The position numbers were made by a program, and so were the translations under genes. Below are positions 1-42,305 of a stretch of DNA of 42,305 nucleotides, piece after piece (the stretch's first letter is position 1; each line of letters begins with the position of its first letter). The notes below the pieces were generated by a model that worked only from the letters and a program-made list of their open reading frames with translations, ran no database searches and was not told the DNA's origin. Source of the DNA: Chloroflexota bacterium (GTDB taxonomy: Bacteria > Chloroflexota > Anaerolineae > Anaerolineales > E44-bin32); the NCBI GenBank assembly GCA_027298025.1, contig JAPUGV010000113.1, forward strand, positions 1-42,305, read 5' to 3'.

Positions 1-335
1 GGAGCTCTTCAGTGTTTCGAGCGCTTCGAGTTCGTCGCCGATGAACAGGCCGTCAGCGAGTTCGTCGCCGAAGATGATATCCAACGAAGCGAGGAGTTCC
101 GGTGTCAGATCACCGTTCGGAACGGCAGGCGTAATACCGAAATCCATGACCTCACCTACAGGTAAAGTTGGCAGATCGATGCTCGCCGCTGACTCTGCCG
201 GGCCAGGGGCAGTGCTGACCGGGTCACTGTCATTTTGCGTACAGGCGGTGGCCAGGATCAAAAGGCTTAGAACGGCGGCGAATGAACGCGTTCCGAGAAT
301 CATCCGGCTGCGATTTATTTTTATGTTCAAAGTCA
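1..335 (-). CDS. Lipoprotein, partial (C-terminus beyond window edge)
   Basis: Reading the minus strand from ATG at 335 gives an uninterrupted frame of about 111 codons that runs off the left edge, so the C-terminus is missing. Residues 1-31 form a signal peptide: basic start (KINRSR), hydrophobic core (AAVLSLLILATAC) and a lipobox ending in Cys, so the protein should be lipid-anchored on the cell surface. The mature part begins with a Ser/Pro/Ala-rich linker (NDSDPVSTAPGPAESAAS) and continues into an acidic stretch (IIFGDELADGLFIGDELEAL). No catalytic domain is visible in this fragment and I do not recognise the family. It lies downstream of the 83-aa membrane protein gene, separated by a large nested palindrome. 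Confidence 0.75.
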
Positions 336-366
336 TAGGCCCACGATATCCAGCGGATCGATGCTG

Positions 367-444
367 GATTGCGCCAAGCGAATAGCTGAGCCCAACAAGA
401 ACCTTCCATCCCGAAGGTCTTGGGCTGCTAGCCTGGGCGCAATC
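367..444. repeat. Nested 78-bp imperfect palindrome (structured intergenic element)
   Basis: Three concentric inverted repeats share one centre: GATTGCGCC (367-375) with GGCGCAATC (436-444), AGCCCAA (389-395) with TTGGGCT (420-426), and ACCTTC (401-406) with GAAGGT (413-418). A transcript from either strand would fold into one long interrupted hairpin. There is no U-tract, so it is not an ordinary intrinsic terminator. It lies between the 83-aa gene and the lipoprotein on the minus strand, where it could act as an attenuator or a transcript-stabilising structure. Confidence 0.6.
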
Positions 445-455
445 TCAATAGGGTC

Positions 456-707
456 TTACCACTTAGCCTGAGCCACGTCAGATTCAATCTCGACTTCAGG
501 GGATGCGATCGCTTCACTGACTATCGGTTTCCGTCGAGAAAATCGGAGCGCGACGACTCCTGCGATGACCGCAAGCGTGCCCGCGGCCGTCCAGAAACTT
601 TGTCCCGTCATGAAGCTTCCAGGGATGACGCCGATTCCCTGAAAAAACCATACCGTTCCTACCAAAAGTAGCAAAACTCCTGCAATTGTCAAACCCGTCC
701 TTCTCAT
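456..707 (-). CDS. Small two-helix membrane protein
   Basis: 83 aa from ATG at 707, preceded on the minus strand by GGAGG about 8 nt upstream, which supports this start. There are two predicted transmembrane segments (about residues 6-26 and 38-56) joined by a short loop with IGVIPGSFMTGQ, then an acidic cytoplasmic tail (EVEIESDVAQ). The pattern MRRTG..IAG.LLLLVGTVWFFQGIGVIPGS.MTG is one I associate with conserved hypothetical membrane proteins found widely in bacteria; no function is known to me. It may be co-transcribed with the downstream lipoprotein. Confidence 0.75.
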   Translation of the reverse strand: MRRTGLTIAGVLLLLVGTVWFFQGIGVIPGSFMTGQSFWTAAGTLAVIAGVVALRFSRRKPIVSEAIASPEVEIESDVAQAKW

Positions 708-1104
708 TCGATAACCTCCATCGTCTCAGCCCCTGGTCATCCCCAATGCTATCTCTCCGGCGGCATCATCGCTCGATAGATTATCTGAAGTAATTCTTAG
801 AAAACTATTACCAGATGAAAATGATGGCCATGTTCGAGCTTGGGCCGAGGGGACCTCAGCACCTTCACATTGCAGCGCAAAGCTCATAGGCCATCGAGGG
901 CCCGGCATTTCTATCGTGCCCGGTGAGCACGTGATCTTTGGAGTTTAGGCCTAAAATCAAAGAGGGGCTGCAGAGACGCGATCCTAAATCATGTGCTCGA
1001 CATCGGGTAGCTGACCAGCTCCCACATCCCCTGCTCAGTCATCGTTCTGCACCTGATGGAGTCCTGTAGGACCTGTTCCCAGTAGCAATCGGAAGGGATC
1101 AGCT

Positions 1105-1170
1105 ACATTGGTTTTGAGAACGGGCATTCTCGCAACCAATGTTGCCAACCTTCAGCATTAGCTGAAGGTT
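1105..1170. repeat. Two consecutive perfect-stem hairpins
   Basis: First hairpin: ACATTGGTT (1105-1113) pairs with AACCAATGT (1134-1142), with an inner GAGAA/TTCTC stem and loop CGGGCA. Second hairpin: AACCTTCAGC (1147-1156), loop ATTA, GCTGAAGGTT (1161-1170), a perfect 10-bp stem. Neither is followed by a T-run on either strand. The role is unknown; they could be folded recombination substrates or transcript ends. Confidence 0.55.
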
Positions 1171-1371
1171 CGTTTAGCGAAGTAGCCTACTTTATTTAGG
1201 TTATGGTGAAGCTTCTCCGTGGTGCCGGAGCGAGCTCGCTTGGCTGAATAGGTGCACTTCCGCTAGCGTTGGATTGAGCTAAGTGAGTGAGCGCAACCTC
1301 CCAGACCGCACAGGGTGGAATTCCTGTTCTTCATCGCTCTCATGTCCCAGCAGACTGGGACCAATGACGCC

Positions 1372-1412
1372 GCCTGACAACTCGCTGGAGCACTCTACGA
1401 GTGGAGCCGGAC
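1372..1412 (+). mobile_element. Half attC-like sequence, inverted copy of 3012-3052
   Basis: These 41 bases match the reverse complement of 3012-3052 at 40 of 41 positions. They begin GCCTGAC (the other copy has GCCTAAC) followed by AACTCGCTGGAGC, which resembles the R''-L'' arm of an integron attC site. No matching right half (GTTRRRY) follows within attC range, so the site is truncated or degenerate. With its partner it brackets the NHL lipoprotein gene as 41-bp inverted repeats. Confidence 0.5.
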
Positions 1413-1922
1413 CCGGCCACTGCCGGACCCATAAACTAGGCCCCGCTTCGGCGAGGTCTTTGCTATGGACGCGGCGGGGGGTGGTCTTCAAGGGCAGGAA
1501 AGGGCTAGGAGGGTCACAGTTATCTTCTGAAGAAATAACTATTGCGACAGACCTAGCCTTGTTTGCAGGATAGCACGACGACTGCTCAGGTTTGCTGAGT
1601 GCCGTTAGCTAGTTGATGGCCGATTCAAGTAAGTTGGACAACCTTCAGCGTAGGATTGTTCGGAACTGTCAGGTGACAGCGACCAATTTCGATTGCCTGA
1701 TCGCGCCGTCTGTTGAGCCCTTGGTGGTCCGCTCCAGCGGGAGGCTGTAGGAAAAGCCCGCCAGAAGATTAATAGGGGGCGAGACCGCGATTTCGCGCCT
1801 CTTGAAGTCCGACAAAGGCACATGTACGTTACCAGAATAGAAGATACCTTAAATGTGCCGCCGGCCGCCGTCGGTGTTGGGTGAATTTGTGGACAGCAGC
1901 CAAGTTGTGGACTTGGTGGGGG

Positions 1923-2951
1923 CTAAGGAATGAATAACAATCCATTCGGGGCCTGTAGCCGCCCACCATCTATGAACGTCTTTATAAACTCCCCTGTCTC
2001 GCCATCGTATTTGAGGACCTTGTTGTTTGCAGAACTTGCTACATAAAGATGTTCGTCTGGGCCGAATGCTACAGCCCAAGGTCCTTGGAGGACTTCTCCC
2101 TGGACAAACACGGCTAGAAACTCGCCCGTTTTGCCGTCAAACTTAAGAATCGTATTGGTGTCTTGACTCCCTACGTACAGATGGCCGTCAGGGCCAAACG
2201 TCATACCTGCTGGTCGGATAAGGGCCCGGTCCGAAGCGAACACCCCCATGCTCTCCCCTGTCTTGCCGTCGAACTTGTAGATCTCGTTCGTATTTGAATC
2301 CACGTAGAGGTGGCCATCGGGCCCGAAGGTCAAGCTCCATGGAAACTGTATCGAAACTCCTTTGAGAAGATCGCTTTGGACGAAGTCGTGGATGAACTTC
2401 CCAGTCTCTGCGTCGTACTGCAAGACTTTGTGCGTCCCAGCAGAGGCCACATACAGATAGCCGTCCCTAAAGACAATGGACTCAGGAGCCTGTAGATTGC
2501 CGTCAAGGGTGAACTTCCCCAGAAACTTCATCCCTTTCGATGGTTCATAATCTTTTGTATCGAATTGGAGAATCGCATTGTGGCCGTAGCTAGACAGATA
2601 GAACTTCCCGTCAGGACCAAGAGCTATCCCCACCGGCCATTGAATGTCACTGGTGGTGGCAAAAACCCCCAAATACTCTCCATCCATGCTGTAACCGAGT
2701 ACCTCTTCGGTAAGTGAGCTTGTAACAAGTAGAATTTTTCTGGGAATGTCAGCCTGGCCTCCAGCCTCTGGCGCAGAAGTGGGTAGTGGTTCGGCTGTGG
2801 GCTGTGAGACTGTCGCCTCTTCCTCAAGCTCCTCGGGCTCTGTCTCTGACGTTGCCGTACTGACAATTGGTCCCTCTGTCGCGGCGGTGCCGCCGCAGGC
2901 GCTCGCAGCTATGAGAATGACAAAGGGCAGGATGAGAATGCGCTTATTCAT
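1923..2951 (-). CDS. NHL-repeat beta-propeller lipoprotein
   Basis: 342 aa from ATG at 2951, preceded by AAGGAGG 6-7 nt upstream. Residues 1-19 form a lipoprotein signal (KRILILPFVILIAASAC). A Thr/Glu/Pro-rich linker follows (about 20-70), then at least five NHL/SMP-30-like blades built on the pattern GPDGHLYV....N.I.KFDGKTGE, each ending in a V F-type strand. Such propellers are extracellular binding or sensing modules. No catalytic residues can be assigned, so the ligand is unknown. The gene is flanked by the 41-bp inverted half-attC copies and lies next to the VOC cassette on the same strand, so it may have arrived as part of the cassette array. Confidence 0.85.
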   Translation of the reverse strand: MNKRILILPFVILIAASACGGTAATEGPIVSTATSETEPEELEEEATVSQPTAEPLPTSAPEAGGQADIPRKILLVTSSLTEEVLGYSMDGEYLGVFATTSDIQWPVGIALGPDGKFYLSSYGHNAILQFDTKDYEPSKGMKFLGKFTLDGNLQAPESIVFRDGYLYVASAGTHKVLQYDAETGKFIHDFVQSDLLKGVSIQFPWSLTFGPDGHLYVDSNTNEIYKFDGKTGESMGVFASDRALIRPAGMTFGPDGHLYVGSQDTNTILKFDGKTGEFLAVFVQGEVLQGPWAVAFGPDEHLYVASSANNKVLKYDGETGEFIKTFIDGGRLQAPNGLLFIP

Positions 2952-3011
2952 TAGTCCCTCCTTCTGCTCTCTCGGTCATCATCACACGAAGTCGCGGTGC
3001 GCCGAGGCTGC

Positions 3012-3052
3012 GTCCGGCTCCACTCGTAGAGTGCTCCAGCGAGTTGTTAGGC
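3012..3052 (-). mobile_element. Half attC site downstream of the VOC gene
   Basis: On the minus strand the sequence starts GCCTAACAACTCGCTGG, the usual beginning (R'' core then AA) of an attC recombination site, 8 bases after the VOC stop codon. The 11 bases ending in the core (GGCTGCCTAAC) are the exact complement of the start of the same cassette (GTTAGGCAGCC from 3474 on the minus strand), as expected for the two ends of one cassette. No GTTRRRY right half was found before the next gene, so the site looks truncated. Confidence 0.6.
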
Positions 3053-3060
3053 AGCCACCA

Positions 3061-3444
3061 CTAGACCTGATAAATTTGTAAGAGGTTTCCGCAGGTATCA
3101 TCAAATAAGGCGACCCTTGTTGATCCCATCTCAGTGGGTTCCATGCTGAATTCGATGCCAAGCCCCTTCAGTCTTTCATACTCCGCTTGAATATCGTCTA
3201 CGGCAAATGCAGCTGCGGCGATCCCTTGCTCGAATATCGACTTCTTGAATTTCCTGGCAGCGGAGTTCTCACTCGGCTCAAGGAGCAACTCAGTACCTTC
3301 GGGTTCTTCGGGTGATACAACTGTCAACCACTTGAACTGCCCAACCGGAAAGTCCTGCTTCTTCTCGAAGCCCAGGATATCCGTATAGAACTTCAATGCG
3401 GCCTCCTGATCATCCACAAAGACGTTTGTAAGTTTAATCTTCAT
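3061..3444 (-). CDS. VOC (glyoxalase/bleomycin-resistance) superfamily protein in an integron cassette
   Basis: 127 aa from ATG at 3444; GAGAGGA lies 5-6 nt upstream. A longer in-frame extension to 3516 is rejected because it would run through the attC site. The fold pattern is a vicinal-oxygen-chelate protein: beta-alpha-beta halves starting KLTNVFVDDQEAALKFYTDILGF and AAAAFAVDDIQAEYERLKGLG, ending in FDDTCGNLLQIYQV with a terminal metal-type region. VOC proteins include glyoxalases, dioxygenases and antibiotic-binding proteins; the substrate cannot be told here. Its boundaries (attC core at 3474 before the start and GCCTAAC at 3052 after the stop) make it a cargo gene of a mobile cassette. 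Confidence 0.85.
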   Translation of the reverse strand: MKIKLTNVFVDDQEAALKFYTDILGFEKKQDFPVGQFKWLTVVSPEEPEGTELLLEPSENSAARKFKKSIFEQGIAAAAFAVDDIQAEYERLKGLGIEFSMEPTEMGSTRVALFDDTCGNLLQIYQV

Positions 3445-3467
3445 AAATTCCTCTCGGCATGTTGGCT

Positions 3468-3595
3468 GCCTAACGCTGGCGTCAGTCGCCGGACGGGTGA
3501 TCTCACAAGGGAACAATAACCAGCACCGTCGTGCCGTGCGCGAAACTTCAAAAACCGCGCCGAATAGTCCGGTCGGACTGCACGCATTGTTAGGC
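3468..3595 (-). mobile_element. attC: Complete attC recombination site (128 bp)
   Basis: On the minus strand it starts GCCTAACAATGCG and ends CCAGCGTTAGGC: R'' (RYYYAAC) and R' (GTTRRRY) cores 128 bases apart. Inside, CAGTC and CCGGAC on the left arm pair with GACTG and GTCCGG on the right arm. The left arm carries one extra G (GCAGTC against CAGTC), like the extrahelical base that directs integrase. About 70-80 bases of variable terminal structure separate the arms. The orientation matches the genes on both sides (both minus), as required for gene cassettes, and the 128-bp length is within the known attC range. Confidence 0.85.
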
Positions 3596-3655
3596 GGCTA
3601 CCCGGCTGAAGACTATGGTTCATCCTGAAAAAATGAAACGGTTTCAAATGGCATA

Positions 3656-3723
3656 GCCTGCCGTCACGCGTCCGTCGGGCCGGTAGCCCTCTATGGGAAA
3701 AGACAGGCGCGTAGACGGCAGGC
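3656..3723. repeat. Long-stem inverted repeat after the SnoaL-like gene
   Basis: GCCTGCCGTC (3656-3665) pairs perfectly with GACGGCAGGC (3714-3723), with a 48-base spacer. It lies in the 160 bases between the SnoaL-like stop codon and the complete attC site, inside the same cassette. It may be a transcription end structure or a remnant of an older attC; a GCCTAAT at 3747-3753 on the minus strand resembles a mutated R'' core. Confidence 0.5.
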
Positions 3724-3755
3724 ACTAATTAGCCGGTGCGCGGTCAATTAGGCGT

Positions 3756-4205
3756 TTACCCCGGCGGTGGTGGCATCTCGACACCAAGTTGTTGCAGAAG
3801 CCCTGGTATACCACCGTCAGCCGGCACATCTGCACGCAGGCGAACGACTTTGCCACCCTCGACCGTAAGGTCAGCATGCTCGACTGGCAACTTGATAGCT
3901 TTGCCAGTGGCCGGGACAACTGGTAAGCCCAATGCCGACAAGTCTAGATCGCCGGTGTGTGTGCCGGTAATCTGATGCGTTGTTCGAGCTACATTGCCTG
4001 TCACCTGCACGTCACTCAGGTTGAATGACCAATCTGGAAAAGCCGCCGACATCTGACGCTGCAACCCAAGCCATTGCTCACCGCTAATGGGTTCGGGTAC
4101 GGGACCACTAAATGTGAAATCATCTGTCAGATAGCTCCCCATCGTGTCCATGTCCATCGATTCGATGGCTGTGAATAACGCTCTGGTAATTTCTTCTGCA
4201 TTCAT
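3756..4205 (-). CDS. SnoaL-like / NTF2-fold ester cyclase family protein in an integron cassette
   Basis: 149 aa from ATG at 4205 with AAGGAG about 7 nt upstream. The sequence has the SnoaL-like pattern: an N-terminal helix (NAEEITRALFTAIESMDMDT), then YLTDDFTFSGP, a Trp-containing helix with QRQMSAAFPDWSF, and strands ending in ITGTHTGDLDLSALGLPVVPATGK, which is typical of predicted polyketide/ester-cyclase-like proteins. Members bind small hydrophobic ligands in a cone-shaped pocket; many are of unknown function. A Pro-rich tail (VEMPPPPG) ends the protein. It sits between core sites at 4325-4331 and 3468-3595, so it is the cargo of a complete 857-bp cassette (3474-4330). Confidence 0.85.
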   Translation of the reverse strand: MNAEEITRALFTAIESMDMDTMGSYLTDDFTFSGPVPEPISGEQWLGLQRQMSAAFPDWSFNLSDVQVTGNVARTTHQITGTHTGDLDLSALGLPVVPATGKAIKLPVEHADLTVEGGKVVRLRADVPADGGIPGLLQQLGVEMPPPPG

Positions 4206-4324
4206 GGTTTGCTCCTTTTTGTAGCTGAATAGATAAATTTGGAAACAATCGGCGCGATCGGAAATAGGTTATGACTAAAAGCTCATAAAAGCCTCCTTAT
4301 CGACATCTAAACGGCGACACAGCC

Positions 4325-4331
4325 GCCTAAC
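4325..4331 (-). mobile_element. Orphan integron core site GTTAGGC at the array boundary
   Basis: On the minus strand GTTAGGCGGCT starts the SnoaL cassette; the end of that cassette (AGCCGCCTAAC at 3589-3599) is its exact 11-base complement, as expected for cassette termini. No RYYYAAC partner lies upstream, so this is not the right half of another attC. It is either an attI-like insertion point or a secondary GTT site where cassettes were inserted. Confidence 0.6.
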
Positions 4332-4531
4332 TATTATTGGGTGGAAATTACCCGCACAATCTCCAATCTAAAATACTATGCTGCTATTACCCGGATAATT
4401 TCACCTTCGATTCTTTCTCGTGTCACCGGCGGTTACCATGCGCCCCACCTCAGCCTCCTCCCCATAGAATACTCGTCTACCATCTTACCAAGACCCACTA
4501 GGCGGATTGCTTACTGCCCGACCATCAAACT

Positions 4532-4555
4532 AGAGCGCCTCTTCGGAGGTGCTCT
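4532..4555. terminator. UUCG-loop hairpin, possible terminator
   Basis: AGAGCGCCTC (4532-4541), loop TTCG, GAGGTGCTCT (4546-4555): a 10-bp stem with one G-T pair, capped by an exceptionally stable tetraloop. On the plus strand it is followed by GTCGTTTTG, a weak T-run. It may insulate the phosphofructokinase from upstream transcription. Confidence 0.45.
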
Positions 4556-4636
4556 GTCGTTTTGCCGAAGGCTCCCCAGCGCGGGTCAGAATGACAGATT
4601 TGTAAGTTGCAAATGTTTCCTTCGCAAAAGTGGTTT

Positions 4637-4667
4637 TTGGCGCGTTCTTGTAAGTATCGTTTAGAAT
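4637..4667 (+). promoter_or_regulatory. Possible promoter of the leader peptide / phosphofructokinase unit
   Basis: TTGGCG at 4637-4642 and TAGAAT at 4662-4667 resemble sigma-70 -35 and -10 boxes, but the 19-bp spacer is long. The predicted start of transcription would lie about 30 bases before the small open frame at 4705. Confidence 0.3.
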
Positions 4668-4704
4668 CCCCCCGCCAAAGAAGTCCAAGCTGGAGAGGAC
4701 CATC

Positions 4705-4767
4705 ATGGAGACGTGGGTCTTGAAGCAACCATACCCCTACTCGCCAAGGAGTAGCGAATCGCGATGA
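4705..4767 (+). CDS. Possible 20-aa leader peptide overlapping the phosphofructokinase start
   Basis: ATG at 4705 has GGAGAGG about 6 nt upstream, a better ribosome site than that of the following gene (AAGGAG 12 nt away). The frame encodes [20 protein letters not shown] and its TGA stop overlaps the next ATG (ATGA at 4764-4767). This is the geometry of translational coupling or of a leader peptide. The coding status is inferred only from the ribosome site and the overlap. Confidence 0.4.
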
Positions 4768-5912
4768 GAGTGGGAATACTGACCGGCGGCGGGGATGTAC
4801 CGGGCCTGAATGCCTCTATCAAGGCGGTTGTCAATCGCGTCGTGCAAGGAGAGCACGAAGTGGTAGGGATCCGACGGGGTTGGGCCGGACTTCTAAAATG
4901 GCCGGTCGGCGACCTGGTTGCGGAAGCGGAATACATCCTGCCGCTGGACCCGCAGGCGGTGCGCACCGTCGATCGCACCGGCGGCACTTTCCTCCATAGC
5001 TCGCGTACGAACCCAGCCAAGTTTCCAGTGGCGGAGGCGCCCGAATTCCTGCGAGAGGGTCGGCAGGATGACGGTTCGGCAGACTACACAGAGCATGTGC
5101 TGAAAGCGATCGAACATCTCAAGCTGGATGTCCTGATCCCGATTGGCGGTGACGACACGCTCTCCTACGCCCTACGCCTGCATGACGAAGGCATCCCGGT
5201 CATAGCCATACCCAAGACGATGGACAATGACGTATTCGGGACCGATTACTGCATCGGATTCTCAACCGCTGTCACCCGCAGTGTTCAGTTCATCCGGGAC
5301 CTGCGAACAAACGCCGCATCGCACGAACGTATTGCCGTAGTTGAGATGTTCGGCCGAAATAGTGGCGAAACTTCGCTGATCGCTGCCTATCTCTCAGGAG
5401 TGGACCGAGCCATCATTTCCGAGGTACCCTTCGATCCCCAGAAACTGGCCGATCTGCTGCTCGCCGACAAGATCGCCAATCCAAGCAACTATGCCATGAT
5501 GACCATTTCCGAGGGCGCGCAGATGGAAGGCGGCGAAGCCATCATGAGCGGCCGAGAGGACGCGTTCGGTCACAAGAAGCTTGGAGGGATCGGCGCCATA
5601 ACTGGGGACCTGCTACGTGAGCTGACCGGTCAAAAAATTATCTATCAACAACTTGCCTACTTGATGCGTTCGGGCATCCCCGATACGCTTGATTTAATGG
5701 TGGCCATGAATTTTGCGATCTTGGCCGCCGATCTAGCGCTCGAGGGAAAATCGGGCCGCATGGTGGCGCTTCGCCAGGGCACCTACACCGATGTGCCGCT
5801 CGCCGAGACGCGTGAGAGGGTCAAGCTTGTGGACGTCGAAGGGCTCTATGACGTGGAGCAATATCGCCCGAAGGTCCGACAGGTAGGCGGCATGCCGATG
5901 TTTCTGTCCTAG
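4764..5912 (+). CDS. pfp: 6-phosphofructokinase, pyrophosphate-dependent type
   Basis: 382 aa. It phosphorylates fructose 6-phosphate in glycolysis in the cytoplasm. Family motifs: phosphate-binding loop GGGDVPGLN (8-16), GGDDT (128-132) and PKTMDND (150-156), then the substrate residues MFGRNSGE. In ATP-dependent enzymes the two diagnostic positions are Gly (GGDGS, PGTIDND). Here they are Asp131 and Lys151, the combination known for PPi-dependent enzymes, which are reversible and can also serve gluconeogenesis. The ATG start matches the family N-terminus ([11 protein letters not shown]). The gene is monocistronic apart from the possible leader peptide. The phosphoryl donor is predicted from two residues only. 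Confidence 0.93.
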
Positions 5913-5925
5913 CGCTCGTGCGACT

Positions 5926-5958
5926 TGCCCGATGGATGCCCGATGGATGCCCGATGGG
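5926..5958. repeat. Three tandem 11-bp repeats
   Basis: TGCCCGATGGA at 5926-5936 and 5937-5947, then TGCCCGATGGG at 5948-5958. It lies just after the phosphofructokinase stop and before the bidirectional hairpin. It is a short variable-number candidate. Confidence 0.75.
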
Positions 5959-5964
5959 CAGAAT

Positions 5965-5993
5965 CAAAAAGGAGCGCGGAGAGCCGCGCTCCT
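5965..5993 (-). terminator. Rho-independent terminator of the first mutase gene
   Basis: On the minus strand AGGAGCGCGG, loop CTCT, CCGCGCTCCT (perfect 10-bp stem, 5970-5993) is followed by TTTTTGATTC. It lies 16 bases past the mutase stop. The convergent phosphofructokinase probably ends at the same stem. Confidence 0.85.
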
Positions 5994-6009
5994 CCTTCAA
6001 TGTAGATCT

Positions 6010-7689
6010 CTAGATCCAATCCGGCTCCTCGTAGGTGCCGAAAACCTCTGTCATCACCGCGATGACTTCGCCTAACGTAGCGTAGGATCGCACCGCATCC
6101 AGGATGTACGGCATGGTGTTTTCTGTCCCCTGACAGGCGATGCGCAGGCGATCGAGCGCCTGACCCACGGCTCCGCCATCGCGCGATGCGCGTAGCTTCG
6201 CCAGCCCGGCGGTCTGTTGACGGTAGCCTGCGGGATTCATCCCAAGAAGGGGAATCTCGTATCCCGAATCGTCGTTAAAGGCGTTCACGCCCACGATGTA
6301 CCGTTCCTCCGCATCGATTTCCTTCTGGTACTGAAACGCAGCATCCGCGATCTCGAGTTGGAAAAAGCCGGCCTCGATGGCCGGCAGGACGCCGCCGAAC
6401 TCATCAATGCGTCGGAAATAATCCCGCGCGTTTACCTCGATGCGATTGGTCATCGCCTCCAGGAAATAGGAACCGCCCAGCGGATCGATCGAATTCGCCA
6501 CGCCGGACTCCTCGGCCAGAATCTGTTGCGTGCGTAGTGCAACGGTTGCTGCATGTGCAGAAGGCAAGGCAAGCGCCTCGTCCATCGAGTTGGTGTGAAG
6601 CGATTGAGTACCACCGAGCACCGCCGCTAATGCTTGAATAGCTACTCGCACGATGTTGTTATCAGGCTGTTGAGCCGTGAGGCTGACGCCAGCGGTCTGC
6701 GCATGGAAACGCATGAGCCACGATCGTGGATTCTTGGCCTTGAAGGTCTCCCTCATCTCGTAGGCCCAGATTCGCCGGGCAGCACGATACTTGGCGATCT
6801 CTTCGAAGAAGTCATTGTGGGCATTGAAGAAGAATGAAAGCCGAGGAGCAAAATCATCGATGTCCAATCCCCGCTTAAGTGCCCAGCGAACATATTCCAT
6901 TCCGTCGGCTAGGGTAAATGCCAGCTCCTGCGCGGCGGTCGAGCCGGCCTCCCGGATATGGTAGCCGGAGATCGAAATCGTGTTCCACAGTGGCAGATTC
7001 TGCATCCCGTATTCGATCGTGTCGGTCACGAGCCGCATCGACGGTTCGGGCGGGAAGATGTACTCCTTCTGAGCAATGTACTCCTTGAGAATGTCGTTCT
7101 GGAGCGTCCCGCGCAGCTGTTCTGGGCGCACTCCCTGCTTCTCGGCTGCCGCGATGTACATGGCCCAGATCACCGGAGCGGGTGAATTGATGGTCATGCT
7201 GGTGGAGACCTTGTCGAGCGGGATGCCATCTAGCAGGGTTTCCATATCTTGGAGCGAGGACACGGCCACACCGCATTTGCCGAACTCGCCCTCCGCCTCT
7301 GGGGCGTCGGTGTCATATCCCATGAGCGTGGCCAGGTCGAAGGCAATCGAGAGCCCGGTCTGACCCTGATCGAGCAGATAGCCGAAACGCGCGTTGGTTT
7401 CTTCTGCCGTACCGAATCCGGCGAACATGCGCATGGTCCAGGGGCGAGCGCGGTACATGGTGGGGTGGATGCCGCGGGTATAAGGAAACTGGCCGGGCAT
7501 CCCCAGGTCTCGGACATAGTTCATATCGGCGATGTCGAGCGGTGTGTAGAGGCGATCGATGGGCTCAGAAGAGGTTGTGATGAACCGCTCGCGGCGCTCC
7601 GGCAGAGCGGCCATCGCCTGTTGGAGGGCGGTTTCCTCCCACTTCTCAAGCGCTTCCCGAATCTCTTCTAGCTCTCGATCATCGAACAT
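6010..7689 (-). CDS. icmA: Acyl-CoA mutase catalytic subunit with isobutyryl-CoA mutase signature
   Basis: 559 aa from ATG at 7689 with AAGGAGT 7 nt upstream; an in-frame extension to 7824 is rejected because it reads through the promoter region. This is the TIM-barrel half of a B12-dependent methylmalonyl-CoA mutase family enzyme, without the B12-binding domain, so it needs a separate small subunit. His in [11 protein letters not shown] matches His244. The two substrate-selecting residues differ from methylmalonyl-CoA mutase: Phe89 (RMFAGF) instead of Tyr, and Gln207 (LKEYIAQ) instead of Arg, with numbering that coincides with the P. shermanii enzyme. Phe/Gln is the pair known from isobutyryl-CoA mutase, so interconversion of isobutyryl- and n-butyryl-CoA is predicted. 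It is divergent from a thiolase gene. Confidence 0.85.
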
Positions 7690-7708
7690 AAGTGTGACTC
7701 CTTGGAAG

Positions 7709-7714
7709 ATTATA
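7709..7714 (-). promoter_or_regulatory. Extended -10 promoter of the first mutase gene
   Basis: The minus strand reads CCGAATGTTATAATC: a perfect TATAAT preceded by TGN. There is no good -35 box. The same string with one or two changes precedes the acyl-CoA dehydrogenase at 20178. The leader would be only about 13 nt. Confidence 0.5.
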
Positions 7715-7777
7715 ACATTCGGCCGCTCCGGGCCTGAGCAGGGTGTTCCCAACGGTTTGGCCTCTAGGCGCGAGTGA

Positions 7778-7783
7778 TAAAAT
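7778..7783 (+). promoter_or_regulatory. Possible extended -10 promoter of the thiolase gene
   Basis: GTGATAAAATCG contains TAAAAT preceded by TGA (extended -10 form). The same GATAAAATCG string precedes the biotin ligase start at 27877. The -35 region (TTTGGC) is weak. Confidence 0.4.
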
Positions 7784-7838
7784 CGCGATCCCTGCAATGC
7801 CCAGCTGTTCAGAATGATGTCCAAGGAGGGTTAGATCT

Positions 7839-9059
7839 GTGAGTGAGGCGGTGATTGTACAAGCGGTCCGGACGCCAATCGGTGCGCATGGAGGCTTGCT
7901 AAAGAGCGTACGTCCCGATGACCTGGCGGCCCTGGTGATATCTGAAGTCGTCGAACGATCGGGGATTGATCCCGCACACGTCGAAGAAGTGTATTTTGGC
8001 TGTGCAAATCAGGCGGGTGAAGACAATCGCAATGTAGCGCGCATGGCCGCTCTCCTTGCGGGTTTGCCGACCTCCGTGGCGGCGGTTACCTTCAACCGGC
8101 TGTGCGCTTCGAGCCTGTCTGCCATTAACGCAGCCGCCAGAGCGATCAAGGTCGGGGAAGGGGACCTGTACATCGCTGGAGGAGTCGAGTCGATGTCCAG
8201 GGCGCCGTGGGCAGTGCCGAAAGCCGAGCGCGCTTTTCAGCGTGGCAATGTCACAGCCTACGATACGACCATTGGCTGGCGCTTTCCCAACGCCACTCTC
8301 AAGGAACAATATGGGAACGACAGCATGGGAGAAACCGCGGAAAACCTCAATCAGGAGCGTACGATCGACCGTGAGGCGCAAGACGCATTTGCTCTTCAGA
8401 GTCATGAGCGCGCAATCGCCGCGATCGATTCGGGACGCTTCGCAGAAGAAATCGTCCCGGTGACGATCCCTCAGCGAAAGGGCGATCCGATCTTAGTCGA
8501 CACCGACGAACGCCCGCGGCGTGACACATCCGTCGAGGCGCTGGCCGCGCTCAAGCCGGCTTTTGGGAGCAACGGGACTGTGACGGCGGGCAATGCTTCA
8601 GGAATTAACGACGGTGCCTCGGCTGTGCTCATAATGTCCGAGGCCAAAGCGAGCGAGCTCGGGCTCAATCCCTGGGTGCGGGTCGTCTCTTCCGCTGCCG
8701 CGGGGGTCGAGCCGCGCACGATGGGCTATGGGCCGATCCCGGCCACAAAGAAGGCGCTCGCTCGTGCTGAATTGGAGTTGGATCAGATCGGATTGATCGA
8801 ACTAAACGAAGCGTTTGTGGTTCAAGCGCTCTTGGTGATCGATGAGCTAGAGATGGATCCAGAGATCACAAATGTGAATGGCGGCGCGATCGCGCTCGGG
8901 CACCCATTGGGTTGCACAGGGGCTCGCATCGTGACAACCCTAGTGCATGAAATGCGGCGCCGGGCGCCGAAAGAGCTGCGCCCCTACTATGGGCTCGCCA
9001 CGCTCTGCGTAGGCGTGGGCCAGGGGGAAGCGACTATTTTCGAGTGGGTGGGGGACTAG
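7839..9059 (+). CDS. Thiolase (acetyl-CoA acyltransferase / 3-oxoadipyl-CoA thiolase-like)
   Basis: 406 aa from GTG at 7839, supported by AAGGAGGG 8 nt upstream. It is a degradative-type thiolase that cleaves 3-oxoacyl-CoA with CoA. Nucleophile Cys89 sits in FNRLCASS; the C-terminal His is in [17 protein letters not shown], and the second active-site Cys is in [11 protein letters not shown]. The sequence style ([26 protein letters not shown]) is close to PcaF/PaaJ thiolases, but chain-length specificity cannot be fixed. It is divergent from the isobutyryl-CoA mutase-like gene. Its TAG stop abuts the stop of the convergent epimerase with no spacer (CTAGCTAG), leaving no room for a terminator between them. 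Confidence 0.93.
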
Positions 9060-9608
9060 CTAGTTAGTATCGTCTTCCGAGTGCTGATCCTGACGCAGCC
9101 CACGCAGGAAACCCAGCACGCCCGCGGCCACTCTCTGCCCCTGGATCAAGGCTCGGTCGGCGAGTTCGCCGGCCAGCGCTAGTCGGATCTCTGGCTCTTC
9201 GGGGGTTAGCTCATAGAGTTCCACAAGTACTCCGTGAGTGCTCTTGGGGTGGATAAATGCGATCAACCGGCCGCCAGTACCCAATACTGGCTCTGCATTA
9301 ATCAATTCTACGCCCATCGACTGAAGGCGTTCTAGGTAGCCGGCCAGGTCGACGACCTCCAGGCAGATGTGGTGCATTCCCGGCCCCCGCTCCTGCAGAA
9401 AGCGGCTTATGCCGCTGTGCTCGTCGGTCGGCTTCACCAGCTCCACTTCCTGATTCCCGTTCGAGAGGAACGCTACAACCGCTCCCTGTCCGGGCACGTC
9501 TTCTACGTAGGCCACTTTCAATCCCAGTCCGTCTCGCCAGAATTTGAGTGCCTCATCGATATCGTCCACAACAAGCCCGATGTGGTTGATGCGAGTGGTG
9601 GAGGTCAT
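9060..9608 (-). CDS. mce: Methylmalonyl-CoA epimerase with C-terminal extension
   Basis: 182 aa from ATG at 9608 with GGGGAG 6 nt upstream. It converts (S)- to (R)-methylmalonyl-CoA between the carboxylase and the mutase. VOC fold, with metal ligands expected at His9 (RINHIGLVV), His in GMHHICLEV and Glu in HGVLVELYEL. It is the last gene of the propionyl-CoA operon, 16 bp after the mutase. The usual enzyme is about 135 residues and ends near VELYEL; here about 50 residues follow (PEEPEIRLALAGELADRA onward) with a charged helical look. This tail is unexplained and could be a protein contact. The function is strongly supported by motif and context. Confidence 0.93.
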   Translation of the reverse strand: MTSTTRINHIGLVVDDIDEALKFWRDGLGLKVAYVEDVPGQGAVVAFLSNGNQEVELVKPTDEHSGISRFLQERGPGMHHICLEVVDLAGYLERLQSMGVELINAEPVLGTGGRLIAFIHPKSTHGVLVELYELTPEEPEIRLALAGELADRALIQGQRVAAGVLGFLRGLRQDQHSEDDTN

Positions 9609-9624
9609 CGGCTCTCCCCACGCA

Positions 9625-11268
9625 TTAGAAACTTTCCGCCGGCACGTATTCGCCCCACACCGCTCGCAGCTGGCCACAAATTTCTCCGAGGGTGACTTCA
9701 GCCTCCAGACAATCAATGAAGATAGGCATCAGATTTTCGGTCCCCTCGGCGGCATTCTTCAGACGCCCTAGCTGGTCTTGAACCGCACCGCCATCGCGTG
9801 CCTCCCGGACCTGCGACAAATGCCTGCGCTGAGCGGACTCAATCGCAGGGTCAACGCCCATTATTTCCATCGCGGCAGGTCCGTCTGAGCGGTAAGCATT
9901 CACGCCGACCACGAGTACTTGTTGGGTTTCCACGCGAATTTGGTCGCGGTAGGCGGCCTCCTGGATTTGCGATTGCATGTAGCCAGCTTCTACCGCCGCA
10001 GGGGCTCCTCCGAGTTCATCGATTTTTTCAATATACTCCCGCGCGCCGGCCTCAATCTCATCTGTGAGATGTTCAACAAGGTAGGAGCCACCTAACGGAT
10101 CGGCCGTATTCGCAATCCCGCTTTCGTGAGCGAGTATTTGCTGAGTACGCAGGGCGGTGCGCGCCGCGCGTTCTGTCGGGAGCCCTAGCGCCTCGTCCAT
10201 ACTGTTGGTGTGAAGGGATTGCGTTCCGCCGAGAATGGCCGCCAGCGCCTGGAGCGCCACTCGCACCACGTTATTCTCGGGTTGCTGCGCCGTGAGCGTG
10301 GAACCGGCGGTCTGTGCATGGAATCGCAAGCGAATGGATCGAGGATCTTTCGCGTCGAATCGTTCAATCATCAATTTTGCCCACAGCCTGCGTGCGGCAC
10401 GGAACTTTGCTATTTCCTCGAGAAGATCATTGTGTGCGTTGAAGAAGAACGTCAATTGAGGCGCAATCTGGTCTACTTCCAATCCGGACTCTAAAGCGGC
10501 CTCGACGTATGCGATTCCATTCGCCAGGGTAAAAGCGATCTCTTGAACCGCCGTGCAACCCGCCTCTCGCATGTGATAGCCTGAGATCGAGATCGTATTC
10601 CACTGCGGTACTGCTTCGCGGCAGTAGCGAAATACGTCGGTAATCAACCGCATCGCTGGCTTCGGGGGGAAGATGTAGGTCCCGCGCGCCACGTATTCCT
10701 TGAGGATGTCGTTTTGGATTGTCCCCCGGAGCACGGATGGATCGGCACCCTGCTTGCGGGCGACGGCGATGTACATGGCGAGCAGAATGGCGGCGGGGGC
10801 GTTGATGGTCATGCTCGTCGAGACCTGATCCAACGGAATCCCTCGAAACAGAGTTTCCATGTCTTCCAAACAGGAAATCGAGACACCCACCTTCCCGACT
10901 TCCCCTTCCGCCAGTGGATCGTCGGCATCGTAGCCGATCTGCGTGGGAAGATCGAAAGCAACCGATAGACCGCTTTGACCCTGGTCCAGCAGATAGCGAA
11001 AGCGGCGATTGGTCTCCGCCGCGTCCGCGTAGCCAGCGTATTGACGCATGGTCCACAATCTCCCTCGATACATCGTGGACTGCGCACCCCGCGTGAAGGG
11101 CAGCTGTCCGGGAAAGCCCCGGTCTTCGAGGTAGTTTCCCTCAGGGAGGTAGACCGGCTCCAGCGGAAGTCCGGATGCGGTTTCGAAACGCTCCTTCCGC
11201 TCCGGGCGCGCGGAACGGGAGACTTCTTCTTCCCAAGATTGCTTTGCCATTGCGAGGTCTTCACTCAT
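9625..11268 (-). CDS. mcmA: Methylmalonyl-CoA mutase large (catalytic) subunit
   Basis: 547 aa. Its ATG overlaps the stop of the biotin carrier gene (ATGA at 11265-11268), so translation is probably coupled. TIM-barrel mutase domain only, no B12-binding domain, as in archaeal-type split mutases. The substrate-selecting residues are those of true methylmalonyl-CoA mutase: Tyr77 (RQYAGY, equivalent to Tyr89) and Arg195 (LKEYVAR, equivalent to Arg207); [11 protein letters not shown] carries the His244 equivalent. Its place between carboxylase and epimerase agrees: it would isomerise (R)-methylmalonyl-CoA to succinyl-CoA. The B12-binding partner and a MeaB-type chaperone are not in this window. 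Confidence 0.94.
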
Positions 11269-11762
11269 GCCAGCGTAAGCAACACCTGATATTGATCCAC
11301 GCTATCTCCGGGGCCGACCCGAATGCTAGACACCTTACCGCCTCTTGGCGCCTTGAGCTCGTTCTGCATTTTCATGGACTCAAGGATGATTAGATTTTCC
11401 CCCTTCTCAACTTGCTGACCCACTTTGACGGGCACGGCGACCACCAGTCCCGGCATAGGGGCGGCCATGTTGTATTCGCCTTCTTCGACCTTAGCGACGT
11501 CGGCGGTCTGGCGCAAACGCCGCTGCCGCTCGTCCTCGACATCGACGAGAAAGAGCTGCCCCCTGAGCAAGACCTCCACTCCTGTATCGCCGGAAGAGAC
11601 GTTCGCCTCGAACGATTCGCCGTTCAGGAGCATAGAATAGATCGGCTCGTCTGCTACGGATTGGAAATCGAGCTCGAGCCGTTGACCGTCGGCGAGGATC
11701 TCGCCCGCCTCGCTGATATCGATCTCAAAGGATCGTCCCCCAATCGTGGCGATGTACTTCAT
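11265..11762 (-). CDS. Biotin carboxyl carrier protein of acyl-CoA carboxylase
   Basis: 165 aa. The C-terminal biotinyl domain (about residues 97-165) carries [10 protein letters not shown] with the biotin-accepting Lys131 and the flanking turn [20 protein letters not shown]. The N-terminal 90 residues ([16 protein letters not shown]...) form a strand-rich domain like that of other stand-alone carriers in propionyl-/acetyl-CoA carboxylases. It shuttles carboxybiotin between the biotin carboxylase (upstream, 64 bp away) and the carboxyltransferase. It overlaps the mutase start by 4 bp. The biotin ligase at 27890-28675 would charge it. Confidence 0.94.
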
Positions 11763-11826
11763 CTGATGGCCAATTGGTATGAACGCAATTTACGAAATTG
11801 CCGCGCCTTTGGAGCGGCAAAGGGAA

Positions 11827-13335
11827 TCACCGCTGCATTCTCTCCCATCGACCGACCCATTTCCAGTTGCTGGTATCGCGCTCGCTCTGGCGGATGATCT
11901 GAGCGGCCTGCTGAGTTTCTCGATGAGTAACCACTGTGGCCATGACCGCCGCGATCATGGCAAGGTTTGAATCATCATCCAATTCCTCTTCCAAAGTGAA
12001 GCGCTCCTCAACGAACCGCGTATCGTACTGGCCGACCATGAAACGAGGTGAATTGAGCAGTTTCTGATGGAACGGGATATTCGTTCGCACACCCACGATT
12101 CGGAATTCATCGAGTGCCCTGCGCATGCGCAGGATGGCCACGCCGCGGGTCTCCCCCCAGCAGATCAGCTTGGAGATCAGAGAATCATAATAGGGAGTGA
12201 CGGTGAACCCGGCATAAACGCCGGTATCGACTCGCACTCCGGGGCCGCTGGGCAGTATTACGGAGGTAATTTGCCCCGTACTTGGGAGGAAATTGTTGTA
12301 GGGATCTTCGGCGTTGATGCGACACTCCAACGCCCACCCGTTGATCCGTAGGTCGTCCTGTGCGTAGCTCAGCTTGCGACCGCGCGCGATACGAATTTGC
12401 TCCCGGACGATATCAACCCCCGTGACCATCTCTGTAATGGGATGTTCTACCTGGAGGCGAGTGTTCATTTCCAGGAAGTAGAAATTCTTGTCCCCGTCGA
12501 CGAGGAATTCGATCGTGCCCGCGTTCAAATAGTCCACTGCCTGTGCGGCACGACAGGCTAGCTCGCCCATTTGCTCGCGCAGCGGTTCATCCATGATGGG
12601 GGAGGGTGCCTCCTCCAGCAGCTTTTGGTGCCTCCGCTGTATCGAACATTCGCGCTCTCCGAGGTGAATGGCGTTGCCATGGGAGTCCGCCATGATCTGG
12701 AATTCAATGTGTCGCGCACCGAGGAGCAGCTTCTCCAGGTAGACATTCCCATCGCCGAAGGCAGCTTCGGCTTCGCGCCGGGCGGCCTGGAGCATGCCCG
12801 GAAGCTCTTTAGGTGCGCTCACCTCCCGCATGCCCTTGCCCCCACCGCCGGCGGTCGCCTTCACCAGCAGTGGGAAGCCAATATCGGGGGCAATCGCGAT
12901 CAGATCTTCATCGGTGAGGCTTCCCTCGCCTTCGGTGCCAGGAACCACGGTCACCCCCGCGGCCGTGACCGTGGCTCGTGCAACCGCCTTATCGCCCATG
13001 GCTGCAATGGCGCTTGGTTTCGGACCGATGAAGACCAACCCCGCATCCTGAACCGCCTCTGCAAAGTCATCGCGCTCGGCAAGAAAGCCATAGCCAGGAT
13101 GGATCGCACCCGCGCCAGTCTTCTTGGCGATGTCAATGATCTTGTCGCCGCGCAGGTAGGAGTCTCTAGAGGCGGGGGGCCCCAGCAGATAGGCCTCATC
13201 GGCCTGACGCACATGCATGCCATCACGGTCGACTTCCGAATACACCGCGACCGTATTCAGGCCCAGCTCGCGGCACGCTCGAATCACGCGTACCGCAATT
13301 TCGCCCCGGTTCGCTACGAGAACTTTGGTAAACAT
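11827..13335 (-). CDS. accC: Biotin carboxylase subunit of acyl-CoA (propionyl-CoA) carboxylase
   Basis: 502 aa, the family length plus about 50 residues. ATP-dependent carboxylation of the biotin carrier. N-terminal domain MFTKVLVANRGEIAVRVIRA, ATP-grasp glycine loop KATAGGGGKGM (about 160-170), HIEFQIMADSHGNAIHLGERECS, and the catalytic stretch FYFLEMNTRLQVEHP.TEMVTG with the conserved Glu and Arg. The C-terminal tail beyond the core (TLEEELDDDSNLAMIAAVMATV) resembles extensions in carboxylases with separate carriers. No clear ribosome site precedes the ATG; TATAAT lies only 12 nt upstream, so a separate short-leader transcript is possible in addition to operon read-through. Confidence 0.95.
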   Translation of the reverse strand: MFTKVLVANRGEIAVRVIRACRELGLNTVAVYSEVDRDGMHVRQADEAYLLGPPASRDSYLRGDKIIDIAKKTGAGAIHPGYGFLAERDDFAEAVQDAGLVFIGPKPSAIAAMGDKAVARATVTAAGVTVVPGTEGEGSLTDEDLIAIAPDIGFPLLVKATAGGGGKGMREVSAPKELPGMLQAARREAEAAFGDGNVYLEKLLLGARHIEFQIMADSHGNAIHLGERECSIQRRHQKLLEEAPSPIMDEPLREQMGELACRAAQAVDYLNAGTIEFLVDGDKNFYFLEMNTRLQVEHPITEMVTGVDIVREQIRIARGRKLSYAQDDLRINGWALECRINAEDPYNNFLPSTGQITSVILPSGPGVRVDTGVYAGFTVTPYYDSLISKLICWGETRGVAILRMRRALDEFRIVGVRTNIPFHQKLLNSPRFMVGQYDTRFVEERFTLEEELDDDSNLAMIAAVMATVVTHRETQQAAQIIRQSERDTSNWKWVGRWERMQR

Positions 13336-13347
13336 GTCTGCTCAGAG

Positions 13348-13353
13348 ATTATA
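13348..13353 (-). promoter_or_regulatory. Possible internal -10 box before the biotin carboxylase
   Basis: The minus strand has CTTTTATAATCTC with a perfect TATAAT; the predicted transcript would start about 5 nt before the ATG at 13335, close to leaderless. No -35 box is recognisable. Confidence 0.35.
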
Positions 13354-13360
13354 AAAGATG

Positions 13361-13423
13361 TCACAGATGCTCCTCCAGGAAATCAAGCACACGACGGTTG
13401 AAGTCATCCGGGATCTCATGGGG
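13361..13423 (-). pseudogene. C-terminal remnant of an alpha/beta hydrolase
   Basis: Between the carboxyltransferase and biotin carboxylase genes the minus strand encodes PHEIPDDFNRRVLDFLEEHL then TGA. This closely resembles the last helix of alpha/beta-fold hydrolases (H..IPD.FNR.VLDFLEEHL). The frame is closed upstream by TGA at 13424-13426, and only about 40 bases separate it from the carboxyltransferase stop, so the body of the gene is deleted. The identification rests on a short match. Confidence 0.5.
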
Positions 13424-13465
13424 TCAACCTGCGGCAGTAGCGCCGGAGGGGGGTCTTGCATTCCG

Positions 13466-15016
13466 TCAGAGCGGGATGTTGCCGTGCTTCTTGGCAGGAT
13501 TGATGTCCCGCTTGTTGGCGAGCATCTCGAGGGCGTTGATCAGCCGTGGCCGTGTGAAACGCGGTTCGATGACATCGTCGATATATCCGCGCGAAGCGCT
13601 CACATAAGGATGCGCGAACTTTGCACGATACTCATCCACCAGTTTTGCTTTGTACTTGTCCGGGTCCTTCGCTTCGGCAAGCTCCTTGCGGAAGATGATG
13701 CTGACCGCGCCCTCAGGTCCCATAACCGCGATCTCGGCCGTCGGCCAGGCCAAATTCAAGTCGCTGCGGATGTGTTTCGAGTTCATTACGCAGTAGGCCC
13801 CGCCGTAAGCCTTGCGCGTGATGACTGTGATCTTAGGGACGGTCGCTTCACAGTAAGCGTAGAGCAGCTTGGCCCCGCTGCGAATGATACCGCCATGCTC
13901 TTGAGCCGTTCCCGGGAGAAAACCCGGCACGTCCACCAGGGTGACCAGTGGAATGTTGAAGGCATCGCAAAATCGTACGAATCGGGCCGCCTTGAGCGAA
14001 GCGTTGATATCGAGCACCCCTGCAAGGACGGCCGGCTGATTGGCGACGATCCCGACGCTGTGGCCGCCCAATCGAGCAAAGCCAACGACTATGTTCTGGG
14101 CAAAGCTCTCGTGAATTTCAAGGAACGCGCCGTCATCGACCACAAGATGAATAACGTCGCGAATATCGTAAGGCTTGGTAGCGTCATCCGGAACAATCGC
14201 ATCCAATGCAGCATCGGTGCGCAGGCGGTCGTCCCCAGAGGGTACCAACGGCGGATCTTCCATGTTGTTCTGAGGCAGGTACGACAAGAGAACTCGGATC
14301 ATGTAAAGGCAATCGGCTTCGCTTTCGGATGTGTAGTGGGCTACACCGGAGGTTCCGGCATGGACGTCTGCCCCGCCGAGCTCTTCGAAATCCACATCCT
14401 CATGCGTAACGGATCGCACCACATCGGGCCCGGTGACAAACATGTAAGAGGATTTGCGAACCATAAAGATGAAGTCGGTCAGGGCGGGGGAATACACCGC
14501 TCCGCCCGCGGTCGGTCCCATGATGGCGCTGATTTGGGGGATCACACCCGAGGCCATCGTGTTACGAAGGAAGATATCCGCATAACCGCCCAGCGCGACC
14601 ACTCCCTCTTGGATGCGTGCGCCACCAGAGTCGTTCAGCCCAATCAAGGGCGCACCGTTCTTGATCGCCATCTCCATGATCTTGACGATCTTCTCGGCGT
14701 GTACCTCTCCCAGGCTGCCTCCGAAGACCGTGAAGTCTTGCGAGAATACATAGGTGAGCCGTCCTTCGACTGTCCCCCATCCTGTAACCACGCTGTCGGA
14801 AAGGTATTTGCGGTCTTCCAGGCCGAAATCATGGGTGCGGTGCGTGACGAAAATGTCCATCTCGCGGAAGGAACCTTTGTCTAGGAGCAGGTCCAGCCGT
14901 TCGCGCGCCGTCAGCCGGCCGCGCTCGTGCTGAATTTCAATACGATCCTCCCCGCCGCCCAAGCGGGCTTGTTCACGGAGCGAGCGCAGTTCCTCAAGCT
15001 TGGATTCGTGGCTCAT
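13466..15016 (-). CDS. pccB: Acyl-CoA carboxylase carboxyltransferase (propionyl-CoA carboxylase beta)
   Basis: 516 aa from ATG at 15016, which overlaps the stop of the upstream membrane protein (ATGA); GGAGAA lies 7-8 nt upstream. The in-frame extension to 15265 overlaps that gene and is rejected. It transfers the carboxyl group from carboxybiotin to propionyl-CoA (or acetyl-CoA). Two crotonase-like halves: the N-terminal one with [11 protein letters not shown] and [18 protein letters not shown], the C-terminal one with [18 protein letters not shown] and [12 protein letters not shown], ending in the family-typical [15 protein letters not shown]. Linkage to epimerase and mutase makes propionyl-CoA the likely substrate. 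Confidence 0.95.
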
Positions 15017-15417
15017 TTGCCGTTCTCCACAAAGTATTTGCGTACGACTGGCCGACTCATCATCCAACCTACGAATACGATCGCCAGCACGGTCATGACC
15101 GCCGTCAGTGGCCAGTTTGCGCGAGAAAAATCGGACCGGGCGAGAAAGATTCGGTCTGCCCAGTACCAGATCACCAACGCCAATCCTCCCCAGAGGATCA
15201 GTCTCGGCGCCCACGGTCTTCCGAAGAAAGCCCCGAAAGCTGAAAGAAGGCCCCAGGTTCCCCATAAGCCGTTACGAATCAACAGGTAAGCGGGCGGAAC
15301 TTCATACGGCAGGTCGGGAAGCGAAAACCACGCCGCCAAGCCGCTCAGGGCTACCGCCGCTACGGTTATAACCCCGAGGCTAAGCCAAGTTACGTGTGCG
15401 GGTCGGCGCTTGGTCAA
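15013..15417 (-). CDS. Four-helix membrane protein at the head of the carboxylase operon
   Basis: 134 aa from TTG at 15417; no ATG is available in frame and the ribosome site is weak, so the start is uncertain. About four transmembrane segments (approximately residues 12-32, 45-64, 70-90 and 104-120). The stop overlaps the carboxyltransferase ATG by 4 bp. I do not recognise the family. Its coupling to the carboxylase genes suggests co-expression, but no transport or catalytic motif is visible. Confidence 0.7.
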
Positions 15418-15481
15418 GGGCGGGATGATCCGTGGGGGGCGAGATCCGGAGGGTCCGTGCCGCAGAACTCGATATTCGATT

Positions 15482-16510
15482 TCAAGGGACAGTCAGTGTG
15501 ATCTTACCCCGCTGTTCGCCGGCCCGCATGCGCGCGAACGCCATCCTGGCATCCTCCAACGGGAATTGGCGATCCAGGACCGGATTCAGCTTCCCCTCAA
15601 ACACAAGTCCCATCACGGTCTCGAAATCCTCCGTAGTCCCCATGGTCGAGCCGATGATAGACAGATGTTTCCCAAAGAGCAGCCGATTGTCGAGCTCGAA
15701 TTTGGGGCCGCTGGTGTTTCCGACGGTCAGGATTCGGCCCCCCTTGCGGGCAGCACGCAGGCTGAGCGGCATGGTATCCGCTCCCACGTTGTCCACCACC
15801 ACATCCACCCCTCTGCGGCCCTCCGCCAGATAGGCGGTCTTCGACCAGCCCTCGTCCTGGGAGCGATCAATCAGCACATCCGCTCCGGCGTCTTTGGCGA
15901 CCGCCAGTTTGTCCGCTCCGGAGCCCACGACCAAGACCGAGGCTCCTGAATACTTGGCAATCTGGATGCTTGCGGTGTTGACCCCCCCTGAGGCGCCTAC
16001 TACGAGCACCGACTCCCCGGCCCTGAGCTGACCCCGCGTGATCAACGAGTGCCAGGCGGTCAAGTAGACTAACGCCGCGGCGGCCGCGATTGCGGCGTCG
16101 AAATCCCTCGGCATCTTGAGTAAGTTCCGCTCGGGGAGCGAGATCAATTCCCGGAAGGTTCCAGGTGCGTGTTCGCCGAGCAGTCGCCATTGTTTACAGA
16201 GGTTCTCCTGACCCGCCAGGCAGAACTCGCATTCCCCGCAAGTTAGATTTGGGTTGATCACGACTCGATCGCCAACCGCGAACAGAGTTACCTGCGATCC
16301 GACCTCGACCACACGGCCTGCTCCATCGGCTCCCGGCACATGCGGCATTTCCAGCTCAAGCCCGGGCCAACCTTCCCAGGTGAAGAGCTCGACGCGGTTG
16401 AGTGACACGGCCTCGAGTTCAACGAGCACCTCGGCGGGCGCCCGTACAGGCGCGGGGAGTTCGCCATATTCAATGTCCGCGCGGTGCTCGCGGAAAAAGA
16501 TGGCCTTCAT
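15482..16510 (-). CDS. Zinc-containing MDR alcohol dehydrogenase / quinone oxidoreductase family
   Basis: 342 aa. Medium-chain dehydrogenase: N-terminal GroES-like domain with PHVPGADGAGRVVEVG, a four-cysteine structural zinc loop (CGECEFCLAGQENLC, about 92-106), then a Rossmann domain with VLVVGASGGVNTASIQIAK for NAD(P)H. Such enzymes reduce or oxidise carbonyl/alcohol or enoyl groups; the substrate cannot be deduced. It starts 24 bp after the glycosyltransferase stop on the same strand, without a clear ribosome site. It is close to the carboxylase operon but separated by 64 bp. Confidence 0.9.
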   Translation of the reverse strand: MKAIFFREHRADIEYGELPAPVRAPAEVLVELEAVSLNRVELFTWEGWPGLELEMPHVPGADGAGRVVEVGSQVTLFAVGDRVVINPNLTCGECEFCLAGQENLCKQWRLLGEHAPGTFRELISLPERNLLKMPRDFDAAIAAAAALVYLTAWHSLITRGQLRAGESVLVVGASGGVNTASIQIAKYSGASVLVVGSGADKLAVAKDAGADVLIDRSQDEGWSKTAYLAEGRRGVDVVVDNVGADTMPLSLRAARKGGRILTVGNTSGPKFELDNRLLFGKHLSIIGSTMGTTEDFETVMGLVFEGKLNPVLDRQFPLEDARMAFARMRAGEQRGKITLTVP

Positions 16511-16534
16511 GTGGATTCGGATGGAAAAGGCGAC

Positions 16535-18847
16535 TTAGCCGCTGGGGAGTTCGTAGGCCGAGTAGAGCTCCGCGTTCTTGCCGGCCTCCTGGAATACTTC
16601 TCCCCCAGGATATCGCTCCCGAACGAGCGCCATTTCCCCCGCCCGCTCCGGCAGAAATACAAAAATTGTGGGACCCGGGAGCTGCCAATTTGGAGGGGAA
16701 GTGAGCGGTTGCAATACGTCTTGGCCATTTGCATACGGTGCGAGATAGGGGATCGATGAGTGGGTATAGTACCCCATGCGGCCGCCAAAGAAGTAGACCT
16801 CAACTCCGGGCTCCCGCTCGTTCAGCATGGTTGCCACTGCGCTCGCAGTCTCGGTGTTGAGATCGCCAAACCGCTTATTGGCAGAATAGTCGCCGAAATA
16901 GAAGCTCAAATCCGCCCAACATGCTACGGCCACCACGATTCCCACTACCGCAACGATCGCGGGCCGCGCCGCTGGCCAGCTTTGGAGCAACCACTCGGCG
17001 ATCCTAACCAGCGCCAGTGCCATAGTTGCTACAACGGCCGGAGCCGCAAAGACATAGCGCTGGGCAGCAGGTGTGCTTTCGCTCAGCGCCCCAATCGCGA
17101 TCGCGCCGGCAAGCCACAGGATCAGCCATAATTCGGCGGGCTTGCGGAAGTTTAGGAGCAGGAGAACGACACCCATCAAGAAGATCGTCGAGGAGAGAGG
17201 GAGCAGCATCGGTGTCTCGGGTGCGTACCAGACGCGGAGATCTGCGCTGGTAAAGGCCAGGGCGGAAGTCACGAACTGGGAACCTAAAACCTCTGCCGAT
17301 GTTTTGCCCGTGGCAGCCACCTCCGATCTCAATATGTCACCCAGAAAGGACACCCTAGCCATCGGCGCGTAAAATTCTTGAACGTGACCCAGATAGTACA
17401 TTGCGAGAGGCAGGGATATCACCAGCGTGCTTAGGGCCATGATCGCGAGGTGGTTGCGCCGAGTGCGAACTCCGCTCCAGTCGCGGGCGGCCAACAACGC
17501 GAGCCAAATCGGAAATAGTAGGAACAAGAAGCGACTGCTCGCGTAAAAATACTGAGCAAGCCCGAATCCCAGGCCGGCTAGCACATAGCCAAGGCGGTTG
17601 TTCTTGAACCAACCCCACCAGAAAGCACCTGAGATGAAGGCAACAAAGAGGCCATCCCAGATGTTGTTCAATCCAATACGGCTAAAGTGGATATGAAAAT
17701 GGGAGGCAGCCAGAAGGATGCTGCCCGTGAGAGCTACCCAGCGGCCGAACGCTTGTCTGAGGAACCAGTACAGCGCAAGCACCGTCAGCGCGCCTGCCAG
17801 GGCGGATGTCAATCGAAGCGCCTCGGTCGTCTGGCCAAAGAGTCGAATGGAAAGGCTCTGCACGTAAAAGTACAGCGCCGGAAACGAAAACCACCCCAGG
17901 CCAAAGATGTTGTTTCGGTCGCCATTGACGAACTCGAGAGCGCTCAGCCCTCCGGAGGCTTCGTCTCCGGTCAGCAGCCAGGGGAACTCCGCAGTGGCGA
18001 TTCCGCGTAATAACAGTGCTCCCAGAAAAACAGCCGCTACGATTCCCCACTCTCGCCGCGGACGAAGCCACTGCCCCAGATCGGGCAAATGGGTCAATGA
18101 ACCTGCCACCAGGAACAAGATCCCCAGCAGCCACAAGAAGACGGCGAGCTGAGGTTGACGCATCAACCTCCCGTCACCGGCCGCCAGCCAGCCTGCCAGT
18201 GCAAGCAGCGGGGCGATTGAGAGAAGGATTACTTGTGCCTTCGAGACATCCAGCCAGTCGGCCGCCACCTGAAGTCCCCTCGAAAGGCGTACCGGGAGCT
18301 GCTTGCGGCTGACGCCTACAGCGGAAAACGTGAACAACCCAAGTCCGAGCACCGTGTACACTCGTGCCACAAGAGCCTTGGTCCCCCCGAGATTCGGTGA
18401 GAGCGCCCTGCCGACGAACAGCAGCAAGCCCGCCCCCAATAGAATCGCGACAAGTTCGAGATTGGGAGTATCGAGCAGCTTCCCCTGCCGGACCTTCTTC
18501 TTGCGCGGAGATTTCGTTCTCTGAGAGGCCTTCTTCGATTGTCTGGAGATCAGGAAAAAGAGCCCGCCCCCCAAAAACAGCGCGAGTCCGATCAGCCCTG
18601 GAAACAAGCGAAGACCCGAGATCAACGGCGCACTGGGGGGCTCAGTCAGCTGCCCGATGAGGATGAGCAGGGCGCCAAAAATGGCGACCGATGCCAGCCA
18701 AACGGAACGATTCAGCTCGCGGACGCTACGTATCGAGCCGAGGGATAAGCTCCAATCCGCCTTCCGTCTCCGCCAAGCCCAAATGAAGAGCACGTCCAGC
18801 AGAATGGCGCCGGTGATTGCCGCAGCGATCCATCCGATCTGGTTCAT
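16535..18847 (-). CDS. Polytopic glycosyltransferase (GT39 / ArnT-PMT-like)
   Basis: 770 aa with a long N-terminal membrane region: helices at about 5-25, 48-68 and 80-100, a very basic cytoplasmic loop (104-122, SKKASQRTKSPRKKKVRQG), more helices, then the GT-C catalytic part. Asp295-Glu296 in LLTGDEASGG match the acidic pair in the first extracytoplasmic loop of GT-C enzymes that use lipid-linked sugars. The downstream pattern (GALTVLALYWFLRQAFGRW.AL.GSILLAASHFHIHFSRIG) is typical of PMT-2-like proteins. A soluble C-terminal domain (about 650-770) faces outside. It is predicted to glycosylate lipids or proteins at the membrane; donor and acceptor are unknown. Confidence 0.85.
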   Translation of the reverse strand: MNQIGWIAAAITGAILLDVLFIWAWRRRKADWSLSLGSIRSVRELNRSVWLASVAIFGALLILIGQLTEPPSAPLISGLRLFPGLIGLALFLGGGLFFLISRQSKKASQRTKSPRKKKVRQGKLLDTPNLELVAILLGAGLLLFVGRALSPNLGGTKALVARVYTVLGLGLFTFSAVGVSRKQLPVRLSRGLQVAADWLDVSKAQVILLSIAPLLALAGWLAAGDGRLMRQPQLAVFLWLLGILFLVAGSLTHLPDLGQWLRPRREWGIVAAVFLGALLLRGIATAEFPWLLTGDEASGGLSALEFVNGDRNNIFGLGWFSFPALYFYVQSLSIRLFGQTTEALRLTSALAGALTVLALYWFLRQAFGRWVALTGSILLAASHFHIHFSRIGLNNIWDGLFVAFISGAFWWGWFKNNRLGYVLAGLGFGLAQYFYASSRFLFLLFPIWLALLAARDWSGVRTRRNHLAIMALSTLVISLPLAMYYLGHVQEFYAPMARVSFLGDILRSEVAATGKTSAEVLGSQFVTSALAFTSADLRVWYAPETPMLLPLSSTIFLMGVVLLLLNFRKPAELWLILWLAGAIAIGALSESTPAAQRYVFAAPAVVATMALALVRIAEWLLQSWPAARPAIVAVVGIVVAVACWADLSFYFGDYSANKRFGDLNTETASAVATMLNEREPGVEVYFFGGRMGYYTHSSIPYLAPYANGQDVLQPLTSPPNWQLPGPTIFVFLPERAGEMALVRERYPGGEVFQEAGKNAELYSAYELPSG

Positions 18848-18962
18848 CTAGAGCATTCCATAGGGAGTTGGCCCACTTCCGAGGGTTAAGTATTCAACGC
18901 CGCTCCACAGGGCGCAATCGGAAATTTGGCATAGTCTCTGCGGAGCGCGAAGGAGGGTGGAG

Positions 18963-20150
18963 TTAGCGTAGATCGAGCTCGTGACGCGCGATCACAAGCC
19001 GCTGGATTTCGCTTGTACCTTCGTAGATCTCCGTGATCTTCGCGTCGCGATAATAGCGCTCCACCGGAAGCTCCTTGGAGTAGCCCATCCCACCGTGGAT
19101 CTGTACCGCTTCGTTGGCGCAATAGGTGGCGGTCTCAGAGGCGAAAAGCTTTGCCATGGAGGCCTGTTGGGTGAATCGCTCGCTTGTGGCTTTCGAGGAC
19201 TGCTTGGCCAGCGCTGCCCGATAAATTAGCAGCCGGCTGGCTTCGATGCGGGTCTTCATATCCGCCAGCTTGAAAGAGATACCCTGGAACTCGCCGATCT
19301 TTTTGCCAAAGGCTTCTCGCTCGCGCGCATACTCGACACTGGTGCCATAAGCTGCTTCGGCAATGCCCAAGGCCTGGCTGGCGATCCCGATGCGACCTGC
19401 GTCCAGCACCTGCATGGCGATCTTGAAACCTTCCCCCTCCTCGCCCAGTCGGTTCTCGGTCGGACATCGGTAGTTTTCGAATAGAATCTCGCAGGTGGCG
19501 CTGGCGCGTATGCCTAACTTGGGTTCGGTTTTGCCCAGGGAGAAGCCTGGCCGATCGACCTCAATCAAAAAGGCCGTCACACCACGATGCGCCTTTTCGG
19601 GATCGGTCATGGTGAAGAGCAGGATGAATTTTGCTACCGGCCCGCTGGTCACCCATGATTTACGGCCGTTGATCACGTAGCTGTCGCCGTCCAGCACTGC
19701 GCGCGAGCGCATGGCGCCCGCGTCTGAACCGGACATCGGCTCAGTGAGTGAATAGGCCGCAATGGCCTTGCCGGAGGCCACCGGAACGAGAAATCTTTCT
19801 TTCTGTTCCTCCGTACCAAAGCGTTCGATGGCGTTGCAGTAGAGCGAGTTGTTGACCGACATAATGGTGCCGTGCGAGGCATCCGCCCTACTGATTTCGG
19901 TCAGCGCCAGCACGTAGGAAAGACTATCCAACCCGGCGCCGCCGTACTGCTCTGGGATCTCAATGCCCATGAATCCCATCTCGCCCATCTTACGGATGGT
20001 TAAGTCGGGGAACTCTCCGCTCTCGTCGTGCTCCGCCGCGATGGGGACGATTTCATTTTGTGCGAACTCGCGTGCCACCTGTTGAATTATCTCGTGTTCG
20101 GAAGACAGTTCCAGGGTGGGACCGCTGACGGGGACTCGAGTGACTGCCAT
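18963..20150 (-). CDS. Acyl-CoA dehydrogenase
   Basis: 395 aa from ATG at 20150; a GTG two codons upstream (20156) is an alternative. FAD enzyme that introduces the alpha-beta double bond into acyl-CoA thioesters. Motifs: YSLTEPMSGSDAGAM and KSWVTSGPVA (FAD/substrate region), GIRASATCEILFENYRCP, QIHGGMGYSKELPVERYYRDA, and the catalytic Glu in ITEIYEGTSEIQR. The overall style is that of short/branched-chain enzymes; exact specificity is not assignable. There is no ribosome site, but a perfect extended -10 box lies 28-33 nt upstream. It could feed either the isobutyryl- or the propionyl-CoA route. Confidence 0.94.
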   Translation of the reverse strand: MAVTRVPVSGPTLELSSEHEIIQQVAREFAQNEIVPIAAEHDESGEFPDLTIRKMGEMGFMGIEIPEQYGGAGLDSLSYVLALTEISRADASHGTIMSVNNSLYCNAIERFGTEEQKERFLVPVASGKAIAAYSLTEPMSGSDAGAMRSRAVLDGDSYVINGRKSWVTSGPVAKFILLFTMTDPEKAHRGVTAFLIEVDRPGFSLGKTEPKLGIRASATCEILFENYRCPTENRLGEEGEGFKIAMQVLDAGRIGIASQALGIAEAAYGTSVEYAREREAFGKKIGEFQGISFKLADMKTRIEASRLLIYRAALAKQSSKATSERFTQQASMAKLFASETATYCANEAVQIHGGMGYSKELPVERYYRDAKITEIYEGTSEIQRLVIARHELDLR

Positions 20151-20177
20151 AGGCACAGTAACGGAGCGGATGGCGCG

Positions 20178-20183
20178 ATTATA
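20178..20183 (-). promoter_or_regulatory. Extended -10 promoter of the acyl-CoA dehydrogenase
   Basis: The minus strand reads CGGAATGCTATAATC: TGC before a perfect TATAAT, nearly the same string as at 7709. The -35 region (GAGGGC) is not consensus. The predicted leader is about 20 nt. Confidence 0.5.
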
Positions 20184-20277
20184 GCATTCCGCGATCCGAG
20201 GCCCTCATTTTCATGTTTCCGAGCCCTTTGTGAGCTCAGAGCTCGAATCCCTTGCGAGAACTCACCAGGCTAGAGAG

Positions 20278-20283
20278 TAAAAT
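20278..20283 (+). promoter_or_regulatory. Possible -10 box of the gatCAB operon
   Basis: AGAGTAAAATGG contains TAAAAT at 20278-20283. It overlaps an ATG (20282) in the gatC frame, which argues that translation starts at the downstream GTG (20303), with GGAGG in the short leader. Confidence 0.35.
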
Positions 20284-20302
20284 GGCTCCGCCGGAGGACC
20301 TT

Positions 20303-20641
20303 GTGACAAAGACACAACAATCGGATCCAACCATCAGCTCGGAAATCTTCCGACACCTGGTCCGTCTCGCCGCCCTGGAACTCGACGACGAAGAAGCCGA
20401 ATACCTGAGGCGAGAGCTCAATCAGCAACTGCAGGCCATTCGTGATCTCGAGTCGATTGAACTTCCCACGGATCTCCCGATTACTTCTCATGGAGTTCCG
20501 TACTCCTCGGAGACGCGCCCGGGGCTGCGCCAAGACCGTGCAGAGCCGTCGGACAAAGCCGATGCCATCCTGGAGCAGGTTCCCGAAGTTGAAGAGCGGT
20601 TCATCGTGGTGCCCGACATCCCCCATACCGAGCTCGAATGA
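20303..20641 (+). CDS. gatC: Asp-tRNA(Asn)/Glu-tRNA(Gln) amidotransferase subunit C
   Basis: 112 aa from GTG at 20303, chosen because GGAGG lies 5 nt upstream; an ATG at 20282 would add 7 residues. Small helical subunit that wraps around GatA and stabilises the complex. Typical sequence: HLVRLAALELDDEEAEYLRRELNQQLQAIRDLESIE, then PGLRQDRAEPS and a C-terminal EVEERFIVVPDI. Its stop overlaps the gatA start (ATGA), so the subunits are made together. The gatCAB operon implies indirect charging of tRNA-Gln and/or tRNA-Asn. Confidence 0.92.
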   Translation: MTKTQQSDPTISSEIFRHLVRLAALELDDEEAEYLRRELNQQLQAIRDLESIELPTDLPITSHGVPYSSETRPGLRQDRAEPSDKADAILEQVPEVEERFIVVPDIPHTELE

Positions 20642-22203
20642 GCGCTGAGATTTGTGAGCTTCCCGCACATGAGATCGTTGCGCGCCTGAGGACGGGCGAT
20701 CTCACTGCCGAAGTCGTGCTGGAGGCCACCCTTGCGCGGATCGAGGCGGTTGAGGGAGGTGGTGGCGCGCTCAACGGGGATCCGAACGGCGCGAATGGGA
20801 TTCACGCTTATATCACGCTCGCTGAAGAGCGGGCTCGCGCCCAGGCCCGCGCAGTAGATCGTGCGCTGGAGGCGGGGGATAATCCCGGCCTGCTGGCCGG
20901 CGTCCCAGTGGCGGTCAAGGACATATTCTGTGTCAGTGGCATAGCTTCGACCGCTGGGTCCAAGATTCTGGCAAACTTCGTTTCACCCTACACGGCCACA
21001 CCCGTGGTCCGCCTGGAGGCGGCCGGTGCATTGACGATTGGTAAGGCCAATCTAGACGAATTCACCTACGGCTCGTCCAACGAATCATCCGCTTTCCTGC
21101 CCACCCCACGCAATCCCTGGTCGGCCGGCCACGTCCCCGGGGGATCTTCCGGTGGTAGCGCAGCGGCCGTTGCGGCCGGCGAAGCGGCGCTCTCCCTGGG
21201 CACGGATACCTCTGGATCCATCCGCCAGCCAGCCGCGTTCTGCGGCATCGTGGGGATGAAGCCCACATACGGACGAGTCTCACGCTATGGCATGATCGCC
21301 TTTGCTTCCTCACTCGATTGCCCGGGTCCTATGGCAAGAAACGTCAAGGACGCGGGACTGATGCTGCTGGCGATGGCCGGTGCAGATGCTTTCGACGCAA
21401 CCGCGGCAAAGGTTCCGGTTGAAGACTACCTGGATCAGATTGAGGGTGGCGTGCGGGGCATGCGAATCGGGCTGTCGCCGGATTTTTCCAGATTGCGCTA
21501 CCCGGATGCCGACACCGGGGAACTGCGCGAACAAGTCCTCCAGCCAGAAATCGAAAAAGCTCTGCTTGAATCGGCCGAGCGCCTGGCGGAGCAGGGGGCG
21601 GAGATCGTCGAGGGCGTCGATCTTCCAGCCGTTCAGTACGGCATTCCGGCGTACTTCGTGATCTCGCGCGTGGAGGCCGCCTCAAACCTCCACCGCTATG
21701 ACGGTGTCAAGTACGGCTATCGATCGGAGGGTGAGGCCGCAGATCTGTTTGAGCTCTATCGGAAGAGTCGGGGGCAGGGATTTGGATCGCAGCCCAAGCT
21801 CCGTATCCTGATGGGTATGTACGTTTCAGGAGAGCAATATGAGAAGCGCTACTACGAACGAGCGCTGCGTGTCCGAACGCTGATTCGGCGCGATTTCGAA
21901 CGCGCCTTCGAGCGGGTGGATGCCATGCTTGCTCCTACCACGCCGACCACCGCTTTTGAGATCGGCGGGATCTATGGGGATTCAGTGGCCATGCAGTATG
22001 CCGACCTGCTAACGGTTCCCGCGAACCATGCAGGGATCCCGGCGATTTCCATCCCCACCGGTCTGGACGACTCGGGCCTGCCAATCGGGATGCAGTTGAT
22101 GGGTCCGGATTTTACGGAACGCAGGCTCCTTAGGATGGGAAGAGCTCTAGAGCAGCTACAGGAATCCAGGCCACCGCTAGTGCAGGAGCGGGTCGGTGCC
22201 TGA
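20638..22203 (+). CDS. gatA: Asp-tRNA(Asn)/Glu-tRNA(Gln) amidotransferase subunit A
   Basis: 521 aa. Amidase-signature glutaminase that releases ammonia for GatB. Catalytic triad visible: Lys94 (PVAVKDIF), cis-Ser170 (PGGSSGGSAAAV) and nucleophile Ser194 (GTDTSGSIRQP), with the expected 24-residue spacing of the two serines. The Gly/Asn-rich insert near residues 40-54 (GGGGALNGDPNGANG) is longer than usual. It starts inside the gatC stop and ends 8 bp inside gatB. It acts in the cytoplasm as part of the GatCAB complex. Confidence 0.96.
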   Translation: MSAEICELPAHEIVARLRTGDLTAEVVLEATLARIEAVEGGGGALNGDPNGANGIHAYITLAEERARAQARAVDRALEAGDNPGLLAGVPVAVKDIFCVSGIASTAGSKILANFVSPYTATPVVRLEAAGALTIGKANLDEFTYGSSNESSAFLPTPRNPWSAGHVPGGSSGGSAAAVAAGEAALSLGTDTSGSIRQPAAFCGIVGMKPTYGRVSRYGMIAFASSLDCPGPMARNVKDAGLMLLAMAGADAFDATAAKVPVEDYLDQIEGGVRGMRIGLSPDFSRLRYPDADTGELREQVLQPEIEKALLESAERLAEQGAEIVEGVDLPAVQYGIPAYFVISRVEAASNLHRYDGVKYGYRSEGEAADLFELYRKSRGQGFGSQPKLRILMGMYVSGEQYEKRYYERALRVRTLIRRDFERAFERVDAMLAPTTPTTAFEIGGIYGDSVAMQYADLLTVPANHAGIPAISIPTGLDDSGLPIGMQLMGPDFTERRLLRMGRALEQLQESRPPLVQERVGA

Positions 22204-23635
22204 GTTCGAGGCGATTATCGGCCTGGAGACGCACATCCAGCTGAATACGGATTCGAAAATCTTCTGTGCTTGCAGTACCGATTCGTGGCGCGTGCCTCCG
22301 AATACCCATATCTGCCCGATCTGCACCGGCCTGCCCGGCGTTCTGCCAAGCCTTAACGAGCAGGTCGTCGAGAAAGCGCTAATTCTGGCCACAGCCATGA
22401 ACGCCGATGAAATCAGTCAAGCGTCGTTCTTTGCACGCAAAAACTATTTCTACCCGGACCTCCCTAAGGGATATCAAATCAGCCAATACGACGAGCCGCT
22501 TGCGGTCAACGGGTCCTTCGAACTTCCACTGCCCGAGGGGAACTCGCGCCACATTACCATCATCAAGCTACACATCGAAGAGGACGCGGGCAAGACCGTG
22601 TACAAGGACGCTAAGCGGCTGATCGATTTCAATCGATGTGGAGTACCCCTGGTCGAGATGGTGACCGGACCCGACTTCCGCTCGGCAGACGAGGTGGCAA
22701 AGTTCCTGATTCGACTTCGACAACTGCTTCGCTGGCTCGAGATTTCGGATGCGGATATGGAGCGGGGGCAGCTCCGGTGCGATGCCAATGTCTCGATCCG
22801 CAATGTGGGAGAGGATCGGCTGAACACAAAGACCGAAATCAAGAACGTCAACTCGATCACCAATGTGCGAGACGCCGTGCAATCCGAAATCGAGCGACAG
22901 ATGCGGGAGGTCAAGGCCGGTGGCGAGATCAAAGCGTGGACCTTGGACTGGGACGATCAGCGTGGGGTGCTCAGTAAGATGCGATCGAAGGAAACGGAGG
23001 CGGACTATCGGTACTTCCGCGAGCCGGACCTTCTGCCAATCCAGACGAGTCCGAGCGCGGTGGCGGCAACCGTGTCTCAGCTTCCAGAGCTTCCACTAGC
23101 TAGGCGAAGCCGATTTTCAGAGGTCTATGGCATTCCAGAGTATGACGCCGAGATCCTTACCGAGGAACGCTCGCTTTCCGATTTCTTTGAGGCAACCGTA
23201 GCCGCTCATGGGGGGAATCCCAAGCGAGTCTCGAACTGGGTGATGAACGATGTGCTCCGATTGATCCGCGAGCAGGATACGCTAGCGGGGGAGCTCGGGC
23301 TGCGGCCCGGTGAGCTGGCGGAGATCATTGGCATGGTTGAAGCGGGAACGATCTCCAGCGGCGTAGGGAAGGAGCTTCTCGAACAGGTCCGCAGCTCTGA
23401 TCGAACGCCTGCGCAGATTGTCGAGGAAGACGGTCTGGCACAGGTTTCAGATGCGAGTGAATTGAGCGAGACGGCCGCACATATCTTGGAGGCCAATCCA
23501 GATCAGGTCGCGGCCTACAAGGGTGGAAAGACGGGCCTGATCGGGTGGTTTGTGGGTCAGATGATGCAGGAAACAGGGGGTCAGGCGGATCCCAAAGCGG
23601 CTAGAGAGATCCTCGAGAGTCTGTTAGAGGGCTAG
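22196..23635 (+). CDS. gatB: Asp-tRNA(Asn)/Glu-tRNA(Gln) amidotransferase subunit B
   Basis: 479 aa from GTG at 22196, overlapping gatA by 8 bp; AGGAG lies upstream within gatA. It binds misacylated tRNA and performs kinase plus amidotransferase chemistry. N-terminal EAIIGLETHIQLNTDSKIFCACS and the zinc-site region NTHICPICTGLPG, then the conserved GYQISQYDEPLA, HIEEDAGKT and FNRCGVPLVEMVT. The helical C-terminal YqeY-like tail (about 330-479, ending PKAAREILESLLEG) contacts the tRNA elbow. Length is normal for the family. Confidence 0.97.
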   Translation: MPEFEAIIGLETHIQLNTDSKIFCACSTDSWRVPPNTHICPICTGLPGVLPSLNEQVVEKALILATAMNADEISQASFFARKNYFYPDLPKGYQISQYDEPLAVNGSFELPLPEGNSRHITIIKLHIEEDAGKTVYKDAKRLIDFNRCGVPLVEMVTGPDFRSADEVAKFLIRLRQLLRWLEISDADMERGQLRCDANVSIRNVGEDRLNTKTEIKNVNSITNVRDAVQSEIERQMREVKAGGEIKAWTLDWDDQRGVLSKMRSKETEADYRYFREPDLLPIQTSPSAVAATVSQLPELPLARRSRFSEVYGIPEYDAEILTEERSLSDFFEATVAAHGGNPKRVSNWVMNDVLRLIREQDTLAGELGLRPGELAEIIGMVEAGTISSGVGKELLEQVRSSDRTPAQIVEEDGLAQVSDASELSETAAHILEANPDQVAAYKGGKTGLIGWFVGQMMQETGGQADPKAAREILESLLEG

Positions 23636-23657
23636 ACCATCTTTGAGCCAAGCCGCA

Positions 23658-23697
23658 GCCCGCGAAATCCCTGCTCGGGATTCTCAGTGGCGCGGGC
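23658..23697. terminator. Hairpin between convergent gatB and lipoprotein genes
   Basis: GCCCGCG (23658-23664) pairs with CGCGGGC (23691-23697), with an inner AATCCC/GGGATT stem. A short ATTTCTC follows on the plus strand. It is a plausible but not textbook terminator, possibly acting in both directions. Confidence 0.4.
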
Positions 23698-23720
23698 ATT
23701 TCTCTGGCCACACCAGACAA

Positions 23721-25043
23721 TCACTCCGCAAAATCGTAGGCCACAAAGTCGCCGGAAGGGATCGCCAGTGGGGTAACCCACCCGGCGAGGTCCGCCAGCG
23801 TCAGTGTCCAGCTCCCGGGGACCCCGGCCAGGTAGAGATATTCGTTCGCATTGACCCACCGCAGCCCAGCGCCCGACCCCAAAGTCACTGGTGGAGCTCC
23901 CAATTCGCCCAGATAGAGATCCAAGCCCGTTCCCCTGGAATAGACCATCCGATTTGAATTGGGCGCCCAACCTCTCCACTGTAGGGGACCGGTGTCGTAG
24001 ATTGTTTGCTCCCCGCTATCCAACCGCTGAATTACGAGATGTTGCTCGCCGGCGCTCTCGGCAGCTCGAAAGTAAGCCACTTTAGATCCATCCGGCGAAA
24101 CGATCGGTAGCTGACGCTGTGGGCCGAATAGATCGCCGTCCGGTCGAGCAAGGGCCTGGGGCTCACCGTCAACTTTCCAGACCGTGCCCGGCTCGGCAGC
24201 GAAGAAGGGGTCCTCCTGGGGTACCGCTATGACCACCGAAGCGCCGGACCATACCGGAAGCGGATAGAAGAAGTACTCGCTGTAGGTGATTATCGGGGAG
24301 AAATTCAACACTTCTGGCCGGAGGTTCGTCCCGTCCATATTTACGTAGCCGATGCTGTCCGGGCGGACGATGGCGATCGTGTCGCCGGTGGGCGAGGCCG
24401 TGAAGTCGCCGCCTACTCCTCGCGAGAGCAGGGGGCTGATCTGACCTGTCGCTACGTCGATCGCCAGCAGGTCATCGTTTTTTGCGAGTCCTGGTCCTTC
24501 GAACACCCCTCGAGTATTAAACAGCAGTGTGAGGGATCCGGGAAGGAAGTCCAGGCTTGCGAGTGTGTGGTGGATAAAAGCCTCAAGCGGATACAGGGCG
24601 TCAAAGCTCGCCGCATCCAGTAGGACCTGCGGGTTGCTCCCATCGAATCCGATACTGTGTAATTCTGCGGTGTCCTGATTGGGATCGCGGATCGTGTACG
24701 CGATCCACTCCCCGTCGTCTGAAAGTCGAACTTCGCTAACGCCGCCAGCATCCGTCAGCTGACTTGGGGCAGAGCCGATTTCAAGAGCCCAGAGATGGCC
24801 ATTGTCAGTATAGGCGATGCGCAGGTTCTGAGGTTCGGGAGTCGATGAGGCCACTGCGACATCTGCTGTTGCGGCGGCCGTGGCTGCCGGACTTGCGGGT
24901 ACCGAACTGGGCACCAGCGTAGGCTGGATAAGGGTTGCACCAGCAGCCTCAGTCGAGGACTGCGGGGTGGGGGTAGGAAAGTTGCAACCTGCGAGGACCA
25001 AGAGCGCACCGAGTACCCATAGTCGGCGCTGTCTGAAGCTCAT
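23721..25043 (-). CDS. TolB/WD40-like beta-propeller lipoprotein
   Basis: 440 aa from ATG at 25043 (a TTG two codons upstream is an alternative). Lipoprotein signal with RRLWVLGALLVLAGC, then a Thr/Ala/Pro-rich linker (about 22-75) and a propeller with repeated PD40-type strands: LRIAYTDNGHLWAL, VRLSDDGEWIAYTIRD, ASPTGDTIAIVRPD, IVSPDGSKVAYFRA and WAPNSNRMVYSRG. This repeat type binds proteins or ligands outside the membrane; no enzyme site is visible. It is convergent with gatB. The architecture (lipobox, low-complexity linker, propeller) parallels the NHL lipoprotein at 1923. Confidence 0.87.
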   Translation of the reverse strand: MSFRQRRLWVLGALLVLAGCNFPTPTPQSSTEAAGATLIQPTLVPSSVPASPAATAAATADVAVASSTPEPQNLRIAYTDNGHLWALEIGSAPSQLTDAGGVSEVRLSDDGEWIAYTIRDPNQDTAELHSIGFDGSNPQVLLDAASFDALYPLEAFIHHTLASLDFLPGSLTLLFNTRGVFEGPGLAKNDDLLAIDVATGQISPLLSRGVGGDFTASPTGDTIAIVRPDSIGYVNMDGTNLRPEVLNFSPIITYSEYFFYPLPVWSGASVVIAVPQEDPFFAAEPGTVWKVDGEPQALARPDGDLFGPQRQLPIVSPDGSKVAYFRAAESAGEQHLVIQRLDSGEQTIYDTGPLQWRGWAPNSNRMVYSRGTGLDLYLGELGAPPVTLGSGAGLRWVNANEYLYLAGVPGSWTLTLADLAGWVTPLAIPSGDFVAYDFAE

Positions 25044-25105
25044 GACCAACGGATACTCTTGATCTGGGTTTGGCGCAAGTCAGGGGAAGGCAGCGCGGGG
25101 GCAGG

Positions 25106-25157
25106 GGTGCGCGGGAGAAAGGGTGTGCGGGAGCAAAGGTGCGCGGGAGCGGTGCGC
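25106..25157. repeat. Tandem GC-rich 16-bp repeat
   Basis: Units GGTGCGCGGGAGAAAG (25106-25121), GGTGTGCGGGAGCAAA (25122-25137), then shortened GGTGCGCGGGAGC (25138-25150) and GGTGCGC (25151-25157). It lies in the 115-bp gap between the lipoprotein start and the hydroxyacyl-CoA dehydrogenase stop. Confidence 0.75.
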
Positions 25158-25158
25158 C

Positions 25159-26010
25159 TCAGACCTTGTACTCGTAGAATCCCTTGCCCGTCTTGCGGCC
25201 CAGGTAGCCGGCGTCCACCATTTGCCGGAGCAGTGGCGCCGGACGGTATTTATCATCTCCGAAATCGCGATGCAGCACTTCCACGATGTAGAGCACCACA
25301 TCCAAACCGATGAGATCCGCCAGAGCGAGCGGCCCCATCGGATGGCTCATACCCAGTTTCATGATGGTGTCTATGTCCTCGGCAGTTCCAAGGCCTTCCT
25401 GCAAGGCGAAGATGGCCTCATTGATCATGGGGCAGAGGATGCGGTTGGCAATGAAACCCGGGGAATCTTTTGCCTCCACCGGCTCCTTGCTCATCTTGCG
25501 CCCTACCTCAAAGGCCAAGTCACGCGTGCTGTCCGAGGTGTCCAGGCCTCGAATGACTTCGAGCAGGGCCATGAGCGGTACCGGATTGAAGAAGTGCATT
25601 CCAATGACCCGATCCGGGCGAGAGGTGTGCCCTGCGATGCGAGTGATCGAGATCGAGGAGGTGTTGGTCGCCAATACGGCATCCTTGGGCGTGACTCGAT
25701 CGAGCTCCCCAAAAAGCGCAAATTTGGTCTCAGGATTCTCTGTGGCGGCCTCAATGACAAGATGTGCATCCGCCGCGGGTGCGATATCGTCCGCAGTAGC
25801 AATTTCCCCCGCAGCTCTTCGCTGGTTCTCGTCTAGGAACCCCTTGCTCGCCAACTTGGCGACTGACTTTTCAATTGCCGCCTTGCCGCGCTCCAGGGCT
25901 GCCCGGTCCACATCCGTCATCGTAACCTGGTAACCCGAAATGGCGGCGGTCTGAGCGATCCCGTTGCCCATGGTTCCCGCGCCGATCACGACGATTCGCT
26001 CGACAGTCAT
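25159..26010 (-). CDS. hbd: 3-hydroxyacyl-CoA (3-hydroxybutyryl-CoA) dehydrogenase
   Basis: 283 aa from ATG at 26010 with AGGAGGG 8 nt upstream. NAD(P)-dependent oxidation of 3-hydroxyacyl-CoA or the reverse. Rossmann loop [13 protein letters not shown] (8-20), catalytic His in [13 protein letters not shown] with the paired Glu in [11 protein letters not shown], and the C-terminal domain ending [15 protein letters not shown]. Length matches single-domain Hbd/PaaH enzymes. It lies 61 bp downstream of an acetyl-CoA acetyltransferase on the same strand, so the two probably handle the same acetoacetyl-CoA/3-hydroxybutyryl-CoA pair. Confidence 0.95.
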
Positions 26011-26071
26011 CCCGAATCCCTCCTAGGTCCTCGATGTCTATGCCGTTGGGGGAGTAATCAATGTGGATGGA

Positions 26072-27283
26072 CTATGCCAATTCGACCGCCATCGCCACCG
26101 CTTCGCCTCCCCCGAGACAGAGAGACGCAATGCCCTTCGAGAGGCCGCGATCCTGCAGGGCATAGAGCAACGTGGTTAGGACCCGCGCCCCGGAGGCTCC
26201 CAGCGGGTGACCGAGCGCGATGGCTCCCCCATTCACGTTAACTTTATTCCAATCCCAGCCGTTTTCGCTCATGGCATAGCCATCCGCCAGTACTTGCGCG
26301 GCAAAGGCCTCGTTCAATTCAATGAGATCGACGTCCTCTGGGGTCCAGCCTACGCGCTCCAGCAGCTTCGGTATGGCCTGCGCCGGCGCGATGAACATTT
26401 CGCGTGGCGGTACGGCTACCTGAGCGTAGCCGACGACGCGCGCCATCGGTTCCAGCCCGAGATCATCCGCCCGTTCGCGGCTAGCGAAGACCAATGCCGA
26501 GGCGCCGTCGTTCAATCCGGGTGCATTTCCCGCCGTAACGCGCCCGTCATCCTGGTAGGTGGGTTTGAGAGCGGCCAGCTTCTCTAGCGATGTGTCTCGC
26601 CTGGGCGTTTCATCTTCCGTCAGGACCTTCGGCCCTCGCTTCCCATCTGAGATCTCCAGCGGCATGATTTCAGCCTTGAACTTGCCGCTGTCAGCGGCGG
26701 CGACCGCCTTCTGATGGCTTTCTAGCGCCCAGCGATCCATGGCTTCACGTGTGACTTCATATTCGTCGGCAATGTATTCCGCCGCCATGCCCATTGCCCA
26801 CTGCTCGAAGGGATCCCACAGGCCATCAAGCAACAACGCATCTTCCAGGCTTTCATGACCGAAGTGCAATTCGCCCCCGCGCCCCCGCACGAGAAATGGG
26901 GCGCGGCTCATGTTTTCCATTCCTCCGGCGACGATCAGGTCCGCGTCGCCCGCCTTGATGGCTTGCGCAGCCCACATTCCCGCCTTGAGGCCTGATCCGC
27001 AAACTTTGTTTACAGTGGTTGCTCCGACGGTGGGTGGAAGGCCAGCGCCGATCGCCGCCTGCCGGGCCGGGGCCTGGCCGATCCCGGCGCTAATGACATT
27101 GCCCATCAACACTTCGTCGATCAACTCGGGCCGCTTGAGCCCTGCCCGAAGAACCGCCTCTCGTACCACAATCGCGCCGAGTTCGGTGGCGGTGAGCTTG
27201 CTGACTTCTCCCTGAAAACGCCCTATCGGAGTGCGGACGGCGCTAAGGATAAGAGGTTCGCGAGCTTGATCTCTTAAGTTCAA
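26072..27283 (-). CDS. atoB: Acetyl-CoA acetyltransferase (thiolase)
   Basis: 403 aa from TTG at 27283; the TTG overlaps the TGA of the upstream HIT gene (TTGA), so re-initiation by coupled ribosomes is likely. Condenses two acetyl-CoA or cleaves acetoacetyl-CoA. Nucleophile Cys95 in VNKVCGSGLK, His in [17 protein letters not shown], second Cys in IASLCLGGGEAVA. All three catalytic motifs are intact, unlike in the thiolase-like gene at 38239, for which this enzyme could supply acetoacetyl-CoA. It is in one transcription unit with the HIT and hydroxyacyl-CoA dehydrogenase genes. Confidence 0.95.
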   Translation of the reverse strand: MNLRDQAREPLILSAVRTPIGRFQGEVSKLTATELGAIVVREAVLRAGLKRPELIDEVLMGNVISAGIGQAPARQAAIGAGLPPTVGATTVNKVCGSGLKAGMWAAQAIKAGDADLIVAGGMENMSRAPFLVRGRGGELHFGHESLEDALLLDGLWDPFEQWAMGMAAEYIADEYEVTREAMDRWALESHQKAVAAADSGKFKAEIMPLEISDGKRGPKVLTEDETPRRDTSLEKLAALKPTYQDDGRVTAGNAPGLNDGASALVFASRERADDLGLEPMARVVGYAQVAVPPREMFIAPAQAIPKLLERVGWTPEDVDLIELNEAFAAQVLADGYAMSENGWDWNKVNVNGGAIALGHPLGASGARVLTTLLYALQDRGLSKGIASLCLGGGEAVAMAVELA

Positions 27284-27792
27284 GCTTTGCTCACTTCGTC
27301 GGCCTGCTCTTTACCGGGCGGAATTCCCCAATGGCTCTTCAATCGTGAAAGGGTCTCGTCCAGGAGTTCCGGAATCACGCGCGTCTCGGCGGTGGTGGCC
27401 ATGAAATTAGTGTCGCCTGCCCAACGCGGTAATACGTGCATATGCACATGATGGACCACGCCGGCGCCGGCTGCCTTCCCAATGTTGACACCCAGGTTGA
27501 ACGCCGTGGCCCCATAAGTAGCTCTAAGGACGGCGACCGCCTCGGAGGACAGGTTCATGACCTCCAGCAGGGTCGATTCCTTCAAATCCTCGATAGAAGC
27601 CTGATGCGCGTACGGAACTACCATGAGATGGCCATTGGTGTAGGGGTAGCGGTTCAGCACCACATACGCCTCCTTACCGCGGTGCAAGATGAGGTTTTGG
27701 TCGCTCTTGGGGAGATCGCAAAACAGACATTCGGACGAGTCGGAGTGGCCTTCGATGTATTCCATGCGCCAGGGCGCCCAGATTCGGTCCAT
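27280..27792 (-). CDS. HIT-family nucleotide hydrolase
   Basis: 170 aa from ATG at 27792; longer in-frame extensions would run into the divergent biotin-ligase gene and are rejected. Histidine-triad motif HVHMHVLPRW (His115, 117, 119) and a Cys pair (ECLFCD, 22-25) that suggests a bound metal. N-terminal MDRIWAPWRMEYIEG is typical of bacterial HIT proteins related to Ap4A phosphorylase/hydrolase (Fhit/HINT branch), acting on nucleotide-phosphate adducts. It is divergent from the biotin ligase and heads the unit with thiolase and dehydrogenase; a metabolic link is not evident. Confidence 0.92.
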   Translation of the reverse strand: MDRIWAPWRMEYIEGHSDSSECLFCDLPKSDQNLILHRGKEAYVVLNRYPYTNGHLMVVPYAHQASIEDLKESTLLEVMNLSSEAVAVLRATYGATAFNLGVNIGKAAGAGVVHHVHMHVLPRWAGDTNFMATTAETRVIPELLDETLSRLKSHWGIPPGKEQADEVSKA

Positions 27793-27876
27793 TGAAAAAG
27801 GGGCTTCCTGAAAAGCCCCAGCGAGCACAGTGGAATCGATTGTAACACTCACTGGCACGGCACATGCACCTGGGGA

Positions 27877-27882
27877 TAAAAT
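27877..27882 (+). promoter_or_regulatory. -10 box consistent with a leaderless biotin-ligase transcript
   Basis: GGGATAAAATCGG contains TAAAAT; GTG at 27890 begins 7 nt later, exactly where transcription would be expected to start. The string matches that at 7778. No ribosome site precedes the GTG. Confidence 0.4.
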
Positions 27883-27889
27883 CGGCGCC

Positions 27890-28675
27890 GTGTTGGACCA
27901 GTCTGAGCTTGAGAAGCGGCTGCCGGTGGGAAGGATGGGCGTCGAAGTGCATCTATATTCCACGATCGGATCGACGAACGACCGAGCGGCCGAACTTGCC
28001 AGGGAGGGCGCACCCGAAGGGGCCCTGGTTTTAGCAGACGAACAAACCGCCGGCCGCGGCCGCCTACGGCGGAAATGGCGCATGCCTCGGGGCAGTGGCA
28101 TCGCCATGAGCTTGGTCATGCGACCTAGAAAGCTGGAAGGAGCCGCACTCGGTGCGATGGGCCTGGTGGGGGCTTTGGCCACGATCGACGCCCTGGAAGA
28201 GTTGCGGTTAGAGCCCCGCCTCAAATGGCCTAACGATGTGCTATTAGAGGGCAAGAAGGTGGCGGGTGTCCTGGCAGAGGCCAGCTGGACCGGGCCGGCA
28301 CTGGACTACATCGTTCTTGGAATTGGAGTGAATGTGAAGCCGGCAGCTCTGGAGGACGAGGCCGCTTTCGACTACCCTTCAACCAGCGTCGAGGACTCAG
28401 TCGGAGACACGGTAGACAGGGGAACCCTGGTATTCTCCATCGTGGCAGGAGTCGACGATTGGTATGAGCGGCTTCAAGCAGGAGAGGCCCACCCTGCGTG
28501 GGAGGAGCGTCTCGCATTCAAGTCGGAATGGGTATCCCTCACGAATGGGGAGCAAGAGCTAACCGGACGGCCGATGGGACTCACACGAAGCGGCGGCCTA
28601 CGGCTGGAAACGGCCGAGGGGGAGGAATTGGTTCTGGAAGCGGGTTCTTTCCAGCTCCGACCGATAGATACATAG
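27890..28675 (+). CDS. birA: Biotin--[acetyl-CoA-carboxylase] ligase
   Basis: 261 aa from GTG at 27890; an ATG at 27830 would add 20 residues with no family resemblance and would contain the promoter, so GTG is preferred. Catalyses biotinyl-AMP formation and transfer to the carrier Lys. Motifs: IGSTNDRAAELA, biotin/AMP loop TAGRGRLRRKW (Gly55 region), LKWPNDVLLEGKKVAGVL (Lys112). There is no N-terminal winged-helix domain, so it is a monofunctional ligase rather than a repressor. The C-terminal domain (about 215-261) has the usual SH3-like strands. The target is probably the carrier protein at 11265-11762. Confidence 0.93.
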   Translation: MLDQSELEKRLPVGRMGVEVHLYSTIGSTNDRAAELAREGAPEGALVLADEQTAGRGRLRRKWRMPRGSGIAMSLVMRPRKLEGAALGAMGLVGALATIDALEELRLEPRLKWPNDVLLEGKKVAGVLAEASWTGPALDYIVLGIGVNVKPAALEDEAAFDYPSTSVEDSVGDTVDRGTLVFSIVAGVDDWYERLQAGEAHPAWEERLAFKSEWVSLTNGEQELTGRPMGLTRSGGLRLETAEGEELVLEAGSFQLRPIDT

Positions 28676-28739
28676 ATACAGGCCAGCCCAAGCCAAATTG
28701 ATGCAGCTGGGCTAAGATTAAGCGAAGGGAGCGCATGCC

Positions 28740-28943
28740 ATGTTTGATGACTTAAGGGACACTCCGGAAGAAGATCCCATTTCTAACGCCGGATTCGCGT
28801 ACGAACCAGAACCTGCAAGGCCAGAATCGCGCATCATGGGGATGACCGCCGGGCAACGTTTGATCATTTCGCTGATGCTGCTTGCCACGGTATTCATACT
28901 GGGTCTGAGCTGTACGCTGGTCACATCGAAGATCTGGTTCTAG
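28740..28943 (+). CDS. Small single-helix membrane protein
   Basis: 67 aa from ATG at 28740 with AAGGGAG upstream. Acidic N-terminal 30 residues (DDLRDTPEEDP), then GMTAGQRLIISLMLLATVFILGLSCTLVTSKI with one transmembrane helix near the C-terminus. No known function. It follows biotin ligase by 64 bp and is probably co-transcribed; a strong terminator lies just downstream. Confidence 0.7.
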   Translation: MFDDLRDTPEEDPISNAGFAYEPEPARPESRIMGMTAGQRLIISLMLLATVFILGLSCTLVTSKIWF

Positions 28944-28995
28944 CTCGGAGGTTGAGCAGCTACCGGGTCTCAACTCACGAGCTGGGACTTAACTA

Positions 28996-29031
28996 AAATC
29001 CCGCGAGCTTGACGCGCGCGGGATTTATTTT
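28996..29031. terminator. Bidirectional rho-independent terminator
   Basis: AAATCCCGCG (28996-29005) pairs perfectly with CGCGGGATTT (29017-29026), followed by ATTTT on the plus strand; on the minus strand the stem is followed by TAGTT after its own AT-rich arm. It separates the small membrane protein from the convergent acylase. Confidence 0.8.
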
Positions 29032-29051
29032 GGCTGCCAGTGATCGATCGG

Positions 29052-31541
29052 CTAAGGCAACAACTGCAGGTGGGACTCGGCTCCGGCCTCCACTTGATCA
29101 AGCGTCCACAGCATCGAATGGTACTGATGATTCCGCGATGGATCGATCATGTCGTCGTAGTGTGGATTGAACGGGTGCCCGGATTGACCGGTAGTGTGCA
29201 TGGACAATGAGCGGCTCATGTCTCCCAGATCCACGATCTGAAGGCAGGAGGAAACCGCGGTCACGCCGAATGGCTCGTTGATGTCATATCGGGATCTAAA
29301 CAAGGTTTCAAGGCCTCCATCCACCTCAAATGGGCCGCGATTGAAGATCCACTCGATGGGGAGGATTCCACTCTGCCCTAAGGTTTGATTCTTAAAGTAG
29401 GCCTGATGGAGCTCCCCCCATCGCCAATCCGCGGGCTTGTTACCCAGCGCATCGGATAGTTCGTCAACGGTCTCCTCCAATGACTGCAGAAGAATGTCGT
29501 CCCGAACCTCGATTTCGACCGTTTTCGTATCGTCGAACCAGATCGAATCAGGTTCGTTGAGCAAGTTACGCGCGGCCAGGAAAACCGCCTGACCCGAGGC
29601 TCGAACCATCAGCTGATCTCCCAGTTCATCCGCAAATATATTTTCGATCAGACGAAGCCGCAACGTCTCGAAAATTGCCGCGCCTGCGCTATCCCGATCC
29701 TCGCGACCATCCCAGGCGCGCAGGATATCCAGCGCCTGACGCTGGATGTTGTCAGATGGCTGCAATGACAGAAAGTGAGGCAAAATGTCCTGTGCATAGA
29801 GTGAGTTGCTGTCCCGCTGGATGGCTTGCATGTCCTCGACCGACACCGAATCGTCGGCCGCCAGCAGCTCCACCAACCGCCGTGCGCGATAGCCGCGATC
29901 CCAGTCGACTCCTATGAAGTATGGGTAGTCTGGGCCGACGATGGCGTTATTGGCCGTTCCGATATAACCCTCAGGCGGATTGAACGCCGTAGGGAGTTCC
30001 TCGTAGGGGATAAAGTCGGTCCATTCGAATTCGCCCGTCCAGCCGGGAACCGGCATCGTGCCATCGCCGCGCGCACGTATCGGATAGCGACCCGTGGCCT
30101 GGTATCCGATGTTGCCCTCAACATCCGCGAAAACCGCATTCACTCCAGCCACGTCCCAATACTGCAGAGCATCCCGGAACTCATCCCAGTTCTGCGCTCG
30201 GTTGAGGCGGAGCACGCTCTTGTGGATTGTCCCCGGCTCCAATGCCGTCCACGAGTACGCTAGCGGCTCCCAGCCATAGCTCCAGTCTTGCCCGGGACCT
30301 CCGACCACATCATTGATGATCGGTCCGTGGTGTGTTTTGCGGACGTCGACGATGACGGGTTCTTCTTGCCCCTTGACCTCGATTTCTTCGCGCACGATCT
30401 CCATGTCGAGCCATTGCCCACGGAACTGGTACTGGTTCGGGTTTTCCGGATGGATGCGTTCAATGAAATGATCCTCGTGGTCCCCGAAGAGGAAGGTAAA
30501 GCCCCAAGCGATGCGGTCGTTATGACCGATGATCACGCCCGGAATGCCGGGGAACGAAGCTCCGACCACGTTCAGGCCACATTCGGGACCGAGGGGTTCG
30601 CAGTGCAGACCGATCTCGTACAAGATGAAAGGCATTTGGATCCCAAAGTGGGGATCGTTGACGAGCAGGGGGGCACCGGTGACGGTTCTCTCGCCGGAGA
30701 CTGCGGCGCTGTTGCTGCCTAATCCTTGGCCTGAAACCCACGGGAAGCGGCTGAAGGCGATCTCAGGAACGGTTTCCAGCGTCGTTTCCGCGAGTGTACT
30801 CGTGACGATCAGCGGGAAGTCGGGATCATACGGCGGCATGAGCACTTCAATTGCGGGCGTACCCAGCCGTGCCGCGATGTGTGCGCGCGCCAGCTCCTGG
30901 TCGGCATTACTTCGGAGGTCCCACGCCAAGAGCTTTCCCGAGGAGAGCGTGTGATATGGGCTCCAAACTTCTGGCTCAAAGCGGGTTCCTTGAAGGCCCA
31001 GGATCGTGAATTCGAGGCCCTTCGGTCCGTCATGCGTATCGAGGTAGGCATTCACGCCCTCCGCATAGGCGTGATTTCCCTCGAGGTCCTTTCCCTCCAG
31101 CGAGTCCGCTTCGAGCGCTGCGGCTCGGTGCATTCCCAGCGTGCGGAAGTAACGGTCTGCGTCCAACGAACTCTCTCCAAAGATTTCCGACAGTCGACCG
31201 GCGGACAAGCGGCGCTGGAATTCCATCTGCCAGAAGCGATCCTGCGCATGGACAAAGCCCTGTGCCAAGAGGAGGTCATGCTCGGTCGAGGCGTAAATAT
31301 GCGGGATACCAAAGGAATCGCGATAGATGTCGACCGGGGCATCGAGGCCGGGCAATGTCAGCGTCCCGTCCACTTGCGGGAATGCACGTGGGGCGACCAG
31401 GAACCGAAAAGCCGCAACCGCCAATGCGACTACCGCAGCAATCACCATCGAAAAGATAAGGAGTCTGGAAAGAAAGCGAAGTATGAGGCCTCCGGCGCCG
31501 AGGGTGGGAGGGTTTCTAGCACCGAAAGAATGGGAAGTCAA
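29052..31541 (-). CDS. Penicillin acylase family Ntn-hydrolase
   Basis: 829 aa from TTG at 31541; no ATG is available before the signal, so the start is uncertain. Residues about 18-48 form a signal/anchor helix, so the enzyme acts outside the membrane. Family features: VDIYRDSFGIPHIYA, a spacer region, then the self-cleavage site GLGSNSAAVSGERT with Ser276 as the new N-terminal nucleophile, and the beta-chain pattern PLLVNDPHF, followed by IIGHNDRIAWGFTF and HHGPI. Members hydrolyse amides such as beta-lactams or acyl-homoserine lactones; the substrate is unknown. Length matches the precursor (alpha, linker and beta). Confidence 0.93.
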   Translation of the reverse strand: MTSHSFGARNPPTLGAGGLILRFLSRLLIFSMVIAAVVALAVAAFRFLVAPRAFPQVDGTLTLPGLDAPVDIYRDSFGIPHIYASTEHDLLLAQGFVHAQDRFWQMEFQRRLSAGRLSEIFGESSLDADRYFRTLGMHRAAALEADSLEGKDLEGNHAYAEGVNAYLDTHDGPKGLEFTILGLQGTRFEPEVWSPYHTLSSGKLLAWDLRSNADQELARAHIAARLGTPAIEVLMPPYDPDFPLIVTSTLAETTLETVPEIAFSRFPWVSGQGLGSNSAAVSGERTVTGAPLLVNDPHFGIQMPFILYEIGLHCEPLGPECGLNVVGASFPGIPGVIIGHNDRIAWGFTFLFGDHEDHFIERIHPENPNQYQFRGQWLDMEIVREEIEVKGQEEPVIVDVRKTHHGPIINDVVGGPGQDWSYGWEPLAYSWTALEPGTIHKSVLRLNRAQNWDEFRDALQYWDVAGVNAVFADVEGNIGYQATGRYPIRARGDGTMPVPGWTGEFEWTDFIPYEELPTAFNPPEGYIGTANNAIVGPDYPYFIGVDWDRGYRARRLVELLAADDSVSVEDMQAIQRDSNSLYAQDILPHFLSLQPSDNIQRQALDILRAWDGREDRDSAGAAIFETLRLRLIENIFADELGDQLMVRASGQAVFLAARNLLNEPDSIWFDDTKTVEIEVRDDILLQSLEETVDELSDALGNKPADWRWGELHQAYFKNQTLGQSGILPIEWIFNRGPFEVDGGLETLFRSRYDINEPFGVTAVSSCLQIVDLGDMSRSLSMHTTGQSGHPFNPHYDDMIDPSRNHQYHSMLWTLDQVEAGAESHLQLLP

Positions 31542-31710
31542 TGACGGTTAGATGCATTGTGAGCCGGATCACAGGATCCCGCACAAGGTACCCCAGGCGG
31601 CCGGACACAGCAGGCCTCTTTGGAATAGAACTCAAGGACCCCTGCAAATTTCCCCACCTACTGCGATAATATAGTCGGCTATTGATCGTCCTAAACGAAG
31701 GAGCAGGCAT

Positions 31711-32082
31711 TTGGCGCGTATTCTGATTGTGGATGACAACCAGGCAATGGTGGAGGCGCTGAGCATCGTCGTGAGCGCTCGAGGCCACGACGCTTTGACG
31801 GCACTCAGCGGAGAAGAGGCGCTCAACTTGGTGGAGAGCGAGGTGGTCGATGTGATGTTGCTCGATCTCACCATGCCCGGCATCGACGGATTTGAAACGC
31901 TGGACCGTTTGCGCACGATGCCTGAAGGAAAGAACCTTCCGGTTCTCATCATCACCGCTCTGGACGAGGAGGACCTTGAGGGCCGAGTATCAGATGCGGG
32001 CGGCAACGGACTGCTGCGTAAGCCGGTGGATGTAAATCGCCTTGCGGAGCAGATCGAGAGGCACACCGCCGCCCCGAACTAG
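31711..32082 (+). CDS. Stand-alone response regulator receiver protein
   Basis: 123 aa from TTG at 31711 with GAAGGAG upstream. One CheY-like receiver domain and nothing else. Acidic pocket Asp8-Asp9 (IVDDN), phosphoacceptor Asp52 (VMLLDLTMPGIDG), Thr82 (IITAL) and Lys104 (LLRKPVD) are all present, so it should be phosphorylated normally. No output domain and no histidine kinase nearby, so it probably acts through protein contacts (as CheY or Spo0F do). A clear terminator follows 25 bp after the stop. Confidence 0.92.
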   Translation: MARILIVDDNQAMVEALSIVVSARGHDALTALSGEEALNLVESEVVDVMLLDLTMPGIDGFETLDRLRTMPEGKNLPVLIITALDEEDLEGRVSDAGGNGLLRKPVDVNRLAEQIERHTAAPN

Positions 32083-32106
32083 GTACACAGAGCACACAGA
32101 AGAGGC

Positions 32107-32131
32107 GCCGCACCTCACCAGGTGCGGTTTT
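32107..32131 (+). terminator. Rho-independent terminator of the response regulator
   Basis: CCGCACCT (32108-32115), loop CACC, AGGTGCGG (32120-32127), then TTTT. It lies 25 bp after the stop codon. Confidence 0.85.
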
Positions 32132-32158
32132 GCATTCCGATGACTGCAGGCGCATGGG

Positions 32159-32188
32159 TTCGCAATCACTTGGCCCAAAAGTTATAAT
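32159..32188 (+). promoter_or_regulatory. Promoter of gyrA
   Basis: TTCGCA (32159-32164, 4 of 6 of the -35 consensus), 18-bp spacer, perfect TATAAT (32183-32188). Transcription from here gives a leader of about 150 nt before the gyrA ATG, with room for regulation. Confidence 0.55.
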
Positions 32189-32258
32189 TAGGGGGATAGG
32201 GCCTGCCGAATGGCGGGACCTATTTGTGCTTGACATAAACGCGACGCGAGTGCGCTCG

Positions 32259-32274
32259 TAATCCGAGCGGATTA
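32259..32274. promoter_or_regulatory. Palindrome in the gyrA leader (possible operator)
   Basis: TAATCCG (32259-32265), AG, CGGATTA (32268-32274): a 16-bp operator-like inverted repeat about 70 bp before gyrA, downstream of the predicted promoter. A perfect TTGACA stands at 32230-32235 but lacks a matching -10 box. The binding protein, if any, is unknown. Confidence 0.35.
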
Positions 32275-32344
32275 GAAGCCAGAACCCGACGAACCTCGGT
32301 GCAGGAGAGCGGCTTCCTGATCCGTAGCTAAGCCTGGAGAGAGA

Positions 32345-34810
32345 ATGGAAATAGGGACAGTCAGACAAGTCGATATCGATGAGGAAATGCGCGGGGCGTA
32401 CCTAGACTACGCCATGAGCGTCATCGTATCGCGGGCGCTGCCAGATGCGTGTGACGGCCTAAAGCCCGTGCAGCGGCGCATCCTGTATGCAATGCGCGAA
32501 ATGGGGATCCGCTCCAACTCGACATACCGCAAATCGGCCAGAATCGTGGGTGAGGTCATGGGGAAATTCCACCCACATGGCGATGCCCCGATATATGAGG
32601 CCATGGCCCGCATGGCACAAGATTTTTCCTTGCGATATCTGCTGGTGGACGGCCAGGGTAACTTCGGATCCATCGACGGGGATCCGCCAGCTGCCATGCG
32701 CTATACCGAGGCGCGACTGGGCGCGATGGCAGAGGAGCTGCTGGTCGACGTCGATCAGGACACGGTCGATTTTACAGACAACTTCGATGGGTCGCTTCAA
32801 GAGCCCACGGTCTTGCCCGCGCGGCTGCCCAACTTGCTGCTCAACGGTGCCTCCGGAATCGCAGTTGGCATGGCGACCAATATTCCACCCCACAATTTGG
32901 GAGAGCTTACGCAGGCCATCATCCACCTGGTCGACAACTACGAAAAGATGGACGAAGTGTCAGTGGACGAATTGATGAAATTTGTTCAGGGTCCTGATTT
33001 TCCTACAGGCGGCATGATCATTGGCTCCGAAGGAATCATCCAAGCCTATAGCACGGGCAAGGGCCGCATCGTTGTGCGTGGGATCGCGAACATCGAGGAA
33101 ACGACCCTCAATCGGCACCGCATCGTCATCACGGAGATCCCCTTTCAAGTCAATAAGACCACGCTGATTGAGCGCATCGCAGAGCTGGTGAGGCGCGGCA
33201 AGCTGTCTGGTATATCGGACCTGCGCGACGAATCCGACCGCAGGGGCCTCAGCGTCGTGCTTGAGTTGAAGCGCGGTGCGCAACCCAAAGCGGTACTCAA
33301 TCAACTCTATAAATTCACGCAGCTGCAGACCACATTTGGAGTTCAGTTGCTCGCACTGGTCGGGGGCGAGCCCCGACTGCTCTCCTTGAAGCGCGCGCTG
33401 CAGACCTACATCGAGCACCGGCGAGTGGTCGTCACTCGGAGGAGCGAATACGAACTTAAAAAGGCCAGAGCCCGGGCGCATGTGCTTGACGGTCTGCTCA
33501 TCGCGTTGGCCAATCTGGACGACGTGATCGAAAGCATTCGCAAGTCGGCCAATGCCGATACCGCGAAGAAGAACCTGATGAAGCGCTTCAAGCTTTCCGA
33601 AATCCAGGCACAAGCCATCCTGGATTTGCAGCTCCGTCGGCTCGCGGCGCTCGAGCGGAAGAAAATCCAGCAGGAGGCCAAAGAGGTCAAGGAACGCATC
33701 AAGTACCTGGAGGAGCTCCTCGGGGATCGGAAGAAGGTCCTGGACCTCATTAAGCAGGATCTAAGTGAGGTGACTAAGAAGTACGGGGACCTTCGCCGCA
33801 CGCGTATCGCACCGGATGCAAGCGAGGAATTCAGCGAAGCGGATCTAGTTCCCGACGAGGCGGTGCTTATCAGCATCACGCAGCGCGGCTACGTCAAGCG
33901 TGTGCCAGCAAAGACGTATCGCCGGCAGGGACGGGGAGGCCGCGGCGTGAAGGGCCACGGCACCAGGGGTGAGGATGAAGTTGACATGCTTCTTCCGGCC
34001 GGCACGCTGGACACGGTGTTGTTCTTCTCTGACCGCGGAAAGGTATATTCAGAGAAGGCCTATCAGATTCCGGATGCAGGACGTACTGCACGCGGTATTC
34101 CGATGGTCAATATCCTAAATTTGGAACAGGGGGAGGTCATTACAGCCGCCGTGCCGGTGCCCGATTTCAAAGCCGCCAGCTACTGCACCATGGCCACACG
34201 CAAAGGAAAGATCAAGCGCGTGAAGCTATCTCAATTTTCGGCAGTGCGACCGTCAGGTCTGATCGCAATGGGATTGGCCAAGGGCGACGTGCTGGGATGG
34301 GTACGATTGACGAGCGGAAAAGACGACATCATCTTGGTTACTGAGGCCGGACAGGCCCTGCGGTACTCCGAGAAACTGGTTCGTGCTATGGGGCGCCCCG
34401 CTGCGGGAGTCAAGGCGATTACTCTTCGGGACAAGGATCTTGTGACCGGAATGGATGTGGTGGATCCCAAAGCAGATCTACTGGTCGTCATGAAAAATGG
34501 CTATGGAAAACGAACGCCTATGAAGGAATATCCTAAGAAGGGGCGCGGCACGATGGGAGTCGTCACATTGAGCCGATCCAAGTTCAAGCAAACCGGGCCG
34601 GTTGCCGCGGCCCGGATAGTGGATCAGAAGGATGATCTAACGATCATCTCCACGGGTGGAATTGTCCTTCGTACCAAGGTCAAGCAAATCAAGCGTGCAG
34701 GCCGTGCCACAATGGGCGTACGCGTGATCAACCTCAAGAAAGGTGAGACCGTTGCCTCGGTCGCAAGGATCGCGGCAAAGGATTTGGAAAAGGCGGGGGT
34801 CAAGGCCTAG
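32345..34810 (+). CDS. gyrA: DNA gyrase subunit A
   Basis: 821 aa from ATG at 32345 (GGAGAG upstream). Breaks and rejoins DNA in the gyrase A2B2 complex, introducing negative supercoils. Catalytic Tyr120 in [10 protein letters not shown]; winged-helix and tower regions follow; a six-bladed C-terminal DNA-wrapping domain with blades such as [22 protein letters not shown]. That last stretch is the GyrA box (about residue 525), which separates gyrase from topoisomerase IV. In the quinolone-binding helix ([12 protein letters not shown]) the positions of E. coli Ser83 and Asp87 are Ala81 and Glu85. Convergent with murI: the two stop codons overlap in CTAG. Confidence 0.96.
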
Positions 34811-35685
34811 TTCCCCCGGAGGTTTAAAGAGCCGGCCTCCCAGGAAGCGGGCTCGGCATCTCCCTTATCCCCAACTAATTTGAATAGCGAAGAGCGGAAG
34901 ACGCTTGGGTCTCCGCTCGTGACATACCGAGTGCCTGTGCCCTTTAGGGTACTTGTGCCCTTTTGGGTACCTGTGCCCCTTTGGGTACCTGTGCCGTTTT
35001 GGGTACTCTCATCACGGCCGCGACTCACCCAGAGTCTTTCGCTTTGCCGGGCTATCGCGGGCGAGGGGTCGATGACGGTTACGGTCGGTCCCAGGATGCG
35101 CTGGATGGAGGGAATCACAAAGCTGTAATGCGTGCATGCCAGCACGAGCGTATCGATTCCTTGGTCCGTAGCAGGGCTCAGTGATCGTATAAGAATGGAA
35201 TCAACCCTCTCCGAAGCGGTCTGGCCGGCCTCGATAAGCTCCACGAGTCCCGGAGCAACGATCTCGACCACTTCTACTCCGCGCGCGAACCGATCCACAA
35301 CAGACGCAAATAGGACCCCCTGGAAGGTAGCCGGCGTAGCGAGGACCGCCACCTTGCGCGTCTCCGTGCGTTCTGCAGCGGGCTTGACAGCCGGTTCCAT
35401 CCCAACAAACGGTGTGCCTGGAAAGCTTGACCGCAAAGCGCGAAGGGCAGCCGCGGATGCGGTGTTACAGGCCACAACGACGAGCCCACATCCCAGCTCG
35501 AGCAGAAAGCGCGTGATTTCTTCGGAGAGGGCCTGAACGGCATCGAGCGAACGAGAGCCATAAGGCACGTGCCTCTGATCTGCGAAGTAGACGAGAGGCA
35601 CGTTCGGTAGCCGGCGCTGGATCTCGCGCAGAACCGAAAGGCCGCCGACGCCGGAATCAAATACGCCGATCGAGGGCCGGGTCAT
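34807..35685 (-). CDS. murI: Glutamate racemase with in-frame tandem-repeat insertion
   Basis: 292 aa from ATG at 35685 ([12 protein letters not shown], the family start; AGAGG about 9 nt upstream). A longer frame would translate the 18-bp repeat array as CAPLGT units and is rejected. Makes D-glutamate for peptidoglycan. Catalytic cysteines: Cys73 ([12 protein letters not shown]) and Cys184 (VLACTHYSF). Residues 227-252 are four hexapeptides of the type [GS]TQ[NRK]GT encoded by 18-bp DNA repeats, placed just before the conserved [10 protein letters not shown], in a region that is normally a short loop. A further unusual tail of about 20 residues ends the protein ([20 protein letters not shown]). 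Confidence 0.93.
34935..35006 (-). repeat. 18-bp tandem repeat, four units, inside murI
   Basis: Units on the plus strand: CTGTGCCCTTTAGGGTAC, TTGTGCCCTTTTGGGTAC, CTGTGCCCCTTTGGGTAC and CTGTGCCGTTTTGGGTAC. They keep the murI reading frame (18 = 6 codons). The same unit occurs in opposite orientation at 35711-35890. Confidence 0.92.
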
Positions 35686-35710
35686 ATTCGAGGACCTCTT
35701 AAGGCTTGGG

Positions 35711-35890
35711 GTACCCAGAGGAGCACAAGTACCCAGAGGGGCACAAGTACCCAGAGGGGCACAAGTACCCAGAGGGGCACAAGTACCCAGAGGGGCGCAA
35801 GTACCCAAAGGGGCACAAGAACCCAAAGGGGCACAAGTACCCTGAGGGGCACGAGTACCCGAAAGGGCACAAGCACCCGAAAGGGCATAG
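35711..35890 (+). repeat. 18-bp tandem repeat, ten units, between murI and rplS
   Basis: Ten contiguous units with consensus GTACCCAGAGGGGCACAA; units 2-4 are identical and those toward rplS diverge (CAAAGG, CGAAAG variants). The array fills nearly all of the 210 bp between the rplS stop and the murI start. Each unit is quasi-palindromic: in a minus-strand transcript GUGCCC and GGGUAC can pair, giving a chain of small hairpins in the murI leader. Confidence 0.93.
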
Positions 35891-35895
35891 GCAGG

Positions 35896-36243
35896 CTAGC
35901 CGCGTTTTTCTCGGAGACGGGCGCGCTTCCCTCTGCGATCCCGCAGGTAGTAAAGTTGCGCACGGCGCACGTGGGCGCGACGTACGATTTCGACCTTGTC
36001 AATTCGAGGAGATCGGAGCAAGAAAGTGCGCTCCACGCCGATGCCGTGCGAGGCGATGCGGCGCACCGTGAAGTTGGCGTCGTTGCCGCCTTTGCGCAGG
36101 CGAATGACCGTTCCACGGAACTCTTGGACGCGCTCCCGCTCACCTTCGCGAATGCGCAGGTAAACGCTCACATCATCGCCGGGCCGCAACTCGGGGATAT
36201 TTTCGTTTATGGGTGCTTCAAGAGCCCTTATCAGTTCAGACAT
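35896..36243 (-). CDS. rplS: 50S ribosomal protein L19
   Basis: 115 aa from ATG at 36243. Typical L19: PELRPGDDVSVYLRIREGERERVQEFRGTVIRLRKGG, then the conserved FTVRRIASHGIGVERTFLLRSPRIDKVEIVRRAHVRRAQLYYLRDRRGKRARLREKR. It sits at the 30S-50S interface. Normal length and no oddities. Immediately downstream is the ten-unit 18-bp repeat array, so the rplS transcript 3' end or read-through into murI passes through it. Confidence 0.97.
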   Translation of the reverse strand: MSELIRALEAPINENIPELRPGDDVSVYLRIREGERERVQEFRGTVIRLRKGGNDANFTVRRIASHGIGVERTFLLRSPRIDKVEIVRRAHVRRAQLYYLRDRRGKRARLREKRG

Positions 36244-36311
36244 CGGTGCGTTTACAGCGCCCTATGCGGCCTGGGCCGCGCGGCGCAAAAGTATACCATG
36301 CGCGGAGGGGC

Positions 36312-36854
36312 TCAGGATTGGGATAGGATTCCACGCGCCGTCTCGGCCAGCTGCAGGGCGGCGAGGGTTTTTGCATCTTGGAATCCGCCATTGCGGATTT
36401 GAGCCACGACCTCCTGCACAGTCAGTTTCTCGATCTCGATGATCTCGTCGGGGTCAAGCGCAAGCGCATCGGGTTCCAAATCCGTTGCCAAAAAGACGTA
36501 CATGTACTCGTTCGAGTATCCCGGCGCCAAAAAGAAGCCGCCAAGATCTTCCAGGCGACCCGGCGACATCCCAATTTCCTCGCGAGATTCCCGGGAGGCG
36601 GTGCTGGCGGGATCCTCCCCCTGTTCTAAGGTGCCAGCAGGAAGCTCGAGCAGATAGCCGCCCGTGGCATGTCGATACTGGCGAACGAACCAGATCGTTC
36701 CGTCCTCATCCCTCGGAATGAGCGTAACGGCGCCGGGATGGATCACGAGATCGATCCGGGTCTCATGACCATCGGCCAAGCGCACCTGATCGACTCGCAC
36801 GTCGAACACTTTCCCCTCGAAGGCAACTTCCGATGAAATAAGTTCGATAGACAT
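36312..36854 (-). CDS. Nudix hydrolase, ADP-ribose pyrophosphatase type
   Basis: 180 aa from ATG at 36854 with GGAGT about 7 nt upstream. Hydrolyses nucleoside diphosphate-linked compounds, probably ADP-ribose to AMP and ribose 5-phosphate. The Nudix box is visible as GTLEQGED....RESREEIGM (G-x5-E-x7-RE-x2-EE-x-G). Preceding VTLIPRDEDGTIWFVRQYRHATGGYLLELPAG and following LGGFFLAPGYSNE are typical of the NudF/ADPRase subgroup. The 5' end lies just past the LysM gene terminator on the same strand, so partial read-through may supply its transcript. Confidence 0.93.
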   Translation of the reverse strand: MSIELISSEVAFEGKVFDVRVDQVRLADGHETRIDLVIHPGAVTLIPRDEDGTIWFVRQYRHATGGYLLELPAGTLEQGEDPASTASRESREEIGMSPGRLEDLGGFFLAPGYSNEYMYVFLATDLEPDALALDPDEIIEIEKLTVQEVVAQIRNGGFQDAKTLAALQLAETARGILSQS

Positions 36855-36867
36855 GTTCAACTCCAAA

Positions 36868-36895
36868 GCAAAGGGGCGGCCATGGAGGCCGCCCC
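36868..36895 (-). terminator. Terminator of the LysM lipoprotein gene
   Basis: GGGGCGGCC (36873-36881) pairs with GGCCGCCCC (36887-36895), loop of 5; on the minus strand the stem is followed by TTTGCTTT. It overlaps the leader of the Nudix gene. Confidence 0.65.
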
Positions 36896-36920
36896 ATGGT
36901 ATCAACGGTCGACCGCCGAA

Positions 36921-37538
36921 CTAGGGAATGATCAGTTCCAAACCCGGGAAGATCAGACTCGGATTCGCCAGGTCGTTAGCCTCTATGATCGCATTCGGGT
37001 CAACCCCGTAGGTGCGGGCGATCTGCCAGATCCATTCGCCAGGTTTAACGACATGTACAGTTCCGCCACCGCCTGCCACTGATGTTGGCTCCGGTGTCGC
37101 GGCCTGGCCGGTACTCGGCGGGATCTTTAGCACCATGCCCACCGTGACTTCGCTGGGCGAGCCCAATTCATTCAGATCGACGATGGCTTGGGGATCGACG
37201 CCAAAGGCGGCCGCGATTGAGGTGATAGAGTCGCCGTCCTGCACCGTGTACTCGACGTATACGATCCCGACCACGGTCGGTGGGGTCTCTGTTTCACCTT
37301 CGGGCATAGCCGTTGCTTCAGGTGGGGCCTCGGTGGGGACAGCTTCGCCCCCGCCGCCCGCTTCGGCGGTCTGGGTTAGCAGTGCCGAACGAACGGCCTC
37401 CATGGTGGCCTGCTGGCTATCGGTAGGTGCCTCGCCTTCGCCTTCCCCTGGCGGTGGCGTGGATGCCGAGCGAGTGCAGGCTGCCACAATTGCAAGCAAT
37501 GCCAACATGGAGATGTTACGCATACGCGCAGTATTCAT
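36921..37538 (-). CDS. Lipoprotein with two LysM domains
   Basis: 205 aa from ATG at 37538 with GGAGGA 6 nt upstream. Signal with lipobox (ISMLALLAIVAAC), a low-complexity Gly/Glu/Pro/Thr linker (about 25-95), then LysM 1 (VEYTVQDGDSITSIAAAFGV ... VGMVLKIP) and LysM 2 (VHVVKPGEWIWQIARTYGV ... PGLELIIP). LysM modules bind peptidoglycan or related N-acetylglucosamine polymers; there is no enzymatic domain, so a structural or adhesive role in the envelope is likely. Confidence 0.92.
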   Translation of the reverse strand: MNTARMRNISMLALLAIVAACTRSASTPPPGEGEGEAPTDSQQATMEAVRSALLTQTAEAGGGGEAVPTEAPPEATAMPEGETETPPTVVGIVYVEYTVQDGDSITSIAAAFGVDPQAIVDLNELGSPSEVTVGMVLKIPPSTGQAATPEPTSVAGGGGTVHVVKPGEWIWQIARTYGVDPNAIIEANDLANPSLIFPGLELIIP

Positions 37539-37647
37539 GTGTTCCTCCAAAGAGGGTTCCTCCGGCCGGTCTCGTGGGAACAGCGCGGGATCGTAGCACA
37601 AGGCTTTGCGCCGTGCAAGCGGAGAGTTTCGCAGTCGGATGGGAATC

Positions 37648-37676
37648 AAAAAGGGCCAACCCGGGTGGGCTGGCCC
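37648..37676 (-). terminator. Rho-independent terminator of the mevalonate cluster
   Basis: Stem GGGCCAACCC (37653-37662) with GGGCTGGCCC (37667-37676), one mismatch; on the minus strand it is followed by TTTTTGATTC. It lies 19 bp after the DUF35 stop. Confidence 0.85.
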
Positions 37677-37695
37677 CTGTCGTTACGGCGGATTA

Positions 37696-38115
37696 CTACC
37701 GTTCCGCTAGAATGGGCCGGAACTTGTAGCCGTAGACGAGCATGCCGCGCTCGCCATCTGCACCCAATTTGCGAGTGACCATCTCAACCTGAGTCCCAAT
37801 TTCAACCGGCTGGTCCCCAATGTCGGTGAGCTGCGCCGTCACGAGCGGGCCCTCCTCGAGTCGCACAATAGCCACCGGATAAGGAGCATTAGAGCTATGT
37901 CCGGATGGGGCTTGATAGACGGTCGTGTGGGAGTAGACCTCGCCTCGACCGCTGAACTGGTATAGGTCGCGGGCATCCTCGCCGCAGTCGGGACAGATGT
38001 CGCGAGGTGGAAATATCTTGGTAGTACAGTGCGGACAGACTTCGCCGACAAGTGCGTAGCGCTGTTGCCTGAGTCTCCAATGCTGAGATGTTTCCATGCT
38101 AGCCAATCTATTCAC
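37696..38115 (-). CDS. DUF35 zinc-ribbon/OB-fold protein (partner of thiolase/HMG-CoA synthase)
   Basis: 139 aa from GTG at 38115 (GAGAG 7 nt upstream); ATG at 38097 would give 133 aa. N-terminal rubredoxin-like zinc ribbon with two Cys pairs (GEVCPHCTTKIFPPRDICPDCG), then an OB-fold (FSGRGEVYSHTTVYQAP ... GPLVTAQLTDI ... IGTQVEMVTRKL). In archaea this protein forms a scaffold with acetoacetyl-CoA thiolase and HMG-CoA synthase that channels the intermediate (established for a methanogen complex). Here it is the last gene after synthase and thiolase-like genes, 123 bp downstream of the latter, so the same role is inferred. Confidence 0.92.
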   Translation of the reverse strand: MNRLASMETSQHWRLRQQRYALVGEVCPHCTTKIFPPRDICPDCGEDARDLYQFSGRGEVYSHTTVYQAPSGHSSNAPYPVAIVRLEEGPLVTAQLTDIGDQPVEIGTQVEMVTRKLGADGERGMLVYGYKFRPILAER

Positions 38116-38238
38116 TTTGTTCTCTCAGAAACTCTCAGGATCGGTGCAAACCCCATTTTTCCCCTGCTCGCGGATTGGATGATATCGCAGGATCCTGATT
38201 GCCAGATCCTCGCGACGAGAATTGCGCATAGCCAAACT

Positions 38239-39411
38239 TTAGTTCGGTCGCCGTAATATGTGTGTAGAGGCGGTGGCGCCGGATCCCCCCAAACACTGCG
38301 TCATGGCTATTGCTGCATTGGGCACCTGATTCTCGTTTGCTCGACCCTGCAGTTGTAGCGTAGCCTCCGCCAACTGATAAATCCCAGTGGCCGCCCCCGG
38401 ATCCCCACGTGCCTTCGACCCGCCAAAGGTCGAGATCGGAATCTTGCCGGCCAGCGAGATATCGCCGTTCTGGGCGAGCTTCCAGCCATGTCCGGGCGCT
38501 GCAAAGCCAGCTGCCTCGAGCGAAAGTGCGGCGAAAATCGAGAAGGAGTCGTGCAATTCAAATAGCCCGATATCTTCAAGAGACAGACTCGCTTGCAACA
38601 TTGCCGCTTCCGCAGACTGGCTGGCCGCGGTCAGGTGCAGCGGATTCGGCCGATCGTGTACGGCAAGGGCGGAAGTGGATACTGCCGAACCCGCAATCAC
38701 AACCTGCGGGTAATCATGGCGATTCGGTAGAGCTGCGGCACGCGCCAGGACCAGAGCAGCTGCACCGTCCCCCAACGGAGCAACGTCAAAGGTGTTGAGC
38801 GGCTCACTGATGATAGGCGCTCTGGCATATTGCTCGTGCCGGATTGCCTTACGGAACATCGCATTCGGGTTTGTTACCGCGTTCTGGTGGGCGGTCATGC
38901 TGAAACCCGCCATAGAATCCTTCGGTGCCCCGTGCTCGTACAGGTAGCGCTGCATTAAGAGAGCGGCCTGCGTGCTCGGCGTGACTCCATGTACAGCCTC
39001 ATACTCCGAATCTGTGCTAGTGGCCAGAGCGGCCTGTACCTGACCGCTGGCCTTGTCCGTGATCTTCTCGACTCCCAGAACGATAGCCACGTCAAGCGCT
39101 CCGGATGTTAGCGCAAGGTAGGCTTGGCGCACCGCCACGCCTCCCGACGCACCGGACGCTTCTATGGTCGAGGCCTCCACACCGCGCAACCCGGTAAAGT
39201 CCGCCAGGAGCGCCCCAAGGTGAGATTGGCCCGAGAGCGCGGGTGCGAGCACATTGGCCACATAGAGTGCCTGTGGCCGGAGCCCACCGGAATCCGCTCG
39301 CGCGGCACTTATAGCATCCAATGCTAAATGGCGAAGGGACAGATCCCAATGTTCGCCTACCGGCATCATGCCCACTCCAGCTACAACTATTGCGTCTGCT
39401 ATTGAGCTCAT
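38239..39411 (-). CDS. Thiolase-like (SCP2/archaeal type) protein lacking catalytic Cys and His
   Basis: 390 aa; ATG at 39411 overlaps the HMG-CoA synthase stop (ATGA). Sequence and context match the archaeal acetoacetyl-CoA thiolase of the mevalonate operon ([19 protein letters not shown] at the N-terminus). The nucleophile motif, normally EA.CASGG, reads [10 protein letters not shown], so Gly87 (codon GGT) replaces Cys. The C-terminal motif, normally GGxKARGHP, reads GGSKARGDP, so Asp337 (GAT) replaces His. His287 (ELHDSF) is kept. The frame is intact over full length, so this is not a decayed gene. It may be a non-catalytic scaffold, or a retro-aldolase like Ltp2, which also works with a DUF35 partner. 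Confidence 0.9.
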
Positions 39412-40472
39412 TTCAGGACCAACTTGCCTCTAAACCGTGCGTAAGTGGCATAATCGATCTCCGTACGCCGCTTCACGTAGCTGAGGGTCCCGGGTGCGGC
39501 CTCGCGGCGCTCAGGCAACAAATCAGTGGCCCGAAGGCTGAAGGCATCGGAACCAGCTCCGGACCCATAGGAAACCATCAGGATGCGGTCGCCCGGCTCA
39601 GCGACATCGAGGATGGACGTCAGACCCACCATGGCCGAGCCGGCGTAGGTATTCCCAATATCCGGCACCAGCAAACCTGCTTCAATTTGCTCCTGTTCAA
39701 ACCCCAAGGACTTCGCGATCCGCACCGGAAACTTGGTGTTGGGTTGATGGAAAACCGCGAAGCGATAGTCAGAAGCCGTGGTCTCCGTCGCCTCCATGAG
39801 AAATTCAGCCGCGGTCTGGATGTGGCTGAAGTAGGCCGGCTCCCCCGTGAACCGTTCTCCGTGTTCCGGATAGGTCTCGTTTGCGCGGCGCCAGAAGTCG
39901 GGGGTATCGGTTGCGTAAGAGTAGGATCCTTCGATCACGCAGACCGCATCTTCCGCCGGGCCAATGATGAAAGCCGCGCCCCCGGCACCGGCCGTATATT
40001 CCAGCGCGTCCCCGGGCCGCCCCTGAGCGGTGTCCATGCCAATGGCCAGCGCATAGTTGGCCATCCCGGATCCGACAAATCCGATAGCGGCCTGAATCGC
40101 CTCCGTCCCGGCTTTGCAGGCAAACTCCCAATCCGCCGCCTGAGTGTGCGGGGTGGCACCAATGGCTTCTGCTACAACAGTCGATGTTGGTTTTACGGCG
40201 TAGGGGTGCGACTCGGAACCCACCCACACTGCTCGGATTTCGGTAGGGTCTAAAGCAGCACGTGCCAGGGCGTTGCGGGCAGCTTCGATTGACATCGTGA
40301 TCACGTCTTCGTCCAGCCCCGCGACGGCCTTCTCGTTGATGGGAAGGCTCCCCTTGCCGTCGGTCCATACCCTGGCCACTTCCTTGGCAGGCAGCCGGTA
40401 TTGGGGGATATAGGCGCCGTAGCCCGCGAAGCCCGCCTCACGAATCGGTTTAAGGATCTTGGTTTCTGCCAT
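39408..40472 (-). CDS. Hydroxymethylglutaryl-CoA synthase (archaeal type)
   Basis: 354 aa from ATG at 40472 with GAGAGAT upstream; the frame extension to 40499 overlaps HMG-CoA reductase and is rejected. Condenses acetyl-CoA with acetoacetyl-CoA. Catalytic triad visible: Glu87 ([14 protein letters not shown]), Cys119 ([13 protein letters not shown]) and His242 ([12 protein letters not shown]). The Cys-Lys-Ala-Gly-Thr form and length of about 350 match the archaeal/bacterial branch that associates with thiolase and DUF35 proteins. Gene order reductase-synthase-thiolase-DUF35 on one strand with a 4-bp overlap to the thiolase gene supports one operon and complex. Confidence 0.93.
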
Positions 40473-40495
40473 GGATCTCTCTTTCAAAGTATAGG

Positions 40496-41788
40496 TCACT
40501 CGTCTGAGAGCTTATTAAGCAGCTCCTCCGCGCGCTCCAGGAGGATGTTGTCTTCCTCAATCATTGCGCCAGCCACTGCCTCAATCTCACCGCCACGCGC
40601 GCCCGCCGCCATGGCCAGCTGATAGGCATGAAGTCCCATATGGCCGCTCTGAATGCCTTCAGTCGCCAGAGCGCGGAGCGCCGCCAGGTTCTGAGCTAAG
40701 CCGACCGAGACGACGATCTCCGCCAGTTCCTGGGCTTTCTTGACTCCCATCAAAGCCAGCGCGTCGCGTGCTCCGGGGTGGACGCCAGTTGCACCCCCGA
40801 CCGTTCCCAGGGCGAGGGGTAATTCAAGCTCACCCTGCAGCGTACCGGACTCATCCACCCACCAGCGACTCAGCGGTTCATACTTTCCCTTTCGAGCCGC
40901 GTAGCTATGCGCTCCGGCTTCTACCGCGCGCCAGTCGTTGCCCGTCGCAATGACCACCGCGTCCACCCCGTTCATGATCCCCTTGTTGTGCGTTGCAGCG
41001 CGGTACGGATCGACGGCGGCAAAGGCCCAGGCCTCGACCACACCCTCTCGCACGTTTTCACCCCTGAATTCGGCAAAGGCCAACGTGGCCGGAGATAGGC
41101 TGCAGGTCGCCTTAGCGAGCCGCCGGTCCGCCAGATTGGACAGGATGCGGAGATGCGTCCTACCCCCGGTCAGAGCCTCGATCAATGGGGCGATGCCTTC
41201 CAACACGGTGTTCACAGAATTTGCCCCCATGGCGTCCACGGTGTCGTAGATCAAATAGAAGCCGAGCATCGGCCCGGCCGGACTATCAGGGAAGGTTCTC
41301 ACTTCGATGGCGCGAGCCCCGCCTCCAACGACAACCATCATCGGCCCGGCCTCGTCTGCAGCTGCGAGTATTTGTGCTCGCGCCTCGAGAAGCACCGTCT
41401 CGGCCACATGAAGATCTTCAAGATCCAGCACCTGAATCTGGCCGATCATATGGGATGGATCCGCCTCCGCTACGAAGCCCCCAGATTCGCGGACCAGCTT
41501 CGCCATGAACGAGGCTCCTGCCACGACCGAGGGCTCTTCTATGGCCATTGGCACCAGAACCTCTCTTCCGTTGATGATGAAGTTGGTGGCGATGCCTAAA
41601 GGAAGGGCGTGGATTCCCACCACATTCTCGATCATCGAGTCTGCAAGCGAGGGATCCAGACCTTTAGAACCTACTAGCCCGTCGAGCGCGTGCCCAGTGG
41701 CCTCGACAAGACGGGATTGGCGTTCCTCCAATCCCAGAGTGTGGAAGTTAGGGATCCTCGAGCTGGATGGTTGTTTGGCAGAATTCAT
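40496..41788 (-). CDS. Hydroxymethylglutaryl-CoA reductase, class II
   Basis: 430 aa from ATG at 41788. Reduces HMG-CoA to mevalonate. Class II (Pseudomonas mevalonii-like) features: [17 protein letters not shown], catalytic Glu in [18 protein letters not shown] (about 84), [13 protein letters not shown], Lys in [10 protein letters not shown], Asp in [17 protein letters not shown] and the C-terminal catalytic His in [10 protein letters not shown]. There is no membrane anchor, as usual for class II. It is the first gene of the upper mevalonate cluster, 23 bp before the synthase. Lower-pathway kinases are not in the window. Confidence 0.95.
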
Positions 41789-41860
41789 ATCGGGTCCACC
41801 ACTGTAAGAGGCTACCGCCTGTCCAGGCCGGGTCGGCACGGCCTGCTCAGCATCACAGCC

Positions 41861-41889
41861 TACATACTGGGGCTGGCAAAAACTATCAA
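41861..41889 (-). promoter_or_regulatory. Possible promoter of the mevalonate cluster
   Basis: On the minus strand TTGATA (41884-41889), 17-bp spacer, TATGTA (41861-41866). The -35 box is good and the -10 box weak. It lies about 75 bp upstream of the reductase ATG, just after the terminator of the preceding gene. Confidence 0.4.
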
Positions 41890-41910
41890 TTTAACCGATT
41901 GCGCAGCAAT

Positions 41911-41942
41911 CAAAAAGGCGACGGATCATTCGATCCGTCGCC
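41911..41942 (-). terminator. Rho-independent terminator of the small membrane protein gene
   Basis: Perfect 11-bp stem GGCGACGGATC (41917-41927) with GATCCGTCGCC (41932-41942), loop of 4; on the minus strand followed by TTTTTGATTG. It lies 22 bp after the stop. Confidence 0.9.
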
Positions 41943-41963
41943 ATGGCGTTATCGTGAGGCTGC

Positions 41964-42179
41964 TCAGTTCTTAAGATATTGGGTTTGTAAAATCAGGTCC
42001 AACCATATGAAGGCCAGGCTGAAGTACCCGATGAGGAGCAGCAGCGGGAGATCCCCGATGAAGAGAAAGTTGGTCCAGAAGCGATTCAGGTCTGAGCCGA
42101 AAATGATGATGGTCCCCGCGGTGGAAACCACACCGAATCCGATTGCCACGATCCAAAGGATGATGCGACGGATTTTCAT
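41964..42179 (-). CDS. Small two-helix membrane protein
   Basis: 71 aa from ATG at 42179 with GGAG about 8-11 nt upstream; the frame extension to 42212 lacks a ribosome site. Two transmembrane segments (about 5-25 and 38-60) around a loop with GSDLNRFWTNFLFIGD. I do not recognise the family. It is monocistronic on the evidence of the strong terminator downstream. Confidence 0.72.
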   Translation of the reverse strand: MKIRRIILWIVAIGFGVVSTAGTIIIFGSDLNRFWTNFLFIGDLPLLLLIGYFSLAFIWLDLILQTQYLKN

Positions 42180-42283
42180 TAACCCACTCCAGCCGCATTG
42201 TATGCGTGGCACCAGGGAGCGTCAAGCTCTCGAACCCTGTGCCTTGCCGTTCGGGCCATCGCACCAGTCTGTCTTCGAAAGCG

Positions 42284-42305
42284 AAACTCCCCACGAGTGT
42301 GGGGA
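42284..42305. other. Hairpin at window end resembling the 5' half of a type I-E CRISPR repeat
   Basis: TCCCCAC, GAGT, GTGGGGA forms a 7-bp stem ending exactly at the window edge, preceded by GAAAC. This is the shape of the core of many type I-E repeats (CTCCCCAC...GTGGGGATG). Only one partial copy is visible, so a simple terminator or operator hairpin is equally possible. Confidence 0.25.

Follow-up and report, generated by a model that had tools for sequence, protein, structure and literature searches.

An integron cassette array headed by an attI-type site with no adjoining integrase gene in a Chloroflexota genome

Introduction

The window analysed here, a stretch of 42,305 nucleotides from a Chloroflexota genome, carries two small genes bounded by attC-like sites with no integrase gene beside them. 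A preliminary description, made from the window alone, had read the locus as a CALIN-like array in a lineage for which descriptions of integrons are uncommon. The window was compared with the rest of its genome (G000), with two congeners (G001 and G002) and with further relatives. The array was found to consist of an attI-type site, a SnoaL cassette, its attC, a VOC cassette and a broken attC, in that order (Table 1).

Table 1. Coordinates of the array and neighbouring features in the window
Feature	Position	Strand	Evidence or remarks
Second truncated attC left arm, opposite orientation	1369..1418	+	Same arm as at 3046–3052
Left half of truncated attC (R'', L'', part of loop)	2978..3052	-	Many attC sites of the genome have a matching left arm
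Cassette 2 (VOC), attC 3'-truncated	3046..3473	-	Homology with the VOC cassette of genome G057
VOC/glyoxalase-superfamily gene, 127 aa	3061..3444	-	Pfam Glyoxalase 1.5e-23
Complete attC of cassette 1, 128 bp	3468..3595	-	Covariance model and scanner
Cassette 1 (SnoaL-like), 857 bp	3474..4330	-	Begins TTAGGCGGCT, ends at G of R'; limits are attI crossover and attC R'
SnoaL-like gene, 149 aa	3756..4205	-	Pfam SnoaL_2 1.6e-12
Solo attI-type element heading the array	4331..4568 (~240 bp)	-	Independent attI profile and homologous copies
Direct repeat within attI element, candidate integrase-binding repeats	4343..4399	-	ATTATCCGGGTAATAGC at 4383–4399; ATTGTGCGGGTAATTTCC at 4343–4360
~100-bp repeat separating attI element and PFK	4569..4666	-	BLAST, 85 % identity

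attC sites and gene cassettes

The complete attC was scored with a covariance model built from 32 attC sites adjoining the integrases of other integrons. The default pipeline accepted it in the window search at 28.7 bits (E 9.5e-5), and our own attC scanner gave it 14.1, where thresholds of 13–14 are expected to yield about 0.3 sites per 233 kb of shuffled sequence. Rejection of the site by a covariance model, the first refuting condition set out in the preliminary description, was thus not borne out. Its limits and its R'' (GCCTAAC) and R' (GTTAGGC) were as previously described, as were the inner arms CAGTC/GACTG and CCGGAC/GTCCGG, which pair in the computed fold, and the one extrahelical G, located in GCGT(G)CAGTC/GACTG-ACGC. 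It was the only complete attC of the array with R''/R' and L''/L' arms and an extrahelical base. An unfiltered covariance search passed over the same site, probably as a result of the model having been built on loop-trimmed 62-nt sequences and of hit length being limited in that mode; genome-wide attC counts from the model include only sites shorter than about 100 nt and are hence lower bounds. An Rfam scan of positions 2000–6000 gave no match. Elsewhere in the genome, the attC sites at L030 3462–3654 (contig C206) and L031 4894–5067 (C233) have an additional hairpin in both arms (ACTCTGCGAGTGGAGC in the left arm and CTGGCCTAGCCTGGCGGCTACGCCAGGACAGG in the right), in contrast to a simple version at L034 1219–1308.

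Core sites had also been placed at 4325–4331 and 3046–3052, and both are present at these positions. The latter is just the left half of an attC, with L' and R' missing and homology to other attC left halves stopping near 2978, and the former abuts at 4331 an attI-type element that had been overlooked. A dispersed repeat of about 160 bp was observed at 980–1143, with copies at L035 3665–3821, L035 1–66 and L040 2804–2966.

Both cassette genes lie on the attC strand and in both cassettes the first 11 bases are the exact complement of the last 11, as had been noted. At positions 8–11 this complementarity is a general trait of the cassettes of the genus (mean 2.85 of 4 within a cassette versus 1.74 permuted, p 1e-4, n=26).

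Acquisition of both genes as integron cassettes was supported by the acceptance of the attC, by the distribution of the VOC gene and by its homologue in another genome. In addition, both genes are missing from the phosphofructokinase (PFK) locus of G001 and G002, which have no array there. Neither congener has the VOC protein, which was found in 7 of 60 relatives. Its homologue in G057, a member of another family, has 79 % amino acid identity and is itself a cassette, preceded by the core GATAATTGATAG/TTAGGC (the slash here and below marks the crossover) and followed by an attC on the same strand (E 2.7e-6, covariance model). DNA homology between the window and G057 starts exactly at 3474, the G of R' and point of crossover, and stops just past R'', as expected of movement as a cassette with its boundary at R'. 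This shows movement of the VOC gene as a cassette between families. Homologues of the SnoaL-like protein were few (49 % in G001, 45 % in G032 and 36 % in G016).

An attI-type site at the head of the array

The core at 4325–4364 reads TTGTGCGGGTAATTTCCACCCAATAATAG/TTAGGC, with the crossover between 4331 (G) and 4330 (T); the consensus of about 35 integrase-adjacent attI sites of other integrons is near TTATACGGAAAGTTTCCGTATAATAAATAG/TTRGGC. An independent attI profile, trained solely on such sites from other genomes, matched 4325–4364 in the window at E 0.0077 with cmsearch, ending exactly at core position 4325, and the next match had E 6.5. With nhmmer the site scored 14.1 bits, compared with 8.5 for the best of 100 shuffled windows. 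Searched against the whole genome, the profile gave five matches, including the attI of contig C200, the window, C105 and C139. The window site taken alone had E 0.45 at this scale; the weight of its assignment as an attI falls on its position and its copies. The direct repeats at 4343–4360 and 4383–4399 are conserved in the attI copies.

The place where intI would be is occupied by the PFK gene, and no intI was found within 2.5 kb of the site. The repeat of approximately 100 bp that separates the attI element from PFK also occurs in G001, both upstream of its PFK and next to an attI copy on G001:C28/C29. A sigma-70 promoter scan of 4200–4800 found none, and thus gave no evidence of a Pc promoter within this element. 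A terminator-like hairpin is present on the plus strand at 4531–4556, inside the element, and several of the copies have one too.

Integrase and attI copies across the genomes

The description of the array as lacking an integrase applies to the window; it does not extend to the genome, where contig C200 encodes an intact, functional-looking integron integrase (347 aa, no stops; 455 bits with TIGR02249, for which the cut-off is 265), upstream of which lies its own attI (...GGAATCAATAG/TTAGGC). Nor could the lineage be regarded as one in which integrons are rarely described, as IntI above the curated cut-off was found in 29 of 61 genomes, the window's included, and Chloroflexota are already among the listed integron-bearing phyla (PMC8618304).

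A genus attI profile (R1), the training set of which included many of the sites it counts, gave 10 sites in G000, 15 in G001 and none in G002. One of the sites in G000 adjoins the intact intI on C200, one (C269) adjoins a remnant and eight are without intI. Two sites in G001 are accompanied by intI, on C12 and on C11 and C25 (joined via a 127-base overlap), and the site on C43 may be that of C12 duplicated in assembly. Within 2.5 kb upstream of the intI-less or remnant sites no intI was found, except for remnants at C269 and, distant, at G001:C1; these are fragmented MAGs in which distances from attI sites to intI are not readable from the contigs.

The attI copies form families of block duplicates aligned exactly up to G/TT. 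The flank of approximately 240 bp ending at G/TT in the window is repeated elsewhere in G000 and G001 and was not found in the other 33 genomes searched. Its copies at five other loci have 73–87 % identity over 190–247 nt, among them 83 % over 247 nt (G001:C51), 87 % over 190 nt (G000:C151) and 74 % over 234 nt (G000:C272). A second, integrase-linked type of about 140 nt includes copies with 98.5 % identity over 137 nt (G001:C93), 87 % over 141 nt (C47) and 79 % over 140 nt (G000:C139), shares a left edge that falls within the intI-attI spacer at about -141, and begins with a GTTACG-like sequence in most copies. At the level of sequence, these comparisons show the window attI to be one of a family of block-duplicated, intI-less attI copies dispersed along the chromosome in a Chloroflexota genus.

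An attC was found downstream on the right strand at seven of the eight testable intI-less or remnant sites of G000 (the window, C207, C105, C272, C233, C100 and C269; not C139). A genome-wide search with the genus profile yielded six further sites in G001 outside the training set, four of which have downstream attC arms (C85, two on C47, and C39). No attC was found downstream of the copies on G001 C61 (three), C51 and C43; those on C61 (33477, 36015 and 36715) are tandem, with genes between them. A match of the R2 profile at G000:C271 was left out, having no attC downstream. The copy on G001:C29 (L218 4747) has the core AATAATAG/GGGGCG in place of /TTAGGC and looks dead. Several contigs stop at or near an attI-cassette junction (G000:C151 at its end, 10873; G001:C93 at its start; G001:C43 at its end), as if the assembly branched there, and the population may contain alternative first cassettes.

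Origin of the array

The structure is best explained, in our judgement with high probability, as part of a chromosomal integron with dispersed, intI-less attI platforms, presumably served in trans by the C200 integrase. By the standard route, IntI would fold and cut the bottom strand of attC and insert the circular cassette at G/TT of attI. For the window array the enzyme would be supplied from C200, the attI blocks would have been copied to other loci, and the array at 4331 may still be active. Counting against this reading, the window-type attI, though homologous to the attI of C200, is no close copy of it, so that recognition of both by the C200 integrase is a presumption. One integrase may thus serve many small gene-capture sites.

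It was considered whether the cassettes had instead been inserted, as at attG sites, into an ordinary genomic GTT resembling attI, such that the upstream consensus reflects target preference and not copying. One accepted way in which CALINs arise is off-target insertion by an IntI encoded elsewhere (PMC8618304), attG sites are described (PMC12901181), and the heads on C100 and C233 have only a short core in common with the intI-linked attI. The window flank, however, is homologous to its five other loci over the whole 190–247 nt and stops at the crossover, whereas target preference would account for a common core but not for homology over hundreds of bases; this weakens the explanation, which we regard as very unlikely, and a random GTT target was rejected on the same homology. 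Also unlikely is a complete integron that decayed at the window site, with intI deleted and attI and cassettes left behind. Remnants of intI do occur at G000:C269 and next to the attI of G026:C188, yet there is no trace of one within 2.5 kb of the window site, the neighbouring PFK is syntenic with that of G001, and repeated independent deletions would not yield the common left edge near -141 of the integrase-linked copies. Chance inverted repeats near two ordinary genes would involve no integron feature at all, and have nothing in their favour beyond the need for checking; they were refuted by the attC model (E 9.5e-5), the attI profile, the intact IntI and the homologous VOC cassette with the same boundary, and their probability is negligible.

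The dispersed platforms served in trans may be part of a broader arrangement, which we put forward tentatively and at somewhat less than even probability: a distributed integron in which attI is a mobile or duplicated module at many loci, each gathering cassettes via one or two integrases in trans, with the module perhaps moved by IntI. The module would measure about 141 nt in the integrase-linked type, with a GTT-like core start in most copies, and 190–247 nt in the window type. The GTT-like left edge of the former would permit IntI-driven movement of attI; no such edge was seen in the window-type blocks, and such movement accordingly remains an idea. Outside the genus, G011:C83 has two attI-type sites that face opposite ways, with an attC-like site downstream of one of them, and in G026:C188 an attI lies beside a broken intI; both attI copying and intI decay thus occur.

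Should small arrays often be headed by intI-less attI copies, part of the so-called CALINs would be a served multi-site capture system. Integrase-less arrays would then have an origin that can be tested, and cassettes a route to expression at several chromosomal places.

Comparison with known integron systems

We class the array as a variant of the chromosomal integron, and as neither a CALIN nor an attG insertion. Like a sedentary chromosomal integron (intI, attI and attC array), it has an attI-type head with a G/TT core, single-gene attC-bounded cassettes in one direction and, in its genome, an intact IntI with its own attI. It was filed as a variant and not as a complete integron because no intI stands beside its attI. 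Descriptions of integrons place a single attI next to intI, and attI is treated as one per integron (PMC3607928, PMC9024848), whereas there are about ten attI-type sites here, eight of them without adjoining intI. Phrase searches of the literature, with most subscription papers outside their reach, found no report of dispersed, multiple or orphan attI.

With CALINs (at least two attC, no neighbouring intI) the array shares attC cassettes and the absence of intI nearby. The proposed assignment to this class was not upheld, as an attI-type block heads the array, the integrase is elsewhere in the genome, and the single complete attC, accompanied by a truncated one, is below the reporting threshold of two attC in IntegronFinder 2 (PMC9024848). 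Standard software ignores attI outside class 1; IntegronFinder, with attI detection limited to that class (PMC9024848), would not reveal the difference between a CALIN and an attI-headed array.

The attG insertions of Loot et al. 2024, as cited in PMC12901181, likewise place cassettes at chromosomal positions off the integron by G/TT recombination. Their target is a divergent site, in contrast to the duplicated attI-type block common to several loci that flanks the array here. The Delta-attI-type cassettes (PMC12901181) similarly have attI sequence away from the integrase acting as a recombination site, but in those cassettes attI replaces attC at the cassette 3' end in mobile integrons, whereas here it forms the array head at several chromosomal loci.
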